A DNA stretch of 64,000 nt from Methanospirillum hungatei (GTDB lineage: Archaea; Halobacteriota; Methanomicrobia; Methanomicrobiales; Methanospirillaceae). Location: positions 1,178,001-1,242,000 of the forward strand of contig NZ_CP077107.1 in NCBI RefSeq assembly GCF_019263745.1, in the 5' to 3' direction. Below the pieces are notes generated by a model that saw only the letters and a list, made by a program, of their open reading frames with translations, ran no database searches and was not told the DNA's origin. This document shows positions 1 to 64,000 of the stretch, piece after piece (positions within the stretch are counted from its first letter, which is position 1; each line of letters starts with the position of its first letter). Both the position numbers and the translations under genes were made by a program.

Positions 1-702
1 CTAGTGGTTCTCCTGATGCATGAACTCTCCCATAGTCTTCTTGCTGTGTTGCTTGGGGCAAAACAGGATCCTCTTGATATCGTCTATGGAAGTTGGATTG
101 GATCACATTGGGATGAAAATGTAGATTATACAAGCCTGTTTGCAACTGGAAAAGGTACATTGGCAGCAACCATTGCATGTGCAGGGCCATTCTCCAACAT
201 ATTGCTCTTTATTATTACCGCCTGGATTTTATCGATAAAAGCAATGAAAAACCATCCCCGAATATTTCATTGCATCTTCTGGACCTGTATCGTAACCTTT
301 TCAATGGTGTTTGAATATGTGTATACCCGGTCATTCCAGGCTCATGACGATTTTGGGAATATCACTCATGGTCTTGGTATCTCACCCTGGTGGATCTTTA
401 TCACTGGAACAATCCTTGGGATTATCGCTCTTTATTACATAATTACCCAGTTACTTCCTACATACCTGGCTATTGTAATCCCGAATAACCGGTTACTACA
501 ATATACAGCGGTTTCATTTTTCTCGTTTATTATCTTCCTTTTTTATATTGGTCTTCGTATCACAAACTATCCCGATGTTCCTGAATGGTGGTGTGGGGTA
601 TCTGGGATCGCTGCTTTATTTATTGTCCCATTTCTGGCAAGTCCCGCCCGAGGGTGGGTGAAAAGGAGAATGAAGGCGGATTTTTGGGAGAGGAATTTAT
701 AA
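1..702 (+). CDS. M50-like membrane metalloprotease (5' truncated)
   Basis: The frame is open to the window edge (codon CTA at 1-3), so the N-terminus is probably missing. The first visible residues contain HELSH, an HExxH zinc-binding motif embedded in a hydrophobic stretch, as in site-2 protease/M50-like membrane peptidases. At least five further hydrophobic segments follow (roughly residues 50-80, 85-105, 130-150, 160-180 and 195-215), and the protein ends in a short basic tail. Membrane location is clear. Peptidase activity is inferred from the motif alone, since the second metal-ligand motif (an NPDG-like Asp) is not obvious. It could be a peptidase-like protein of unknown function. Confidence 0.6.
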   Translation, partial: LVVLLMHELSHSLLAVLLGAKQDPLDIVYGSWIGSHWDENVDYTSLFATGKGTLAATIACAGPFSNILLFIITAWILSIKAMKNHPRIFHCIFWTCIVTFSMVFEYVYTRSFQAHDDFGNITHGLGISPWWIFITGTILGIIALYYIITQLLPTYLAIVIPNNRLLQYTAVSFFSFIIFLFYIGLRITNYPDVPEWWCGVSGIAALFIVPFLASPARGWVKRRMKADFWERNL

Positions 703-874
703 TGAAAGCATCTTTGAAAGTATTTCCCGTATTTACTAACAAGAAAAACTCCGATTAAAACCCAAAAGTTTTGAAAAATTATATGTTTCACAAATTTTCC
801 TTTGATTCTTCCATAACATGAGGTTGATAAAAGTAATAAGGCAGTTTTATTGTTTTATACCCCAATCAGGTACC

Positions 875-1267
875 ATGCAGGAACAGAATCAACAGATCAT
901 TTCGGATTTTTTAGAGCATAGTGAGGAATTAAGTGATGATATCATGCTTGAAGTTGAAAAGATGCTTGGGGTTACCCCGTTTATTTTTTCGGTCATGCAA
1001 GAGAGAACCGATACATTTGTTCTATCAACCCTTGCCGATTGTAAAACCGGAAGACCGAACCATCTTTCTCCAAAGATAGCTGAACTCGTTGCTATTGCAG
1101 CTGCGGCAGGAGCCGGTGCAGAAAATTGTTTGAAAGTTCACATCAATACTGCACAAAAGGAAGGAGCAACCCGCGATGAGATATTTGACACTATCATGAT
1201 TGCGGCCTTAATAGGAAAGACAAAAATCCTTGCATCTGCTCTCCGATTGTTACCAGAAAAGGAATAA
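875..1267 (+). CDS. Carboxymuconolactone decarboxylase / AhpD-like protein
   Basis: About 130 residues, all helical in character. The AhpD/CMD core reads LSPKIAELVAIAAAAG, followed by a CxxxH motif in the segment ENCLKVH. The first Cys of the classic AhpD CxxC pair is replaced, so this looks like the Glu-Cys-His type found in many small CMD proteins, which may use a peroxidatic Cys or have lost redox activity. The ATG at 875 is preferred over 818 because the preceding 19 residues do not resemble the family. The next small Cys-rich gene follows closely, so the two may be co-transcribed. The substrate is unknown. Confidence 0.7.
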   Translation: MQEQNQQIISDFLEHSEELSDDIMLEVEKMLGVTPFIFSVMQERTDTFVLSTLADCKTGRPNHLSPKIAELVAIAAAAGAGAENCLKVHINTAQKEGATRDEIFDTIMIAALIGKTKILASALRLLPEKE

Positions 1268-1289
1268 GACAAAAAAATCATTTTACAGG

Positions 1290-1475
1290 ATGATAATGAC
1301 CGACAACATGACATGTTGTGTCTGTGGCAAACCCGCTATAGGTATGCAGTTTCTTGGATGCTGTGTATCTGCGGTATGTGAAGACCATGCTGAACGGTTT
1401 TTGCTCGCACTGGTTCCCGGAGAAACCATGAAATCTGGTACATGTACTTTTGTTAGATATCCGGATAAGAATTGA
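1290..1475 (+). CDS. Small Cys-rich protein (zinc-ribbon-like)
   Basis: A protein of about 61 residues beginning MIMTDNMTCCVCGKP. Cysteines occur as CCVCG and again as GCCVSAVCEDH, the spacing of a small treble-clef or zinc-ribbon fold. An ACAGG stretch just upstream could serve as ribosome binding site for the ATG at 1290 or 1296. The gene sits 22 bp after the AhpD-like gene on the same strand. I do not recognise a named family. A role in metal binding, or a partner of the neighbouring redox protein, is only a guess. Confidence 0.55.
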   Translation: MIMTDNMTCCVCGKPAIGMQFLGCCVSAVCEDHAERFLLALVPGETMKSGTCTFVRYPDKN

Positions 1476-1565
1476 AAAACTCATGCCATTTTTTCATCAT
1501 CATTACCTCTATTTGGGTATGCTCTCTGCCTCATCTTTTATATCCTATCTCATCGATCTCTTTTT

Positions 1566-2081
1566 ATGGCACTTACCGATTTTACCCCACTGATTTTTAT
1601 AATTGTAGCAATTGTTGGCACTTTTGCCCAGATGATGAAAGAAAATAGGGGAATTACCACATCCCGCCGGATTGAAATACTTCTGAGCTGGATATTTCTC
1701 GTAATAGTCGGATTTGGTGGTATCTGGGCATTTATCGGGCATACCTTTTTTGCAGACCGTGTAGCGGAGAGTATTGGATGGCCAGTTGGAAATCCCTTTC
1801 AGCAGGAGGTTGGGCTGGCAAACCTGGCTATCGGAGTTCTTGGACTATTATCATTCAGGATGATAGGATCATTTCAGGTTGCGACAATCATTGCATACAG
1901 CATATTCATGATCGGAGCCGGGATCGGCCATATCTGGCAGATAATCACAACTGGAAATATGGCAGTCAACAATGCCGGCCCTATTCTCTGGATGGATCTG
2001 TTGGTCCCGCTGGTGATAATAATGTTTTATCTCCTGGGTCAGCATGTACACCGGATAGAAGCGAATCCCTCATTAAAATGA
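1566..2081 (+). CDS. DUF6790-like integral membrane protein
   Basis: 171 residues with about five hydrophobic helices (near residues 7-25, 38-60, 85-103, 105-130 and 140-160). The segment around residues 66-90 (ESIGWP, GNPFQQEVG, ANLAIG) matches what I remember of the DUF6790 family of small membrane proteins. No catalytic motif is visible, and family membership rests on memory of the motif. A short Lys/His-rich tail faces the solvent. Function unknown. Confidence 0.6.
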   Translation: MALTDFTPLIFIIVAIVGTFAQMMKENRGITTSRRIEILLSWIFLVIVGFGGIWAFIGHTFFADRVAESIGWPVGNPFQQEVGLANLAIGVLGLLSFRMIGSFQVATIIAYSIFMIGAGIGHIWQIITTGNMAVNNAGPILWMDLLVPLVIIMFYLLGQHVHRIEANPSLK

Positions 2082-2105
2082 TGAATTTTTTTATTACCTC
2101 CTTAT

Positions 2106-2864
2106 TTATGACGTCAATGGACTTTTCTTCATGATAAAGTAGGTATATCCATACTCATGAGAATATTTCCTGTGAATATCCATCTCCATTTCAAGACCCT
2201 GGATAATGCACTGTGCATCACTATTATCTGTAAATTTCTCTTTTAGCATACCAAGCCTGGTAGTTAACGGTTTATAAAAGTGATTCCACCATCCAGTATC
2301 TGCAAGCCTGAATGAACCAATAAGAGAATACCCTTCTGAACGAATCATCTCTTCTGCTTCCGGCACCGATGGCATATCAGGAGATATTTCATTAAAGAAG
2401 TTTTTACACTCTTCAGAAGGGGAATTGGTATACCAGGTACAGTCAGAGATCATCATGTACCCTTGTGGTTTTATAAATTTCTTCCACGTCTGAAGGGCTG
2501 GCAATATGCCAATAATGAAAGCAGAACCTTCTGCCCAGACGATATCAAAGATTTCTTCATCAAAGGGCAGATTATCCATAGATGCCTGACGGGTTGTAAT
2601 GTTCCGGTCAAGCCCAGCTGTTTTTGCCCGATTTGTGAGATCATCCAGGAATGGCTGATGAAGATCAGTTGCCGTGATATGAGAGTCAGGGCTAATCCTC
2701 GCAAGTGTTAGATCCTGCATACCGGATCCACATCCGATATCCAGAATCCTTCCCCGTTTAGCATCAGGAGGGAGGAAAGAAAAAGCATATGCTGTTGCTT
2801 CATCTAAACCCGGACCTTGCCGGGGCAATCCTTCAAACATTGATGAGATAAGATTTACATCCAT
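2106..2864 (-). CDS. Class I SAM-dependent methyltransferase
   Basis: 252 residues. Motif I, ILDIGCGSGMQD, lies near residue 41, and the acidic end of beta-2 (ATDLH) follows. Motif II/III is seen as NLPFDEEIFDIVWAEGSAF, and a post-I hydrophobic strand reads YMMISDCTWY. This is the UbiE/Coq5-like layout of small-molecule methyltransferases. The gene stands alone between convergent and divergent neighbours, so the substrate cannot be inferred from context. Confidence 0.8.
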   Translation of the reverse strand: MDVNLISSMFEGLPRQGPGLDEATAYAFSFLPPDAKRGRILDIGCGSGMQDLTLARISPDSHITATDLHQPFLDDLTNRAKTAGLDRNITTRQASMDNLPFDEEIFDIVWAEGSAFIIGILPALQTWKKFIKPQGYMMISDCTWYTNSPSEECKNFFNEISPDMPSVPEAEEMIRSEGYSLIGSFRLADTGWWNHFYKPLTTRLGMLKEKFTDNSDAQCIIQGLEMEMDIHRKYSHEYGYTYFIMKKSPLTS

Positions 2865-2997
2865 GACTAAAGGCGTTCGAATGAAAGAATGAAATGCTTT
2901 CTGGTTTTTCTAGAGAAAAAAGCCCGGGTAGCTAAAATATGTCAAAGAGTCGATGAAAAGAAATAAAGTTGAAAAATAGGAGTTCATTCGTTTTTAC

Positions 2998-3798
2998 TCA
3001 TGAAGTATCCGATAATTCATGTTGTAGTTCTGGTATCGATACATCCGGATTACGATACCGTGCCCGTCCGTGTGTCTTTTTTCCTGCCTGAATAGCTTGT
3101 ACAGGGCAGATATGAATACATCCGCAACAGAGTTCACAATGATGCTTCCAGATCGGCTTTTTATCTACAAGTTCAATATTTGCTGCAGGGCAGACAGAAA
3201 CACAGATCCCACAGGAAATGCAGGTATCACTGACGGTAAATAGCCGATCTTTATTGTGTACATCAGAAACAAACCGGTTATAGAAAAGAGAGTGAAAAAA
3301 TGATAATATTAATGACCGGGATACGGGCTTTACTTTTCCCTGACGAATATCACCTATTATCTTCTGAATCTCTGTATCTGCTGATTTCAAGAGTTTATCT
3401 TGTTTTTTTCCGGTTGGCGGCTCATACATCAGGATATAATTTCCTGGCATGCGAAGAGAATATCCGGCAGAAAGCCCCCGGCCTGTTTGTTTGAGAAGTT
3501 CATCCAGTTGAGTAAGTGTAGTGCGTCCTCCTCCCCCTCCATTGGTAACAACGGAGAAGACGTACCCAATCCCTGAAAGATCCAAACGTTTGGCAAATTC
3601 TGCAACCATTACAGGAAGGCCGGTAAAATAAACCGGGCATACAATTCCCACCAGGTCTGCATCAGGGACAATAGATCCGGTAGAATCCCTGAAGGTAGAG
3701 ATAGGAATCATCTCACAGTTTTCTAATGAACCGGCGATCTTTTTCGCAACAGACAGAGAGTTCCCAGTGCCAGTAAAATAATACACAATTGTTTTCAT
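2998..3798 (-). CDS. EFR1-type flavodoxin-ferredoxin fusion
   Basis: 266 residues. The N-terminal flavodoxin-like domain (about 1-150) begins with the FMN-phosphate loop YYFTGTGNS. The C-terminal part (about 185-245) carries two 4Fe-4S motifs, CISCGICVSVCP and CELCCGCIHICP. This arrangement matches EFR1-family ferrodoxins, cytoplasmic electron-transfer proteins of anaerobes. The two clusters plus FMN would allow internal electron relay. The physiological partner is unknown. A perfect 8+8 bp inverted repeat lies 61 bp upstream of the start codon and may be an operator. Confidence 0.85.
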   Translation of the reverse strand: MKTIVYYFTGTGNSLSVAKKIAGSLENCEMIPISTFRDSTGSIVPDADLVGIVCPVYFTGLPVMVAEFAKRLDLSGIGYVFSVVTNGGGGGRTTLTQLDELLKQTGRGLSAGYSLRMPGNYILMYEPPTGKKQDKLLKSADTEIQKIIGDIRQGKVKPVSRSLILSFFHSLFYNRFVSDVHNKDRLFTVSDTCISCGICVSVCPAANIELVDKKPIWKHHCELCCGCIHICPVQAIQAGKKTHGRARYRNPDVSIPELQHELSDTS

Positions 3799-3858
3799 CG
3801 CCCTTCCTCCCGGTATTGATATCAGAGATCACATATGGATATCGATATTCTTGAAGTA

Positions 3859-3877
3859 AGATATGATATTCATATCT
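3859..3877. promoter_or_regulatory. Palindromic operator candidate upstream of the EFR1 gene
   Basis: Arms AGATATGA and TCATATCT are perfect complements separated by TAT. The site sits in the promoter region of the minus-strand flavodoxin-ferredoxin gene. Several further ATATC elements lie between it and the start codon. Binding by a dimeric regulator is inferred. The A/T content also means chance palindromes are possible. Confidence 0.35.
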
Positions 3878-3983
3878 ATTTGGATTCAATGGAAAAAACG
3901 ATACGATTCTCTCAAATTAAGAAAAACAGGAAAGACTGAATTATCAAATGATTGATGAATCAGCCAGGGTTTGGTTTAGTCGG

Positions 3984-4790
3984 CTATGGAGCATGGATGG
4001 GGACATTGACTGTCCCGTTCATCCAGTCGGCAGGATTATCCCATTCAGATTGTTGTGTTTTGGCAAAATAAACTTCGACGATTCCTTTTTCTTCCAATTT
4101 CTTCAATACCTGAAATTCATAATTGTAAAATATACGGGTTGGTTTTGCACCTTCCACATAGCACCATACTTTTACAGGCTTTCCAGTTGCTTTTGAAATA
4201 AGTTCTGCCATTTCTGCAAATCTGGTCGAATATGCTGCCCATATCGCATCAGCCTGCTCAAATGTAACCGGATGGGGATCCTGGTATGGTTTTCCAAAGA
4301 TCATAACAGTTCCATTTTCAGCCTTTGAGCGCTCATACCAGTGTTCATTCATAATCTGTTGCCAAGAGGGATAGGGGAAATATCCATCCACACCCTGGGC
4401 CCAAATCGCACGGTTTTGTGTACCATTCTGGTAACTGCCATCATTTATGGAATCTATCAGCCGGAGCAGGCTTCCATGATTTCCTTTTGCAGAGTAAAAC
4501 CCCATATGAACCTGAGTGCCGGGTGTGTTGAGTAATGGCTCATATTTTACCGCTTCATCAAAAAGCCGCGGAGTAAAATCCGGATCCTGTAGTTCTTTCA
4601 GTTTTTCTGAAGGATCTGGAAATACCGGAATGTGTTCTGAAACTCCCGAACATCCGGAAGGAGAAGACAAAGAGGATAATATGGATTCTCCAAACAGGAA
4701 TGATGTTGCAAGAATGCAGGAAAAAATAAGCAGACCTGCCAGCACCAAGATAAAACGGGTGCTTCTGGTATTTAGCGGTGATGATTTCAT
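3984..4790 (-). CDS. Exported or membrane-anchored protein of unknown function
   Basis: About 268 residues. A hydrophobic N-terminal segment (about residues 13-35) follows a basic start, giving a signal anchor or signal peptide, and a Ser/Pro-rich linker follows. The remainder (about 50-268) is soluble, rich in aromatic residues and Trp, with repeated phrases around GYFPYPSWQQ and KVWCYVEGAKPTRIFYN. No family was recognised. The ATG at 4790 is preferred because GAGGG lies just upstream, although a GTG at 4802 overlapping the ppcA stop is possible. It follows ppcA directly and is probably co-transcribed with it, but nothing links it to carbon metabolism. Confidence 0.6.
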   Translation of the reverse strand: MKSSPLNTRSTRFILVLAGLLIFSCILATSFLFGESILSSLSSPSGCSGVSEHIPVFPDPSEKLKELQDPDFTPRLFDEAVKYEPLLNTPGTQVHMGFYSAKGNHGSLLRLIDSINDGSYQNGTQNRAIWAQGVDGYFPYPSWQQIMNEHWYERSKAENGTVMIFGKPYQDPHPVTFEQADAIWAAYSTRFAEMAELISKATGKPVKVWCYVEGAKPTRIFYNYEFQVLKKLEEKGIVEVYFAKTQQSEWDNPADWMNGTVNVPIHAP

Positions 4791-4798
4791 GAAAACCC

Positions 4799-6277
4799 TC
4801 ACCCAAGGAATTTCCTAATTGCTCCTGCACGGATGATCATGTCCTGAACACTATCTATCTGGCATGCAGTTACTGCTTTCTCAATCTGACCGGAAAGTGC
4901 CATATGTTCTGGATGAGGATCCAGGTCAACCCAGTCAGGCAGGATTTTCTTCACATCTGCCGGAAGATATGTGGAATCTGGATTCAGGAATCTGCAAGCA
5001 TCAGCAAGATCGTCAGTAATGTACCGGTAGTTATCCATGACAAAATCGCGATCCTTTTCTGTCAATACATTCAGTCCGAGTATTTCCGGAGGAATTCCAA
5101 TAGAATACAAAGCTGCAGTCACGGTAATGGCTCGGGGTAATGATACCGCTCCCATGTTTCGTGAATACCCAAAAAGACCAACATGTAATTTTCGTTTTCT
5201 TCTACTTGGAATATATGATGCGACCCGATTGATGAGCGGAGCAAGTCCCTGGATCTGTTTCTGGTATCCGGCAGCGTACCGCTCAATCAATGAAACTGCT
5301 ATTGTATCGTCAATATCCCTGGCAGGTGCTATCTCTCGCTCTTCAAGGTACCGGATAGCTGATACTGCCTCATCAAGATGTGCATCATATTTGAATGCAG
5401 ACTGAATCGTAAATGTATATGCCCCGGCATACTCATCTGCTACCCGTCTGACCGTATCAGGTCGTAAGTTCCCCCTGAACGGAGCGGTTCCTGCCCCTAT
5501 AATGGGGTAAATCGGAATCCCGCTCTCTTCAGAGAGAAGATGAAGACGCCAGAGCCCTATCTTGTTCAGGAGCACTGCCCCGATCTGTCCATAGTTTACC
5601 GCAGGATCGGACCGTGCAAAAAAGACACGCTGGTAATCAAGTTCTTTATCCTGGAAATATCGCCGCAGAATCGTATCAGCACCAAGAATTCCGTCTTTGT
5701 CCTCAAAAAGCGGAATAACCCGTATCTTATCTGGATGGAATGAACCAATCCAGTCAGCAATGGTAAGATCCCGGCCACCAAGTCTTTTATGTTGCTGGCC
5801 GATGACAAAATCACAGTAATATTGGTAGATATTATCAATTGATGCAAATGAAGTCGTCATCGGAAGGATGACTTCGAAGATGGGTGCAAGGGTATCTCCG
5901 TAAAAGTGGTGGGCAACATCATATGAACGGGGGATAGATCCTAGTGTTTCAAGGAGGATCTTCGCTTCAGTTCGTTCGATCTCCGGATTTGGTACACGAA
6001 GGGTTAAAAAGAGGTCACACCCGAGGTGGCGGTCCTTAAAATAATCCCCATACCTGGAGAGGAGTTTTTTTACCACATAATTATCAACCTCCTTTCCTTC
6101 ACAGTCCCACATCTGCTCCGTGCACCCTAAATGAGAGTACACATAGTATGCTTCTTTTACCTCATCTTCACCGGTTAATTCAATATTTTCAGTAAAAAAT
6201 GGAGTATGGACATTGTCCGGGTGCTGGGTGCTCATCGTCCGGGGTATTTTCGGGGGTATGCCATACTGTTCTTTCAT
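4799..6277 (-). CDS. ppcA: Archaeal-type phosphoenolpyruvate carboxylase
   Basis: 492 residues, the normal length for the short archaeal PEPC family (bacterial enzymes are about 900). The N-terminus IPRTMSTQHPDNVHTPFF is the family signature. The segments LRVPNPEIERTEAKILLE, DRDFVMDNYR and a conserved C-terminal LGLNVLTEKDRD region fit PpcA. It converts PEP and bicarbonate to oxaloacetate, feeding the partial reductive TCA branch and aspartate synthesis in methanogens. The malic enzyme gene at 25.2 kb acts on the same C3-C4 node. Confidence 0.93.
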   Translation of the reverse strand: MKEQYGIPPKIPRTMSTQHPDNVHTPFFTENIELTGEDEVKEAYYVYSHLGCTEQMWDCEGKEVDNYVVKKLLSRYGDYFKDRHLGCDLFLTLRVPNPEIERTEAKILLETLGSIPRSYDVAHHFYGDTLAPIFEVILPMTTSFASIDNIYQYYCDFVIGQQHKRLGGRDLTIADWIGSFHPDKIRVIPLFEDKDGILGADTILRRYFQDKELDYQRVFFARSDPAVNYGQIGAVLLNKIGLWRLHLLSEESGIPIYPIIGAGTAPFRGNLRPDTVRRVADEYAGAYTFTIQSAFKYDAHLDEAVSAIRYLEEREIAPARDIDDTIAVSLIERYAAGYQKQIQGLAPLINRVASYIPSRRKRKLHVGLFGYSRNMGAVSLPRAITVTAALYSIGIPPEILGLNVLTEKDRDFVMDNYRYITDDLADACRFLNPDSTYLPADVKKILPDWVDLDPHPEHMALSGQIEKAVTACQIDSVQDMIIRAGAIRKFLG

Positions 6278-6371
6278 GTTTTTCAGTACTCATTGGTAGT
6301 TCACATGCATGAGTATTCTGATCCTTATGATACCCAAGTATTCAGAAAAATATTCACAAGGCATCTATCGT

Positions 6372-7718
6372 TTATTTCTTCGGGTAATACCCGATAGCGA
6401 GGATGGTGCAGTCATCACTCATGGGCTGATCACCAGTCCAGGCTTTTACTTCAGTGTTTAGAAGTGAAACGATCTCATCCGGACCTTTGAATGTGTTTTG
6501 GTTTAATACTTCTATGGTCCTTTTTACCCCGAAAAATTCCTCACCATGTTCTGCTTCAGTCACTCCGTCACTGACAACCATAAGAATATCACCAGGGTTT
6601 AAAGAGATCATATGGCACAAAAACTTCTCTTCTTCCAGTACTCCTGCTGGCAGGTTCCCATCTGATTCCTCCTGATATGCACCAGAACCAGACTGAGAAA
6701 TATGGAAGGGGGCAGGATGGCCGGCATTACAATAGGTAACCACTCCATTAGGTCTGATGATACCAACAATCAGCGTAATAAACTGTTTACAATCACCATC
6801 TTCAAGAAATGAACGATTTACTTCACTGACCAGAGCACAGGGATCACGGGTCTCCCGGATTTTCGATCTGAGAAGCATCCTTGTTGAGGACATCAAAAGT
6901 GCTGCAGGAACACCTTTTCCGGATACATCACCCAGTGCAAAATACAGGCTATTATCATCAAGTTCAAGGTAGTCGTAGAGATCACCGCCGACATAGGAAG
7001 CAGGAATCAACGATGCAGAAAGTTTGAGAGTGTTCTGCTCATGAGTCTTCTGAGGAAGCGAACCGAGTTGTATCTGTCTCGCTGCCTGCAGTTCACCTTC
7101 AATCTGGTAAGACTTTCTGGTATTTTCTGCTTCAATTCGCAGGTTATTTACAATGAAGACAAAGATTACAAGCCCTGCAATTGTCGGGAGAAAGATATCA
7201 AGAATCCCTTCTATCATCTCACCAGGATCAAGAATATCAGCCCTGATTCCATTATCCCCAATGCCAAACTGAAGGAGGCCGATAAAAAATCCTAGGATAC
7301 AAACATGAGGGATTCGGATCAGCTCATTTTTATTTAACAACCGGAACACCCCTCCAATGACTCCACACAGAAGGGTTACCAGACAACCAGACGGCTCAAC
7401 TGGATGTCCTATTGCAACCTGAATCAGGAGACCAAGGCATCCTGCCAGAAATCCTCCGGGAATTCCAGCAATTAATCCAGCAATAACCGGACCAAGAATC
7501 TGGATGCTGATAAAATATGGCCCTATCTCAACGCCAGTCAGGATCCCATATGCATAAAAAAATCCGCCTATGAGGGCCATAAACAGAACTGAGAATGGAG
7601 AAAATGATTTAGAGAGAAAAACTCCCGCATACCTGCTCCTGGTTAGGAAGTACGCAATCAGGGATATAACTGCTACACCATCACAGAGCTCAACAAGACG
7701 TTCCAGCTCAAAAACCAT
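6372..7718 (-). CDS. Membrane PP2C-type (SpoIIE/RsbU-like) phosphatase with 5TM-LYT sensor
   Basis: 448 residues. The N-terminal half (about 1-195) has five or six membrane helices and resembles the 5TM-5TMR_LYT module of LytS-like sensors. A short coiled linker containing ARQIQLGSLP leads into a SpoIIE/PP2C phosphatase domain (about 210-445). The metal-site motifs are present: GGDLYDY, GDVSGKGVPAAL, MVVSDGVTEA and SDDCTILAI. In bacteria such proteins dephosphorylate anti-anti-sigma factors. Archaea lack sigma factors, so the substrate here is unknown, but an STAS-type partner is plausible. Confidence 0.85.
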   Translation of the reverse strand: MVFELERLVELCDGVAVISLIAYFLTRSRYAGVFLSKSFSPFSVLFMALIGGFFYAYGILTGVEIGPYFISIQILGPVIAGLIAGIPGGFLAGCLGLLIQVAIGHPVEPSGCLVTLLCGVIGGVFRLLNKNELIRIPHVCILGFFIGLLQFGIGDNGIRADILDPGEMIEGILDIFLPTIAGLVIFVFIVNNLRIEAENTRKSYQIEGELQAARQIQLGSLPQKTHEQNTLKLSASLIPASYVGGDLYDYLELDDNSLYFALGDVSGKGVPAALLMSSTRMLLRSKIRETRDPCALVSEVNRSFLEDGDCKQFITLIVGIIRPNGVVTYCNAGHPAPFHISQSGSGAYQEESDGNLPAGVLEEEKFLCHMISLNPGDILMVVSDGVTEAEHGEEFFGVKRTIEVLNQNTFKGPDEIVSLLNTEVKAWTGDQPMSDDCTILAIGYYPKK

Positions 7719-7984
7719 ACCATTCTCCCTGGTTCATTTTTTTAAAACAGAGATATAATATCGTTCCAAATCTGTACGTAGATCAGGCACAGAACAGACA
7801 AAGACATACACAGAGTTTAAGCGATGAAATCATATATAGGGATATGGATTATTGTGCTAATTTTTGAGCTTCCCTTCAGAGCAAAAATATTTGGGATTGG
7901 AAGGGACTAAAAAACCGGCATCCATATCTCAATACATAAATACAAGCATGTGGAGTAATGCTAATAAGAAAAAGGGGGAAGACC

Positions 7985-9148
7985 ATGACTGAGACAACGT
8001 TCGAGCTGAGAAAATTTGTAGCTCCTGAATTCATAATCGGTGTGGATGCCCGGCAATTAGCAGGAAGATATGCAAAAAACCTTGGTGCCAGTCATGTGTT
8101 TCTGGTAACCGGTCCGAATATCATCAAAGCCGGATGGGTTCAGGATGTTATTGATAGTCTTGAGTCCGAGGGGATCCGGCATACCCTTTTTTCAGAAGTC
8201 TCTCCAAATCCCCGCGATCATGAGGTCATGACCGGTGCTGAGCAGTACAAATCTGCAGGATGTGACGCTGTTGTTGCAGTCGGTGGGGGAAGCCCTATGG
8301 ACTGTGCGAAAGGTATAGGGATTGTGGTCTCAAATGATCAACATATTCTGGAATTTGAAGGCATTGACAATGTCAGGATTCCGGCTCCCCCCCTAATCTG
8401 TATTCCTACAACAGCCGGATCAGCAGCCGATGTCTCACAATTTGCAATTATTACCGACACCAGCAGAAAAGTTAAGATTGCAATTGTCAGTAAGAAAATT
8501 GTGCCAGACATTTCTTTAAGTGACCCGGTTCCCCTGACATCATTGAGTAAAGAATTGACCGCACATACCGGGATGGATGCAATTGTTCATAGTATCGAAG
8601 CATATGTATCAAATGCCTCATCCCCGATTACAGACATCCAGGCTCTTGAATCGATCCGTCTCTTAAGTTCGTATCTCCCCCTCGCGTTCCATAATCCGGA
8701 TCATATCGGGTACCGGTATAAGACCATGCTTGGAAGCCTGCTTGCCGGTCTGGCTTTTTCAAATGCAAGTCTTGGTGCAGTTCATGCGATGGCTCATAGT
8801 CTTGGAGGACTCTCTGATCTCCCTCATGGTGAATGCAATGCACTCCTTCTGGAATCGGTGATTGACTACAATTTTTCTGTATGTCCAGACCGGTACGAAG
8901 CAGTTGCAGAGGCTATGAATGTAGATTGCCAATCACATGACACACAGGGAATTAAACAGAAGTTATTATCTGCTCTTCAAACACTCAGGAATGAGCTCGG
9001 AATAACAGAACGACTTGGTGATCTGGGAGTTACCAAAGAACACATTCCTGCTCTCGCAAAATCTGCAATGCGGGATCCATGCCTTGCGACAAATCCACGA
9101 AGACTGACTGTTACAGAACTGGAACAAATATATGAAGGAGCCCTCTGA
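7985..9148 (+). CDS. ercA: ErcA-like iron-containing alcohol dehydrogenase (possibly regulatory)
   Basis: About 387 residues from the ATG at 7985, which has GGGGGA just upstream. The opening LRKFVAPEFIIGVDAR matches the ErcA subgroup of Fe-ADHs as I remember it. NAD-binding GGGSPMDCAK and PTTAGSAADV are present. Metal ligands are visible as TGMDAIVHSIEAY (Asp, His) and AMAHSLGGLSDLPHGE (His, His), so catalysis is possible. In pseudomonads ErcA sits next to sensor kinases and is needed for ethanol-oxidation signalling. Here too the following gene, overlapping by 17 nt, encodes a kinase-like protein. A regulatory role is inferred from that pairing. Confidence 0.75.
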   Translation: MTETTFELRKFVAPEFIIGVDARQLAGRYAKNLGASHVFLVTGPNIIKAGWVQDVIDSLESEGIRHTLFSEVSPNPRDHEVMTGAEQYKSAGCDAVVAVGGGSPMDCAKGIGIVVSNDQHILEFEGIDNVRIPAPPLICIPTTAGSAADVSQFAIITDTSRKVKIAIVSKKIVPDISLSDPVPLTSLSKELTAHTGMDAIVHSIEAYVSNASSPITDIQALESIRLLSSYLPLAFHNPDHIGYRYKTMLGSLLAGLAFSNASLGAVHAMAHSLGGLSDLPHGECNALLLESVIDYNFSVCPDRYEAVAEAMNVDCQSHDTQGIKQKLLSALQTLRNELGITERLGDLGVTKEHIPALAKSAMRDPCLATNPRRLTVTELEQIYEGAL

Positions 9149-10010
9149 GGAATCACCCGACTGGGAAGACCAGCGGATGAAGATCATTGGATTAGGCGAG
9201 TCCTCTATCCGGAAAAGTTATTATCCTGAACTTCAGCAACGACTGCATGAACTTGAACAGACAAATGGAGAACTTCTTGATGCGATTGAAGAAATTCAAC
9301 AAAAAGAAGAAGAACTCCGCGAAAATTATGAGGAACTCCGAATTATTCAGTCAGCTCTGGATTTGGCACGGAAAAAACTCAATCTTTTAAATACTCTTAC
9401 CTTTCAGGATATTCAAAGTGCCCTTTTCTCATTGAGCGGGTACCTGACTTTGACAAAAGAGGTTGTGTCAGAGGAGCCTGCATCAGATTACCTGGATAAA
9501 TCTCTCCTACAGATGCAAAAGATAGAGCGAGTGCTCCACATCGCAAAACAATATCAGAATATGGGGATTCACCCCCCAAAATGGCAGGGAGTATTGGAGG
9601 TTTATATTTTTGCACTTTCACACCTTGACTTTTCTGAATATGAGCGGGAGATCTCTCTGGAACGGCTTGAGATCTTTGCAGATCCATTACTTGAAGATGC
9701 ATTTCTCTATCTTTTGGAAAATATCCTCAAACATGGCAGACATGCAAACCTATACAGGTTCACATATACTGAAAATGAAAATGGGATATCGCTTGTTCTC
9801 GAAGATAACGGGATCGGGATCGAGGAACGGAGAAAAGAGAAGATTTTTGATCGAGGAACAGGTCTTATCGGAGGTATTGGTCTCTTTCTGGTCAGGGAGA
9901 TCCTCTCTATTACCGATATTACCATTTGTGAAAATGGTGAATACGAAAAAGGTGCCAGATTTGAAATATGTATCCCAAAAGGGATGTACCGGTTAAAATC
10001 ACGAACATAA
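9132..10010 (+). CDS. Histidine-kinase-like protein with GHKL ATPase but no obvious phospho-acceptor His
   Basis: Up to 292 residues. An alternative ATG at 9177 gives the start MKIIGLGESSIRKSYYPELQ. The KSYYPELQ phrase is followed by a long coiled coil (about residues 30-85). The DHp-like helix reads LTFQDIQSALFSLSGY, where related archaeal kinases have a His-Asp pair, so the acceptor His appears replaced by Gln. The ATP-binding part looks complete: N-box LLENILKHG, G1 EDNGIGIEE, G2 GGIGLFLVREI. Overlap with the ErcA-like gene implies translational coupling. It could be an ATP-binding sensor without autokinase activity, or may act with another kinase. Confidence 0.75.
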   Translation: MKEPSEESPDWEDQRMKIIGLGESSIRKSYYPELQQRLHELEQTNGELLDAIEEIQQKEEELRENYEELRIIQSALDLARKKLNLLNTLTFQDIQSALFSLSGYLTLTKEVVSEEPASDYLDKSLLQMQKIERVLHIAKQYQNMGIHPPKWQGVLEVYIFALSHLDFSEYEREISLERLEIFADPLLEDAFLYLLENILKHGRHANLYRFTYTENENGISLVLEDNGIGIEERRKEKIFDRGTGLIGGIGLFLVREILSITDITICENGEYEKGARFEICIPKGMYRLKSRT

Positions 10011-10044
10011 ATTAGAAACATTTCAGGTATTTTTTTGGTATATC

Positions 10045-11280
10045 ATGATTACACCACTTCTTTTCATTGGATCTCTCATTTTTATACTGGTTCTTACGGT
10101 CAAGTTTCGGATATCTCCCTTTGTTACGCTCATATCAGCGTCATTTCTATATGGTATTCTTGAAGGAAATGATCCGTCCATTCTTCTTCAGGTAATCGGA
10201 ACAGGTGCGGCAAAAATTTTTCAAATCCTTGGGATTATGGTGTTTTGTGGTGTCTGCATAGCCCATATGCTGAGACGATCCGGACATATTGACACCATTG
10301 TATACGATATCTCCTGTGTGGTGAAAAATCCGGTTGATACCGCAGGAATTGGAGGATTTATCCTATCACTTCCGTTGATGTGCTGTAATACTGCATTTGT
10401 TTTGATTGCTCCGATTATTGAACGGACCGTTGGAAAAGAAGGAAAAGCACCATATCTCTATGTTGCGGCAATAGGATCCATCATCTCATTTGTGCTGATA
10501 TATCCTTCACCGGCAGTTGTTCCGGTTGTCACAACCCTTTTCTCAAATCTTCATGATCCCTGGGCACTCAACACCATCCTGGTCCCGCTCGCAGGCCTGC
10601 TCCTGGTTCTGCTTCTTATTTATGCACGAGTAACTGGCACCATACTTCCTCAGGAAAAACCATGCCCATCCGGACATCCACGATTGAAAGCCTGGGCTCC
10701 AATTATTTCTCCCTTTATCCTTGTCGGCATCGGACTGATAATTCCAGCGGTATCATTCCTTTCCATAATTTCAGTAGCACTGTTTGCCGGACTTCTTGTC
10801 GCCATGATCACCGTTGGAAAGGAAGCCAGGGAAATTGGAATGCATGAGGGGACAAAATATGCTGGTCTTATTATGTTTGACCTTTGTGGTGCGGGGGCAT
10901 TTGGTGCAGTAATTGCAGCAGGTTCATTTCCGGCTGATATTTACACCCTGATTTCAGGGAGTATCCCGGTAATTATTCTGCCATTTATCCTGGCAGCAGC
11001 TCTTCAGGCAGCATCTGGTTCACGGGTTGTATCTGCCGCAACAACGGCCCAGATTCTTCATGCTGCAGGGTATCCGGGTATCTATCCGGCTGCTCTTATC
11101 CTGATGATAGCAGGTGGTTCCTGTATGGTCTCGTTTGTCAGTGATCCCTATTTCTGGCTTGTACGGCGGTTTACCGGAGACGAAACATGGGGGGTTATCA
11201 GAAATTATACTCTTCCTTTGGCAGGGATTGGAATTCTTATTGGGTGTGCCGGGATAATCCTTCAGTTCATTTTAGGGTGA
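10045..11280 (+). CDS. GntP/DUF401-like permease
   Basis: 411 residues and about 11-12 hydrophobic helices. The pattern of repeated Gly/Pro-rich segments (GGFILSLPLMCCNTAF, IYPSPAVVPVVTTLF, LQAASGSRVVSAATTAQI) resembles gluconate-type GntP permeases and the related DUF401 proteins of archaea. Such carriers import organic acids with protons. The substrate here is not predictable. The gene follows the ErcA/kinase pair by 34 bp on the same strand and may share its transcript. Confidence 0.65.
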   Translation: MITPLLFIGSLIFILVLTVKFRISPFVTLISASFLYGILEGNDPSILLQVIGTGAAKIFQILGIMVFCGVCIAHMLRRSGHIDTIVYDISCVVKNPVDTAGIGGFILSLPLMCCNTAFVLIAPIIERTVGKEGKAPYLYVAAIGSIISFVLIYPSPAVVPVVTTLFSNLHDPWALNTILVPLAGLLLVLLLIYARVTGTILPQEKPCPSGHPRLKAWAPIISPFILVGIGLIIPAVSFLSIISVALFAGLLVAMITVGKEAREIGMHEGTKYAGLIMFDLCGAGAFGAVIAAGSFPADIYTLISGSIPVIILPFILAAALQAASGSRVVSAATTAQILHAAGYPGIYPAALILMIAGGSCMVSFVSDPYFWLVRRFTGDETWGVIRNYTLPLAGIGILIGCAGIILQFILG

Positions 11281-11304
11281 CAAAAACAGGGAACCGGATC
11301 TGAA

Positions 11305-11883
11305 TCACAGACCGGTTCCGTTCCATACCGTATGTTCAAGGAGTATCCGAAGCCCAATGAGGACGAGAATGATACCCCCGACAATATCAACACGCCGTCC
11401 CAGTAAATGACCCAGCCTCCCCCCGGTATAAACTCCTGCTGTAGCAAATATCCCAGAGATAATTCCGATGATTATTGCAGGAATTATGGGGAAAATCTGT
11501 AAGAATGCAAAACTAAGACCAACTGCAAGAGCATCGATGCTTGTTGCAATGGCAAGTATGAGAACAGCTACAAGGTTAAAAACATCCGGTGCTGTTTCCT
11601 CTTCACCATCCTGTACCCCCTCATAGACCATTTTTCCACCAATGATGAAAAGAAGTCCGAATGCAACCCAGTGATCATATTCTGAAATAAAATCTGCAAA
11701 ACCGGTCCCAAGCAACCAGCCCAGCACCGTCATACCACCCTGAAATCCTCCAAAGAAGAGAGCAAGAATAAATGCTGCTTTGATTCGGGAAGTCTTCTGA
11801 TGGGCTCCGACGGCAAATGATACTGCCAGACAGTCCATTGCAAGACCAATTCCAAGAAGAATCGAAGTAAAAAGAAGTTCCAT
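11305..11883 (-). CDS. mntP: Manganese efflux pump MntP
   Basis: 192 residues with six membrane helices in two repeats of three. The repeat-defining acidic motifs are visible: GLAMDCLAVSFAVG in helix 1 and ATSIDALAVGLSFA in helix 4, each with the conserved Asp. Length and motif order match MntP (YebN). It exports Mn(II) from the cytoplasm. The gene converges on the GntP-like permease. No mntP-type riboswitch was recognised upstream. Confidence 0.9.
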   Translation of the reverse strand: MELLFTSILLGIGLAMDCLAVSFAVGAHQKTSRIKAAFILALFFGGFQGGMTVLGWLLGTGFADFISEYDHWVAFGLLFIIGGKMVYEGVQDGEEETAPDVFNLVAVLILAIATSIDALAVGLSFAFLQIFPIIPAIIIGIISGIFATAGVYTGGRLGHLLGRRVDIVGGIILVLIGLRILLEHTVWNGTGL

Positions 11884-11965
11884 GATGCAGTATACATATT
11901 GGTGGTCATTCCCAAAGAGGATACCCCAATGCCTGCATTTTCACACAATTTTTAAAACGTTCATC

Positions 11966-12466
11966 TCAGCAGAAAAGGGGTTGCTGACCAGTTTTTTTCC
12001 CCATAAGAGGTATGCATCTTTCCGAACTGGTGAGGATATCCTGAACATACACAACTTTATCAGCCATTGTTTCCAATTCTGATATACAGGAATCTACGTA
12101 CTTTGCAATAAACAGAACTTCCTGACGTCTGCGGGACCGTTCCCTGCACACAAACCCGAATGGTCCAATATACTCGTCATTATGAATGAACCAGTCAGGT
12201 GAGTATTCAATTATAACAAATCTAGAGGGATTGGTCTCCAGCATAGCGATAATATCAATAATATTGCGCTCTTGTCTGAATTCAATCCGATGATGGACTG
12301 TTGATAGAGACTCCTGGTACGGCAATTCAGCGGTGTTATGAATATACAGAAGTGAACCGGATCTGAATCTTTCTCCTATGTTTGCCAGTATTCCGGTCAG
12401 AAAATCTCGGGAACCAATAAATATCGAAAATCCGTTCTTTGGAATGGTTATGAATTGTCCGGTCAT
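11966..12466 (-). CDS. Hypothetical protein, weakly RecA/AAA-like
   Basis: 166 residues, no membrane segment. The alternation of hydrophobic strands (FSIFIGS, LLYIHNT, RFVIIEYSPDWF, DKVVYVQDIL) suggests an alpha/beta fold. The strand FVIIEYSP resembles a Walker B strand, but no P-loop is visible, so nucleotide binding is not supported. A basic cluster RERSRRRQ lies near residue 112. No family recognised. It stands between mntP and the histone gene. Confidence 0.5.
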   Translation of the reverse strand: MTGQFITIPKNGFSIFIGSRDFLTGILANIGERFRSGSLLYIHNTAELPYQESLSTVHHRIEFRQERNIIDIIAMLETNPSRFVIIEYSPDWFIHNDEYIGPFGFVCRERSRRRQEVLFIAKYVDSCISELETMADKVVYVQDILTSSERCIPLMGKKTGQQPLFC

Positions 12467-12607
12467 GACGCTCTCTTAGCACCTTATTGTGCTAGTATAA
12501 GAAGTTCAGGGAAACAGGGTGAAAGTGAAGTGACATGAGAAGATACTAACCGACCATACGGTTTCATACCTCCTCATTGGTTGAATTCGGAATTTCGATG
12601 CAATTTT

Positions 12608-12615
12608 TTTTATAT
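12608..12615 (+). promoter_or_regulatory. TATA box of the histone gene
   Basis: TTTATATG preceded by a run of T. It lies about 33-40 nt before the histone ATG at 12648, which predicts a very short leader containing the CCAGG ribosome binding site. A second A/T-rich stretch (ATTTATAT) around 12627-12634 is too close to the start codon to be the main box. Confidence 0.5.
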
Positions 12616-12647
12616 GAGTGTTGCAATATTTATATCCAGGTAAAACT

Positions 12648-12857
12648 ATGGCAGACTTACCAATTGCAGCCGTTGTACGTGTTGCAAAGAACAGTGGTGC
12701 TGAGCGGGTCGGATCCGACGCCTCAGAGATCCTTGTAGCAAAGACAGAGGAATATCTCGGAAAACTTGTAAAAGAGGCAGTAAAACTTGCCGCTCATGCG
12801 GGAAGAAAAACTCTTAAAGAAGAAGATATCGAGATGGCTGCAGGCAAGATTGTCTGA
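12648..12857 (+). CDS. Archaeal histone (HMf family)
   Basis: 69 residues, exactly a single histone fold without tails. The start MADLPIAAVVRVAKNSG, the central LGKLVKEAVKLAAHAGRKT and the end EEDIEMAAGKIV are the three-helix HMf-type histone pattern. It dimerises, wraps DNA and compacts the chromosome. The ATG at 12648 is chosen because upstream residues are not histone-like and CCAGG precedes it. It is transcribed as a single gene. Confidence 0.95.
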   Translation: MADLPIAAVVRVAKNSGAERVGSDASEILVAKTEEYLGKLVKEAVKLAAHAGRKTLKEEDIEMAAGKIV

Positions 12858-12919
12858 AATACAATCATTTTTCTGTTTCGAACATAAATTCAATTTTTGT
12901 CAGACATATAGAATAGCGG

Positions 12920-13348
12920 TCATTGATGGGCAGAGATATCTGCATAACATGATCCTTCATCAATTCCTGCTTGGGATGAAGAGCTGAGGTCTTTTTTTTC
13001 GCAAAAATCATTGGTTATTTTCAGGTACGTCCTTCCCCATTCACATAAATCATCCAGTATCGGGATGACAGTCATTCCAAACTCAGTGAGTGAATACTCA
13101 ACCCGGGGAGGAACTTCTGCGTATACTGTCCGGTTTACCACTTGATCTGCTTCCAGTTCCCTGAGCTGGCGAGTGAGCATCCCCTGTGTTATTGCGGGCA
13201 ATATTGACCGTATCTCGTTGAATCGAAGAGGACCATCCCGGATATGCCAGAGAATAACCGGTTTCCATTTTCCCCCTATGATATCTATAGCAGCCTCCAC
13301 AGGGCAACTGTATTTCTTCTTTGAAGAAGTATTTTCCATTAGTACCAT
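12920..13348 (-). CDS. HxlR-family winged-helix transcriptional regulator
   Basis: About 142 residues. [22 protein letters not shown] is the HxlR signature, with the redox-capable N-terminal Cys conserved. The recognition region [28 protein letters not shown] and the wing [13 protein letters not shown] follow. The C-terminal 30 residues, with two more Cys, are an extension. A start at 13348 or 13339 leaves room for the intergenic operator. It is divergent to the flavin reductase gene, the usual arrangement for an HxlR protein controlling an oxidoreductase in response to thiol or electrophile stress. Confidence 0.88.
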
Positions 13349-13381
13349 TTTAGAGATTATATCATAAAAAAGATACTGCAC

Positions 13382-13403
13382 ATGATTTAATACCTTAAAT
13401 CAT
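13382..13403. promoter_or_regulatory. Perfect inverted repeat in the HxlR/flavin-reductase divergent promoter
   Basis: Arms ATGATTTAA and TTAAATCAT are exact complements around the spacer TACC. The repeat lies between the divergent start codons, 22 bp before the GTG at 13425. HxlR dimers bind such palindromes, so this is the likely autoregulatory operator. The A/T-rich arms may also contain the TATA elements, giving repression by occlusion. Confidence 0.6.
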
Positions 13404-13424
13404 ATGTTGTTATGGAGGTAAAAG

Positions 13425-14000
13425 GTGAAAGTTGTTGCATTCAATGGGAGCCCAAGAAAAGAAGGGAACACCAGCATTCTTCTGTCAACGGTGTGTGATG
13501 AACTAAAAAAAGAAGGTATAGAAACTGAAATTATTCAAATCGGTGGAAAACAGGTCCATGGATGTACTGCCTGTATGAAATGTTTTGAAAACCAGGATAA
13601 CAAGTGTGTCATTGAGAATGACTTTGTGAACGATTGTATTCAGAAGATGATAGAAGCTGATGGCATCATCATCGGTACTCCGACATACTTTACCGATGTC
13701 TCCGTTGAAGTCAAGGCACTTATTGACCGGGCAGGGTTTGTGTGTATGGCGAATGGAGGTAAACTTACCAGGAAGGCAGGAGCGGCTGTTGTCGCTGTCC
13801 GAAGAGCTGGTGCAACCCATGCATACGATACCATTAATCATCTCTTTGGAATAAGTGGCATGTTCACCGTGGGATCTACATACTGGAATATCGGAACGGG
13901 AATGCAACCAGGCGATGTGAAAAATGACACAGAAGGTCTTGACAATATGAAAAACCTTGCACAAAATATGGCATGGCTGCTGAAGAAAATATCCACATAA
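13425..14000 (+). CDS. NADPH-dependent FMN reductase / iron-sulfur flavoprotein-like
   Basis: 191 residues starting with GTG and a strong GGAGGT at 13414-13419. The N-terminus VVAFNGSPRKEGNTSILL is the FMN-phosphate loop of flavodoxin-like reductases. The Cys run GCTACMKCFENQDNKC (about residues 47-62) matches the compact cluster motif of Isf-type iron-sulfur flavoproteins of methanogens, which reduce O2 and peroxide. The loop GTPTYFTDVS binds the flavin ring. Its control by the divergent HxlR gene fits an oxidative or electrophile-stress role. Confidence 0.85.
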   Translation: MKVVAFNGSPRKEGNTSILLSTVCDELKKEGIETEIIQIGGKQVHGCTACMKCFENQDNKCVIENDFVNDCIQKMIEADGIIIGTPTYFTDVSVEVKALIDRAGFVCMANGGKLTRKAGAAVVAVRRAGATHAYDTINHLFGISGMFTVGSTYWNIGTGMQPGDVKNDTEGLDNMKNLAQNMAWLLKKIST

Positions 14001-14101
14001 TTTTTTAGTCTGGTTCTGGTCATCCAGATATATTCATACAGATCCACATCTCTTATTGAGGTTTATTGAGTTCATTAAATAAAAATTAAATTGAGGATTT
14101 T

Positions 14102-15448
14102 TTAGGACTCGGGAAATATACCGGCACCTACAATCAAGTCATCCTCTGCCATTTCAGTATACCCAAGTTTTAATCTGACTGCATACTCAAATGCCGGATC
14201 AGCAAAGAAATAATAGGTAAATCCTCCCCCCTGTTTTGCGTTCCAGATGAGTTGTTTAACCGGATATTTGCCATAGGGATCCCGATCCTGAAGACGACTC
14301 TGTCCTACCAGTCCAGGAAGGAAGGGGTTGGCTAAAAGAATGCCATTAGAGTCGAAGGCAAAGACAAACATCTCCCTATCAGAAAATGAACCATTTAGAT
14401 CATTAAATTCCATTATTGCAGCCTCTTTCCCATGTTCTTGTACAAATGCCGCTGCTTTTTGGACTTTTGATATGAGGGCCACACGTCTTTTCTCAGAAAA
14501 CGAGGCATGGACGTCAGGAAGGTTCATTCCGGCTCCGACGATGAGACTATCAGAAACCGGATGAATAAATGAGACTTTAAACTGGGAAGCATTCTGTGCA
14601 TGTGGATTTTCAAAAACATAATAAAAGAACCCACCGCCGTCTGCTGCTACCATGAGTTTTTCTTCGCCGATAAGCACTCCATTTACATCAACCTTATCCC
14701 GTTCATTTTTCCCAATAGTATCTGGGTAAAACGGCATTGCAAGCGTAGTTCCGGTATTGTCAAAGGCAAACACATAGGTCTCATTTGTCACAAATGGTCC
14801 TGAAGGGTCATTAAACAGGGCAACTGCATCCTCTTCTCCATGTTCCTGTACATAGTCGAGTGCTTTTTGGACATGTCCAATGAGGAAATCCCGAATAGAA
14901 TCTGGCGTATCCTGTGGCACCGATACATTTGGACCATATATACCAGAAGCAAGCCACCAGGTATCATCTACACGCTTCACATATGCAAGCTTTGGTTCAA
15001 TTGCTCCGGAAACCGGATTCTCGTACTGGTACCAGACAAATCCGCTCCCATTAAAGGCCATATCCCGCATGGCTGTTATCATGTGAAAACCGGTCGGATC
15101 AGTAAGATCCAACTTATTCTTGCCTGAAAATTCCGGATGCCATGGATGAGCCAGGTTAACACCTTCAAAATCATATGCCCAGATATACAGATCGCCACGG
15201 GTAAATGAACCGTTCTGTAGGGCAAATTCATGCAATGCAGCATCTTTTCCTTCCCGTTCTGCATAAACTGTTGCAGTTTCAACAAATCTGATGAGATCAT
15301 GTACTGAGACATTCCTGATTGAGAGGACTGTTCCAGACCAAACAAGATCTCCCTGACTCCCCGTTTCTGTACTAGATGATGAAACAGGAACCATTAAGAA
15401 AAAAACAAGAATCAAAAAGAGACTGATAATGATACATCTACGGTTCAT
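14102..15448 (-). CDS. Secreted protein with three tandem Cache domains
   Basis: 448 residues. A signal peptide or anchor occupies about residues 1-25. Three repeats of about 135 residues follow, each with a helix (AxxFVQEHGKEAAxxEFND type), a strand pair with FAFD, NGTxLAxPFxP, and a closing VGAG(I/M). This is the sCache_2 layout, the extracellular ligand-binding fold of chemoreceptors and kinases. No downstream transmembrane or signalling domain is present, so it may act as a binding protein or as the sensing half of a complex. It could detect small organic acids, but the ligand is unknown. Confidence 0.8.
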   Translation of the reverse strand: MNRRCIIISLFLILVFFLMVPVSSSSTETGSQGDLVWSGTVLSIRNVSVHDLIRFVETATVYAEREGKDAALHEFALQNGSFTRGDLYIWAYDFEGVNLAHPWHPEFSGKNKLDLTDPTGFHMITAMRDMAFNGSGFVWYQYENPVSGAIEPKLAYVKRVDDTWWLASGIYGPNVSVPQDTPDSIRDFLIGHVQKALDYVQEHGEEDAVALFNDPSGPFVTNETYVFAFDNTGTTLAMPFYPDTIGKNERDKVDVNGVLIGEEKLMVAADGGGFFYYVFENPHAQNASQFKVSFIHPVSDSLIVGAGMNLPDVHASFSEKRRVALISKVQKAAAFVQEHGKEAAIMEFNDLNGSFSDREMFVFAFDSNGILLANPFLPGLVGQSRLQDRDPYGKYPVKQLIWNAKQGGGFTYYFFADPAFEYAVRLKLGYTEMAEDDLIVGAGIFPES

Positions 15449-15690
15449 ATGGTGTAATCTGTAATAGGATCAGATAAACCAGATCATCTGGTCGGAAGTT
15501 ATTCAAGAACTCTCCTCTTAGGTATACTAGCAAAAAGAACTGGTTACATTACCACAGGTATTCTTCATCCATCAATTGATTTGTTTTGCAGACCATTTTC
15601 TGCACACCGAATGGGTAATCATGTAACCTAGGATCCAGGGAGAATCCCTTACATCCATTCGCGTCCATACTAAAACATATACGATAATCC

Positions 15691-16890
15691 ATGACAGCGA
15701 ACACAGCATTTCATGTAGATAAGGCAACGAGAAACCGAATCTACTTCTCACTCTATGGTGCTGTGTTCTCCGCAATGATTGGGGTTGGCATAGTAATTCC
15801 GCTCCTTCCCCGGTATGCAGTTACCCTAGGTGCAACAGGTATCTGGATTGGAGCAATTTTTTCCGCATTTGCCATATCACGTCTTATTTTCCTCCCCCTC
15901 TTTGGAAAAATATCTGACACAATCGGGAGGAAGCGATTAATCGTATATGGCCTTTGTGCGTACACCGTTCTCTCACTCTTGTATCTTCTGGCAGGATCGG
16001 TGTATGAGATCACAGCTTTGAGGTTTTTTCATGGTATGGCTTCTGCTATGATCCTGCCGATTGCTCTTGCATACATTAATGATATTGCACCGATTGGAGA
16101 GGAAGGGAAATTTATCGGATCATTTGTTAGTTCAATCTATCTGGGCATGAGCTTTGGACCATTTATCGGCGGTGTGATTATGGATCTTCTCTCGATGAAT
16201 GCCGTCTTTTTTGCCATGGCTTTTTTCTCTTTGCTGGCCCTGGTGACAAGTATACTCTACCTCCCAGATATTCAGACAGGCCCGGCAATTAAAACTTCTT
16301 TCAGGGAGATTATTTTTCATAAAAACCTCCAGGGCCCGGTACTATATCAACTGATGTATGCTCTGGCAAATGGAACATTCATGGTTTTTCTCCCAATTCT
16401 GGCGATACAGGACCCATTGATATCTGCTTCAGAGATCGGAGTTATCATCCTGGTTTCTGTGCTTACGACACCGATATTTCAGCACTTCTTCTCACGGATT
16501 GCAGACTCCTTCAGGCGGTATCATCTCATTGCACTTGGTGTTACCATGATAGGAGCATCACTCCTTGTTATTCCGGTTGTGCAGGGATTATCAGCATACC
16601 TGCTATCTGCTGTCCTTTTGGGAGTAGGACGAGGGATTTCACTTCCATCTCTATTTGCTCTGGTCTCGTGTGCAGGACGGGAAATCGGTCAGGGAAGTGC
16701 TTCGGGGATGGTAAATATGTCACTTGCAATTGGGCTGATTGTTGCTCCGCTCCTCTCTGGGGTGATTATGGACCTTTCCGGAATTGATATGGTTTTTTAT
16801 GTTTCAGGAGTTATGAGCCTTTTCTGTACGGGAATTTTTATCCGGCTGAATAATAGAGAGGAGCGATCTGAAAATCCGATGACATGTTGA
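15691..16890 (+). CDS. Major facilitator superfamily transporter
   Basis: 399 residues, 12 predicted helices. The loop 2-3 motif GKISDTIGRKR is the MFS signature, and helix 5 contains YLGMSFGPFIGGVIMD, the motif C of drug:H+ antiporters. Drug or metabolite efflux is therefore more likely than uptake. The gene is monocistronic and converges on the TauE-like gene. The substrate is unknown. Confidence 0.85.
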   Translation: MTANTAFHVDKATRNRIYFSLYGAVFSAMIGVGIVIPLLPRYAVTLGATGIWIGAIFSAFAISRLIFLPLFGKISDTIGRKRLIVYGLCAYTVLSLLYLLAGSVYEITALRFFHGMASAMILPIALAYINDIAPIGEEGKFIGSFVSSIYLGMSFGPFIGGVIMDLLSMNAVFFAMAFFSLLALVTSILYLPDIQTGPAIKTSFREIIFHKNLQGPVLYQLMYALANGTFMVFLPILAIQDPLISASEIGVIILVSVLTTPIFQHFFSRIADSFRRYHLIALGVTMIGASLLVIPVVQGLSAYLLSAVLLGVGRGISLPSLFALVSCAGREIGQGSASGMVNMSLAIGLIVAPLLSGVIMDLSGIDMVFYVSGVMSLFCTGIFIRLNNREERSENPMTC

Positions 16891-16918
16891 CCATTCATGA
16901 TCATAGTAAACGAGAATA

Positions 16919-17674
16919 TTACCCAGTATAGAAATATGCTCCAGAAAGTAACAATCCTACACAGATAATTACCCATCGAAAGAGGTCAGGATTTATCTTT
17001 TCGACCAGAGTGCCACCTAACAGACCGCCCAGAATTGAGCCGACACTCATAACAAGAACAATAAGCCATTCAATTGTTCCGGAGAAGATAAAAAACACAG
17101 CGGCGGTTACATTAACACTGAACGATATCGCAAGTTTCAGAATGTTCAGGCTTGCCAACGAGTCATCATACAATAGTCCCAGGACGGCAATAACGATAAC
17201 ACTGACACCTGCTCCAAAATACCCGCCATAAACAGACGACAGGAACAGGAGAAGAAATCCCCCATACTGAACCGAAGAAGGAGGAGAGTGGATATCTGAA
17301 CGATATTGTATCCATCTCTTTATGGGAACCTGCAGTACTAGAAGAAGTGTTGCAAACAAAATCAGATAGGGAATGAGAATCCGAAATGATTGTTCATCAG
17401 AGTGAACAAGTAAAAATCCTCCGATCAAACCTCCCAGGATACTGATTGGAATTATCTGCCAAAGCCTGTTTTTCTGAGTTTTAAACTCTTTCCGCTGTGC
17501 AATTATACCGCCAAAATATCCTGGACAGAGTGCAAGGGTATTGGTAATGTTTGCGGTTATGGGAGGAATTCCAAGAGCAATAAGTACTGGAAAACTAACC
17601 AGTGTGCCTCCTCCCGCTACTGCATTCAGAATCCCTGCTATACATGCTGCAAAAAATTCAATCAGCTCATTCAT
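16919..17674 (-). CDS. TauE/SafE-family membrane transporter
   Basis: 251 residues with seven or eight membrane helices. Repeated motifs GILNAVAGGGTLVSFPVL near the N-terminus and a second glycine-rich half (SVYGGYFGAGVSVIVIAVLG) are the DUF81/TauE-SafE signature. Members export sulfite, sulfoacetate or related C1/C2 sulfur anions. A YeiH-like sulfate exporter candidate lies elsewhere in the window at 38.7 kb, but they are not linked. Confidence 0.85.
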   Translation of the reverse strand: MNELIEFFAACIAGILNAVAGGGTLVSFPVLIALGIPPITANITNTLALCPGYFGGIIAQRKEFKTQKNRLWQIIPISILGGLIGGFLLVHSDEQSFRILIPYLILFATLLLVLQVPIKRWIQYRSDIHSPPSSVQYGGFLLLFLSSVYGGYFGAGVSVIVIAVLGLLYDDSLASLNILKLAISFSVNVTAAVFFIFSGTIEWLIVLVMSVGSILGGLLGGTLVEKINPDLFRWVIICVGLLLSGAYFYTG

Positions 17675-17958
17675 GAATTACTACCAGACCTACCGATGCA
17701 TCCCAGATAAACCCTCAATATCGGTTCGTGCAATATGTATACATTATCACAAGAGAATATAGAATGAAACATCAGGAAATCAATTTTTGGAGCACATTTA
17801 TCTGATATTTGAGAAATATCATAATATTTACGATAATTTACACTTTCACCCTGCTTATCAAAAGTTCATATACCTGATCACAAAACATGTATCGGTAGCA
17901 TATATTCGAGAAGAGAATTACATTTTCAATTCTTCGAACCTGTGCAGGAGTAATGTAA

Positions 17959-18429
17959 ATGATACGGTATCAATCAGTTGTCCTGTTATGTTCAGACATA
18001 GCCATATCAAAACAGTTTTATCAGGATCTCTTTCAGTTGGAGATTGAACTTGACATTGGAGGTCTTGTCACATTCGTTGGCGGAATCTCTCTTTGGGAGA
18101 AGAAAGATGCATTATATCTCCTCTACCCCGGATCTGACACGATAACAAATCCAGAAAAGCCAGCACAGGAACTCTACTTTGAGACTGATGAAATTGTGGA
18201 ATTTTCTACCATACTGCAGGAGAGAAAAGTGCCCCTCCTTCACCAGATTCAGGTTACTCCCTGGAATCAGCGTACAATCCGATTCTTTGATCCTGATGGG
18301 AACCTGATTGAGGTTGGTGAGTCTATGGAACATGTTGTGAAAAACCTGGGAAAAGAAGGATTACCACCTGAAAAAATTGCAGAAAAGACCTGGATGCCTC
18401 TTGAATATATTAAAATGATACTACAATAG
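17959..18429 (+). CDS. VOC-family (glyoxalase/bleomycin-resistance fold) protein
   Basis: 156 residues. The first about 115 form one VOC half-module repeat: SVVLLCSDIAISKQFYQDLF opens, and RFFDPDGNLIEVGES closes with the metal-ligand Glu of the family. The C-terminal about 40 residues form a separate helical segment (LGKEGLPPEKIAEKTWMPLEYIK) that looks like a small added helix pair. No substrate can be assigned. Confidence 0.8.
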   Translation: MIRYQSVVLLCSDIAISKQFYQDLFQLEIELDIGGLVTFVGGISLWEKKDALYLLYPGSDTITNPEKPAQELYFETDEIVEFSTILQERKVPLLHQIQVTPWNQRTIRFFDPDGNLIEVGESMEHVVKNLGKEGLPPEKIAEKTWMPLEYIKMILQ

Positions 18430-18469
18430 GAGCACATATCAGAAGGGTGGATCATAGATACATGAGTGT

Positions 18470-19684
18470 ATGATTCGAATGAATCGAATTATTATTCTCT
18501 GTATATGCTTGTTTTTATTGAGTAACCTGGGAACAGCCCTGCCGACACCTGAAGAATGGAAGGTATCTGCACGAGATAATTTCTCTGCCATGACCAGAGA
18601 AGAAGTAAACCAGTACATCTCTCCCCTCATAACCTATAATCTGAGTAAAGGTCTGATTGTGGTTCTGGTTGATAAAAACGGATATACCAATTTTTCATTT
18701 GGAGACATCAGGACCGTTTCCGGGGAAGATTCAAATAGCCAGATCCTCTTTGATATCGGTTCGCTATCGAAAGTAATGACAGGAATTCTGATGGCAGAAG
18801 CTGAAATTAACGGAGTATATAATCTGTCATCACCAGCAAATACCTGGATTTCTGAAACAGTTACACTTCCAGACTATGAAGGTGAAGAAATTACCGGATT
18901 ACATCTTGCAACTCATTATTCCGGTCTTCCTTCTTCTCCGGATCCATTTTCAGAATATGATCCATCCGCTTCGTATGCAGACCAATTAGAACAGTCAATG
19001 CAACATTTTACGACCATGACCAGGGATGAGGTGTATGACTGGGTAAAGAACACCACACTTCTTGCTCCTCCCGGATACCAGCATCTCTATTCAAACCTTG
19101 GAGCTGCTCTGGCCGGTGATAGTGTTGCCCAGGCGTATGGGAAATCATATCCTGACCTGGTACAGGAACATCTTTTTGATCCATTGCAAATGACCCATAC
19201 TGGAGCATCCTGGACAAGAGACGAATTAGGCCAGAGAGCAAAAGGATACCGTGCATATGAATATCCAATGGATGAGGCCATTGTGATAAGGTTTAATGAG
19301 TTTTGGACCGCCACCGGAGGGATTCACTCATCGGCAGAGGACATGGCCATTTTTCTTGCAGCACAACTATTCCTTGTGGATACACCACTTTCTGAAGCAA
19401 TCAGAAAAAGCCATAATCCACTGGCGCTCATATCCGAAGGCCCGCCCCTCCAGGAACAGGCCATATTCTGGGATGTATTGCATAACCGGGATGGTACAAC
19501 GATAATCAAAAAAGCAGGTGAAACGAATGCACACCAGGCCGCAATTGCATTTAATCCTGACCTTCAGGTTGGGGTTGTGATATTATCGAACACCGCCCAT
19601 ATTCAGGGGATACATGTTGAAGAACAAGCAGTTGCACTTTTAGAACGAATGCAGGTAAAACACATTCAGGACAAAGAAACCTGA
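18470..19684 (+). CDS. Secreted beta-lactamase-class-C-like serine hydrolase
   Basis: 404 residues. A signal peptide covers about 1-23. The catalytic SxxK reads SLSK with nucleophile Ser98 and Lys101, in the context FDIGSLSKVMTG. The second motif YSN lies near residue 205 in the segment QHLYSNLGAAL. A HAG/KTG-like third motif (KKAGETNAHQ) is near residue 345. This is the beta-lactamase/D-Ala-D-Ala carboxypeptidase fold. Archaea have no murein, so a peptidase or esterase role is more likely. It is followed by the exported acetolactate decarboxylase on the same strand. Confidence 0.82.
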   Translation: MIRMNRIIILCICLFLLSNLGTALPTPEEWKVSARDNFSAMTREEVNQYISPLITYNLSKGLIVVLVDKNGYTNFSFGDIRTVSGEDSNSQILFDIGSLSKVMTGILMAEAEINGVYNLSSPANTWISETVTLPDYEGEEITGLHLATHYSGLPSSPDPFSEYDPSASYADQLEQSMQHFTTMTRDEVYDWVKNTTLLAPPGYQHLYSNLGAALAGDSVAQAYGKSYPDLVQEHLFDPLQMTHTGASWTRDELGQRAKGYRAYEYPMDEAIVIRFNEFWTATGGIHSSAEDMAIFLAAQLFLVDTPLSEAIRKSHNPLALISEGPPLQEQAIFWDVLHNRDGTTIIKKAGETNAHQAAIAFNPDLQVGVVILSNTAHIQGIHVEEQAVALLERMQVKHIQDKET

Positions 19685-19769
19685 ACATAAATCCTCTATC
19701 TCCCTGTTTTCGGGTATCCAAAAAAAAACATAAACATTCTCACATGAAGAAAAACAATATAATATCTAT

Positions 19770-20495
19770 ATGATAAAAGAGTGGATCAGAGTTCTCCTTC
19801 TTTTCGGTGTGGTTTCATTGAGTATCGGAGGCTTTTCTACCTATGCAGATGAGCCCGATGTCCAACCAGTAATGTACCAGGTATCAGCATTCGCGGTGCT
19901 TGAAGATGGTAATTATTCAGAGATCATAACGGTTAACGATCTGAACAAATATGGAAATTTCGGGGTTGGAGGATTTGAAGATATGGACGGTGAATTGAGC
20001 CAGATTGACGGAATTACATATAAAATCCGTTCTGATGGGGAGGTACTCATTCCATCCGGAGATACAGGTGTTTGTTTTGCAAATACGATCGTATTTGATC
20101 CAGAAATATCGTACCAGTTGAATACATCTATGGATAAAGATACCCTGTTAAAAAATATTGAAGATTCTTTTCCAGATAAAGACGCAATCTATGCATTCCG
20201 CGTGGATGGTGTGTATGAAAACATGACGGTGAGGAGTGTTCCAATGCAGGATGAGCCATATCCCCCGCTGACATCTGTTATCAATAATCAGTCAGTCTTT
20301 GTGTTACACAATACTTCAGGAAGCATTACCGGATTTTGGTTTCCCGAATGGATGCAGGGAGTAAATTATGCAGGTTTTCATCCGCATTTTATTACAGACT
20401 CCCGTGATGCCGGTGGACATATCCTTGGCCTCTTATCAAAACAGGTGACCGTTTCAATTCAGCCTATCCGCCAATTTACTACAATCCTTGGGTAA
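19770..20495 (+). CDS. Acetolactate decarboxylase, exported
   Basis: 241 residues. A signal peptide (about 1-26, ending STYADEP) precedes the enzyme domain. The core motifs of alpha-acetolactate decarboxylase are visible: SxxAVLEDGNYSE, YGNFGVGGFEDMDGE, and the zinc site GFHPHFITDSRDAGGHILG with three His. It converts acetolactate to acetoin. Export as in some Bacillus enzymes is unusual in a methanogen, where acetolactate is normally an internal branched-chain amino-acid intermediate. Physiological role unclear. Confidence 0.88.
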   Translation: MIKEWIRVLLLFGVVSLSIGGFSTYADEPDVQPVMYQVSAFAVLEDGNYSEIITVNDLNKYGNFGVGGFEDMDGELSQIDGITYKIRSDGEVLIPSGDTGVCFANTIVFDPEISYQLNTSMDKDTLLKNIEDSFPDKDAIYAFRVDGVYENMTVRSVPMQDEPYPPLTSVINNQSVFVLHNTSGSITGFWFPEWMQGVNYAGFHPHFITDSRDAGGHILGLLSKQVTVSIQPIRQFTTILG

Positions 20496-20503
20496 AAAAT
20501 GAG

Positions 20504-20974
20504 TTACTGAATAGGAATATCCCCTCCGGACTCCTTCCCAGTAGTTTTTAATGTTACTTCCAAAACTCCGTTTTCAAAGGTAGCACTTGCTCCTTCCTCT
20601 GCCACCTCGGCAGGCAGGGGAACACTCCGGCTGACTGAACCAAAAAACCGCTCTCTGATGTAAAAGTCCTTTTCATCCTGTTCTTTCTCTTCCATTCGTT
20701 CACAAGAGATTTGAAGAAGATTGGGACGAATAAGCCGGATTTTTACATTCTCTTTATTGCATCCAGGCAAATCTGCTTTTGCAATTACCTGGTCATCCTG
20801 CTTTTTAACATCAACGGTGAATCCGCCGGAAAATACCGGAGCCAGTTCCCGCCCACTCTGTGAATATGCAGGAAACCCAGGGAGGAAAGACTGAAACCGA
20901 TTCTCCATCTCGGCAAACATGTTGTCCAGTTCACCTCTGAATGCATTGAATGGATCACGCCTGACGATTGCCAT
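20504..20974 (-). CDS. Small heat shock protein Hsp20 (alpha-crystallin domain)
   Basis: About 156 residues starting at MAIVRRDPF; AAGAGGAG six bases before the ATG at 20974 decides this start. The alpha-crystallin domain (about residues 50-140) includes KADLPGCNKENVKIRL and the closing GVLEVTLKT. The C-terminal IPIQ is the I-x-I anchor used in oligomer assembly. It is an ATP-independent holdase. A separate grpE-dnaK-dnaJ operon lies at 54.5 kb. Confidence 0.93.
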   Translation of the reverse strand: MAIVRRDPFNAFRGELDNMFAEMENRFQSFLPGFPAYSQSGRELAPVFSGGFTVDVKKQDDQVIAKADLPGCNKENVKIRLIRPNLLQISCERMEEKEQDEKDFYIRERFFGSVSRSVPLPAEVAEEGASATFENGVLEVTLKTTGKESGGDIPIQ

Positions 20975-21147
20975 GGTCATCTCCTCTTGTCTGATTATCA
21001 GACAACCCCTTTTTTGATGTATCAAAACATAAAATTTTTGACTATAACCTTAACAATTATCATTTGTTTTTTATAAAAGCGTCTGAATTTCAGTGATTCA
21101 TCTACCGGGTAAAGAATTTTATTCACTGCCGTTCCAGACCATTATTT

Positions 21148-21462
21148 ATGTCCAAATTGATCCCAACGGTATGTGGCATGTACTGTGATGAATGTGATCA
21201 CTATGAAAAAGACTGCCAGGGATGTGATGAATCAGAAGGGGCAATATTCTGGAATGAATTTGTTGACATTGAATGCTGCCCGGTTTATGACTGCTGTGTT
21301 AATATAAAACACCTGGTTCATTTTGGACAGTGTGATGAAATGCCCTGTGAGCGGTATTTCAGGTTCCGCGATCCTGGCGTCACTGATGAAGAGGCAAAAC
21401 AAGTACTCGAAAAGCAAAAAACCTGTTTGGCAAGGAGAGTCCAAGAGGATACGGAATTGTAA
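21148..21462 (+). CDS. Cys-rich DUF3795-type protein
   Basis: 104 residues with 14 Cys. The start IPTVCGMYCDECDHYEKDCQGC is the DUF3795 signature, with further Cys at CCPVYDCC and QCDEMPCERYF. It probably binds zinc or an iron-sulfur cluster, and such proteins are common in anaerobes. Function unknown. It is divergent to the Hsp20 gene. Confidence 0.8.
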   Translation: MSKLIPTVCGMYCDECDHYEKDCQGCDESEGAIFWNEFVDIECCPVYDCCVNIKHLVHFGQCDEMPCERYFRFRDPGVTDEEAKQVLEKQKTCLARRVQEDTEL

Positions 21463-21482
21463 CCGGATCCAGTATCGCTCTT

Positions 21483-21512
21483 TGTCGATTGAAACTTCGT
21501 TAATTATATAAC
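21483..21512 (+). promoter_or_regulatory. Promoter of the HTH-HMGS operon, shared with the downstream RNA
   Basis: The element TGTCGAT, eight other bases, then CGTTAATTATATAAC. The ATTATATA core is a TATA box placed about 27 nt before the ATG at 21537, so the mRNA is nearly leaderless. The same element at identical spacing occurs at 24925-24954 after the operon. TGTCGAT is a candidate activator or repressor half-site. Confidence 0.6.
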
Positions 21513-21536
21513 ATCCCTGGATCCTAGTGTACTAAC

Positions 21537-22247
21537 ATGGAATCGGGACTTCGTCATCGACTCGCGGAGAAGATGGCGGGGGAGATAACACTATCTGATT
21601 CTCCGGGAAAAACCCTGAAAAAATGGCGTCTTAGTTTTGACATCTCTCAGGGACAGCTCTCCGAGTACCTTGGTGTATCGCCATCAGTCATTAGCGACTA
21701 TGAAAGCGGAAGGAGAAAGAGTCCGGGCACTGCAATCATCGGACGAATTGTTGACAGTATTCTTGCCATTGATGAAGCGAAAGGCGGGAAGTATATTCAT
21801 AAGTATGCATCCCTGCTCTTTGCCGAGATGGGGGACGGAGTAATATATGATCTTCATGATTACAAAAGCCCCATCGATCTTGCAACATTTGCCGGTGCTA
21901 TAAGTGCAGATGTCATTACCGGTCCGACACATCTCAGTATTTACGGATATACGGTAATTGACAGTCTCCGGGCAATTATGAACCTTACTGCAAGCGAATT
22001 TAACCGTATATATGGTTGGAGCACTGAGCGGGCGCTAATTTTTACCGGAGTCTCGAATGGAAAATCACCGATGGTGGCTATCCGTGTTACTCCTTTCAAG
22101 CCCCGGTGCGTAGTACTTCATGGCATATCACTCGATAATGTTCATCCGATTGTGCCAAAAATGGCTGAAAAAGATAACATCACCCTGATGTGTACTACAC
22201 AGGGAATCGAAGATATCGTGGAGAGATTGAGGGAAGAAAAATGGTAG
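21537..22247 (+). CDS. HTH transcriptional regulator of the mevalonate operon (inferred)
   Basis: 236 residues. The N-terminal XRE-type HTH (about residues 20-75) reads [35 protein letters not shown]. The rest (about 85-236) is an archaeal C-terminal domain of unknown ligand. The gene overlaps the HMG-CoA synthase start by 7 nt (ATGGTAG), so they are translationally coupled. This linkage is known in archaea, and control of isoprenoid synthesis is a reasonable inference. It may bind the TGTCGAT element before its own gene. Confidence 0.82.
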
Positions 22248-23293
22248 GAATCATCTCGTACGGTGCTTATATTCCACGGTACCGTATCAAAGTAGAAGAG
22301 ATTGCCCGTGTCTGGGGTGCGAACGGCACAGAAATCTCCCGGGGACTGGGCGTCTATGAAAAGGCACTGCCTGATATGGATGAAGATACAATCACGATCT
22401 CTGTAGAAGCTACTCGTGCTGCAATGGCACGAAGACCAGTCAATCCTGCAGATATCGGAGCAGTTTACGTCGGGTCAGAGTCTCATCCATACGCGGTGAA
22501 ACCTACTGCAGTTACCGTTGGTGAAGCAATTGGAGCAACCCCGGTTATGACTGCAGCAGATTATGAATTTGCCTGTAAAGCAGGAACTGCTGCTATTCAG
22601 ACCTCAATGGGTCTTGTGAAATCAGATATGGTGAAGTATTCAATAGCAGTCGGTGCAGATGTTGCCCAGGGTGAGCCTGGTGATGCACTTGAATATACTG
22701 CAGCAGCCGGTGGAGCGGCCATGATCATCGGAAATGATGACCCGATAGCCGAGATAAACCATACCTGTTCTTTCACAACTGATACTCCCGACTTCTGGAG
22801 ACGTGAAAATAAGCCTTATCCTCGTCATGGAGGAAGATTTACTGGTGAACCTGCATATTTTAAGCATGTAATCGGTGCATCAAAGATGATGCTGGAAAAG
22901 ATGGGAACAAAACCATCTGACTATACCTATGCAGTGTTTCACCAGCCAAACGGTAAATTCCCGGTTCAGGCTGCAAATATGCTTGGATTCACCATGGACC
23001 AAATTAAACCCGGACTTGCCGTTACATATCTAGGAAATACCTATTCCGGTGCATCAATGGTCGGACTCTCAGCAGTCCTTGATATTGCAAAACCAGGTGA
23101 CCGGATCTTTATGACCAGTTATGGTTCTGGATCCGGAAGTGATTCATTTGACTTAACCGTCACTGATGTTATCAATTCAGATCTCTTCAACCGTGACGCA
23201 GCCCCGACCGTGTCTGCCCTCCTTGCAGACAAGAAGATCGTGGATTATGCAGTCTATGCAAAACACAAAGGCAAAGTGGTGATGATGGAATGA
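22241..23293 (+). CDS. Hydroxymethylglutaryl-CoA synthase (archaeal type)
   Basis: 350 residues starting [16 protein letters not shown], with GAGGGA before the ATG. The acyl-accepting Cys112 lies in [12 protein letters not shown], and the catalytic His sits in [10 protein letters not shown]. It condenses acetoacetyl-CoA with acetyl-CoA to HMG-CoA, the entry to the mevalonate pathway for archaeal ether lipids. It overlaps the thiolase start by 4 nt (ATGA). In related methanogens this enzyme works as a complex with the two following gene products. Confidence 0.95.
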
Positions 23294-24453
23294 GAGAAGT
23301 TGCAGTAATCGGTGTAGGCTGTACAAAATTCGGAGAGAAGTGGGAAACCTCGTTTAGAAACCTTTTCGTTGAAGCAGGTGCCCTGGCTCTTGAAGATGCA
23401 AACATCTCCGGCGAACATATCGACGAGATATTTGTCGGAAACATGAGTGCAGGCCGATTTGTTGAACAGGAACACATTGGTGCCCTAATTGCAGATTATG
23501 CCGGACTTGCAACAATTAATGTTCCGGCAACCCGTGTAGAAGCTGCCTGTGCATCCGGAGGACTCTCTTTCAGACAGGCATATACTGCTGTAGCTTCCGG
23601 GATGTCAGATATTGTCGTTGCAGCCGGTGTTGAAAAGATGACCGATGTTGGCACTGATGTTACCACCGATGTGCTCGCAGCTGCTGCTGACAGAGAATGG
23701 GAAGGTATTGCAGGTATCACGTTCCCAGGTCTGTATGCAATGATTGCAACTCAATACATGCACCGGTATGGTCTGACCCGGGAACAACTTGCTCAGGTTG
23801 CAGTCAAAAACCATGACAACGGAGCAAAAAATCCAAATGCACAGTTTAGGAAACCGATCACTCTTGACACTGTCTTAAACTCAACCCTTGTTGCAGATCC
23901 ACTCCGCCTGTTTGACTGCTCACCGGTGACTGACGGAGCAGCAGCAGTAATTCTTGCCCCACTTGAACGGGCACGGGAGTTTACCGATACCCCAATTAAA
24001 GTCCTTGGAGCAGGTCAGGCATCCAGTACGATTGCTCTTCATGACAGAAAGGACATCTGTACTTTGGATGCAACAGTTGCCGCAGGAAACCGGGCATTCC
24101 AGATGGCCGGAGTTGAACGGAAGGATATCGGATTTGTAGAAGTGCATGACTGTTTTACCATCGCAGAGATCTGTGCAATTGAAGATCTTGGATTCTGCAA
24201 GAAAGGTGAAGCAGGAAAATTAACCGAAGAAGGCCAGACAGCAATCGGTGGTAAGATTCCAGTCAACCCAAGTGGCGGTCTGAAGGCTTGTGGTCATCCA
24301 GTTGGAGCAACTGGGGTGAAACAAGTTTATGAGACAGTAAAGCAACTTCGTGGCGATGCAAAAGGAAGGCAGATCGATACTGAAATCGGAATGACACACA
24401 ACGTTGGAGGAACCGGAGCCACAGTCGTTTGTCATATTTTCGGGAGGGTATAA
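23290..24453 (+). CDS. Acetyl-CoA C-acetyltransferase (thiolase), archaeal
   Basis: 387 residues. Nucleophile Cys87 is in [11 protein letters not shown], and the C-terminal active-site motifs [26 protein letters not shown] and MTHNVGGTG are present. It makes acetoacetyl-CoA for HMG-CoA synthase. In methanogens the archaeal thiolase and HMGS are bridged by the DUF35 protein, which lets acetoacetyl-CoA pass between sites. The gene order here (HMGS, thiolase, DUF35) matches that complex. Confidence 0.94.
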
Positions 24454-24454
24454 G

Positions 24455-24844
24455 ATGTCGGTTGCACGATTCTGGAGAAAACAACAGAACCGGTATAATC
24501 TGATTGGAACACATTGTACCACATGTGGTAAATATTTCTATCCACCCCGTGGTTTTTGTCCAGAATGCCGGAGAGAAGGAAAGATTGTTGAGCACCAGTT
24601 CAAAGGGGTCGGCAAGGTCGTTACCTATTCCATCATCCGGAGTTCGTCAGGTAACTTTAAGCTTCTGACTCCCTATGTTCTTGCCATCATTGAACTGGAA
24701 GAAGGGTCTCGTCTTACGACACACCTGGTCTGTGATATTGACAAGGTTCATATCGGGATGCCGGTGAAACGGGTGTTTAGAAAACTGGGAGAAGACGGAT
24801 CCAGCGGCGCAATCTTCTATGGGACAAAATTTGTCCCGGCTTAA
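24455..24844 (+). CDS. DUF35 OB-fold/zinc-ribbon protein of the thiolase-HMGS complex
   Basis: 129 residues starting MSVARFWRKQQNRYNLIG. The zinc ribbon is HCTTCGKYFYPPRGFCPEC, followed by an OB-fold. GGGAGG at the end of the thiolase gene serves the ATG at 24455. It forms the scaffold that shares the CoA-binding site between thiolase and HMG-CoA synthase. It is the last gene of the operon. Confidence 0.93.
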   Translation: MSVARFWRKQQNRYNLIGTHCTTCGKYFYPPRGFCPECRREGKIVEHQFKGVGKVVTYSIIRSSSGNFKLLTPYVLAIIELEEGSRLTTHLVCDIDKVHIGMPVKRVFRKLGEDGSSGAIFYGTKFVPA

Positions 24845-24924
24845 TCTTTTTAACCTCTTTTTGGCTTTTTTTAATTTATTAATCCACGTTATCCACACAT
24901 GACTATATAGGCACGTTCGGGATA

Positions 24925-24954
24925 TGTCGATGCAATATACGTTAATTATATAAC
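24925..24954 (+). promoter_or_regulatory. Promoter repeat in front of the structured RNA
   Basis: TGTCGAT, eight bases, then CGTTAATTATATAAC. This is a 15-base perfect match plus the TGTCGAT box to the promoter at 21483-21512, at the same spacing. The TATA core predicts a transcript start near 24975-24980, just before the first hairpin of the RNA candidate. Confidence 0.6.
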
Positions 24955-24977
24955 TGCCTGTGTATTACTATTACTTA

Positions 24978-25098
24978 TCACACCGCCATCCCCCGGGTGG
25001 CAGGAGAATATCCGGATTAGTTACCGGATACACAACTCCGAACAAAGCGTTCATTATCGCTTTCCTCCTCCTGGACCGGGATTTTCCCGGTTTTCATT
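24978..25098 (+). ncRNA. Candidate structured small RNA
   Basis: No ORF is present. Four hairpins are arranged in order. H1 is 24985-25001 (7 bp, CCC loop). An outer stem joins CAGGAG at 25001-25006 to CTCCTG at 25068-25073. Inside it are H2 (TATCCGG with CCGGATA, 25009-25030) and H3 (AAAGCG with CGCTTT, 25044-25063), each with an 8-base loop. H4 is ACCGGGA with TCCCGGT (25075-25091), followed by T-rich sequence that may be a terminator. A dedicated TATA box lies about 27 nt upstream. It does not match any archaeal RNA family I know. The 3' end is approximate, and a regulatory leader is less likely because malic enzyme has its own TATA box. Confidence 0.55.
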
Positions 25099-25148
25099 CT
25101 ACATAACTTCAATTCTGCTTGGGTTTGGTGTTTCCTAAATTAAAATGA

Positions 25149-25185
25149 CACCTGTCGGCATCCAAACATTGATATAAAACAGGTG
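25149..25185 (+). promoter_or_regulatory. Malic enzyme promoter flanked by an inverted repeat
   Basis: CACCTGT (25149-25155) and ACAGGTG (25179-25185) are exact complements. The TATA-like GATATAAA lies at 25171-25178, between them. The arms are about three helical turns apart, consistent with a dimeric repressor or activator on one DNA face. The TATA box predicts a leaderless start near the ATG at 25199. Confidence 0.4.
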
Positions 25186-25198
25186 AGACTCTCATTCT

Positions 25199-26407
25199 AT
25201 GGATATTGATAGAGAGGAGATCGCACATAAATCACTTACACTCCACCTGGAAAACCGGGGAAAATTATCTGTTCAGTCAAAAGTTCCGGTAAAGACCAGG
25301 GAAGATCTCTCGCTGGCATATACGCCCGGAGTTGCTCATGTCTGCAAATATATCGCTGAAGATGAAAAAAGGACTTTTTCATGCACCTTAAAACACAATA
25401 CCATCGCAATTATTACTGACGGAACTGCAGTTCTGGGTCTTGGTAATATCGGTCCTGCTGCAGCGATTCCAGTCATGGAAGGAAAAGCCATCCTCTTTAA
25501 AGAGTTTGCAGGGATAGATGCTTTTCCAATCTGTATTACTGGAGATCATGACGATCTCATCAGCCATATCAGAAGTATAGCTCCAGTTTTTGGAGGAATT
25601 AATCTTGAAGATATCGCGGCTCCTCGTTGTTTTGAAATTGAAGAAGAACTGCAGGATCTTGGTATTCCAGTGATGCATGATGATCAGCATGGTGCTGCAA
25701 TTGCTGTTCTAGCAGCCCTCATCAATGCTTGTCGGGTGACTGGAAAACGGTTCAAAGATCTTACGGTTGTCGTTTCAGGAGCTGGAGCTGCAGGATATGC
25801 TATTTGTAGGCTGCTCAAATGTATCGGGTATGAAGGAGAAGAATGCCATGCTGTAAAGGAACTAATCGTCTGCGACAGAACGGGAATAATTTACCGGGGA
25901 AGACCCGGGCTCTATCATAATATCTACAAATATCTTCTTGGTGATGAGACAAACAAGATGCTTCGGAAAGGAACTCTTGCAGATGCATTAGAGAATGCCG
26001 ATGTTTTTGTCGGTGTATCAAGTGGCAACCTGGTAACAGCAGACATGGTCAGGACGATGAATAAAGATCCGATTGTACTTGCCCTTGCAAACCCGACTCC
26101 GGAGATCATGCCAAATGTAGCAAAATCAGGGGGTGCTGCAATTGTCGGCACCGGACGATCAGACTTCCCAAACCAGGTGAATAATGTGCTTGTGTTTCCT
26201 GGAGTATTTCGGGGAGCTCTTGATGCAGGTGCAACGAAGATCAACGAGGAGATGAAGATCGCTGCAGCACATGCCATTGCAGAGTATGTAAAGGATCCGA
26301 CTCCGGACCAGATTCTTCCAGACCCATTAGATCGGGGGGTTGCACGGGCTGTTGCTGCAGCTGTTGCAGAGATGGCGAGGAGATGTAAGTGTGTGAGAAA
26401 GGAGTGA
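25199..26407 (+). CDS. NAD(P)-dependent malic enzyme
   Basis: 402 residues, the short prokaryotic form. [18 protein letters not shown] carries the catalytic Tyr. [25 protein letters not shown], the metal-site segment [14 protein letters not shown], and the NAD loop [12 protein letters not shown] are present. It interconverts malate and pyruvate plus CO2. With ppcA it controls the C3-C4 node. Its 3' end is the repeated boundary of the accessory island: two degenerate copies of its C-terminal coding region follow downstream. Confidence 0.93.
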
Positions 26408-26820
26408 ATGATCTGTCACAAAACTACCCATTCCATCATCACCAGAATCGTTCATGAGAAAGTTGTTGGAGTGACTGGAGAGAAAAAAGCACGATCGGAG
26501 AATGACTGGAGAAAATTTTCCACCTATGGATTTTTCATCCATTTGATGAATAAAGCCCCATAAGCCATCTAATGTCATATTTTTTGTTGATCGGAGAAAA
26601 CCTAGCGGAGTAGAGAGAGAATGAAGCTGATTCATTTATACTCTCTGTACCCGGGTTTTTTCTCCAGTCATAATAAAAACTAATTATTATTGTATTAATT
26701 TTAGATTATTCAATAATTTGAGACCCTTTGACCGGAGAAAAATTTTCTCCAATAGCCCGCTGGTATTCTCCAGTCTCTCCGGAAATTATTATTCATTAAC
26801 CTCTTCTCTGCGATACCAAA
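26196..26820. repeat. Long direct repeat, copy 1 (malic enzyme tail plus noncoding block)
   Basis: About 625 bp closely related to 28301-28913 at an offset of about 2.1 kb. The first about 210 bp are the functional 3' end of malic enzyme. The rest (26408-26820) is noncoding and holds many GGAGAAA/TTTCTCC motifs, a hairpin TTCATC/GATGAA at 26534-26550 and a 17-base palindrome at 26734-26750. The stretch 26821-27024 before the ATPase gene shows nothing but A/T-rich promoter-like sequence. Confidence 0.8.
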
Positions 26821-27024
26821 CCACGGGGTTTAGATAACCTATAGGGTTTTATTGAAACCATTATCGATCTCACTGATTAATCAGGTATAAGAGAACAAAT
26901 GGATTAAAAACCTCCCCATTTTATAAAAATCATCTGGACAAACTGGTGATTTGTTGAATACATCTAATCCAACAAACATTTATTACTAATAAACAAAAAA
27001 AAGAATTTAGTTTATTGGTAATAT

Positions 27025-28269
27025 ATGATCGCCTATCATATCCTAAAAGAAGTCATTGGAGATCAACATCTGCGGTTTCATAATCAGGAACCTGGCATAC
27101 CCCGGAGAATTGATCCTGAACAGTACCGGAGCAGAAACAGAATTGTAATCATATCCGGAGTTCGCAGATCCGGGAAATCCACCTTCTTAAAACAATTAGC
27201 ACTTGGATTCCCATCTTTCTTATACCTGAATGCTGATGATGACCGGCTAATCGGAGCCACCACTGATGACTTAGGATCTCTCCTCCTCATCTGGGAGGAA
27301 TTATTTCCCGGAGTAAGAACGGCATTTTTAGATGAAATCCAGAATATTCCCGGATGGGAACGTGTTGTTCGAAGAATGCATGATGAAGGATACCGGATTT
27401 TTCTGACCGGATCAAATGCACAGATGCTGAGTAAAGAACTGGGAACCCATCTGACCGGGAGATATGTACGAGTTGAATTATACCCCTTCGGATTTGATGA
27501 ATATTGTACCTTTTATCAATTTACCTGGAAAACAACCGGCATCCATACTACCGTTGAATCTGCTGCTGCTCTCCGGCTTTTCTCTCAGTTCATTGAAGAC
27601 GGGGGATTTCCTGAATTTCTCAAGGATCCTGACCCGGAAATATTACGGAGAACCTTTGATGACATTCTGTTTCGTGATATCATCGCCAGATATGCCATTC
27701 GTGAAGTTAAGGCATTTCGGTTGTTATGCAGATACCTGTATACGAATATGACAAGAGAAGCAAGTCTTACATCGCTGGCTTCAATTGTCCAGATGAAAAG
27801 CCCGGTTTCCCTTAAAAACTGGATTGGATATCTTGAAGATAATTATCTTATCGGAAGTCTTTCACCTTTTGAATACTCTATGAAGAAACAACTCTCACGA
27901 AACCAAAAATATTATGGGATTGATACTGCTCTTCGTAACGCTGTAGCCTTCAGATTTTCAGACGACTATGGCCTTCTCCTTGAAAACATCGTGTGGCTGG
28001 AACTCTGCAGAAGAGGATATGAATTATACTGGCTTAAAGGACAATCCGAATGTGATTTTATCGTAGTTGAGCAAGGAAAAGTGAGTATGGCGATTCAGGT
28101 TTGCTGGCACCTGTCTGATGAAAATCGCAAACGGGAGTATGATGGAGTTATTGAGGCATGTACTATGTTCCCTGGTTCGGGAGGATATATATTAACATTA
28201 CAACAGGAAGAACAGCCAGCTCAAAATATCAGGGTAATGCCGGTCTGGAAGTGGATACTAGAAGAGTGA
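27025..28269 (+). CDS. AAA_14/DUF4143-type ATPase
   Basis: 414 residues. Walker A is SGVRRSGKSTFL, Walker B is TAFLDEIQNIPGWE, and the sensor LTGSNAQML follows. The C-terminal part (about 200-400) contains the DUF4143 nuclease-like core, with ENIVWLELCRRGYELYWLKG and ECDFIVVEQGK, where Glu, Asp and a following Lys-like position resemble a PD-(D/E)xK site. Such ATPases are abundant in methanogens and scattered by transfer. It lies exactly between the two long direct repeats, so it arrived with, or caused, the duplication. Cellular function unknown. Confidence 0.8.
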   Translation: MIAYHILKEVIGDQHLRFHNQEPGIPRRIDPEQYRSRNRIVIISGVRRSGKSTFLKQLALGFPSFLYLNADDDRLIGATTDDLGSLLLIWEELFPGVRTAFLDEIQNIPGWERVVRRMHDEGYRIFLTGSNAQMLSKELGTHLTGRYVRVELYPFGFDEYCTFYQFTWKTTGIHTTVESAAALRLFSQFIEDGGFPEFLKDPDPEILRRTFDDILFRDIIARYAIREVKAFRLLCRYLYTNMTREASLTSLASIVQMKSPVSLKNWIGYLEDNYLIGSLSPFEYSMKKQLSRNQKYYGIDTALRNAVAFRFSDDYGLLLENIVWLELCRRGYELYWLKGQSECDFIVVEQGKVSMAIQVCWHLSDENRKREYDGVIEACTMFPGSGGYILTLQQEEQPAQNIRVMPVWKWILEE

Positions 28270-28300
28270 ATAAGCTGCAACCAAAAGAAAAAAAGAAAAA

Positions 28301-28509
28301 TTCCAGGTGCACTCCGGGGAGCTCTTGATGCAGGTGTAACGAATATCAACAAGGAGATGAAGATCGCAGCTGCTCATTGTATTGCTTGGTAATTGAAAAT
28401 CCAACCCCAAAAAAATTCTTTCGGATCCCCTGGACCTGGGGGTGGCTCAGGCAGTGGCAACAGCGGTTGCAGAGATGGCGAAAAATGTGGGTGTGTGAGA
28501 GGGAAGTGA
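28301..28509 (+). pseudogene. Degenerate copy of the malic enzyme 3' end
   Basis: GGGGAGCTCTTGATGCAGGT at 28316 is identical to the malic enzyme gene at 26211. The match continues through the AACGA-ATCAAC-GGAGATGAAGATCGC stretch, with a stop after HCIAW and frameshifts beyond. The end (TGTGAGAGGGAAGTGA) corresponds to the true gene terminus. No start codon and no conserved frame remain. Confidence 0.75.
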
Positions 28510-28913
28510 ATAGTCAGATACTCAATACCCCCTTTTTATTATCACCAGTATCCCTCATGAGTAGGTCATGTGATTGACTGGAGAAAAAAATGACCGATCG
28601 GAGAATGACTGGAGAAAATTTTTCCCCGGAGGATTTTTCATCCATTTGATGAATAAAGCCCAATACAATCATTAAAGTGAGATTTTTTAGGGACCGGAGA
28701 AAACCAACCGAAGTAGAGAGAAGATGAAGCTGGATCATTTACACACTCTGCACCCGGATTTTTTCTCCAGTCATAATAAAAACTTATTATTATTGTGTTA
28801 ATTTCATATTACTCAATAATTTGAGAGCCTTTGACCGGAGAAAAAATTTCTCCGATCGCCTGTTGGAATTCTCCAGTCTCTCCGGAAATTATTATTAGTT
28901 AACCTCTTTTCTG
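28301..28913. repeat. Long direct repeat, copy 2
   Basis: Degenerate second copy of 26196-26820. The malic-enzyme part (28301-28509) is broken, while the noncoding part keeps the hairpin TTCATC/GATGAA (28637-28653), the CGGAGAAA/TTTCTCCG palindrome (28836-28854) and the CTCCAGTCTCTCCGG stretch near the end. Retention of these elements while the coding part decays suggests selection on, or recent origin of, the noncoding block. Confidence 0.78.
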
Positions 28914-29011
28914 AAGGATACAATATCATCTGGTTCAGATGGGGGGTCGGATTTTTCCTCATGGATTCAATTCACTGATTGTCGTGATATATGAGTGCAA
29001 ATGGTTCAAAG

Positions 29012-29106
29012 ATTAGATGGATCTCCGGGATTGGGAGGTTGTTCAGGTGGTGGCTGCGGCAATTGCAGAGATAACATGTGAATGCGAGTATGTGAGAAAG
29101 GAGTGA
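29012..29106 (+). pseudogene. Third, shorter copy of the malic enzyme 3' end
   Basis: ATTAGAT, then GGGAGGTTGTTCAGG and GCAATTGCAGAGAT, align with the last about 90 bp of malic enzyme. The final 16 bases TGTGAGAAAGGAGTGA are identical to 26392-26407. Only the very end of the gene is retained. The noncoding block that follows copies 1 and 2 is absent; a GC-rich cassette follows instead. The interval 28914-29011 shows no feature. Confidence 0.65.
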
Positions 29107-29213
29107 GAACGCGAAAAAAATACCTTATCGAAAGTAGGATTGGCGGAGTGATTTTATTCCAGGCGCATATTTCCCTGTTATCCGCATTACCCCTCGCACT
29201 TTTTCGTGACAAT

Positions 29214-29582
29214 ATGATTAGATGGATCTGGCGAACGCGGTCCTGTGATGTATGTGACGGGAAGTATGTGCATTACATCGAACGGATGACGAAAGAGCGG
29301 CAGAAGACGAGGCGGAAGGCGTTTCGGATGTGTCGTACCTGTTATGCCAGAGCCCAGCAGCGGGAGGCTGCCCAGTGTATCGCCCTTCCCGGAATGATCA
29401 AGACCGGCAATATGAGACGATGGTCGGTAGCTCTCGGGAGGTGTCATCTCTGTGATACCGGACCGATCGTCTGGTTTGATCCGGTTGAGCACTTCGGGCT
29501 GTGTGAGACCTGTTATGCCCGGGAGTGTTCGGGAGTGGGGGGAGCGAGTGAGCGAAGCGAACGAGCGACCAGCATGGGGTGA
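29214..29582 (+). CDS. Zinc-ribbon-rich accessory protein
   Basis: 122 residues from the ATG at 29214. The frame is open further upstream to 29082, but that part runs through the malic enzyme remnant. Four CxxC pairs are visible (CDVCDG, CRTCYAR, CHLCDTG, CETCYAR), forming two treble-clef or ribbon units. The middle is basic (ERQKTRRKAFR). The tail GGASERSERATSMG comes from a repetitive GC-rich DNA stretch and may be junk. The DNA is clearly more GC-rich than its surroundings. Probably nucleic-acid binding; possibly from a plasmid or virus. Confidence 0.55.
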   Translation: MIRWIWRTRSCDVCDGKYVHYIERMTKERQKTRRKAFRMCRTCYARAQQREAAQCIALPGMIKTGNMRRWSVALGRCHLCDTGPIVWFDPVEHFGLCETCYARECSGVGGASERSERATSMG

Positions 29583-29584
29583 CC

Positions 29585-29722
29585 ATGAGGCTACAGGATG
29601 CTCTTGACCGGATCAGGGAGCGGGACCGGGTGATGAGACACCGGGAGTCCCAGCAGAAATACTTTGAGAAGAACCGGGAGATGGTGAATGAGAAGAAGCG
29701 GATAGCGAGAGCGGGAGGGTGA
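29585..29722 (+). CDS. Small basic coiled-coil protein (45 aa)
   Basis: The ATG at 29585 lies 2 bp after the zinc-ribbon gene, with an in-frame TGA at 29720-29722. The product is MRLQDALDRIRERDRVMRHR followed by a second charged helix ending RIARAGG. It is a strongly charged helix with Arg/Glu heptads. It shares the high GC content of the preceding gene. The pairing of a zinc protein with a small charged helix is typical of mobile-element accessory genes. Function unknown. Confidence 0.5.
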   Translation: MRLQDALDRIRERDRVMRHRESQQKYFEKNREMVNEKKRIARAGG

Positions 29723-29757
29723 AAACCCCTTAATTTTTTGGTGCGGTATTTTGTTGA

Positions 29758-32253
29758 TTACAGTGATTGTTCTTGATTAAGCAATTGTTGTAAGAGTTCC
29801 AAAAAATTTGTGGTCATTGATTTATCTACTGCATTATCAGAATTTATAGAAGAGCAAACACATGATGGACAACCATTATTGCATGGGCAATTCTTGATAA
29901 TTTTTATTGCAATTTCAATTAGTTTAGGAAAAACACTATTCATCCTTTCTGATATGCCTATTCCTCCTGAATACTCATCATATAATGTAAATATCTGACG
30001 GTCCTCATAATCTATGTGAATGTCAATATCATGCGGGTCGCAGAGTAAAAAATAGGGGGTAACAATTTTTAAAATATTTTTTGTCCCTTCTAAGGCTGAT
30101 TCAAGAGGTTCGGAGCAATTTTCTAAAATATTTTGGATAATCTTTTGGGGGATATCAAACCAAAAACCCTTACTTTCAAAAAAAATAGGGGGTAGATGAA
30201 GATCATTTTCTTCAATTACTTCTTGGTTGTCATTGAAAGTCTTATATTTGTAGTAATTATTTTCAACAGTAACCTCCCCGAAATTACATTCAAGACTCCC
30301 TAATGAAAATGAATTTAATATTTGCGTATGATGGATATTTGTGTATTTCTGGGATTGGGTATAATTTGTAATATTTTTGGGTATAGATTCGACGAAAGCA
30401 GTATGGGCATCCAGATCTAATTTGGATACCATAAATGATTCACCCATATGAGTAATTATCGCTCCTTCATGTGCTTCCCGGTAAGCTTGTTCAGTAGTGA
30501 GGGTCTCTAATATTTTGTCACCCTTCATGATTTTGTATGAACTCGAAGGAATTGATTTTAATTCTACTTCTCTTTGAATTTCTCCATGAATACCAAAATA
30601 CTTATACCGATTATTATCAAAAACCTTCAACTTGTCTTCAATGAGTAAAGACTCAATATTCTCTTTTAGTTTATCGCCGAAAAATGTGTTATCATTCGAT
30701 GTAATTGGATATTCATCAGATGCACAGAGTAAATGGCCACAGAAAATCTTTTTGTTATTGAGATCAATCACTGCATCTTCAGGTTTTTTTGTGAAAAAGT
30801 CTTCAGGATGAGTTAAAAAAAATTGTTCTAATGCATTATCATGGCAGATCATTATTGCAAGAGAAGGTTTATTTCTCCTTCCTGATCTTCCTGCCTGTTG
30901 CCAAAAGGACATAATTGAGCCAGGATATCCAGTTAAAACTGCACCATCTAGGGACCCGATGTCTATTCCAAGTTCTAATGCATTCGATGCGATACAAACA
31001 GAAATGTTACCCTTCTTTAGGTCATTTTCAATTTCCTTTCTATCCTTTACGGTATATCCTGCATGATATGCTCTAACCCGATTTTTATACGATTTCCCTT
31101 TTTTTTCCAAATCATCGATAATCCACTTTCCAAGTTGATCTGCCATTCTCCTTCTTCTTACAAAGCATATTGTCGAAATATTATTTTGTACCAATTCAAC
31201 TAGCAAATGAACCGCAGTCCTATACATCTTCGTTTTTATGTTACTAAGAAGAATACAGGTTTTTTCTCCTCTTGCTGAACCGTCAATAGTTATGGGTTGA
31301 ATCGATTCACCGATAAGTTTAGTGCCAAACTCTTCAGCATTGCCTATTGTTGCAGAAAGAAGAATAAACTGTGGTTTTGCACCATACAACCTAGCGATTC
31401 GTTTAAGCCTTCTAATTACGTAGGCTACATTAGAACCAAATACTCCTCGGTAATAATGAGCTTCATCGATCACAACATAATGTAAATTTTTAAAAAAACT
31501 ACTCCATTGATTGTGGTGTGGGAGTACTCTGTGAAGCATGTAGGGGTTCGATATTACGATTCTTGAATTGCTTCGAATATTCGCTCTTTCACTTTTTAGC
31601 GTATCATAATCATATCGATCAACTTGTATGGGAATTTGGATAGCTGATTCAAGTTCTTGAAGTGCTTTCAATTGGTCCTGAGATAGAGCTTTTGTGGGAT
31701 AGAGATAGAGAGCTCTTACTTGAGAATTTTCTATTAATTTCTCAATTATTGGTAAATTGAATGCGAGCGTCTTTCCACTGGCAGTCGCAGAAGTGAGAAT
31801 AATATTTTTACCATTTCGAATCTGATTGATTGATTCACATTGATGAGTGTAAAGACGAATCTCTTTCTTTTTTAAATATTCAGATAATACATTGGGTAGT
31901 TGCCTATTCAAAACCCCATATTTGGCCTCTTTTGCTTTGAATTCCTTAACCTGATAAATTATATTTGAGTTTTTTTTAATTTTTTGAACGAAATTAGTTA
32001 TAGAATTATTATTTTGTTGATTCTGGCCAAAAAAGCCGGTTTTATTGAGATATTTTTCAGCTAAAGTAAGGTTATGTTCCCCACCTAAAGCAATCAAAGT
32101 CTCAACTAAATGTAAAATAATGGTGATATTTTCAGGTTTTTCTTGATGAAGTTTTTCCAGGATTTCAAGTGCTCCTGATATATTATTTGAGTTTCGAATA
32201 TTCAACGCATTTTTTTGAGAGTTGTGATTTGGTGATCCAGGGAGAGAAGGCAT
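29758..32253 (-). CDS. TPR-containing DEAH helicase with C-terminal Cys cluster (MrfA/YprA-like)
   Basis: 831 residues. The N-terminus (about 25-70) is TPR-like (ALEILEKLHQEKPENITIILHL). Walker A is TSATASGKT at 154-162 and the DEAH box is at 263-266 (VVIDEAHYY). LLSATIGN, then ASNALELGIDIGSLDGAVLTGYPG and QQAGRSGR complete the SF2 core. The C-terminal region ends with four Cys in CPCNNGCPSCVC (789-800), the DUF1998/MrfA zinc site. Relatives unwind damaged DNA (MrfA) or act in DISARM-type phage defence (DrmA). It is the last gene of an AT-rich operon, starting 10 bp after DUF1848. Confidence 0.85.
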   Translation of the reverse strand: MPSLPGSPNHNSQKNALNIRNSNNISGALEILEKLHQEKPENITIILHLVETLIALGGEHNLTLAEKYLNKTGFFGQNQQNNNSITNFVQKIKKNSNIIYQVKEFKAKEAKYGVLNRQLPNVLSEYLKKKEIRLYTHQCESINQIRNGKNIILTSATASGKTLAFNLPIIEKLIENSQVRALYLYPTKALSQDQLKALQELESAIQIPIQVDRYDYDTLKSERANIRSNSRIVISNPYMLHRVLPHHNQWSSFFKNLHYVVIDEAHYYRGVFGSNVAYVIRRLKRIARLYGAKPQFILLSATIGNAEEFGTKLIGESIQPITIDGSARGEKTCILLSNIKTKMYRTAVHLLVELVQNNISTICFVRRRRMADQLGKWIIDDLEKKGKSYKNRVRAYHAGYTVKDRKEIENDLKKGNISVCIASNALELGIDIGSLDGAVLTGYPGSIMSFWQQAGRSGRRNKPSLAIMICHDNALEQFFLTHPEDFFTKKPEDAVIDLNNKKIFCGHLLCASDEYPITSNDNTFFGDKLKENIESLLIEDKLKVFDNNRYKYFGIHGEIQREVELKSIPSSSYKIMKGDKILETLTTEQAYREAHEGAIITHMGESFMVSKLDLDAHTAFVESIPKNITNYTQSQKYTNIHHTQILNSFSLGSLECNFGEVTVENNYYKYKTFNDNQEVIEENDLHLPPIFFESKGFWFDIPQKIIQNILENCSEPLESALEGTKNILKIVTPYFLLCDPHDIDIHIDYEDRQIFTLYDEYSGGIGISERMNSVFPKLIEIAIKIIKNCPCNNGCPSCVCSSINSDNAVDKSMTTNFLELLQQLLNQEQSL

Positions 32254-32263
32254 ATTAGGCTCT

Positions 32264-33298
32264 CTATTGAATAAATTGAGAGAAATCTGTTTGTTTTATC
32301 TCTTTTCTTTCATCATCTGGTGGGGGGATATATTCCCCGGTTATCGTTTCTGCAAATTGGTTTTGCAAATGATGGAAATAATTTTTTTCAACTTCTCCTT
32401 TTGATCGATTCGCATAACAGTAGATGCAGAGGTGTGAGCATGTATTATATTGACCTATATCCTTACTTTCTATGCAAAGGCACGATTTTCTTTGTCCTTT
32501 GTCTTTTTTATTATGACGGTGGAGATATTGGACTAATTTACTATCAGTCTCAAATAAATTTCTAATAAGTGTCCCATCAATACAACTCATCGCCGATATG
32601 CCCATTTGGGTAAGATCTACCTCTTCCCCACAGGTACCCAGTTTCAATCCCCATGATTGGTTTATTACAGACAATTGGGTTGAAAAGTCGTATATCTCAT
32701 TTGGTGTGAGTTCATGTATTCCTGATATTGCGACATTATGTTGGACTTTTTCGTATGGCTTAATGTCAACAAAACTAATGATTAATCTATCAGTATATTC
32801 GTGGATTTGATCTCCGATATTCTTGATTCTGGAGAGAATTATAGGCAGTGAAAGTTCATTTGAGACTAATATTGGATCATATCGCCAAATGATCTTCTCT
32901 TTTCCGATAATGCTAGATAATTGTTTGAATGTATCTATTCGATCATTTAAAGATGGTATTCCTGGTTCATAATTTTCTAGTTCATAATCATTTAAGGTGA
33001 ATTGAACGTAGTAATTTATTTTGTAACTATCGAGAGTTTTTATTTGTTTTAACAAAGGATAAGCGTTTTTTGTCCAGAAAACAATAACTCTTGTCTTATT
33101 GAATGAAACAAAGATGGTTTGTTTCCGATTGAATGGATTTATCCAGACTAAATATCCTATTTCCATTCTCTTGATGAACCAGTCAATATAAAATGCAGGA
33201 ATATCAGTAGATCGACTGGCGGATATGATAACCGGAGCAATGGCTTCGACCTGTTTGCCATTCTCTGTAATAATTTTTACTTTTTCCCAGGGTGGCAT
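32264..33298 (-). CDS. DUF1848 protein
   Basis: 344 residues. The start region VIISASRSTDIPAFYIDWFIKRM and the segment FWTKNAYPLL are the DUF1848 signatures. The C-terminal third carries CLCIESKDIGQYNTCSHLC followed by IYCYANRS, the Cys-rich end seen in DUF1848 members. The family is related in motif style to spore-photoproduct-lyase-like radical SAM proteins, but the canonical CxxxCxxC radical-SAM site is not at the N-terminus. It sits between the methyltransferase-like gene (3 bp gap) and the helicase, inside the AT-rich operon. A DNA-lesion or nucleotide chemistry role is inferred only. Confidence 0.78.
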   Translation of the reverse strand: MPPWEKVKIITENGKQVEAIAPVIISASRSTDIPAFYIDWFIKRMEIGYLVWINPFNRKQTIFVSFNKTRVIVFWTKNAYPLLKQIKTLDSYKINYYVQFTLNDYELENYEPGIPSLNDRIDTFKQLSSIIGKEKIIWRYDPILVSNELSLPIILSRIKNIGDQIHEYTDRLIISFVDIKPYEKVQHNVAISGIHELTPNEIYDFSTQLSVINQSWGLKLGTCGEEVDLTQMGISAMSCIDGTLIRNLFETDSKLVQYLHRHNKKDKGQRKSCLCIESKDIGQYNTCSHLCIYCYANRSKGEVEKNYFHHLQNQFAETITGEYIPPPDDERKEIKQTDFSQFIQ

Positions 33299-33301
33299 AT
33301 T

Positions 33302-34456
33302 TTATACCTTCATTAGAACAGTTGACGAATATTTTGTGTTAAACTGTGTTTTATTAATATTTTCAAAAAAAGTATCCAGAAATTTTGGTTTAGAAAAAAC
33401 CTGTGTAAATGTCCACTTAATTGTCGAGTCACGATAAATGAGTGCCTTGTTATTTAAACTCAAATATTTTGCTAATTCTTCAAGCAATTTAATGTCTTTT
33501 GGGTAAACATTTTCAATAAATATCAATATACTGCCAGGTTTAATGTTGTTGAAAAAAATTCCAAAATCTACAAAAATTCCCTCCCCTTTACTATGCAATA
33601 ACTCACGGAAAGAATGCTGAAAAATATGAATGTCGGCAACCTGTATTTGAGGATAATTATCACAGTTCTGTAACAACTCGATTAAATTTTCACATTTCGG
33701 AGAAAAATTTTCAAGGATAAGTTTGTTGTTTTTGCAATAATTTGGAGAATAAACCTCTATACAAGTATTTCGAGTTGTATTCCAATATTCTCGATCAAAG
33801 AAATAGGTTGTGAGATGTTTTACTTTGGGTAGGTTTTGTGAGACAAATGTGAGCATTCCTAAATATTCTGGTGCTGGTCCACATCCAAAGATATTGACAC
33901 TGATATGATCCTGAAGTCCTTCCAGGACACCTTTTTTTTGGAGAATTGATAATTCAGAATAAATATTTTCTATGTAATAGGGAAAATAAAGGAGTAGGTA
34001 TGCTTTTTGATAATCAATAGTCTCGTATTGAATGGGTTTTTCAGAATTGGGCTGTCTTATTTCGTCGAGTAAATTCTTAATAGTAATCTTATTATCCTGG
34101 ATATAATTTTTTAGGCCCTCGTCTGTGGGATTATCCGGTCTGATTATTTTTGCAATATCTTGGAAAGGATTATGTTTTGGAAAATGTGTATGAATTGGGT
34201 TAATACCCTGATTTTTACCGTTAATATTAATTTGTCTAATATCCTTTTCAATAGCCTCAAATCTACTCACTGCTTCTGTTTCTTTTCCACGTCTCCATAA
34301 TAATGCTGCTTTGCAATATCGAGAGTATGGTGAATGTGGATTAATTTCTATTGCTTTATCAAAACATCGTTCCGCTATCTCATAGTCTTTATTATCCCAA
34401 TGAATTTTACCCTTTTTTTCCCAGATATCGCTTGATTCACTGTGATTAATGATCAT
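33302..34456 (-). CDS. TPR protein with methyltransferase-like domain
   Basis: 384 residues. Residues about 10-75 hold two TPR units (EKKGKIHWDNKDYEIAERCF, NPHSPYSRYCKAALLWRRGK). A middle region precedes a Rossmann-like domain with VNIFGCGPAPEYLG, the SAM-binding loop position, and YFFDREYW at the next strand. The later strand SILIFIENVYP fits a methyltransferase beta-5. No catalytic motif for DNA or RNA methylation is visible, so the substrate is open. It lies 7 bp after the helicase gene upstream and 3 bp before DUF1848. Confidence 0.6.
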   Translation of the reverse strand: MIINHSESSDIWEKKGKIHWDNKDYEIAERCFDKAIEINPHSPYSRYCKAALLWRRGKETEAVSRFEAIEKDIRQININGKNQGINPIHTHFPKHNPFQDIAKIIRPDNPTDEGLKNYIQDNKITIKNLLDEIRQPNSEKPIQYETIDYQKAYLLLYFPYYIENIYSELSILQKKGVLEGLQDHISVNIFGCGPAPEYLGMLTFVSQNLPKVKHLTTYFFDREYWNTTRNTCIEVYSPNYCKNNKLILENFSPKCENLIELLQNCDNYPQIQVADIHIFQHSFRELLHSKGEGIFVDFGIFFNNIKPGSILIFIENVYPKDIKLLEELAKYLSLNNKALIYRDSTIKWTFTQVFSKPKFLDTFFENINKTQFNTKYSSTVLMKV

Positions 34457-34463
34457 ATATTGG

Positions 34464-37400
34464 TTATCTTAAACAATCCTGAATTTTACCATTATATATA
34501 ATATCTAAGGATTGGTTTTCAGTTACATTCTTCAGAACTTTTTTTATTTCTTGGTAGAGAGAGTATTCTCCATCTATTCCGGTCATAATTATCCATCCTT
34601 TAGTTCGAGTCATCGCCACATACAGATAGTTTCTTTTTTCAATAATTGTATTAATCAATGTTTCTTTACGTGGATGAATTGTTGAATTTTTTAATTCCAT
34701 TTCTGTCTGTTCTAATTCTTTAGCAATCGTATCTAATCGAGGAATAATTATGAATTTAGCCTCATTCCCTTTCGCTCTGGGAGTGTGTCCAATTGTGATA
34801 TTATCTTTTGACTTAAATTTCGTTTTCTCTTTATCCGGACGAAAAATGGTTATTCCATCAAAAGGAAATTCTAAATTAATATCACATTTTTTTCCAAGCA
34901 ATAGTATTGCAATTTCTTCCTGAGGAATACCATTTGATTTCAATTCACAAATGAAATTATAGATTGCGTTATTTTCTGATTCACGATTTTCAAACAATTT
35001 AAACTCAATAATTGGCTTTATCCAAATATTTGACAAAGGATTTTTAGTATTTGAATCTCGTCGAAAGAGTTTGATCTCATTTCCTTTTGTATCAAACTTT
35101 TTCCGAGTCATATTTATCGAATACCCCAATTCCTCCCATTCGGCTACTGTTGTAATGGGGGTAATCATTCCTGATTCTCTGTATAGTCCCATCCCTATTG
35201 CTTGAGCTGCTAGAAGTGTAAGAAGAGGTGTCCGATAACAGATCTCCAATGAGATAGGATCCCCTCCCCCTTTTAATGAAAACAAATTTGAATATTCCTC
35301 CTTATTTCCGAACACTTCTTTTGCGGTTGGGATTTTTATCGTGCCTAATGTTTGGTATTCATCATAAGCAAAAATGAATCTTCTGATTGCACTATTGGTT
35401 TGAGTAATCGGTTTAATATTATGATAAATCAACCAAAAAGCGGGTTGGGCCCCGTTGTACAGGAGTTCGGGATTATCGGTAAGGATGTCTTGTGCTTCAT
35501 CTAATAGAACAACATCCCATTGGGGAGTAAATTTGGGATTTCTTTGTAGGAAGTTATTGCAGACTGCTGCGAAATTATCCTGAATTTTCCCTTTATCTAT
35601 GTAGTTTTTTGCCTTTTGATCAATTTCCATTCGAAGTAAGTAGAAAAAGCCAGGTTTATTATCTTCCCCCCATGCATGCATTACTCGGAGATTAGAATCT
35701 ATATCTATGGGACTCCATTCCAGTCCATAATATTCATATGCGATTTCCTGGAGGGTTGTTTCAACTAGATCATACAGAGATTTAGTAAAAAAAACTAGGG
35801 CAATCTTCCATTCTGGATGTAATTTATGTAAATATGCCGCTCGATGACAGAGGATAATAGTTTTCCCAGTCCCAGCTATTCCACGTATTCGCTGAACACC
35901 TTTAATATCCCTTTCAATAACATTCTGAATCTTTTTTTCTCTTTCCTGAACATAGATACTATTATCAATCTCTCTAATTGCATCATGTAGTGAAAGATTA
36001 CCTGATTTATGCAGGGTGAAGGATTCTTGATTAGATGAACTTCTGTTAATATTCCCTTTTTTAATTTCCAAACAAATCGGATTTGATTGTACCTTTGTTG
36101 TTCTTTTTCGATATTCGATATCTTCTTTTAAACGATTTGCTTGTTCATGAGTGGGATTCAAATTCAAGAAATAATTTACTCTCGCTTCTGCTTCTTCTAA
36201 ACAATCTATTTCTAATAAACTCTCGGCAAGTCGGAGATGTGTTCTGTCATTCCCCGTATTTTTTTCGATTGCTTCTATTAGGTGTCTAATAAATTCAATA
36301 TTGTCTGATTGATGTTCTACATTCTCTGGTGATATGGATTCTGATTTCTTTTGCTTTTCTAAGTTATCGAGTAATTGTTTAGCGGTTTTACATGGAGCTG
36401 ATTGATTTCCCCTTTTTATTACTACTTTAAAGCAATCCGCGGCATTATCAAGATCATTAATTTTTACAAGAGATTTCCCTTTACATAAATAACTCACGAT
36501 GTAGTCAGGATAGAGAGAAATATTCATATTAAATGCAAATATTGCATTTTCAAATTGTTTAAGTAGGTAATAACACGTTCCAATGTTATGCCAGGGATAT
36601 TTTATTTTGTCAGAGATGGTAAGTGCCTTTAGATAATACGCGATTGCTTTGAGATAATTTTTCTCCTTTTTCTCTAATTTGGCTAAATCCATCCAATTAT
36701 TGGCAGAATTTTCAATAAAATCGATATTTGATCTATTTTGTATAATATCTATATTCTCTTGGGAAAGGATTATTTTCGTAGTATTTTGTTTAGCATCAGT
36801 ATGAGGTTGATATTTTTTTTCATCAAGTTTGTATCTAGAGAGTAACCGGTCTTTTATTTCAATTGCCTGTTTGGAATTAGGATTTAATTCTAATATATTA
36901 GTTATATAAGAATATGCGATATCTCCCCGTCCTATTTTTTCATAATAAATTGCCAGATGAAACAAACACCCGATATTTGTAGGATCCAGAGATAAATTTT
37001 TAAAAAAATCTTTTAGTTGATCAATATTAGAGGTTTTTATGATTCCGATTTGACATAACTTCAAGTAGCATTTAGCAAGAACTATTACCTCTTCTTTGGC
37101 CGAAGAAATCACGAAATTCTGATGAAACAAATGATGATAAATTTCATTAATATCAGGAAATTCATTAAATGGGACGTTGTCTTTCAACATCAAATTAACA
37201 ATCTCTGATGAGTGACGAAAAGAAAAAAAATTACATTTAGATAAGAGATCAATATTTTTTTCACTATTAGGTAAAATCTGGAATGAATTTTTGATATCAT
37301 TATAGTCTGCTACGATTGTTATCGTTGAATCCGATATTATATTGTATAAATTTAAAAAAATGGACTGGAAATCTAATTGATTTGCTTTTCCAGTATTGTC

Positions 37401-37562
37401 GTTACATTGAATTTTTAGTTCATTATCAAATTTCTGAATAATTTCACATTCTTGCCAATATAACTTTCCAGTATTACTTCCGAATATTTTCCAGAATAAT
37501 TGATATTGTTTATTATTGCAATTAAGTTCCGAGGATTTTATGGATAAAACAACAAATTTCAT
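34464..37562 (-). CDS. TPR-containing SF1 (UvrD-like) helicase
   Basis: 1032 residues. Roughly residues 1-145 form an uncharacterised N-terminal domain, followed by TPR arrays (about 195-245, 285-395 and 440-480). Walker A GIAGTGKT lies at 561-568 and Walker B DEAQD at 688-692. The C-terminal motif VAMTRTKGWIIMTG is the UvrD motif VI. It is most likely an ATP-driven DNA or RNA motor acting with its operon partners. The N-terminal region shows a faint DEDD-exonuclease-like pattern without obvious catalytic acids, so it may be an inactive domain. The gene is strongly AT-rich. Confidence 0.82.
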   Translation of the reverse strand: MKFVVLSIKSSELNCNNKQYQLFWKIFGSNTGKLYWQECEIIQKFDNELKIQCNDNTGKANQLDFQSIFLNLYNIISDSTITIVADYNDIKNSFQILPNSEKNIDLLSKCNFFSFRHSSEIVNLMLKDNVPFNEFPDINEIYHHLFHQNFVISSAKEEVIVLAKCYLKLCQIGIIKTSNIDQLKDFFKNLSLDPTNIGCLFHLAIYYEKIGRGDIAYSYITNILELNPNSKQAIEIKDRLLSRYKLDEKKYQPHTDAKQNTTKIILSQENIDIIQNRSNIDFIENSANNWMDLAKLEKKEKNYLKAIAYYLKALTISDKIKYPWHNIGTCYYLLKQFENAIFAFNMNISLYPDYIVSYLCKGKSLVKINDLDNAADCFKVVIKRGNQSAPCKTAKQLLDNLEKQKKSESISPENVEHQSDNIEFIRHLIEAIEKNTGNDRTHLRLAESLLEIDCLEEAEARVNYFLNLNPTHEQANRLKEDIEYRKRTTKVQSNPICLEIKKGNINRSSSNQESFTLHKSGNLSLHDAIREIDNSIYVQEREKKIQNVIERDIKGVQRIRGIAGTGKTIILCHRAAYLHKLHPEWKIALVFFTKSLYDLVETTLQEIAYEYYGLEWSPIDIDSNLRVMHAWGEDNKPGFFYLLRMEIDQKAKNYIDKGKIQDNFAAVCNNFLQRNPKFTPQWDVVLLDEAQDILTDNPELLYNGAQPAFWLIYHNIKPITQTNSAIRRFIFAYDEYQTLGTIKIPTAKEVFGNKEEYSNLFSLKGGGDPISLEICYRTPLLTLLAAQAIGMGLYRESGMITPITTVAEWEELGYSINMTRKKFDTKGNEIKLFRRDSNTKNPLSNIWIKPIIEFKLFENRESENNAIYNFICELKSNGIPQEEIAILLLGKKCDINLEFPFDGITIFRPDKEKTKFKSKDNITIGHTPRAKGNEAKFIIIPRLDTIAKELEQTEMELKNSTIHPRKETLINTIIEKRNYLYVAMTRTKGWIIMTGIDGEYSLYQEIKKVLKNVTENQSLDIIYNGKIQDCLR

Positions 37563-37730
37563 TGAATTCTGTAGTACATAACCCGAATATTGGAAAAAAT
37601 TTAACTGCTTTACTTCTTTGTAAAAATTCCTAGATGGTTATATCATTATTTCTTCATATTTTGGGCCAATAAATCATATTGTCCGTCTATAGAGATACAA
37701 ATTAGCCTCAAATCTCTTCGTTGATGTTCA

Positions 37731-37895
37731 TTATATAATATCCAACGCCAGCAACTCTTCAGTTTCTTGATCATCTTCACATTGCTCACAGAGGCAATCT
37801 CGTGCCTCCCATTCATAGTCATCATACTCGTACTCTGTCTCTTCTCCACATTGAGAACATATCCGTATCGATGGGCCATCATCTAAGTCGGACAT
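37731..37895 (-). CDS. Small acidic double-CxxC protein (54 aa)
   Basis: From the ATG at 37895: MSDLDDGPSIRICSQCGEE, a Tyr/Asp/Glu-rich middle, then ARDCLCEQCEDD and a short acidic tail ending at the TAA at 37731. Two CxxC pairs about 20 residues apart fit a small zinc ribbon. The longer overlapping minus-strand frame (37646-37882) has no such pattern and is a shadow. It lies 168 bp upstream of the SF1 helicase gene on the same strand and could belong to the same system or be a regulator. Confidence 0.5.
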   Translation of the reverse strand: MSDLDDGPSIRICSQCGEETEYEYDDYEWEARDCLCEQCEDDQETEELLALDII

Positions 37896-38070
37896 AATAG
37901 ATACAAAATTTCTACGTTTAAATCACTTTCGAGTAATAAATTTTTTGAGACCTCCTCTCATTTTCACCCCCAGAATAGTTCAAACCCCTCCATTCTCCAA
38001 TCCATCCCCGCTCCTTGCCTTTTCCTCTACCCTGTTAAAACCTCTTTATAAAGAACCTCTAAGTATATTA

Positions 38071-38089
38071 TGCCGTCCGAGAGACGGCA
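38071..38089 (+). promoter_or_regulatory. Leader hairpin before the GC-rich hypothetical gene
   Basis: TGCCGTC and GACGGCA pair perfectly around CGAGA. The hairpin lies between a TTTATAAAG TATA box (about 38045-38053) and the ATG at 38103, so it would form at the very 5' end of the mRNA. It could stabilise the transcript or regulate translation. Confidence 0.4.
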
Positions 38090-38102
38090 GGGGTCTTCGA
38101 AA

Positions 38103-38546
38103 ATGGCCCATTTTACTCAGAAAACGGTGGTAAAGTCAGCGGTCCGGGAACTGGCAAGCCCGATTGCAGAATATACCACGTTCAATACAATCGTCCAGGA
38201 TGTCCTGGATGACAATCCATGGGGCTGTACTGCCTACGAATCAGGGGGAGTTTCCCATCCTGCAGTGAAAACCTCCAAAGAATCGTATGCAGCAAGCATC
38301 ATCTATGAGAACGCGGAAGCAAAGAAGGTAGGGCAGATTCCGGTGAAAGGGCCGACCATGGCAGCAGTCAACACGGCCGTCACCCAGATCACCGGCAATG
38401 CCACGATCACCGGAGCGATGGGGACCGGGGTCTCGGCATCCCGTGACAGTTCAGAGGATACCTTCAGCAAGGCGCTCAAGTGTCATGCCAGCAACGGGTT
38501 TTCCTTGTCACCTATACTGGACAGCATTATCTCCCGTTCCGGCTGA
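38103..38546 (+). CDS. GC-rich hypothetical protein
   Basis: 147 residues from MAHFTQKTVVKSAVRELASP. The sequence is rich in Ala, Thr, Val and Ser with no membrane span. The segments NPWGCTAYESGGVSHPAVKT and TGNATITGAMGTGVSASRDS stand out. No known family is recognised. Codon use is much more GC-rich than the island to its left, so it is either chromosomal and well expressed or from a different donor. A TATA box and a leader hairpin indicate that it is a real transcribed gene. Confidence 0.65.
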   Translation: MAHFTQKTVVKSAVRELASPIAEYTTFNTIVQDVLDDNPWGCTAYESGGVSHPAVKTSKESYAASIIYENAEAKKVGQIPVKGPTMAAVNTAVTQITGNATITGAMGTGVSASRDSSEDTFSKALKCHASNGFSLSPILDSIISRSG

Positions 38547-38699
38547 CTCTCTTAGAACCACGCCCGGGATCTGGGCTAACGCGATCGCGGCTCTGGCATA
38601 AGTATCACCTTTTCTTTTTCAGGAAGTGGTTGAAAAGATTTTTTTATTCCACGAATAGAAGAAAAATTGATTGAATATAGTATTTTGTTTCGATAACAC

Positions 38700-39716
38700 T
38701 TACAGGCTACCACTTAACCACTGCAGAGCAAGACTGCTTGTCGCTACAAAGAACCAGAGAATAGCCCCAAGAGCAACTGGTTTCCATCCCGCATCTCTGA
38801 TTGCGGTGAGAGAACTGCTCATCCCAACTGCTGCCATGGCTACTGTTGTCCCAAAATGTGCCAGGAAATGAATCGGATCATTCCATGTTTTAGGAATCAG
38901 TCCAATGGATTGAACTGCAGCAGCGAGGATGAACAGGATCAAAAAGGGAGGGATAAGCTTGTAGAACACGGTAGTCCGTTGTTCTTCTCCAGGCAACTGC
39001 GAATTCAACGACCAAGTTTTAAATAACGCCAAGGGAATGATGGCAAGTGTCCGGGTTAATTTCACTACGACCGCATATGTGGCAGCGACAGAGCCGTACA
39101 CCGTTGCTGCGGCAACGACTGAAGATGTGTCATTGATAGCAGTCCCGGCCCACATACCGAATGCTTCCTGAGATAAACCAAGAATATGGCCAATCGTGGG
39201 AAAAAGAACCGCACCGAGGACATTATAGAGAACAATGACAGTTATTGAAACAGCTATAGCTGGACCTGATGCCCCAATTACTGCGCTCATTGTTGCTATT
39301 GCAGAAGCACCACATATGGCCGTTCCGTATGTGATAAGAGAGCGAATATGTTCCTCTATTTTCATAGCTCGGCCGATAACAAGACCTGCTATTAAACAGA
39401 TAACCAGTGTCCCTATCATGACAGGAAGACCTGAACCTCCAATCTGTGCAACCTGGGTTAGTGACATTCCTGCACCTAAAAGCACTATCGAGCCTTGCAA
39501 TATTTTTTTTGAGGCGAACGACACCCCTTCAGCCCATTCATTTCTAAGACCAAATAATTGACCGACAACCAGTCCAATGAGGATAGCAATTACTGGTCCG
39601 CCGAGAACAGGAACAACAAGGCCCACACCCCAGGCAATACTGCCAATAATAAGGGGTGGAATCAGACCGATAAGAAGTTTCAGACATGAGGAAACCGGCC
39701 CATATAACTGCATCAC
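38700..39716 (-). CDS. YeiH-family putative sulfate exporter
   Basis: 338 residues with about ten membrane helices. SIVLLGAGMSLTQV, the motif TYGTAICGASAIATMSAVIG and WAGTAINDTSSVVAA are the UPF0324/YeiH signatures. Members are annotated as sulfate exporters, though transport evidence is thin. It stands alone at the right side of the accessory island. Confidence 0.85.
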   Translation of the reverse strand: MMQLYGPVSSCLKLLIGLIPPLIIGSIAWGVGLVVPVLGGPVIAILIGLVVGQLFGLRNEWAEGVSFASKKILQGSIVLLGAGMSLTQVAQIGGSGLPVMIGTLVICLIAGLVIGRAMKIEEHIRSLITYGTAICGASAIATMSAVIGASGPAIAVSITVIVLYNVLGAVLFPTIGHILGLSQEAFGMWAGTAINDTSSVVAAATVYGSVAATYAVVVKLTRTLAIIPLALFKTWSLNSQLPGEEQRTTVFYKLIPPFLILFILAAAVQSIGLIPKTWNDPIHFLAHFGTTVAMAAVGMSSSLTAIRDAGWKPVALGAILWFFVATSSLALQWLSGSL

Positions 39717-40156
39717 ATATGTGTTGAGCCGGATGAGGCTTTTAATATTTCTAAGGCATCTATCCTTTCACTCTGCCTTTTTTCAGGTTGTTTATCAGGT
39801 AATGCGGGAGATGTATCTAATCTCTAATTCCACACTTTATGGAAGATGAATAATTCAGAATGAATAGTTGTCCTTAAGAAGAGGGACAGGATTTCTCACA
39901 GGGCCGCGGATCGGAATGATCCATCCAATGTCTGAATGGAATATTAGGGATGCTTACCTCCATCTGGATGTGAATCCAGTGTTGTATTGAATTTTCAGGG
40001 AGTTCAAAAAACAATGGTGAACTTGTTTTTTTACAGTTCATCTACTACAATAGTATCCTTACCAACCCAGGTAAGTATTAAGATCTCAACCCTGGTGAGT
40101 TATTGGCCCTGTGTAGTCAGGTGGTAATGATGAAACTGAAAAGGCCGCAGTTGAGC
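39717..40156. other. Intergenic stretch without a gene
   Basis: 440 bp between two minus-strand genes. No convincing ORF or tRNA was seen. One perfect hairpin, CTGGAT and ATCCAG around GTGA (39964-39979), lies about 240 bp before the YeiH start and could be a terminator for a plus-strand transcript or chance. The rest is A/T-rich with scattered T runs. Confidence 0.4.
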
Positions 40157-40726
40157 TCATGAGATCCAGTGGATCTTCTTCTCCAGATCTGGATCGACGA
40201 CAGAATGGGGGCCCGGCATCTCTTGAGGATACCCAAGCGGGGTGATGGCAACCAGGGTCCGGTCCTCAGGGATCTCCAGGATCTCCCGGAGAAAAGGTTC
40301 ATCTTCCAGTGGTCCGGTCATCCAGCAGGTGCCTAGGCCAAGAGCGGTTGCCGCAAGCAGAAGGTTTTCCATCGCTGCACTGGCACTCTCCAGGTAAGCC
40401 CGCTGAAAGTTCGGGAGGTCACTTGTGGTGCAGAGTACCACGATTGCCACCGGAGCACCGCCATAGGTCCTGGCAAAGGTGACAACTTCGGCTGGGAGTT
40501 CTTCTCCCCGTGTTTTTTGGATCCGGTCAAGAACTCGTCCAAAACTTACACCAAGCTCCCTGATTGGATCACCAGTGACCACAAGAAACTCCCAGGGTTT
40601 GTGGTTCATCGCAGACGGGGCCATGTTGGCCGCCTGGAGAATCCTGGCGATATCGGCATTGGGAACCGGGTCGGGGCCGTATTTCCTGACCGACCGTCTC
40701 TGACAGAGTGTATCAAAGAAATCCAT
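40157..40726 (-). CDS. Nitroreductase-family protein
   Basis: 189 residues. The opening FFDTLCQRRSVRKYGPDPV with the flavin-binding RRSVRKY motif, the middle NMAPSAMNHKPWEFLVV, and LGLGTCWMTG near residue 130 are the FMN-dependent nitroreductase pattern. Members reduce nitroaromatics or quinones with NAD(P)H. Single gene. Confidence 0.9.
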   Translation of the reverse strand: MDFFDTLCQRRSVRKYGPDPVPNADIARILQAANMAPSAMNHKPWEFLVVTGDPIRELGVSFGRVLDRIQKTRGEELPAEVVTFARTYGGAPVAIVVLCTTSDLPNFQRAYLESASAAMENLLLAATALGLGTCWMTGPLEDEPFLREILEIPEDRTLVAITPLGYPQEMPGPHSVVDPDLEKKIHWIS

Positions 40727-40859
40727 CAGTACATCTTTTTGTCAGAATCATGATGAAAGGATAAGATACTGTGAGGAAACAAGGGAGAGGGATGGTAAGC
40801 TGGGGTAAAACTCTCCGGCTCCTTACTTCCCTCCAGATGTAGATTTCTCCAGTAGTCCT

Positions 40860-41000
40860 TCAAAGGGGGCTGTCTTCATATTGAATCATTTCTTCAATTC
40901 CTGCAAAGCCAATAAAATCAATCTGTGCTAGGAGGTTTTTCTGGTGATATTCGAGAAAGGAGCAAACAGTGTCGCTCATATCCAGATGAACCAGCAGATA
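40860..41000 (-). pseudogene. Fragment of a thioredoxin-like gene
   Basis: On the minus strand this region reads YHQKNLLAQIDFIGFAGIEE in one frame. The intact thioredoxin-like gene at 42598-43080 has NYHQANLLAPTAFVGPAGIE at the matching place. Only about 45 codons align, with no start and no CxxC. This is a broken paralogue or a duplication scar. The rest of 40727-41670 contains only small ORFs without support. Confidence 0.5.
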
Positions 41001-41670
41001 ATCTCCAGTACATCACTGGAAAGTGACTCATAAGAGTGATGACAAAATAATTTCTGGATTTGATACCAATAATCCGCAATTTTTTTGATGTGGAAGACAA
41101 AAAGGTTCATTCACTCCATGTTGATACCCTCAGGAGGATAATTTTGTACCAATACTGGGGCTTTCCATTAAGCTATGATGTATATATCTTCAATTGTCAA
41201 AATTACCTTTCCGATAAAATTCTGGGAAAAACCGATAACGATGGCGGACGATCTCGCTGTAGGATCTGAAGTCAAAATGGCAGACTAATAGGTTCCATCA
41301 TCGGAAAAGATGAATCTAACCGGTTGCTAGTTATGGTGAGATTCTCCCCTATTACTGATAAATTCTCAAAAAATTGAATTTTATGGTATTTCTGGCTGCG
41401 AGAAGAGATGATTGATGAAAAACTCACCACTCCAAAAAAAATACTCAATGGGGGATAACAAACAATATTCAACAGATAATCCCGGCCGTACCATGTGGAA
41501 TCTGAACATCAGATATTGGAGAATTCGTGTAATCAGCACCATTTTAGGAAGAATTCATACCTCCATGAGTTGCCTCCATTTATTCCGAATATTTTAAACC
41601 TTCTCATGATAATAACAGGATAACTTTCAACAAAGGATAAACTAAAACCAAGAAGTAAAAGGAAGTTACC

Positions 41671-41808
41671 ATGCCAACCTGCAAAGACTGCATTAATTAT
41701 ACCACAAAAACTACTGACACTGGAGAATGTAAGATCCTCGGGAATGTACCTCCTGATCGGGACAGCGGGCGTTGTCCGGTACGTTTGTTCCAGCCTCGGA
41801 CAAAATAA
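41671..41808 (+). CDS. 45-aa Cys protein resembling small subunits of glycyl-radical decarboxylases
   Basis: MPTCKDCINYTTKTTDTGEC is followed by a Pro/Asp/Gly stretch and CPVRLFQP. The CxxC...C...C spacing resembles the tiny iron-sulfur small subunits of benzylsuccinate synthase and hydroxyphenylacetate decarboxylase. AGGAAG lies five bases before the ATG at 41671. No glycyl-radical enzyme is seen nearby, so the partner, if any, is elsewhere. Too short for a certain family call. Confidence 0.55.
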   Translation: MPTCKDCINYTTKTTDTGECKILGNVPPDRDSGRCPVRLFQPRTK

Positions 41809-41904
41809 AACCAGAACGAACCGAGAGGATAAGACAATGATACCTGAAATTCTTTATGTCCTCTCGACATGACTGTGCAAAGACAGCTGTCATCGCAAAG
41901 ATCA

Positions 41905-42500
41905 GATATCATATCGCTGGAAGATGATACTTCCATGTCCCGGTCGCCATAGTAACAAGCATCTTCTGCTTCAGTATGCAATGGCATTTTCAACCGCATC
42001 ATTTGTCTGAATCTGATAGGATCTGAGCCGTTGATGTGTATTTGGTGTGCTCAGGATTTTTAGGGAGACTACACCAAAATCTGAAGAGTATCGTTCATGA
42101 AGAGCCTGCGGAGTATGAAGCCGTTTGATCTCATGAGACTGGTTCTGTTCATGACGGACATTAATGAACCAGTTGATCATTCCATTGGAAGAGTAGAGAA
42201 AAGGAACCCGATATTCATCAAATGAGAACAAAGCAACAGAATCAGGGATCCCTTTTGCATATCTTCTTGCCTGAGTCTGGACTTCCTGTGGTCCGACAGA
42301 TTCTCGTTTCGCTTCTATGACTCCGACAATTTTCCGTTTAGAATGAGGGCATAATCTGCCGGACCGTTGTTAGTTGGATATTCTTCAAGGGCAACGGCAT
42401 GATACGAGGAAAAGGGAGTTTTGTCTGTATAGGGCTGAATGTCCCATCCGGATTTGCGAAGGAGTGGATCGATCTTCTATCCTGGTAACTCTCTCTCATG
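41905..42500 (-). pseudogene. hsdR: Decayed type I restriction enzyme R subunit (hsdR) N-terminus
   Basis: Read on the minus strand, KSGWDIQPYTDKTPFSSYHA and EEYPTNNGPADYALILNGK form the HsdR nuclease region. A one-base deletion near 42332 shifts frame, then VGVIEAKRESVGPQEVQTQA and DFGVVSLKILSTPNT continue to LRSYQIQTNDAVENAIAY and a stop. A second shift leads to MLVTMATGTW, the remains of the Walker A site MATGTGK. The whole C-terminal helicase is gone. No hsdM or hsdS is nearby. Confidence 0.75.
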
Positions 42501-42597
42501 AAGGGTGCAATGCATCACAATTATTATGAAGCAGTCCGTTTTTGTGAGACTAATACCTAACTATTTAAAACGCTCCATGAAAAATAGTTTATAAAAT

Positions 42598-43080
42598 TCA
42601 CTGATTATCGACATATAACAGAGTAAACGGTTCAAACACAAGCCGGATCGACTCATTCCCTTCTATCCCTGCAGGACCCACAAAAGCAGTCGGTGCAAGG
42701 AGGTTTGCCTGGTGATAGTTCTTCATGTATTTTTCAAACAGCAGTTTATTGGTCATGTTGCCATGAAGGTCATAGTATTCAATAGAAATTTCCGGGTAGA
42801 CCTGTTCAAACTCCCTGAAATAATCCATCGCATCCTGACAGGATTGACAGATGAGATCATGAAATACAATAACCGGTCCTTCACCGGTGTATTCTTCAAA
42901 ACGTTCCAGAATATCGTCTTTCGAAAGGGATGCATCATATAATGTGCCGTCAGAGAAGAATACCCGCTCTGCATGAATCGGTGCAATCATACAAAGAACT
43001 ACACATAGGATCAGAACAATTCTAGGAAGAAAAAACCGGGTCTCTTCCAGGATATGAGTAAGGAATATCTCATCATCCAT
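42598..43080 (-). CDS. Thioredoxin-fold exported or membrane-anchored protein
   Basis: 160 residues. A hydrophobic segment (about 16-36) directs it to the outside or membrane. The soluble part carries VIVFHDLICQSCQDAMDYF, a CxxC thioredoxin active site, and a later cis-Pro-like stretch LLAPTAFVGPAGIEG. It is likely a thiol oxidoreductase or redox partner. The start overlaps the MNT gene by 8 bp. A partial degenerate copy lies at 40.9 kb. Confidence 0.75.
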   Translation of the reverse strand: MDDEIFLTHILEETRFFLPRIVLILCVVLCMIAPIHAERVFFSDGTLYDASLSKDDILERFEEYTGEGPVIVFHDLICQSCQDAMDYFREFEQVYPEISIEYYDLHGNMTNKLLFEKYMKNYHQANLLAPTAFVGPAGIEGNESIRLVFEPFTLLYVDNQ

Positions 43081-43390
43081 AAATCCAAATCACCTCACGC
43101 TCTACATATGGTCGTATGTATGGTGATAATCCCTTAACGGTTACTAGATCAACTGACCGGCCAAAAATTTCTTCAAGTTCATCGGCTAAGTGAATAAATC
43201 TCCGATATATCCCCTTTTCATGGGGAAAATCCACAAGAATATCAATATCACTATCCGGAGTATCCTCACTCCGGCTGACAGAACCAAAGACCCCAAGTCT
43301 CGTTACCCCATACTTCTCCCTTATCTCATCAATATGACTATTCAATTCTGATAGAACAAATGGAAGAGATGAGTGAGAACTCGTACTCAT
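43073..43390 (-). CDS. Minimal nucleotidyltransferase (MNT) antitoxin-like protein
   Basis: 105 residues. The motif RLGVFGSVSRSEDTPDSDIDILVDF has the GSxxR...DxD nucleotidyl-transfer site. Such proteins act as antitoxins by adding AMP to HEPN RNases. The expected HEPN partner gene is missing; the next gene is a thioredoxin-like protein, overlapping by 8 bp. It may be a remnant of a toxin-antitoxin pair. Confidence 0.82.
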   Translation of the reverse strand: MSTSSHSSLPFVLSELNSHIDEIREKYGVTRLGVFGSVSRSEDTPDSDIDILVDFPHEKGIYRRFIHLADELEEIFGRSVDLVTVKGLSPYIRPYVEREVIWIYG

Positions 43391-43634
43391 AGTAGTACTT
43401 CATCATTTTTTCCATATCACAATATCGAAAAACCTCATGGAAATTACATTATTACTCTGTGCATAACGACGCAATTTGCAAAAATAATTACCGGATATTC
43501 AGGACCCAGTCAGACCAAAAATGTCACACTAAAGGATATTCATTATTCCAGTTCATCTAATCTAATATCTGGAACAATCGCTTTGTCAGTAACCCAGTCA
43601 CAACTATGATTAAACCTTAATACTATTCGTATAT

Positions 43635-44210
43635 ATGACACAAAAACCTGCACTGCTCATCATCGATATGCAGAATGATTTTGCCTCAACTCATGCAGTA
43701 AACCCGGTTGTCGGAGCACAAGCGGTCATCACCCCTCTTACTCATCTACTCTCTCTGTTCCGGGAAAAACGACTTCCAATCTTCCATATCGTCAGGATTC
43801 ATGAACCGGATGGTTCAGACGTCGAATGGTTCAGGGCTGAAAAATTCAAATCTACTCCATTTGCTGTCAGGGGCACACACGGTGCTGCGGTTATCGATGA
43901 ACTCACACCTGTGTCCGGTGAGCACCTGATCGAGAAGGTCCGGATGAGTGCATTCATCGGAACCACCCTTGACCTGATGCTCCGGACCCTTGGAGTGAAT
44001 ACCGTAGTTGTGGGAGGAATCCAGACACCGAACTGTGTCCGGACCACGGTGTTTGATTCCATGGCGTATAACTATGAAACAATCCTCGTGGGTGATGCTA
44101 CCGGGGCACAGACAAAGGAGATCCATGAGGCAAACGTGCTGGACATGAGAAATATCGGAGTTATGATCCTCAATATAGCAGATATGGCCCCATGGCTGGA
44201 CTCCCGGTGA
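43635..44210 (+). CDS. Isochorismatase-family cysteine hydrolase
   Basis: 191 residues. The catalytic triad is visible: Asp in LLIIDMQNDF, Lys in LIEKVRMSAF and Cys in GIQTPNCVRTT. The cis-peptide GGIQT is typical. Members hydrolyse amides such as nicotinamide or ureidoacrylate, but the substrate cannot be named. Confidence 0.88.
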   Translation: MTQKPALLIIDMQNDFASTHAVNPVVGAQAVITPLTHLLSLFREKRLPIFHIVRIHEPDGSDVEWFRAEKFKSTPFAVRGTHGAAVIDELTPVSGEHLIEKVRMSAFIGTTLDLMLRTLGVNTVVVGGIQTPNCVRTTVFDSMAYNYETILVGDATGAQTKEIHEANVLDMRNIGVMILNIADMAPWLDSR

Positions 44211-44215
44211 TATGG

Positions 44216-44686
44216 TTATTCAGTCCGGTACCCGTGCTTTTCAAATAACCGGGCAAACCATTCATCCCGTTCCTGATCCCCCTCCGGGATTTGCTGGACG
44301 CATGATTCATAGAGGGAACGCAAAGACGGATCATCAGAGTGCAGGGCACCCATACCGGTGATATATCCGATCTGTTTTTCCCCGGAAAATATTCTCACTG
44401 CCACACATCGGTACATTTTACACTGGGCAGGACTGGTCTCATGGATGGTGCAGACAATCCGCCCGTCATCAGTCGGCCGGAGAAACGGGCAGGCATTGGG
44501 ATGGGCACGGGAAAACTCAGTATTGTCAAAAAAATTCCGTTTATCTTCATCGACGACTGCCTGAAAGAGAGTATTTGTTGAAACACAAGAGCAGGAAAAG
44601 GTATATGGCCCGGTCTTTGCATCAATGACAATGTAGTCCCCCAGGTACATACAGCATTGACCACATTGAGCACACGTAAAAACCAT
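44216..44686 (-). CDS. YkgJ-family Cys cluster protein
   Basis: About 156 residues if started at MVFTCAQCGQCCMYLGDY (44686); a longer frame to 44752 exists. The CxxCGxCC motif and later CPFLRPTDDGRIVCTIHETSPAQCKMYRC are the YkgJ (UPF0153) metal-cluster motif set. Members bind zinc or iron-sulfur and are often linked to oxidase assembly or stress. Divergent to ilvD. Function unknown. Confidence 0.8.
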   Translation of the reverse strand: MVFTCAQCGQCCMYLGDYIVIDAKTGPYTFSCSCVSTNTLFQAVVDEDKRNFFDNTEFSRAHPNACPFLRPTDDGRIVCTIHETSPAQCKMYRCVAVRIFSGEKQIGYITGMGALHSDDPSLRSLYESCVQQIPEGDQERDEWFARLFEKHGYRTE

Positions 44687-44812
44687 GCTAAGTATATGTT
44701 TCCGGATGATATGCACCATGTGATCGAAAGCTTGCCGCTTTAAGTGGTGCATGAGGAATCGTAATTTGCACCAACAACCTTTCCTTTATCTAGTGTCATC
44801 TCCTATCTGTTC

Positions 44813-46465
44813 ATGAGTATTATGCGGAGTGATGATGTAAAGGCAGGATATGCCCGGGCCCCGAACCGCTCACTCATTCGTTCTCTCGGAATCGACGAGA
44901 GTGAAATGAACCAGCCATTTATCGGGATTGCTAACTCCTGGAATACCATCGTACCCGGCCATACCCACCTTCGGATTCTTGGTGAACGGGTCAGGGAAGG
45001 GATTACTGCCGGAGGCGGAACACCGTTCGAGTTCAATACCATCGGAATCTGCGATGGAATTGCAATGGGACATGAAGGAATGAGATATTCCCTCCCATCT
45101 CGTGAAAATATTGCAGATTCCGTTGAACTCATGATTCAGGCACATAAATTTGATGGCATTGTCTGTATCTGCACATGTGACAAAATTGTCCCAGGCATGC
45201 TCATGGCAGCAGCCAGGTGTAATATCCCGGCAATTGTTCTAACCGGAGGAAATATGCTCCCCGGTCACCATCAGGGATGCGAATTATCACTGACTGATGT
45301 GTTTGAAGGAGTCGGAAAAGTGGCCGGTGGGAAAATGACCGAAGAAGAACTTCGGGAACTTGAAACGGCTGCAATGCCAGGATGTGGATCCTGTCAGGGT
45401 CTCTATACAGCAAATACCATGGCATGTATGACAGAAGCTCTCGGCATGTCTCTTCCAGGCTGTGCTGCAACTCCAGCTGTTTATGCAGAAAAGCAGCGGT
45501 TAGCATTCAGGTCAGGCAAACGAATCGTAGACCTTGTGCACCAGCAGGTTCTTCCCCGGGATATTATCTCCCCGGCAAGTCTTCGAAATGCAATCAGAGT
45601 TGATATGGCACTTGGTGGATCAACAAATACCGTGTTACACCTGATGGCGATCGCAACCGAAGCAGGGGTGCCCTTTGATCTTGACGAATTTAATAAAATA
45701 TCAGAACAGGTCCCACATATCGCCTCGATGATGCCAGGTGGACCTCATTCCATGCAGGCTCTCCATCATGCAGGTGGAATTCCGGCAGTCTTCAGGCAGA
45801 TCAGATCTCATCTCGAAAATTGCCCCACTACATCAGGAAAGGACGTCTTTTCATTAGCGGATAGTGTAACATATGTGGATGAGTCAATTATCCGACCGGA
45901 ATCATCACCAGTGCATACAAGTGGTGGTCTGATGATCCTTACCGGAACCCTTGCACCAGATGGAGCGGTTATAAAAAGTGGAGCCGTTCAGAGTGAGATG
46001 TGGCAGCATACCGGCCCTGCCCGTGTTTTTGACGGTGAAGAACCGGCCATGAAGGCTATCCTTGGAAGAGAGATCAAGGAAGGTGATGTAGTGGTCATCA
46101 GGTACGAAGGCCCGAGAGGCGGACCTGGAATGCCGGAGATGCTCTCACCAACATCAGCACTTGTCGGCCTTGGATATAACCGGGTTGCCCTAATTACCGA
46201 CGGCCGGTTTTCAGGAGGGACAAGGGGTCCATGTATCGGGCATGTTGCTCCGGAAGCTGCAGCAGGCGGACCAATTGCATTTGTAAAAGACGGAGATACC
46301 ATATCAATTGATCTCATTTCCAAAACAATCAACCTGGATATTGGTATTGAAGAAATTGAGAGAAGAAAGTCCGGATGGAAACCTCTTACAAAACCACTCA
46401 GCAGTGTTCTTACCAGATATGCTGCTGCGGTGGGACCGGCAAACCGTGGTGCTGTACTCCAGTAA
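44813..46465 (+). CDS. ilvD: Dihydroxy-acid dehydratase
   Basis: 550 residues. The N-terminal region with [17 protein letters not shown], the [Fe-S]-ligand motifs [10 protein letters not shown] and [16 protein letters not shown], and the C-terminal [15 protein letters not shown] match IlvD. It makes 2-keto acids for valine, leucine and isoleucine. The usual start may be MRSDDVK at 44822. It precedes the homocysteine-synthesis genes by 98 bp. Confidence 0.95.
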
Positions 46466-46563
46466 CCCTTTTTTTCAAAAGTAATTTTTCCCAGAAATAA
46501 TTCTGGCATCGCAGACGCAAAACTAAACCTATAACTCCTTTGATCTCCTAACTGGTTACTATT

Positions 46564-48075
46564 ATGGAAAAGTCCATCGATGAGATCAACCGGCGTATTC
46601 GTGATGGTTCAGCCCGGGTGGTCACTGCCGATGAGATGCCAGACATCGTCAGCGAACTCGGAGAAGAAGGGGCACTCCAGGAGGTGGATGTTGTTACCAC
46701 CGGAACCTTTGGAGCCATGTGCTCATCAGGGGCATTTTTGAACTTCGGTCATGCAGAACCTCCAATCAAGATGGAACGGCTCTGGCTGAACGATGTTGAA
46801 GCATACGGCGGTATTGCAGCAGTCGATACCTACATCGGTGCGACAAATAAGTCTGTTACCAGAATGGAGAGTTATGGAGGTGCCCATGTTATTGAAGACT
46901 TCATTTCAGGCAAGGCCATAGAACTCCGGGCACAATCATCAGGATCAGATTGTTATCCACGAAGAAGTATTACAACTGAAGTCAGGCTTGAAGATCTGAA
47001 CCAGGCAATCATGGTCAATCCACGAAATGCCTACCAGCGATATGATGCAGCAGTAAACACATCTGATGACACCCTGTACACCTATATGGGAACTCTCCTC
47101 CCCCATAGTGCAAACGTGTCGTTTTCGGGTGCAGGAACGTTAAACCCAATATGTAACGACCCAAACCTTCGGCTCATCGGAAGTGGTGTACCAATCTTAC
47201 TTGGTGGTGCTCCAGGTATGGTAGTTGGTGAAGGAACACAACATTCATCTGCAGGAAACTTCGCAACCCTGATGACAACCGCTGATATGGCTGAAATGAA
47301 TTCAGACTTTTTGCGGGCAGCATATATGTATCGGTATGGCCCCACGCTCTACCTTGGGGTAGGTATTCCTTTACCTGTTCTGGATATCGAAACGGTCAGA
47401 CGGACATCAGTCAGAGATGAAGATATTATGGTCAGTATCAGGGATTACGGCGTTCCATCCCGGAGCAGGCCGGTCCTTGGACAAGTAAGTTATGCAGAAC
47501 TGAAATCAGGCACTATTGAACTGAATAACGAAGAGATAAAGACTTCATCGCTGTCCTCGTACCGACGGGCCAAGATGGTTGCAAACACCCTGAAAACCTG
47601 GATACAGGAAGGGCATATGACCTTGTGTCTTCCAACACGGTACCTCGATCCTTCCAAACAGGCAAAACCAATGCGAGAAACAAGAAAAGTAGTCCTGGTT
47701 CAGGAGATTATGCAGAGAAAAGTTGTGACAATAAAGGAAGAACAGGACATAACAGAGGCTGCAAAAAAACTGCTTAGGGGAGAGACAAACCATCTGCCAG
47801 TGTTAAATGAACAGGGACGACTGACCGGAGTAGTCACGACCTTTGATATTGCAAAAGCAGTTGCACGACCAGAACGGAAAGTAAAAGTTCAGGATGTCAT
47901 GACCAGGAATGTAATCACTACCCTCGCTGATGAACCAATAGACATTGCTGCCCAGAAGATGGAGCATCATCGGATCAGTGCACTCCCGGTAGTAGATGCA
48001 CAAAATCAGTGTATCGCAATCCTCCATGCCAGTGATTTAGGAAAACTCTTCAAACCCGGAGGGGCCAGACCATGA
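46564..48075 (+). CDS. Homocysteine biosynthesis protein (COG1900) with CBS pair
   Basis: 503 residues. The COG1900 domain fills about 1-370 with the Cys pair at 53 (GTFGAMCSSGAF) and 130 (SSGSDCYPR), positions I recall as conserved and essential in the family. Two CBS motifs follow (about 380-500), with TGVVTTFDIAKAV and AILHASDLGKL, a likely adenosyl-ligand sensor. It uses aspartate semialdehyde and sulfide to make homocysteine with the next gene product. The following gene overlaps the stop by 4 nt. Confidence 0.9.
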   Translation: MEKSIDEINRRIRDGSARVVTADEMPDIVSELGEEGALQEVDVVTTGTFGAMCSSGAFLNFGHAEPPIKMERLWLNDVEAYGGIAAVDTYIGATNKSVTRMESYGGAHVIEDFISGKAIELRAQSSGSDCYPRRSITTEVRLEDLNQAIMVNPRNAYQRYDAAVNTSDDTLYTYMGTLLPHSANVSFSGAGTLNPICNDPNLRLIGSGVPILLGGAPGMVVGEGTQHSSAGNFATLMTTADMAEMNSDFLRAAYMYRYGPTLYLGVGIPLPVLDIETVRRTSVRDEDIMVSIRDYGVPSRSRPVLGQVSYAELKSGTIELNNEEIKTSSLSSYRRAKMVANTLKTWIQEGHMTLCLPTRYLDPSKQAKPMRETRKVVLVQEIMQRKVVTIKEEQDITEAAKKLLRGETNHLPVLNEQGRLTGVVTTFDIAKAVARPERKVKVQDVMTRNVITTLADEPIDIAAQKMEHHRISALPVVDAQNQCIAILHASDLGKLFKPGGARP

Positions 48076-48455
48076 AACTCTTAGTCCGTCTGATTCATGA
48101 AAGTAAGCCGATTATTGCGCAGGTTGTAAAAGACACCGGAGTTCTCATTAATGTTGATCGGGCACGGTCTGATGCTCATGAGGGAGAAGAAGCACTCGTT
48201 GACGTTCCAGATGAGAACTGCATTATTGTAAGCGAACGGATGAGATCACTGGGTGCTGAAGTCAGAATTCTTGAAGAAGGAATCAGACATGACGAAGAGG
48301 AATGTGTTGATTGTGGGGCCTGTATCTCTATATGTCCAAAAGGTGTCTTTTCTTTTGATGAAAACTGGAAATTACAGGTTTCAACAAAAAAATGCATTTT
48401 ATGTGGAAGATGTATCATCAGCTGTCCTCATGCAGCACTGTCTCTCAGTTATTAA
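48072..48455 (+). CDS. NIL-domain ferredoxin of homocysteine synthesis
   Basis: 127 residues. The N-terminal NIL fold (about 1-75) is followed by two 4Fe-4S motifs, CVDCGACISICPKGV and CILCGRCIISCPHAA. It pairs with COG1900 and supplies electrons or sulfur handling for homocysteine formation. ATGA overlap with the preceding gene. Confidence 0.9.
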   Translation: MKLLVRLIHESKPIIAQVVKDTGVLINVDRARSDAHEGEEALVDVPDENCIIVSERMRSLGAEVRILEEGIRHDEEECVDCGACISICPKGVFSFDENWKLQVSTKKCILCGRCIISCPHAALSLSY

Positions 48456-48460
48456 ACTGA

Positions 48461-49201
48461 ATGACGCTCCGTCATCATTTTGAACTCAGGGAAACCATAG
48501 CGACCATCCTTGCGGATGATAATCAATACATCGATGCAGCCTGTGAAGGAATACGTCAGGCAAGATTCGAGATTGAGAAATACATCATCCGGGATCCTTT
48601 TTTTGCTACCAGTTATGAACCCATACCAATACCGGTTGGTCCGGACATCATTCGCAGGATGGGGGATGCAGCACAGAATGCAGGAGTCGGACCCATGGCA
48701 AGTGTTGCAGGGGCCGTAGCAGATGCAGGTGTTCGTGCTGCAAAAATTGCAGGATCTGCTTATTGTGTTGTAGATAATGGGGGTGACATTGCTTTGATAT
48801 CTGACAGGTCAATCCGGGTCGGACTTTATGCAGGAGACTCCCCCTTATCAGGAAAATATGCATTCCTCATACCACCGAAAGACGAAATATACGGTATATG
48901 CACATCTTCTGCAACAGTCGGCCATTCATTCTCATTCGGTTCAGCAGACAGTGTCACTGTTTTTTCACAAGATCCTATACTTGCTGATGCTGTTGCCACA
49001 TCTGTTTGTAATAGTCTCTCATTATCAGATCAATCCCCGCTTGAAGATGTATGCGAAGATATTGATGGGATTTATGCTGTTTTTGGTGAAACCAGTATCA
49101 TATGGGGAGAAATTCCACCACTCGTCAGAGCAGAAAAGCGGGAGGATCTGATCACCGCTGGGGGATTAGGTTTTATTAGACAGGGATCGAATGAGGTATG
49201 A
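48461..49201 (+). CDS. UPF0280 (COG2122) protein
   Basis: 246 residues. The segment PVGPDIIRRMGDAAQNAGVG, the Gly/Ala-rich VAGAVADAGVRAAK, and VVDNGGDIAL are the UPF0280/ApbE-like pattern. COG2122 proteins cluster with the homocysteine genes and have been implicated in that pathway; the exact reaction is unclear. It starts 5 bp after the ferredoxin gene. Confidence 0.85.
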   Translation: MTLRHHFELRETIATILADDNQYIDAACEGIRQARFEIEKYIIRDPFFATSYEPIPIPVGPDIIRRMGDAAQNAGVGPMASVAGAVADAGVRAAKIAGSAYCVVDNGGDIALISDRSIRVGLYAGDSPLSGKYAFLIPPKDEIYGICTSSATVGHSFSFGSADSVTVFSQDPILADAVATSVCNSLSLSDQSPLEDVCEDIDGIYAVFGETSIIWGEIPPLVRAEKREDLITAGGLGFIRQGSNEV

Positions 49202-49207
49202 TCTCCT

Positions 49208-49666
49208 ATGAATGCCATTACTCCAATTATAGTAACCCTTGACTTTCTTGAATTCCCACCCAGAAATACCTGCAGAGGAGAAGATCGATCTCCTGCATTA
49301 AACATTAAAAACCTGGATGCTCAATCAGTCGCGATTATGGTTTTTAATCCGTTTATTAAATCCTGTTGTTCTTTCACACCATGGATAATATGGAATATTC
49401 CCCCACTTTCTCGGATCCCTGAAGGATTTCCAAAAGAACCACAGGTATTAAAACCGGTCCAGGCAGTACAGGGAATAAACGATTATGGCACCATTGGATA
49501 TCATGGACCATGTCCACCAGATGGGGAAATGCACCGATATCAGTTTAGAGTTTATGCCCTAGATACGATGCTTGACCTTCCACCTGGATCAACAAAAGAT
49601 GACCTTATCAAAGCGATGCGAGGTCATGTTGTACAATATGGAGAAACGGTAGCCTTAGCTCGGTAA
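49208..49666 (+). CDS. YbhB/YbcL-family (PEBP-like) protein
   Basis: 152 residues. The motifs TCRGEDRSPAL, NIPPLSRIPEGFP and GYHGPCPPDGEMHRYQFRVYALD are the PEBP/YbhB signature. The family binds small anionic or phosphorylated ligands. It starts 6 bp after the UPF0280 gene, so it belongs to the homocysteine transcript, but a role there is not known. Confidence 0.9.
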   Translation: MNAITPIIVTLDFLEFPPRNTCRGEDRSPALNIKNLDAQSVAIMVFNPFIKSCCSFTPWIIWNIPPLSRIPEGFPKEPQVLKPVQAVQGINDYGTIGYHGPCPPDGEMHRYQFRVYALDTMLDLPPGSTKDDLIKAMRGHVVQYGETVALAR

Positions 49667-49698
49667 ATCGCCAGTGATTGTGACAAAGAAATCTCTAC

Positions 49699-49920
49699 CT
49701 AAGTTCGCACAGATATTCCGGTGAGATCAGATACATCAGACATGACAGCATCAGTGACCATCATCTGATTACTCATTTTTTGTCCTCGTACCGGACATTT
49801 CCAGAACGGATATGGGCATTCCCGATTACTTTTTTCCTCAGAACAAACCGGTGTCCCATGATGAAACCATAAATACAGGCAATGGGGACGGTTTGGATGT
49901 TTTTCAGTGTTTGTGTTCAC
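49699..49920 (-). CDS. Small Cys-containing hypothetical protein
   Basis: 73 residues from the GTG at 49920: MNTNTEKHPNRPHCLYLWFH begins the product, and the Cys segments VCSEEKSNRECPYPFWKCP give a plausible metal-binding loop. The C-terminal 25 residues look like a flexible tail with Met and Ser. It lies between the PEBP gene and the PEGA gene and could be real; the longer frame begins at 49947. Confidence 0.45.
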   Translation of the reverse strand: MNTNTEKHPNRPHCLYLWFHHGTPVCSEEKSNRECPYPFWKCPVRGQKMSNQMMVTDAVMSDVSDLTGISVRT

Positions 49921-50009
49921 TATACACCGATTTCCAATTATTATCAATAGTACCGTTTTCTGTTCTAACGTTTAGTAGTTACGAAAAATAGTGGGTGTAT
50001 CCAAAAGTA

Positions 50010-51290
50010 TCAAGATTTTTTTCTCAAGATAAAAATTCCACCAAATATCACTGCAAAACAAATAATACCAGTAAAAATGCCGGATTTTGTAGGTTCAGGA
50101 ACAGGAGTCTGTATTGGAGTGGGAGATGGAGTCGCCTCTGCAGGAACATTCAGACGGCTGAGTACTGCAGATATCATGACGGTCTGTTTATCTGTAATAG
50201 TCACTTTACTTACATAATCTGCATACCCGTCCTTTCGAATGAGCAGGGTATGTTCACCCGGAGAAACCGACCCGAACATAACCGGAGAAAATCCGCGATA
50301 TTCATTATCCAGATATACACTCGCTCCGGTCGGTTCAGACTGGATATTCATAGAGCCGGATTTTGAATATCTCTCTCCAATCCTGACCATATCAGCATCT
50401 ATATATGTCGTTCGACCCCTGGAAATGTATACATCTTCATAATAATCGTAATATCCAGAATATTTCAGACGGATAGTATAGGTTCCTGGTCGGATGTCAT
50501 TTAAAGTCAAATACCCGGAATATGGTGTATATCCCCTGAATCGATTATCAACATATACTTCAGCCTGATATGGCTCGCTTGCAATCTTCAGGGTTCCATC
50601 AACATAGGTATAATAATCATACCCACGGTATCGATCATAAGAATAATACTCCCTATCGTATTTGTCATAATATGTAGGCCGGTACGTCCGTGATCTATCA
50701 TCATCATACCAGTGATGAATTACTGTAGGCTCCTGATATCGGTATGAGGGGTAGTATACAGGTGATGAATAATCACGGGGGTATGGAGTAGGTGTTGGTT
50801 CAGGTGTTGGAGGGTAGGTAGGATAATATGGAACAGCAGAGCCCGGATCCTGGTATGGTCCAGTTACCGGTGAAATCTGAATGGGTTGATCTAACGTGCC
50901 TGGCGATGGAGGATTTGAAGGATAATAAGGTTCAGCAGTACCTGGATCCTGATAGGAACCCTGAACTGGTTCACTCTGCAAGACAGTCCCGGCTGGAACA
51001 TCAAGGACAATATTCGAAGGATTTGGTGTAAAAGAAGTATCTGAATTACCCGGATTCACAAACATACCGGCATTATTTTGTTCCGGAATAAAAGGCCCCT
51101 GTGTTGGATATGGTGTTGAATACATATCAGGAGAGGGAGGACTTGCCGGATAAAATGGCTCTGCTATTCCTGATCCCTGCTGATCAACAAACATCTGGGT
51201 ATTGTCATCAGAATAGTCAGCACTAACTGTTCCAGACAGGATACACATACAAATCAGGGCTCCTGTCATCCAAATGAATATGTTATTCAT
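50010..51290 (-). CDS. PEGA-domain surface protein with proline-rich repeats
   Basis: About 426 residues from the ATG at 51290, which has GGAGGG upstream. Signal peptide about 1-24. Residues about 30-175 are Pro/Tyr-rich with three repeats of the type DPGxAxPYYPxxPPxP. Two PEGA units follow (about 225-290 and 300-365: KIASEPYQAEVYVDNRFRG, NIQSEPTGASVYLDNEYRG). A C-terminal hydrophobic anchor ends in RKKS. It is an envelope-anchored surface protein; PEGA domains occur in S-layer-linked proteins. Confidence 0.85.
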   Translation of the reverse strand: MNNIFIWMTGALICMCILSGTVSADYSDDNTQMFVDQQGSGIAEPFYPASPPSPDMYSTPYPTQGPFIPEQNNAGMFVNPGNSDTSFTPNPSNIVLDVPAGTVLQSEPVQGSYQDPGTAEPYYPSNPPSPGTLDQPIQISPVTGPYQDPGSAVPYYPTYPPTPEPTPTPYPRDYSSPVYYPSYRYQEPTVIHHWYDDDRSRTYRPTYYDKYDREYYSYDRYRGYDYYTYVDGTLKIASEPYQAEVYVDNRFRGYTPYSGYLTLNDIRPGTYTIRLKYSGYYDYYEDVYISRGRTTYIDADMVRIGERYSKSGSMNIQSEPTGASVYLDNEYRGFSPVMFGSVSPGEHTLLIRKDGYADYVSKVTITDKQTVMISAVLSRLNVPAEATPSPTPIQTPVPEPTKSGIFTGIICFAVIFGGIFILRKKS

Positions 51291-51482
51291 ACAATCCCTC
51301 CACACCATTGATCCCTTTCATTTGTTTATGATGTATAGGATACACGTCTGTGTGTATAAGGATATGTAAAAATCGTGAAGAAGTTCAAAGCAGGGTGATG
51401 CAGGGTAATTGCCCGGATCCATTCAGTATTTCTATTTGATAAATGCACCCTTTCTCAGCCACTATTAAGACAAAAAGTGAAG

Positions 51483-51977
51483 TTATTTTTTTATTATCAT
51501 TTCCAGATCTTCAAGCAGGCTCTGAAGATCCTCTTCGTGTTCTACTTCCTGGGTGATGATAGTAAGAATCATATTATAGGTAACTGGATCTTTTCCTTCT
51601 ACTATCTTCATCAGATGATCATATGTCTTGATGGCACACTGTTCACCCTTAATGTTCTGTTCGAGAATTGATTGCACATAAGGATCAATCGGAGCATCAT
51701 ACCCGCAGTTCGTCAGATTATACCATTCTTTTGGTTCGAGAACAGGAGTTCCTCCTAGTTGAACAATCCGAAGAGCAATCATATCAGCATGAGAGAGTTC
51801 TTCGGTTGCATGCTGGACCAGTTCGGCAATAACTGCATCCTTCGTAGGACCTTTTACTACTTTGGATCCAATCCAGTACTGATAATACGCAAGCCATTCG
51901 TCTGCCAATGCCTTGTTTAAGAGAGAAATCAGGTTGTCAACATCCATGCCGACAATTTTACGTCCTTGTGATCCCAT
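51483..51977 (-). CDS. Dps-like ferritin (DPSL/thioferritin type)
   Basis: 164 residues. The ferritin helix motif NKALADEWLAYYQYWIG with the Glu ligand, ATEELSHADMIALR, and ITQEVEHEEDLQ supply di-iron ligands. Two Cys (TNCGYDAP and EQCAIKTY) about 23 residues apart fit the thiol pair of DPSL proteins. It stores iron and detoxifies peroxide. Single gene. Confidence 0.8.
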   Translation of the reverse strand: MGSQGRKIVGMDVDNLISLLNKALADEWLAYYQYWIGSKVVKGPTKDAVIAELVQHATEELSHADMIALRIVQLGGTPVLEPKEWYNLTNCGYDAPIDPYVQSILEQNIKGEQCAIKTYDHLMKIVEGKDPVTYNMILTIITQEVEHEEDLQSLLEDLEMIIKK

Positions 51978-52064
51978 AGATCATCCCTGACTTGGATATT
52001 CTCATGAAGGCTATATCAAGCCATCGATACCAGGAATTCGATTTACCTAAATAGGAATCACCAT

Positions 52065-54002
52065 ATGCAGTGCTCCAAAAAAAGAAGTTTTCAGAAAATT
52101 TTCTTGTTCCTCCTAAGTATACAGATAATGTTTCCAATAGCTGTATCAGCTCTTGATATTGCACTATCACCTCATCCATCAATAGGGACCGGTATCACAT
52201 TTCCTGATACAGGAGAGAAGATCAACGATGAAGTGCATGATGCAATTTCGAACGCATCACATGAAATCACAGCAATATGCTCAATTCCGGGACATGAACG
52301 GAATGAAAAAAATACCATCATCAGACTTGAGGAAATCCTGACAAAACTGGACCATACCTTGCAAAAATATCTGGTCCTTTCCGGATTGTATCCAGATAAA
52401 AATCTTCAAAATGCATCATTATTGGCAACCAAAACACATGCAGAATTTATTCAGAGATTATCGGCAGACGCAGAAATCTATGCATGTATCAGAGAAACTA
52501 AACCAGAATCAGTATATGGATATTGGTTAAAGAACCAGGAACTTCGTTTCTTCAGAGATGCAAATACTGATTCTATACCTGATGAAAATGAACTAACACC
52601 ACTGTATGAAGAATTGTTTTCATTACAAAATGATTATATAAGAAATATCAGAGAAAACAGACCACTCACTGAAAATTTGCAGATAATTGAGAGGTCAGCC
52701 TCCATCCGAAGTGATATCGCATTCCATGAAGGCTATGAAACCTGGACTGATTTAAAAGCCGACAGGCAGGGATGGTCAATAACGGGATCAGATATTGCAT
52801 TGCTGTTTGATAATATAACTCCCACAATAAAACAGATGATCCAACCGATCATCCGTGAAATACAAACAAATAAAGAAGTAGAAAATTCTTCTCCAACAAT
52901 ATATGATTATGAGATTGATCGATTCATCTCAGAAAAAGCCTTAAATTTACCCATTACACCGAAAAATCTTTTCCAATCTTCGGATATTACCATAAACCGA
53001 ACCCTTATGGTAATATCCTGTCTTTTGAATGTGAAAACTGAAGAAATTAATAATGTGGATGTATATGCACCCGGGGTATCATTATTCCGGGTTTCAAATA
53101 TCAGTACAAATAAAACACATGGCTGGTTTTATCTTGACCTGAAGAACAGATCTGGAAAAACGCAGGAATGGTTGACAGCTCAGATATCAGGAATAGGGTA
53201 TAATGGTGATGATGATGGTTCAATCATTTCAGCACCAGTATTTATTGTAAGTGGAACAATCCATAACCAAAATGAGGGAACTCGAATGCAGGAAGAAGAC
53301 TATACTTTAATGTTTCATGAATTCGGTCATCTGTATACCCTCATCCTGACTGGTTCATCAGAGTCTGCAGTTCCAGTAACACTTCCTATAGAAATGACTG
53401 AAGCATCATCCAGATTATTTGAATACATTGCCTGGACGCCTGAAATTCTTGCAATAATACAGTACCCCGCCAATAATAATCAATTATTACAAAACAATAA
53501 CTTCGTTCATCTGTATGCTGGATCTCAAGATCCCTATTCGGACGAGCATCGGTGGAATCTGGCGAAAGATACCATCATCAGTTTACTGGATCTCAAAATA
53601 GCCCAGTCAAGAGAACCCGTTCGGTTCAATGAATGGTATCAGGAAATTTATACACATATTACTGGTGCTCAGGTTACTGATCAGGGTGGATACTTATTAC
53701 GACACCCACACTTTTCAGGTGATACTGCGGGTATGTATTGGATCTACCCTATTGGAGACGTATACGCAACTCTGTTGTATGCGAAAATTTTTGAATCCGG
53801 AATTCTTAACAAATCAACCTGGAAAACATACACAGACGGATTATTATACCCAGAACAGAATTTTCTTTTAGCAACAGAGTGGATCAAAAGGAATCTGACT
53901 GAAAAAAATTCTATCCAAAGGGAGAAATCAAAGAAAAACTGGACGTTCATTCCCGGTTGCATATCTGATCATCTCCTCGTACGTGGAATTATTGCAGGCT
54001 GA
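52065..54002 (+). CDS. Secreted M3-like zinc metallopeptidase
   Basis: 645 residues. A signal peptide (about 1-29) precedes the enzyme. The zinc site HEFGH is at 418-422 in TLMFHEFGHLYTLIL, and the third ligand Glu lies in PIEMTEASSRLFEY, about 25 residues on, which is the M3 oligopeptidase pattern. Extracellular M3-like enzymes are uncommon in methanogens, so a role in peptide breakdown at the surface is inferred. Its substrate is unknown. Confidence 0.85.
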   Translation: MQCSKKRSFQKIFLFLLSIQIMFPIAVSALDIALSPHPSIGTGITFPDTGEKINDEVHDAISNASHEITAICSIPGHERNEKNTIIRLEEILTKLDHTLQKYLVLSGLYPDKNLQNASLLATKTHAEFIQRLSADAEIYACIRETKPESVYGYWLKNQELRFFRDANTDSIPDENELTPLYEELFSLQNDYIRNIRENRPLTENLQIIERSASIRSDIAFHEGYETWTDLKADRQGWSITGSDIALLFDNITPTIKQMIQPIIREIQTNKEVENSSPTIYDYEIDRFISEKALNLPITPKNLFQSSDITINRTLMVISCLLNVKTEEINNVDVYAPGVSLFRVSNISTNKTHGWFYLDLKNRSGKTQEWLTAQISGIGYNGDDDGSIISAPVFIVSGTIHNQNEGTRMQEEDYTLMFHEFGHLYTLILTGSSESAVPVTLPIEMTEASSRLFEYIAWTPEILAIIQYPANNNQLLQNNNFVHLYAGSQDPYSDEHRWNLAKDTIISLLDLKIAQSREPVRFNEWYQEIYTHITGAQVTDQGGYLLRHPHFSGDTAGMYWIYPIGDVYATLLYAKIFESGILNKSTWKTYTDGLLYPEQNFLLATEWIKRNLTEKNSIQREKSKKNWTFIPGCISDHLLVRGIIAG

Positions 54003-54024
54003 CAAAGTATAAATTCAGTTCATG

Positions 54025-54092
54025 TGGCCTGCATCCAGAGAGATGAACCCCTTCATTTCCACTGGAGCGCGTGCCAAAGAGGTACTTTTTTT
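54025..54092 (+). terminator. Nested hairpin and T-tract after the peptidase gene
   Basis: TGGC pairs with GCCA, TCCAG with CTGGA, and ATGAA with TTCAT in one nested hairpin (54025-54076), followed at 54086 by seven T. This is either the terminator of the peptidase gene or a short RNA. The rest of 54093-54498 is A/T-rich and has only a small hairpin AATCCC/GGGATT near 54300-54315. Confidence 0.45.
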
Positions 54093-54458
54093 AAATTTAA
54101 CAATCAAAAAATAGGAATTTTCAAAAATCAAACCGAATTATTTATATTCGGCAATGAGGTGTGAAACGGGTGCAGACATCAGACAAATCTCACCGCAAAT
54201 TATAGAGATATTTTTAACTTTTTAGAATATTCCGATATTTTTTAAAAAAGAGAGCATTTTATGCGTTTATTATCGGCGCGTTTTTGACCTGAATGAAAAA
54301 ATCCCTCTTGGGATTAACCCTAACCTGAAGTTAATGTTGCAATTACGAGAGAATGTCTTCAAATTTTATCTAATTTTAAATTTTAAAGATTATTTATGCG
54401 AATCAGAATATGGAATTATGATAATTTAATTACATATGATCATACAGATCGAATAAAA

Positions 54459-54466
54459 TTTATATA
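54459..54466 (+). promoter_or_regulatory. TATA box of the grpE-dnaK-dnaJ operon
   Basis: TTTATATA preceded by GAATAAAA, a possible BRE. It lies 32 nt before the ATG at 54499. Heat-shock control likely acts here, but no operator could be recognised. Confidence 0.5.
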
Positions 54467-54498
54467 GAACTACATTACAACAATAATAGTGAACCTCT

Positions 54499-55050
54499 AT
54501 GAACGACTCCGCAGATACTCATCATGAGAAAAAATCAGAAATGAATCAGGAAGAAGAGGGAGGCCTGATTCCAGAAGGATCTCCCCCGGATGAGGAAAAA
54601 TCTCCACTCGAATTACTCCGCTCAGAGTATGAGGAACTCAATGACAAATATTTGCGGCTCGCAGCTGACTTTGAAAATTTCAGAAAACGTTCCATCAGGG
54701 ACACTGAACACCGGATAGCACAATCTATCGGGCAGTTTGCCCGTGATATGCTGGAGGTTGCGGATAGCCTTGACCGGGCTATGCAGGCAGAAGGTGGAAC
54801 GCATGAAGGGTTGAACCAGATTCAGAAACTGCTCACTCAGGTGCTGAAAAGACAGGGTGTTGAGGCATTTGAATCAGTAGGAGAAAAATTTGATCCATCC
54901 CGCCATGAAGCGATTGCAATGGTTCCTTCACCTAAAGATGAAGGAGTAATTTGCGATCAGGTATGCAAAGGATACTGCCTTGAGGATAGAGTAATTCGTC
55001 CTGCACAGGTAGTTGTCTCACAAGGAACAGCACCAGTCGAACAGAAGTAA
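54499..55050 (+). CDS. grpE: Nucleotide exchange factor GrpE
   Basis: 183 residues. An acidic disordered N-terminus (1-35) leads to a coiled coil containing ELNDKYLRLAADFENFRKRS, then the beta-domain KFDPSRHEAIAMVPS and RVIRPAQVVVSQG. It releases ADP from DnaK. First gene of the operon. The bacterial-type DnaK system in methanogens is regarded as horizontally acquired. Confidence 0.95.
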   Translation: MNDSADTHHEKKSEMNQEEEGGLIPEGSPPDEEKSPLELLRSEYEELNDKYLRLAADFENFRKRSIRDTEHRIAQSIGQFARDMLEVADSLDRAMQAEGGTHEGLNQIQKLLTQVLKRQGVEAFESVGEKFDPSRHEAIAMVPSPKDEGVICDQVCKGYCLEDRVIRPAQVVVSQGTAPVEQK

Positions 55051-55074
55051 TCATTCATATTCAGGAAATTCATT

Positions 55075-56907
55075 ATGGCAAGCGAAAAAATCCTCGGTAT
55101 CGATCTTGGAACGACGAACTCCTGCATGGCTATCATGGAGGGTGGAAAGGCAGTTGTCATCCCAAATGCAGAGGGAGGCAGGACCACACCGTCAGTTGTC
55201 GCGTTCACCAAAGAAGGTGAGCGGCTTGTTGGCAGCCTTGCAAAGAGACAGGCAATTACCAACCACCAGAATACCGTAATATCAGTCAAGCGTGACATGG
55301 GTACTGCCAAAAAAATAGAACTCACCGGCAAGTCATTTACCCCCCAGGAAATTTCTGCAATGATTCTGCAGAAGATGAAAACCGACGCAGAAGCATATCT
55401 CGGAGAAGAAATTAAAAAGGCAGTCATTACCGTCCCTGCATACTTCAATGATGCACAAAGACAAGCAACCAAGGATGCAGGAACCATTGCCGGACTTGAA
55501 GTTCTTCGTATTATTAATGAACCGACTGCATCTGCCCTGGCATATGGTATTGACAAAGAAGAAGACCATACCGTTCTGGTATACGACCTTGGTGGTGGAA
55601 CCTTTGATGTCTCAATCCTCACATTAGGTGATGGAGTATTTGAAGTCAAGGCAACATCCGGAAACAATCACCTTGGTGGCGATGACTTTGATAAGCGTGT
55701 TATCGATTACCTGGTTGCAGAATTTAAGAAGAAAGAGGGTATAGACCTTTCAAAAGATCCCATGGCAATGCAGCGTCTTCGTGATGCAGCTGAGAATGCA
55801 AAGATCGAACTCTCCCAGAAACAGAAGACAAACGTTAATCTTCCATATATCACCACCGATTCCTCCGGTCCGAAATTCCTTGATATTGATCTGACCCGTG
55901 CACAGTTTGAACAACTGATTGCAGATCTTGTAGAGAGCACTATCGGTCCGGTAAAGCAGGCACTCTCTGACTCAGGGCTCAAGACCGCTGAAATTGATCG
56001 TGTGCTCCTTGTTGGTGGCTCAACCAGAGTTCCGCTGGTCCAACAGAAAGTTAAAGATCTCCTTGGGAAAGAACCGGATAAGGGAATAAATCCGGATGAA
56101 TGTGTTGCAGTTGGAGCAGCAATCCAGGGAGGAGTTCTTGCAGGTGAGACCAGTGATATTGTTCTGCTCGACGTCGCCCCGCTCACCCTCTCAATCGAGA
56201 CCCTTGGTGGTATTGCGACCCCAATCATCGACAGAAACACGACAATTCCAACAAAGAAAAGTCAAATCTTCTCCACCGCAGCAGACAACCAGACATCAGT
56301 CGAAATCCATGTCGTCCAGGGAGAACGAAAGCTGGCAAATGACAACTTTACCCTTGGGCGGTTTATGCTGACCGGAATCCCACCGGCACCCCGTGGAATT
56401 CCACAAATTGAAGTTACATTTGATATCGATGCGAATGGTATCATCCATGTAACTGCAAAGGATCTTGGAACCGGTAATGAGCAGGCAATCACCATTAAGG
56501 GTAGCAAGAAGCTCTCTGATGATGAGATCAAGCGGATGGTTGACGACGCGAAGAAGTTTGAAGATGAAGACAACAAGAAGAAAGAAGAGATTGAAATCCG
56601 CAATAATGCAGATATGGCTGTCTTCTCTGCAGAGAAACTTCTGAAAGAGAGCGAAGATAAGATCGAAGAAGAAGATAAGACAACCATCCAGGATCATATT
56701 GCAAAAATGAAGACTGCGCTTGAAGGAACTGATTCTGAGGAAATTAAGAAGCAGATGGAAGAACTGACAGAAGCAGTATTCAAGGTTACCACAAAGATCT
56801 ACCAGAAGGTACAGGCAGAACAGGCAGCTCAGAACCCAGAGAAAGGCTCTCCCTCTGGTTCTGACGACAATGTCGTAGATGCTGACTTTACGGAAAAGAA
56901 GGAGTGA
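55075..56907 (+). CDS. dnaK: Chaperone DnaK (Hsp70)
   Basis: 610 residues. The ATPase opens with [17 protein letters not shown], contains [14 protein letters not shown] and [12 protein letters not shown], and the substrate domain (about 370-600) is full length with a flexible Gly/Ser end. It folds and protects proteins with GrpE and DnaJ. It starts 24 bp after grpE. Confidence 0.97.
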
Positions 56908-56917
56908 GATCTCATAG

Positions 56918-58054
56918 ATGGCTGCGGGAGATTACTACGATATCCTTGGCGTGTCCCGCAATGCCGATGATACCGAAATAAAAAAGGCATATCGAGGCCT
57001 GGCCCGGAAATATCACCCGGATGTAAACAAAGATCCCGGTGCAGAGGATAAGTTCAAAGAGATCAATGAGGCATATAGTGTCCTGTCCGATGCCCAGAAA
57101 CGATCACAATATGATCGGATGGGGCATGAAGCCTTTACCAATGCCTCCAAGGGATCATATGGCGGAGGAGGATACGGCGGAGGGTTTAATGCAGACTTCT
57201 CCGGATTTGGTGATATCTTCGACTTCGCCGGGGATATTTTCGGAGGATTCGGGCGTCAGCGGGGGCCACGACGTGGTGACGATCTCCTCATGCGGTTTGA
57301 AATCACCCTTCGTGATGCCGTGTTTGGTGCAGATCGCGAGATCGAAGTGATGCATGCCGAATCATGTTCCACGTGTGATGGAACAGGTTCGGAGACAAAA
57401 AAGACAAAAAATTGTCCAAAATGTGGCGGATCCGGGCAAGTACGACAGGCAACCCAGACACCTTTTGGAAATTTTGTCAGGCAATCCACCTGTGATCTCT
57501 GTCATGGCCGGGGTAAGGTAGCAGAAAAACCCTGTACAAAATGTAAAGGAACCGGACACGAAAAAGTCAGAAGAAAAGTATCAGTCCATATTCCTCCGGG
57601 AGTTGATACCGGAATGCGGCTCAGATTGGAAGGGTATGGGGAAGCAGGCGACCACGGTGCACCTAATGGTGATCTCTATATTGAGATTCATGTCAAACCC
57701 GAACCCAGATTCCACCGGGATGGTGACACCCTTCTGACAAAGATCCAGATATCTCCGGCACAGGCAGTGCTGGGAACAGTTGTTGAAGTAACAACAATTG
57801 ATGACAGGCATCTTGAAGTGAAGGTTCCAGCCGGAACACAGGGAGGGAAGAAACTTCGTATTTCAGGAGAAGGCATTCGCAAACGGGGCAGACCTGGCGA
57901 TCTTCTCGTGGAAGTTGAAGTGCAGATTCCCAAACATCTGACCGGAGAGCTCAAAGAACTCTATGAAAAGATCCTGGATTTAGAAGGAAAAAAATCGACT
58001 TCAGGATCAGGAAATGAAAAAAAAGGATTCTTTGAATCTATTCTAGGGGGATAA
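56918..58054 (+). CDS. dnaJ: Chaperone DnaJ (Hsp40)
   Basis: 378 residues. The J domain with HPDVNKDPG, a Gly/Phe linker, and four CxxCxGxG zinc motifs ([32 protein letters not shown]) are complete. It delivers clients to DnaK and stimulates ATP hydrolysis. It starts 10 bp after dnaK. Confidence 0.97.
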
Positions 58055-58120
58055 ATTCTCCCCTTCTTATCGAAACCTATCACAACCCTTAAACGTTTCT
58101 GCAGGAAAAGTACAAAGTAC

Positions 58121-58483
58121 ATGGCGCGGATCCTCCTTGTTGATGATGCAGGGTATATGAGGCGACTCGTCGGTATCATGGCGAAAAAGGGAGGGCACGA
58201 AATAGTTGGCGAAGCAGAAACAGGTGAAACTGCTATCGAACTCTATGAGAAGGTTAAACCAGACATTGTTATTCTGGACATCCTGATGCCTGATATGAAT
58301 GGACTTGAAGCACTCAGAAAAATCAGAGGATTAGATCCAAATGCCCGCGTTCTGATGTGTACCGCTTCTGAGCAGTCAACACATGTACAGGAAGCTCTTT
58401 CCCTTGGTGCAAAGGGATACATCGTTAAACCTTTCACACGAGAGGTAATTTTATCCACAATTGAAAAGGCACTTACATCCTGA
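58121..58483 (+). CDS. CheY-like single-domain response regulator
   Basis: 120 residues. Acidic pocket DD at the start (LLVDDAGYMRR), phospho-acceptor Asp in IVILDILMPDMNG, and conserved Lys in YIVKPF. No output domain. A chemotaxis CheY or a relay to an unlinked partner. It follows dnaJ by 66 bp and may share its transcript. Confidence 0.9.
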   Translation: MARILLVDDAGYMRRLVGIMAKKGGHEIVGEAETGETAIELYEKVKPDIVILDILMPDMNGLEALRKIRGLDPNARVLMCTASEQSTHVQEALSLGAKGYIVKPFTREVILSTIEKALTS

Positions 58484-58517
58484 TTTTTTTTATGACGAAC
58501 GCTCAATAGGTGCCTCT

Positions 58518-59467
58518 GTGAAATTAATCCTTGAATTGTCAGGGGAACATCCAAATATTCCTCTTGAAGAAGTAAAAGCAATAATTCCGGTTTATGATCA
58601 AAATACCCAGGTTCTCATTGTAGATGCTCCTGACTTGAACATATTAGAACGATTTGCGTATACACATGCTGCGATGCGTTTTTTAGGAGAATGTGCAGCA
58701 GATAAAGAATCATTTGTTCGAATGCTTACGGATATGGCAATAACATCTTCAGAGCCATTCTGTGGCCGGGTGAAAAAAATGGTCGATCATGGAATGGATA
58801 CCCCGAGTGCCGATCTTGAACGCCTGATTGGATTTTATGTGAACGGACCAGTGTCAGTATCTACACCTACACGTGTTTTAGAGCCATCATATCTGGTGGA
58901 AGATGCTACTTTGGTGAACTGCTCTGGGAACTTGACAGAAATCCCTATCACAGCAGAAAACCAGGAAATCGCCCATTCTTTCATCCGGGCGTGATGATGC
59001 CAAGAATGATCCGGGCCTTGGTTAATATGTCCGGAGCAATCAAAGGAGAATGGATTCTTGATCCTTTTTGTGGAACCGGCGGAACACTCATAGAAGCATC
59101 CCTCATCGGATGTCCGGCAATTGGAACTGATGCCGATATTGAGATGATTCAGGGGAGCAGAAAAAATCTCACCTATGCGATGACCGGAGTCGCAGATGCA
59201 CGACATCTTCCATTCCCTGACGCCTCAATCGATCATGTTGTTTCAGATCTTCCCTATGGACAATCGGTGGTGATTGTCGGAAACCTCTTTGATCTGTATC
59301 GTCAAGCACTTCAGGAGATCAGACGAGTAGTAAAACCAGGCAAAAGATCAGTACTTGTGACACACCAGGACATACGACCACTTGCTGAACAGATCTTTAC
59401 CATCAATGGGTACTATGAACAACGGGTTCATAAAAGCCTGACCAGGCGAATCCTGGTCCTTGTTTGA
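58518..59467 (+). pseudogene. tRNA (guanine-N2) methyltransferase TrmG10, broken by one frameshift
   Basis: From the GTG at 58518 (AGGTG upstream) a THUMP-containing N-terminal half reads KLILELSGEHPNIPLEEVKA and continues to about 58907. A one-base loss then shifts frame. The other frame carries GELLWELDRNPYHSRKPGN, RPFFHPGVMMPRMIRALV, the SAM motif LDPFCGTGGTLIEA and the NPPY-like catalytic segment SDLPYGQS. Together they give a normal-length enzyme that methylates G10 of tRNA. The break may be a sequencing error, a true mutation or a programmed shift. Confidence 0.8.
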
Positions 59468-59505
59468 CGCTCTCCATAGCTCTCAATATTCAACTCAATC
59501 CAATT

Positions 59506-60138
59506 ATGGCATTTACATTCTTTTTCCGGGATGCTCAAACCCTGAGCCTTGCAATTGATCATTTTTTACCATTTGTTCAGAGTAGACAAACTATCACAAT
59601 ATGGAGTGCCGGGTGTGCCATGGGTCAGGAACCATACACCTTTGCTATATTATTGCGTGAACGAATGGGGCCACACCTCTTTCGAAATGTAAAAATTTTT
59701 GCCACAGATATTGACACGTACAACCAGTATGTACAGATAATCGGAACCGGCAGATATCCAGAAAAAGATCTTCAGCGAATTCCTCCGGAAATATTTCAAC
59801 GGTACTTCAGATCAGATCCTCAGGATCCAGGATTTGTCTATGTTATTGACGAGATACGAAATGCAGTTCAGTTCAAAAAGCATGATCTTCTGACATATGA
59901 ACCAATCCGCACAGGAGTGCACCTGATTATCTGTAAAAATGTCCTTCTCCACTTTTCAGCTGAGGAACGTCTGAAAGTCTGGAATATGTTCTGGACTGCT
60001 CTTGAGTATGGGGGTTTTATGCTTCATGAGCACACACAGAAACTTCCTGATGAACTCACAGGTTCCTTTGATCAGATTGTCATGAATGCACAGATATTCA
60101 GGAAACATGACCCTTATGCAGGTGAGAAATCTCACTGA
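59506..60138 (+). CDS. CheR-like SAM methyltransferase
   Basis: 210 residues from MAFTFFFRDAQTLSLAIDHF. SAM motif IWSAGCAMGQEPYTFAILL and the CheR segment LIICKNVLLHFSAEERLKV are present, as is FFRD near the N-terminus. It lacks the usual N-terminal helical domain. It may methylate a chemoreceptor or serve as a regulatory methyltransferase. The next gene overlaps its 3' end by 23 bp. Confidence 0.82.
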   Translation: MAFTFFFRDAQTLSLAIDHFLPFVQSRQTITIWSAGCAMGQEPYTFAILLRERMGPHLFRNVKIFATDIDTYNQYVQIIGTGRYPEKDLQRIPPEIFQRYFRSDPQDPGFVYVIDEIRNAVQFKKHDLLTYEPIRTGVHLIICKNVLLHFSAEERLKVWNMFWTALEYGGFMLHEHTQKLPDELTGSFDQIVMNAQIFRKHDPYAGEKSH

Positions 60139-60715
60139 TCACAGTGATTATTATACATCCAATGTGTGGCATATCTGCGGAGTATACCATTCATTATCTG
60201 ATATAAACACACTCATCGATGCCGGAAGGGATCCGGGTATCCTGAATACTCTTGAATCCATCAAATGCGGCCTTGGGAAAAAGCCGGTTGAACAGATTAT
60301 CCTGACACATTCTCATTTTGACCATGCTGGAATGGTTCCAAAAATTATTGAGCGATATAATCCGAAGATATATGCTCATCCTGCAAGCAGAAATAGTGGG
60401 ACAATTCCACTCCTAGACAGGCAGGAAATCCAGGTAGGGGAAGAGATATGTATGGCGGTGTATGCACCAGGACACAGTGAAGACTCATTATGTTTACTCT
60501 GCGAAGAGGAACACCTGCTCTTTTCAGGTGATGTACCTATTCGGGTTTATTCTCATGATAATGAATTTACTTCCCAGTATCTTGATGCGTTTGAACTGTT
60601 TGTCGCCGCAGATTTACAGGCAATATATCCAGGCCATGGGGATCAAATCACAGGTAATGTTCCCCACCTCATGATGGAATCGCTCAGAAACATTCGCAAG
60701 AGTAGGATTTTTTAA
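60116..60715 (+). CDS. Metallo-beta-lactamase-fold hydrolase 1
   Basis: 199 residues from the ATG at 60116. Zinc motif LTHSHFDHAGMV, later APGHSEDSLCLL, FSGDVPIRVY and YPGHGDQI. It is close in length and layout to the next gene, suggesting tandem duplication. Substrate unknown. Confidence 0.85.
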   Translation: MQVRNLTDHSDYYTSNVWHICGVYHSLSDINTLIDAGRDPGILNTLESIKCGLGKKPVEQIILTHSHFDHAGMVPKIIERYNPKIYAHPASRNSGTIPLLDRQEIQVGEEICMAVYAPGHSEDSLCLLCEEEHLLFSGDVPIRVYSHDNEFTSQYLDAFELFVAADLQAIYPGHGDQITGNVPHLMMESLRNIRKSRIF

Positions 60716-60718
60716 CTG

Positions 60719-61315
60719 ATGAATGTCATCAATCTGACAAAGCAGAGTTCAATATATACATCCAATGCCTGGTTATGCGGGTGTATTCATAGCCCAGAAG
60801 ATTATGGTATACTCATCGATACCGGATGTGATCCTGTCATCCTTGATTATTTACGACAGATGCGAGAAAAGACAGGGAAGAATCCGGTTGAAAAACTCAT
60901 TCTTACGCATTCTCATTATGATCATGCCAAACTTCTGGGAAGAATAAAGGAAGAATTTCATCCAGTTGTCTATGCAGCGTCATCATATCTTGCAGGAGTA
61001 GATACTGTTCTTTCTAATGGAGATGTGGTAAAATGTGGAATTTATCACTTTGAGATAATTACCATTCCAGGCCATACATCAGATTCTGTCTGTATTTATT
61101 GTCCAGAGGAGGAGATCCTCTTTTCCGGGGATACACCGCTTATAATCTGGGGAACAGAGAATACATACGAAAAAGGTTTTTTACAGGGATTTGAAGAACT
61201 GGCACAACGAAAAATAACATCTGCGTATCCCGGACATGGTGAGATCATGAGTATAGAAGTCTCCAGAATGATCAGACAATCATTAATAAATCTAAAAAGA
61301 AGTCGTATTCTCTAA
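60719..61315 (+). CDS. Metallo-beta-lactamase-fold hydrolase 2
   Basis: 198 residues. The motif LTHSHYDHAKLL, IPGHTSDSVCIY, FSGDTPLIIW and YPGHGEIM match the previous gene point by point. The start lies 3 bp after its stop. A paralogue, possibly with different specificity or forming a heterodimer. Confidence 0.85.
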   Translation: MNVINLTKQSSIYTSNAWLCGCIHSPEDYGILIDTGCDPVILDYLRQMREKTGKNPVEKLILTHSHYDHAKLLGRIKEEFHPVVYAASSYLAGVDTVLSNGDVVKCGIYHFEIITIPGHTSDSVCIYCPEEEILFSGDTPLIIWGTENTYEKGFLQGFEELAQRKITSAYPGHGEIMSIEVSRMIRQSLINLKRSRIL

Positions 61316-61489
61316 TATAGTTCAAAGTAGTCCAGTATGAATTCCCTTTGCCCTGAGTAATATCACATCCTTTGCTGGCAGTCCTTTTTTTGTATGTACC
61401 GTCATACATGTATTGACATATTGAAAACCATATCAACAATTTTCTATATAAAGTACGGTTGATTAAAACACATATTCTTGAAGTAAATT

Positions 61490-62800
61490 ATGAAAACAGC
61501 AATACTGGGCGGCGGCTTATCAGGCATCACTCTTGCACGCATCCTCTCTGAAAAGGGGGATGATGTTACCGTTCTGGAACAGGAGATTACTCCGGGTGGC
61601 CTGTGTAGATCATGTAATTCGAACGGTTTTACCTTTGATATTGGGGGATCCCATATCATTTTTTCACGGGATACCGAGGTTCTTGGGTTTATTCATGATG
61701 TTCTTGGTGCAAACAGGACCGAAAGAATCAGAAACACAAAAATACTCTACAAGGGCAGGTATGTAAAATACCCATTTGAAAACGCCCTGTCTGAACTCCC
61801 ACCTGAAGACTGCTACACATGCCTGTATGAATACATTAAGGCACTTATTACTTCTGAAAAGGGAGAGAATAATCCTCCACACAATTTTCAGGAGTGGATT
61901 CTACAGACGTTCGGGAAGGGTATAGCTGATGCGTACCTGATCCCATATAATACAAAAATCTGGAATTATCCTCCTGAGCTGATGTCGGCTCACTGGATGG
62001 AAGGAAGAGTTCCAAGGCCTCCTGTTGAAGACATCATAAAATCTGCAGTCGGCATCGCTACGGAAGGATATGTCCATCAGGCAGTCTTCTCATATCCGAT
62101 CACCGGAGGAATTGAGGCCTTAATTCATGCCATTGCTGCCCCGGTCAAAAATAAGATAAAAACCGGATTTCGGATATCACAGATACGAAAACAAGCAGAC
62201 GGATATGAAATAAGCGATGGAACGCAGATCGTTACAGCAGAAAGAATCATCAGTACTATTCCTCTGCAGCATCTTGCTCTCTGTCTCGATGATATCCCAC
62301 AAGAAATAAAAAAGGCCATACGTGATTTGAAATATAATTCTGTTATTGCTGTGGGTGTTGGCATTACAGGTTCCGTCCCACCATACTCATGGGCATATAT
62401 TCCGGATACTGGCACATCTCTGGCAAACCGGATATCATTTCCCTCTAATTTTTCAGACACCACTGCTCCGGAGGGGTGTTCTTCAATATTAGCTGAGATA
62501 ACATACAATGATGGTGATGCAGTTTCACAGATGACCGATGCAGCGATTATAGACCATGTTGTGAGTTCGTTATCAGGAATCGGGCTTTTTAAACCAGAAC
62601 AGATCATAACAACCCATGTATCACGATCTCCATTTGCATATGTTGTTTATGATCTCGCATACCTGAGAAATATTGAGATCATAAAAAAATACTTCCAGAA
62701 CAGCGGCATATCCCTTGTCGGACGGTTTTCACAATTTGAATATCTGAACATGGATGGAATCATCCGTTCGGTCATGAACTTTACACGCGATCTGAAATGA
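61490..62800 (+). CDS. FAD-dependent oxidoreductase (UDP-galactopyranose-mutase/protoporphyrinogen-oxidase-like)
   Basis: 436 residues. The FAD-binding GGGLSGITLARILSEKGDDV and NPGGL-like PGGLCRSCNSNGFTFDIGGSH are visible, and the C-terminal FEYLNMDGIIRS completes the fold. Followed by two glycosyltransferases, it is probably a sugar or lipid-linked oxidoreductase in glycan synthesis. Confidence 0.8.
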   Translation: MKTAILGGGLSGITLARILSEKGDDVTVLEQEITPGGLCRSCNSNGFTFDIGGSHIIFSRDTEVLGFIHDVLGANRTERIRNTKILYKGRYVKYPFENALSELPPEDCYTCLYEYIKALITSEKGENNPPHNFQEWILQTFGKGIADAYLIPYNTKIWNYPPELMSAHWMEGRVPRPPVEDIIKSAVGIATEGYVHQAVFSYPITGGIEALIHAIAAPVKNKIKTGFRISQIRKQADGYEISDGTQIVTAERIISTIPLQHLALCLDDIPQEIKKAIRDLKYNSVIAVGVGITGSVPPYSWAYIPDTGTSLANRISFPSNFSDTTAPEGCSSILAEITYNDGDAVSQMTDAAIIDHVVSSLSGIGLFKPEQIITTHVSRSPFAYVVYDLAYLRNIEIIKKYFQNSGISLVGRFSQFEYLNMDGIIRSVMNFTRDLK

Positions 62801-63774
62801 AGATCAATTTTGTCGTAGAAGACATGTTTGTCTTTAAGTACATTGGGTGTTCCACTGTAGCGAAAACCCTGTACCGAGGATTGAAAAATCAGAACGGGAT
62901 AGATATTAGCTGGGAGCGGTATAAATTTCAGGCTGACATCTCGCATTATCACACCTTTGGCCCGATTGCATTGTTAAACAGGCGTCTGGCATCCGGAAAA
63001 AAGATTCTGACCGCTCATTCAACTCCACGGGTAAACATTGGAAACCTTGCACTCACAAAAACCATCAATAAGAGGTACCCGGATATATATCGAAAATTTG
63101 ACCATATCATAACCATTTCAGAAGCATGTGAAAAGGAGGTGAAAGAGATGGTTCCTGATATTCCGGTCACCCGGATACCAAACGGTATTAACAGGGAGTA
63201 TTTCTCTCCATCTCACACAAAACGTGAAGAATTCAGAGAGGCATGGAACATATCACCAGAGGAACAGGTTGTTCTGACGGTTGCCCAGATTAGTCCAAGA
63301 AAAGGATTTTATGATTTCATGAGCCTTGCAGCAAAAAATCCGGAAGTCCGGTTTATCTGGGTTGGCGGCTTTCCATATGGACTTGCTTCCAAAGACTATC
63401 TGAAGATAAAGACGATGATACAGAGAAAACCAAAAAATGTTCTCTTCACTGGATTTGTCAGAGATATCGCAGAAGCATACTGTGCTGCAGATGTATTCAT
63501 TATGCCCACCTATGCAGAAACATTCGGACTTGCAGTTCTCGAAGCTCAAGCATGTGGTCTTCCAGTAATCGCTCGTGATATCCCTGAGTTTCATGAGATA
63601 TATGAAGATTCAGTCAGATATTTTTCAACTCCTGATGATGCCCATGCAGAACTCCATGATGAGTCCTCTTTGGAGAAGTGTGCACATGGAGCACGTGACT
63701 TTTCCTCACGATATGATATCAGGCAGGTCTGTGCTGAACATCTCTCTCTTTACAATAAACTGGTTACATCATGA
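62797..63774 (+). CDS. GT4-family glycosyltransferase
   Basis: 325 residues. The second domain contains ILTVAQISPRKGFYDFM-like VLTVAQISPRKGF and EAFGLAVLEAQACG-type ETFGLAVLEAQACGLPVIA, the donor-binding E-x7-E pattern. It transfers an NDP-sugar to a lipid or protein glycan. ATGA overlap with the preceding gene. Confidence 0.88.
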   Translation: MKINFVVEDMFVFKYIGCSTVAKTLYRGLKNQNGIDISWERYKFQADISHYHTFGPIALLNRRLASGKKILTAHSTPRVNIGNLALTKTINKRYPDIYRKFDHIITISEACEKEVKEMVPDIPVTRIPNGINREYFSPSHTKREEFREAWNISPEEQVVLTVAQISPRKGFYDFMSLAAKNPEVRFIWVGGFPYGLASKDYLKIKTMIQRKPKNVLFTGFVRDIAEAYCAADVFIMPTYAETFGLAVLEAQACGLPVIARDIPEFHEIYEDSVRYFSTPDDAHAELHDESSLEKCAHGARDFSSRYDIRQVCAEHLSLYNKLVTS

Positions 63775-64000
63775 TATCGGTAGTTATTCCGTCATTTAAT
63801 GAAGGTGAACGAATAGAACGATGCCTTGAGTCATTATTAAAACAGGATCTGCCACGAAATGAGTATGAAATTATTGTGGTTGATGGTGGCTCAAAAGACA
63901 ACACCCGTGAGATTGCAGAAAAATATGCAGATATCGTCTTTATTCAGACGAGTCCGAAGGTGGGCGGTGCCAGAAATGACGGGGCAGTTCGCGCCAGAGG
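63771..64000 (+). CDS. GT2-family glycosyltransferase (3' truncated)
   Basis: The N-terminal 76 residues are visible. MISVVIPSFNEGERIERCLE and EIIVVDGGSKDNTREIAEKY are the GT2 nucleotide-sugar start. ATGA overlap with the GT4 gene; it runs off the window end. Part of the surface-glycan cluster. Confidence 0.88.
   Translation, partial: MISVVIPSFNEGERIERCLESLLKQDLPRNEYEIIVVDGGSKDNTREIAEKYADIVFIQTSPKVGGARNDGAVRAR

Follow-up and report, generated by a model that had tools for sequence, protein, structure and literature searches.

A predicted small RNA of Methanospirillum that shares a promoter box with the mevalonate operon

Introduction

One of the closest described systems is sRNA154 of Methanosarcina mazei: its promoter contains a possible operator (GGTA-N6-TACC) for NrpRI, a regulator of metabolic genes (PMC3177094). 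sRNA154 is stem-looped and conserved in one genus, and its targets are known (PMC5867862). In Haloferax volcanii, the genus-specific intergenic sRNA132 has its own basal promoter and was added to an older, conserved regulon (PMC6560208). Another M. mazei RNA, sRNA162, occurs in close relatives only, combines stem-loops with a single-stranded pairing segment and acts in trans by covering a ribosome binding site (PMC3510493).

Here we analysed a predicted small RNA that lies after the mevalonate operon of Methanospirillum hungatei, in a stretch of 64,000 nucleotides (the window; NZ_CP077107.1, positions 1,178,001 to 1,242,000). As with sRNA154 and NrpR, the promoter of a methanogen small RNA carries an operator-like box linked to a metabolic regulator. 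Unlike sRNA154, with its known targets and its place in nitrogen regulation, this RNA is linked to mevalonate, and its operator, sequence and fold are different. It resembles sRNA132 in being a genus-specific RNA that seems to have joined an older regulon, but the regulon of sRNA132 is that of phosphate starvation, and its place in that regulon does not depend on an operator that the regulator's own operon has too; by the evidence of Rfam and our covariance model, the two sequences are unrelated. The RNA has stem-loops and a single-stranded segment like sRNA162 and is likewise found only in close relatives. The pairing segment of sRNA162 is an internal, variable linker, whereas here a conserved single strand stands at the 5' end as a candidate pairing region. 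We searched the literature, mostly open-access papers, for Methanospirillum small RNAs, COG1709 and archaeal mevalonate regulation and found nothing on the RNA or the box; the open-access literature held no regulon paper for the archaeal mevalonate pathway.

Results

Fold of the predicted RNA

The minimum free energy fold of positions 24970-25110 reached -45.2 kcal/mol, compared with -28.4 +/- 3.6 kcal/mol for dinucleotide shuffles (z -4.63), and none of 200 shuffles was as good. The predicted small RNA (24970-25096, plus strand) would be about 125 nt long; we infer that it starts at about 24970-24976, near UAUUACUUAUCACACC, and stops close to the TTTTC that follows the last hairpin. It begins with a conserved single-stranded segment, ATTACTTATCACACC (24970-24984), a candidate pairing region in which ATCACAC is invariant in all 14 copies of the RNA described below; across these copies the 5' segment AUCACACCG is the best-conserved part. 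Hairpin 1 follows (24985-25001, 7 bp, 3-nt loop). A closing stem of 5 bp, AGGAG/CTCCT, pairs 25002-25006 with 25068-25072, and within this part (25002-25072) it encloses hairpin 2 (25009-25030, 7 bp) and hairpin 3 (25040-25067, 6-bp core), each with an 8-nt loop. The GC-rich terminal hairpin (25073-25093, with the T-run to 25094) runs into TTTTC and looks like a terminator. The reverse strand of the region also folds well (z -3.16) because the stems are inverted repeats, so the strand of the RNA was decided by the position of the promoter.

We found no open reading frame of at least 60 aa over the RNA on either strand, and ARAGORN detected no tRNA or tmRNA in the window. Rfam 15 at gathering thresholds gave no match in the whole window, and the RNA matches no Rfam family; with lax thresholds the RNA region returned nothing beyond two miRNA matches that we ascribe to chance (13.9 and 13.6 bits). 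The RNA is outside every described family open to testing. These results agree with a preliminary description made from the sequence alone, which had claimed hairpins and a closing stem around two hairpins with 8-base loops, a terminator-like end, no open reading frame and no resemblance to a recognised family: every stem folded at the place given for it, and the other three claims held as well.

A promoter box in common with the mevalonate operon

The operon upstream of the RNA starts with an HTH_3 regulator gene (21537-22247; PF01381), followed by an archaeal-type HMG-CoA synthase (22238-23293; TIGR00748, 563 bits), an acetyl-CoA acetyltransferase (thiolase; 23290-24453; NF053570, 617 bits) and an OB-fold/zinc-ribbon partner protein (ChsH2-like; 24455-24844; PF01796 and PF12172), all on the plus strand. 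By whole-genome pattern search and comparison of instances we found an operator-like box of 35 bp, TTCGTGAAATGTCGA-N8-TCGTTAATTATATA. On the plus strand it is present both in the operon promoter (21474-21508) and in the promoter of the RNA (24916-24950, TTCGGGATATGTCGATGCAATATACGTTAATTATA).

The RNA promoter contains a TATA element, TTATATA (24946-24952, plus strand). Since archaeal TATA elements are centred at about -26/27 from the start (PMC8553660), the RNA would start at about 24970-24976. The conserved RNA sequence begins some 20-25 bases after the TATA element, in keeping with such a start. The TATA box claimed in the preliminary description is present, but the start given there, 24978, is a few bases late. 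The paired half-sites of the box stand ahead of the TATA element, the last of them extending to the BRE position, an arrangement with which the HTH protein might either repress or activate.

The box, or a near form of it, precedes every copy of the RNA; the boxes of two copies are too diverged for the search expression. Within the genus, box sites were found only at the operon, before the HTH gene, and at RNA copies. At up to three mismatches there are two or three boxes per RNA-carrying genome, and no genome of the genus has more than three; the reversed box pattern, used as a control, gave none in these genomes. Across the order the box occurs in 106 of 150 genomes, nearly always once and usually before the HTH gene. 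At the loci examined we counted 62 distinct instances, of which 49 precede the HTH gene and 12 the RNA; the remaining one is at another place. This order-wide linkage of box and gene suggests that the HTH protein is the probable binder of the box. The promoter of the RNA thus carries the box found before the gene of the mevalonate HTH regulator, the feature that would mark its regulon. Because the box is rare, usually once per genome before the HTH gene across the order with the extra sites before the RNA, the RNA very probably belongs to the HTH regulon, and it is likely that the RNA and the mevalonate operon are co-regulated.

Copies of the RNA in related genomes

The covariance model matched the RNA itself (24960-25098) with 103.5 bits, this copy being part of its training set. 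Searching 232 genomes of the order Methanomicrobiales with the model, we found 14 copies, spread over nine of the 12 Methanospirillum genomes; the 220 other genomes had none. All 14 matches were in the training set and no others appeared at E up to 0.1, so distant relatives of the RNA may have been missed. A DNA search in 100 relatives also found copies only within the genus. The positive genomes include all seven Methanospirillum genomes that are at least 90% complete, and the three negative ones are 64-84% complete. One of these three, G005, has the syntenic site with operon and box, and the RNA is absent there. Its intergenic stretch after the operon (L156:6200-6900) is longer and unlike that of its relatives, which suggests that the RNA was lost together with an insertion.

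We also scanned 84,980 species, each represented by one genome, for exact patterns, and this returned 54 stretches. The covariance model confirmed those in Methanospirillum; it did not confirm those in one Poseidoniales contig and three viral contigs, and copies in viral contigs were rejected. The remaining stretches, in scattered bacteria, have no model scores. In the window's own genome (G000, a single contig of 3,393,136 bases) there was also a weak model match at G000:C1:310281-310427 (17.7 bits, E 0.475), which overlaps an open reading frame on the other strand and is probably due to chance.

In all nine positive genomes a copy stands directly after the HTH–HMG-CoA-synthase–thiolase–OB operon, and five genomes have a second copy elsewhere. 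The alignments reveal one family with two flavours. The copies after the operon are A-type in G000, G002, G008, G009 and G010 and B-type in G001, G003, G004 and G007; those at the second place (G000, G003, G007, G009 and G010) are B-type. G002 has one copy, on the minus strand at C1:169361-169504. The second copies are at unrelated loci, where the box and the RNA are kept and the neighbours are not. Those of G003 and G007 (L151:3957-4095 and L152:4078-4216) have a locus in common, with a zinc-ribbon protein, an ACT-like protein and a 454-aa protein, and those of G000, G009 and G010 are in unrelated places. The differing loci imply that the RNA moved or was duplicated more than once.

The surroundings of the copies bear on whether the RNA could be a 5' leader element, an attenuator or riboswitch acting in cis on malic enzyme. 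About 105 bases separate the terminal hairpin from the start of the malic enzyme gene (25199-26407), which lies on the same strand and is also the next gene downstream in G009 and G010. We consider this role unlikely because the next gene codes for a different protein in G002, G003, G007 and G008 and because the second copies have unrelated genes after or beside them. Nor is the spacing to the following gene constant, and the RNA here has a terminator-like end. The window contains two copies of the 3' portion of the malic enzyme gene, together with the bases that follow it (26196-26810 and 28301-28913; 73-86% identical, about 2.1 kb apart), and between the repeats lies an open reading frame of 414 aa (27025-28269) with an ATPase-like look.

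The constant position after the operon would also suit a structured 3' UTR, or a processed end cleaved off the mevalonate operon mRNA. This is very improbable: the RNA is preceded by a TATA element and a box of its own, and in five genomes a copy with the same box stands a long way from the operon. We give equally little credence to the idea that the box was merely duplicated with the operon promoter and that the RNA is noise or a titrating decoy site with no function of its own. The box and the TATA element are indeed the same as those of the operon, but the RNA body is unlike the operon's 5' end beyond the promoter and is nevertheless conserved in sequence and structure in the genus. An origin of the RNA body from the 5' end of the operon was rejected, as no consistent similarity was found beyond the promoter.

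Conservation of the structure

Hairpin 1 is well supported in the alignment of the 14 copies: 95.8% of its cells pair, compared with 20-49% in slid controls, and double-sided changes occur at three of the seven pairs, one of which is divided 7:7 between C-G and U-A. Its loop varies from 1 to 6 bases. The covariation score of hairpin 1 was reached by one of 500 shuffles, and since relatedness of the copies inflates such shuffle tests, we regard the covariation evidence as good, not overwhelming. A terminal hairpin is found in each of the 14 copies, built from different bases. The relatives lend good support to these two elements.

The closing stem is a plausible part of the modelled fold. A middle hairpin is found in most copies with no sequence common to them, and neither it nor the closing stem has clear covariation among the 14 copies. 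The inner arrangement differs between copies, and the A-type GGAG can also pair with a second CUCC. Since the middle of the RNA does not align, RNAalifold on the whole alignment recovered no more than hairpin 1 and a portion of the terminal hairpin. The fold of the whole RNA has a negative z in every copy (-1.3 to -5.3). B-type copies (e.g. L021:3540-3683 and L023:3499-3642) have AUUUCAG before and UCAACAC after the terminal hairpin and no U-run, which makes the 3' end uncertain.

Covariation in relatives, named earlier as a check of the stems, was thus found for hairpin 1 and not clearly for the closing stem or the middle hairpin, the terminal hairpin being kept with changed bases. Support for the broader claim of a new structured small RNA comes from its conservation in relatives, the covariation of hairpin 1, the paralogous copies at unrelated loci and the dedicated promoter box that they have in common. 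The proposed location after the mevalonate operon is true in nine genomes and is reinforced by the operon's operator-like box in the RNA promoter.

The letters conserved in hairpin 1 include an ATG or GTG followed by RCAGGAG in all 14 copies, with frames that begin M/V-A/T-G-E or similar, but a short mRNA for a small protein starting there is scarcely credible and a small conserved protein was rejected, as the frames run from 6 to 91 codons with no common sequence after about seven residues, five use GTG, no Shine-Dalgarno sequence stands ahead and the hairpin pairing accounts for the letters in common. With a leader and a small protein both unlikely, a standalone regulatory RNA is left.

Searches for targets

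Exact complements of the 5' segment in the 12 genomes lie mostly inside coding regions, and no start-region target was common between genomes; complement sites recur because the proteins are conserved. Against a background of about -7.1 +/- 3.0 kcal/mol, pairing of the 5' segment was unremarkable: it gave -5.9 to -11.2 kcal/mol for the start regions of HMG-CoA reductase, and the values for the operon leader were -5.1 to -7.6 kcal/mol.

Discussion

We are highly confident that a conserved structured RNA exists at this locus. Like RNAs of the sRNA154 and sRNA162 type, it is intergenic and non-coding, has a predicted promoter of its own and keeps its structure in hairpin 1 and the terminal hairpin. 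Our main reading, to which we assign a probability of roughly 0.65, is that it is a standalone, Methanospirillum-specific small RNA, predicted to be transcribed from its own promoter as a member of the mevalonate HTH regulator's regulon, and acting in trans. It is a new lineage-specific family of archaeal small RNAs with a known style of wiring (cf. NrpR–sRNA154).

In this mechanism, a structured non-coding RNA of about 125 nt would be transcribed from a promoter with the mevalonate operon's box. The HTH protein would control its own operon through the box and hence probably the RNA too, so that one signal would act on both operon and RNA; isoprenoid or acetyl-CoA status is a possible one. Antisense base-pairing in trans is the likeliest mode of action of the RNA and is reasonably probable. 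The natural candidates for pairing are the 5' end AUCACACCG and the CCUCC strand, the latter of which we take to resemble the anti-Shine-Dalgarno 3' end of 16S rRNA. Either or both may pair with mRNAs and change their translation or stability, and such pairing would extend the regulon to genes that carry no box.

A stretch in a sister genus of the same family deserves mention. Genome G017 has an orphan box that is not before the HTH gene (L147:3016-3200; G017:C92:49315 onward), and the sequence after it folds strongly (z -4.26). This sequence contains a long hairpin as well as ATCCTCCT and a hairpin whose end is a run of seven T. At 2.8 bits it is not recognised by the covariance model, and it was found in no relative. 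Possibly it is a counterpart of the RNA that has diverged or arose independently.

More tentatively, the mevalonate (membrane-lipid) pathway of archaea could have here its first small RNA, genus-specific and sometimes present in two copies. It would have joined an ancient one-operon regulon by gaining the operator, have a diverged or independent counterpart in the sister genus and control mRNAs of lipid or carbon metabolism in trans.

Little is known about how the mevalonate pathway is regulated for archaeal membrane lipids, and here we propose a candidate regulator together with a box that is present in most Methanomicrobiales. If our reading is true, one genus has added an RNA layer over this mevalonate regulon. 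It looks like a clear case of a young small RNA joining an old regulon through a common operator, and the paralogous copies make its evolution traceable.

What the first reader, a model, noticed from the sequence alone, without database searches (positions are those of the whole stretch)
29758..37895. Undescribed TPR-helicase operon in an AT-rich island, a candidate defence or DNA-repair system
Four minus-strand genes with gaps of 7, 3 and 10 bp: TPR+SF1 helicase, TPR+methyltransferase-like, DUF1848, TPR+DEAH helicase with CPCNNGCPSCVC. Three of the four have N-terminal TPR, suggesting a physical complex. DUF1998-type helicases occur in DISARM and in MrfA DNA repair, but the combination with an SF1 helicase and DUF1848 matches no system I know. 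The block is visibly far richer in A/T than its neighbours and lies beside an insertion hot spot and an hsdR remnant.
Basis: partly seen in the sequence, partly recalled or inferred. Interest (0 to 1): 0.85.

Follow-up and report, generated by a model that had tools for sequence, protein, structure and literature searches.

The report
Archaeal helicase and SAM-enzyme island operon
A methanogen carries an inserted four-gene cluster that joins two DNA helicases to a probable radical enzyme and a methyltransferase-like protein; pieces of the cluster recur beside virus-defence genes in other microbes and match no named system, so it is a good candidate for an undescribed defence or DNA-lesion-processing machine.

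Summary
The operon is real, as described: four minus-strand genes (29758-37562; gaps 10, 3, 7 bp) in an AT-rich insertion (GC 0.31-0.34 against 0.435 outside) that four congeners lack. It is a composite. Module 1 is an SF1 helicase related to the helicase of Helicase+DUF2290 plus a YprA/MrfA helicase; the pair recurs in three other genomes. Module 2 is DUF1848 plus an MT-like protein; all six genomes of the order with MT have DUF1848 next to it, and in three of these (including this one) SF1 is adjacent too. The full four-gene set was found only here. Structure prediction places MT with METTL17/Rsm22 (Z 21) and DUF1848 with radical-SAM barrels (Z 9), its CxxxCxxC lying at the C-terminus, as in a circular permutation. 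Of the 80 closest DUF1848 loci elsewhere, 42 have an MTase-like domain within 5 kb, often fused or linked to SF1 or SF2 helicases. AlkB joins this set in some bacteria. Neighbours include Dnd, Hma, Druantia III, CRISPR and BREX-related genes. No paper in the open library mentions DUF1848. Best reading: a defence-island cassette in which helicases open nucleic acid for SAM-dependent base chemistry. Function is untested; lesion repair is the main rival.

The parts
34464..37562 (-). Gene 1, 'SF1': 1032 aa; N-terminal ~150 aa of unknown fold, TPRs (~190-480), UvrD-like SF1 helicase (~545-1023)
   Evidence: TPR_2 44 bits, UvrD_C_2, SLFN-g3 helicase; PADLOC 'Helicase' PDLC03002, 204 bits over 528-1023; motifs conserved in 7 relatives; no PDB match for residues 1-150
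33302..34456 (-). Gene 2, 'MT': 384 aa; short TPR then a METTL17/Rsm22-like class I methyltransferase fold with Y-F-P-Y-Y-I-E and G-C-G-P-A-P-E motifs
   Evidence: model pLDDT 79; Foldseek top hits METTL17/Rsm22, E 1.9e-7; VIA Z 21.3, 249 residues, rmsd 3.3; next family Z 14.6
32264..33298 (-). Gene 3, DUF1848: 344 aa; TIM-barrel-like, radical-SAM-type CxxxCxxC (C287, C291, C294) near the C-terminus plus invariant C223, C239, C273, C275
   Evidence: Pfam 313 bits; 43-sequence alignment; model pLDDT 92; VIA: 22 of the 23 chains with Z above 8 are radical SAM enzymes; permuted copy matches Pfam Radical_SAM, E 0.013
29758..32253 (-). Gene 4, YprA/MrfA-type SF2 helicase with Zn-binding MZB domain (CPCNNGCPSCVC); second copy in this genome
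   Evidence: MZB, WHD_HRQ1; TIGR03817 537 bits; B. subtilis YprA/MrfA 6znp, E 3.4e-133 over 82-811
37734..37896 (-). Small acidic ORF with two CxxC pairs (about 54 aa) upstream of gene 1; possible leader gene, membership uncertain
   Evidence: sequence only
28301..40147 (.). Stretch absent from the corresponding place in four congeners (insertion that holds the operon, a YeiH-type transporter and fragments); exact ends uncertain
   Evidence: collinear flanks 20.4-26.4 kb or 26.9-28.3 kb and 42.4-51 kb in L224-L227

Best explanation
It is a horizontally acquired cassette of the kind found in defence islands, assembled from two modules. Shown by computation: (i) a helicase module, an SF1 helicase of the family used in Helicase+DUF2290 and NERD-UvrD proteins together with a YprA-type SF2 helicase; (ii) a SAM-chemistry module, DUF1848 (probable circularly permuted radical-SAM-type enzyme) with a METTL17/Rsm22-like methyltransferase-fold protein. 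Inferred: the helicases recognise and open DNA (or RNA structure) at invading or stalled nucleic acid, and the DUF1848-MT pair then acts on the exposed single strand, either placing or removing a small (methyl/alkyl-type) base modification. The place of AlkB in the same gene sets of cyanobacteria and Bacteroidota suggests that the chemistry concerns N-alkylated bases in single strands; AlkB needs oxygen, which could explain its absence from the methanogens. The most likely biological role is anti-virus or anti-plasmid conflict, as destruction, marking, or repair of host nucleic acid under attack.
For: MT and DUF1848 adjacent in 6 of 6 MT-bearing genomes of the order, in 5 genera or more. SF1-MT-DUF1848 also in L054 and L058; SF1-YprA in L060, L061, L062. 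Among 80 DUF1848 loci from other genomes (mostly bacteria), 42 have an MTase-like domain within 5 kb and 31 of these also a helicase, against 0 of 431 genes farther away (the profiles were built from these loci). Domain fusions: MTase+UvrD (L077), MTase+DEAD helicase (L142, L109), DUF1848+MTase (L076). AlkB overlaps DUF1848 by 4 nt in L101 and L109 and adjoins MT on cyanobacterial plasmids. Defence neighbours: DndC-DndD upstream of SF1 in L054 and HmaA beside SF1-YprA in L061; DruE of Druantia III in L142; type III-B CRISPR-cas; DUF1156-DUF499 BREX-related genes (PMC12839542). Insertion absent from four congeners. Helicase+DUF2290 inhibits T7 (PMC9122126).
Against: No nuclease or toxin domain was recognised in the operon. 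The full set is seen once. YprA of this type belongs by score with the DNA-repair MrfA, not with the DISARM/Druantia/ARMADA helicases. Solo DUF1848 and solo YprA are near-housekeeping in the order. The radical-SAM assignment rests on fold, Cys motif and a sub-threshold Pfam match; a permuted profile found no radical-SAM chain in the PDB by sequence. Co-location in islands does not prove defence.
Confidence: 0.5

Rival explanations
1. A mobile DNA- or RNA-lesion repair operon: extra copies of the repair helicase MrfA/YprA and of DUF1848, acting with an SF1 helicase and MT to repair alkylated or cross-linked nucleic acid, as ALKBH3 works with the helicase ASCC3 in human cells.
For: The YprA copy aligns end to end with B. 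subtilis MrfA, a mitomycin C repair factor (PMC11194089). AlkB homologues in these sets are closest to human ALKBH3 (E 5e-48). ALKBH3-ASCC3 precedent: PMC8254245. The repair branch of YprA has no other conserved partner than MrfB (PMC12458937).
Against: Patchy, island-bound distribution beside defence systems; SF1 partner family is a proven antiphage component in Helicase+DUF2290; no MrfB-type exonuclease recognised in the operon.
Confidence: 0.3
2. Two unrelated insertions that happen to be adjacent: an SF1-YprA pair and an MT-DUF1848 pair, with no shared function.
For: Each pair occurs without the other (L055-L057 versus L060-L062); the full set was found only here.
Against: Gaps of 3-10 bp, same low GC and GC3; SF1-MT-DUF1848 in the same order in L054 and L058; an MTase-like domain fused to SF1 or SF2 helicases next to DUF1848 in bacteria.
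Confidence: 0.12
3. An RNA-modification or ribosome-related operon: METTL17/Rsm22-like MT and a radical-SAM enzyme modify rRNA or tRNA, with helicases as RNA chaperones, perhaps protecting ribosomes during attack.
For: MT's closest fold is a mitoribosomal assembly factor; the best radical-SAM matches of DUF1848 include the RNA modifiers Elp3 and RlmN.
Against: YprA/MrfA is a DNA helicase; no ribosomal or tRNA genes nearby; METTL17's Fe-S cysteines are not conserved in MT.
Confidence: 0.08

Closest known systems
MrfA/YprA (with MrfB) mitomycin C repair, Bacillus subtilis
   Same: Gene 4 is a full-length YprA/MrfA-type helicase with the MZB Zn domain
   Different: Partners are SF1, MT and DUF1848, not the DEDDh exonuclease MrfB; this is a second, diverged copy in the genome
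Helicase+DUF2290 antiphage system (PMC9122126)
   Same: Gene 1's helicase part matches the PADLOC 'Helicase' profile (204 bits), and relatives in the order adjoin a protein of the DUF2290 type (L068 confirmed)
   Different: No DUF2290 gene; long TPR N-terminus; partnered with MT-DUF1848 and YprA
DISARM / ARMADA / Druantia / Dpd (YprA-family defence systems, PMC12458937)
   Same: A DUF1998/MZB-type helicase in an operon with other helicases and a methyltransferase-like gene
   Different: Helicase scores far better to MrfA-type models (537 bits) than to DrmA (81), DruE (137) or DpdJ (66); no DrmB, PglX-like MTase or PLD gene; DUF1848 is not mentioned in that paper
PADLOC RT-associated DUF1848 (DRT set)
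   Same: DUF1848 protein (131 bits)
   Different: No reverse transcriptase among the four genes
METTL17/Rsm22
   Same: Predicted fold (Z 21.3)
   Different: No conserved Fe-S cysteines; sits in a mobile operon, not with ribosome genes

Membership tests
MrfAB repair pair | Full-length YprA/MrfA helicase with MZB domain | tested here: met
   6znp E 3.4e-133 over residues 82-811; MZB 60 bits
MrfAB repair pair | DEDDh exonuclease MrfB next to it | tested here: not met
   no exonuclease domain in any of the four proteins; residues 1-150 of gene 1 match nothing in the PDB by sequence
DISARM | DrmA-type helicase as best match | tested here: not met
   DrmA 81 bits against 537 for TIGR03817
DISARM | DrmB and a DNA methyltransferase (DrmMI/MII) | tested here: not met
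   no DrmB or DrmM profile among matches; gene 2 has no PADLOC match
Helicase+DUF2290 | SF1 helicase of this family | tested here: met
   PDLC03002, 204 bits over 528-1023
Helicase+DUF2290 | DUF2290 gene adjacent | tested here: not met
   no DUF2290 match in the operon; present in L068
Radical SAM superfamily | CxxxCxxC cluster motif | tested here: met
   C287, C291, C294 invariant in 43 sequences
Radical SAM superfamily | Radical-SAM barrel | tested here: inconclusive
   Elp3 9.4, RlmN 9.1, BioB 9.0 and other radical SAM enzymes lead the list, but other TIM barrels follow at 7-8; Foldseek itself gave only weak matches
Radical SAM superfamily | Cluster motif after the first strand, at the N-terminal end of the barrel | tested here: not met
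   motif at residues 287-294 of 344. Moving that part to the front brings out Pfam Radical_SAM (E 0.013 for the window protein, profile 5-90; E 0.0045 for L147; both below the curated cut-off), which the native order did not at E<=1
Radical SAM superfamily | [4Fe-4S] cluster and reductive SAM cleavage | not testable with these tools
   needs purified protein
METTL17/Rsm22 | Methyltransferase fold with METTL17-like N-terminal helical part | tested here: met
   Z 21.3, 249 residues, rmsd 3.3, 6-7 Z units above other MTases
METTL17/Rsm22 | Fe-S cluster cysteines | tested here: not met
   no invariant Cys column in 9 sequences
METTL17/Rsm22 | Binding to small-subunit rRNA | not testable with these tools
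   needs a binding assay

The most novel reading that the evidence does not exclude
[quoted passage not shown] the window shows a four-gene archaeal form.
Probability: 0.3. Interest if true: 0.9.

Novelty: new variant of a known kind. Interest (0 to 1): 0.62.

Why it matters
If true, it would give DUF1848 (a widespread family with no paper in the open library searched) a setting and a testable activity, place a METTL17/Rsm22-type fold outside ribosome assembly, and add a SAM-chemistry-plus-helicase class to prokaryotic conflict systems. It also gives the repair branch of the YprA helicases a conserved partner other than MrfB.

Tried and rejected
Close-relative scan of genome contigs with the SF1 protein: 36 pattern matches, none confirmed. 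MT and SF1 scans of viral contigs: none confirmed; MT in phages: none. DISARM, Druantia, ARMADA and Dpd membership rejected on profile scores and missing partners. PDB sequence search with DUF1848, native and permuted: no radical-SAM chain. PDB sequence search with MT matched only TPR proteins. Gene 1 residues 1-150 looked to me like a degenerate exonuclease fold by eye; no sequence support, not claimed. A centre in Cyanobacteria for the genome search was not accepted, so AlkB-MT was not surveyed across cyanobacterial genomes. The YprA tree joins the four SF1-linked copies (96/98), but the window copy has a very long branch and the tool warns of long-branch attraction. Flank genes YeiH and malic enzyme lie apart in congeners, so the empty site was read from longer collinear alignments instead.
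Full report
OBSERVATION. GC is 0.315-0.342 per gene (GC3 0.26-0.30) against 0.435 for the rest of the window. Pfam supports TPR plus UvrD-like helicase, TPR, DUF1848, and DEAD/Helicase_C/WHD_HRQ1/MZB; the TPR of the last is below cut-off. I call them SF1, MT, DUF1848 and YprA.

IT IS AN INSERTION. The window lies in a 3.39-Mb single-contig genome of a methanogen; one congener has 3,544,738 bases, which I take from memory to be Methanospirillum hungatei, so the genus is probably Methanospirillum. In four congeners the flanks are collinear (window 20-26 kb or up to 28.3 kb, then 42.4-51 kb) and the stretch that holds the operon is missing. In G208 the flanking ATPase gene (91% identical) and the sequence that matches window 43.1 kb lie 21 bp apart. 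The site is a hot spot: direct repeats of about 380 bp flank the ATPase gene at 27025-28269, and broken 3' ends of the malic enzyme gene follow it.

EXTRA COPIES OF RESIDENT GENES. YprA is found in 150 of 232 genomes of the order, nearly always once; this genome has two. DUF1848 is found in 96 of 232, nearly always once; this genome has two, the second in a place shared with a congener (response regulator, acetyltransferase, DUF1848). The operon copies are the diverged ones. The SF1-linked YprA copies of four genomes group together with support 96/98, with a long-branch warning.

TWO MODULES. Searching all 232 genomes held of the order: SF1 relatives in 15; full-length or near-full MT relatives in six. 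All six MT genes adjoin DUF1848. SF1-MT-DUF1848 occurs in L054 and L058 besides the window; L058's contig ends 139 bp after DUF1848, so a YprA gene there cannot be excluded. SF1-YprA occurs in L060, L061 and L062. Other SF1 relatives pair with a NERD protein (L063) or with DUF2290 (L068 confirmed by Pfam; L069-L071 have a gene of like size). The complete set of four was found only in the window's genome. A sample of 393 genomes of the phylum added no further MT.

BEYOND THE ORDER. An MTase-like domain lies within 5 kb in 42; 18 of these have a UvrD-type and 13 a DEAD-type helicase with it; of 431 genes farther away none carries it. The profiles were built from these loci, so the count describes recurrence and is not an independent test. 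Architectures include MTase>small UvrD>unknown helical protein>DUF1848 in Bacteroidales, DUF1848>MTase-UvrD, DUF1848>MTase-DEAD, and DUF1848 fused to the MTase domain. PADLOC's NERD+UvrD profile covers residues 448-1030 of the MTase-UvrD protein, so a NERD nuclease probably lies between the two. Profile comparison joins the window MT to the Bacteroidales MTase (P 1.9e-6) and, more weakly, to the fused domain (P 6e-4).

ALKB. On cyanobacterial plasmids MT-like genes adjoin AlkB: Synechocystis pSYLA and pSYSA next to type III-B cas genes, Picosynechococcus in a DUF1156-DUF499 locus followed by what reads as a split SF1 helicase, and Planktothrix with DUF1848 on the other side of MT. In two Bacteroidota loci AlkB overlaps the start of DUF1848 by 4 nt, and an MTase-DEAD fusion follows. 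The Planktothrix AlkB is closest to human ALKBH3.

STRUCTURES. MT (model pLDDT 79) matches METTL17/Rsm22 at Z 17.5-21.3, the next proteins at 14.6. DUF1848 (pLDDT 92) has weak Foldseek matches, but on re-alignment 22 of the 23 chains with Z above 8 are radical SAM enzymes. The alignments begin about 30 residues after the place where those enzymes carry CxxxCxxC (positions from my knowledge), and DUF1848 carries that motif at its C-terminal end (C287, C291, C294, invariant in 43 sequences). When the C-terminal part is moved to the front, Pfam's Radical_SAM model appears at E 0.013 and 0.0045, in one case across the join; it did not appear at E<=1 in the native order. This is suggestive of a circular permutation, not proof. 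Four further invariant cysteines (C223, C239, C273, C275) could hold a second metal site.

DEFENCE CONTEXT. DndC-DndD lie just upstream of SF1-MT-DUF1848 in L054; HmaA (2043 bits) lies beside SF1-YprA in L061; a GajB/RT-associated-type helicase is near MT-DUF1848 in L056; DruE of Druantia III ends next to DUF1848 in L142. The first ten hits were chosen for size, so these are examples and not a rate. The helicase family of SF1 includes the antiphage Helicase+DUF2290.

MECHANISM. Shown: gene set, motifs, recurrence, insertion. Inferred: helicases expose single strands, and the DUF1848-MT pair performs SAM-based chemistry on them. AlkB as an aerobic companion points to alkyl-type base changes. 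Defence is my first choice (about 0.5) because of location and mobility; repair is second (about 0.3), because YprA is of the repair type. Both could hold if the system repairs host nucleic acid damaged during attack.

NOVELTY. A full-text search for DUF1848 returned no paper in a 5.39-million-paper open library (subscription papers are not covered), and the 2025 survey of YprA helicases does not mention it. The parts are known kinds; the combination matches none that I tested.

Noticed in passing
window 26427-28913: A DUF4143-type ATPase gene (27025-28269; PADLOC PDC-S01, 355 bits) sits between two direct repeats of about 380 bp (82-86% alike); broken 3' ends of the malic enzyme gene follow at 28301-28513 and 29019-29168.
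   Followed up: partly
window 41974-42369 (-): Fragment resembling the N-terminus of HsdR (HSDR_N, E 8e-4, below cut-off).
   Followed up: partly
window 37734-37896 (-): Small acidic ORF with CxxC...CxxC upstream of the SF1 gene; could be a leader gene of the operon.
   Followed up: no
window 38070-38546 (+): GC-rich ORF of 158 aa at the upstream (gene 1) side of the AT-rich block with no Pfam match.
   Followed up: no
L177 9293-10816; L181 5284-6807: AlkB-MT gene pair beside cas1-cas2 and type III-B cmr genes on Synechocystis plasmids pSYLA and pSYSA.
   Followed up: partly
L117 6093-11044 and like loci; L160 4399-11032: Four-gene operon of Bacteroidales: MTase, small UvrD-type helicase, a 580-820-aa protein with no Pfam family, DUF1848; one copy is on a contig catalogued as viral.
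   Followed up: partly
L101 1113-2743; L109 9342-11008: AlkB gene overlapping the start of DUF1848 by 4 nt, followed by an MTase-DEAD helicase fusion.
   Followed up: partly
L142 3595-15209: DruE of Druantia type III ends 1 bp before DUF1848, which is followed by an MTase-DpdF-like helicase fusion.
   Followed up: no
L269 8457-9470; L270 8918-9925: Solo DUF1848 in the same gene order (response regulator, acetyltransferase, DUF1848) in two species: a resident version of unknown function.
   Followed up: partly
L180 6912-10142: Two adjacent ORFs after MT that together read like one SF1 helicase, perhaps split by a frameshift.
   Followed up: no
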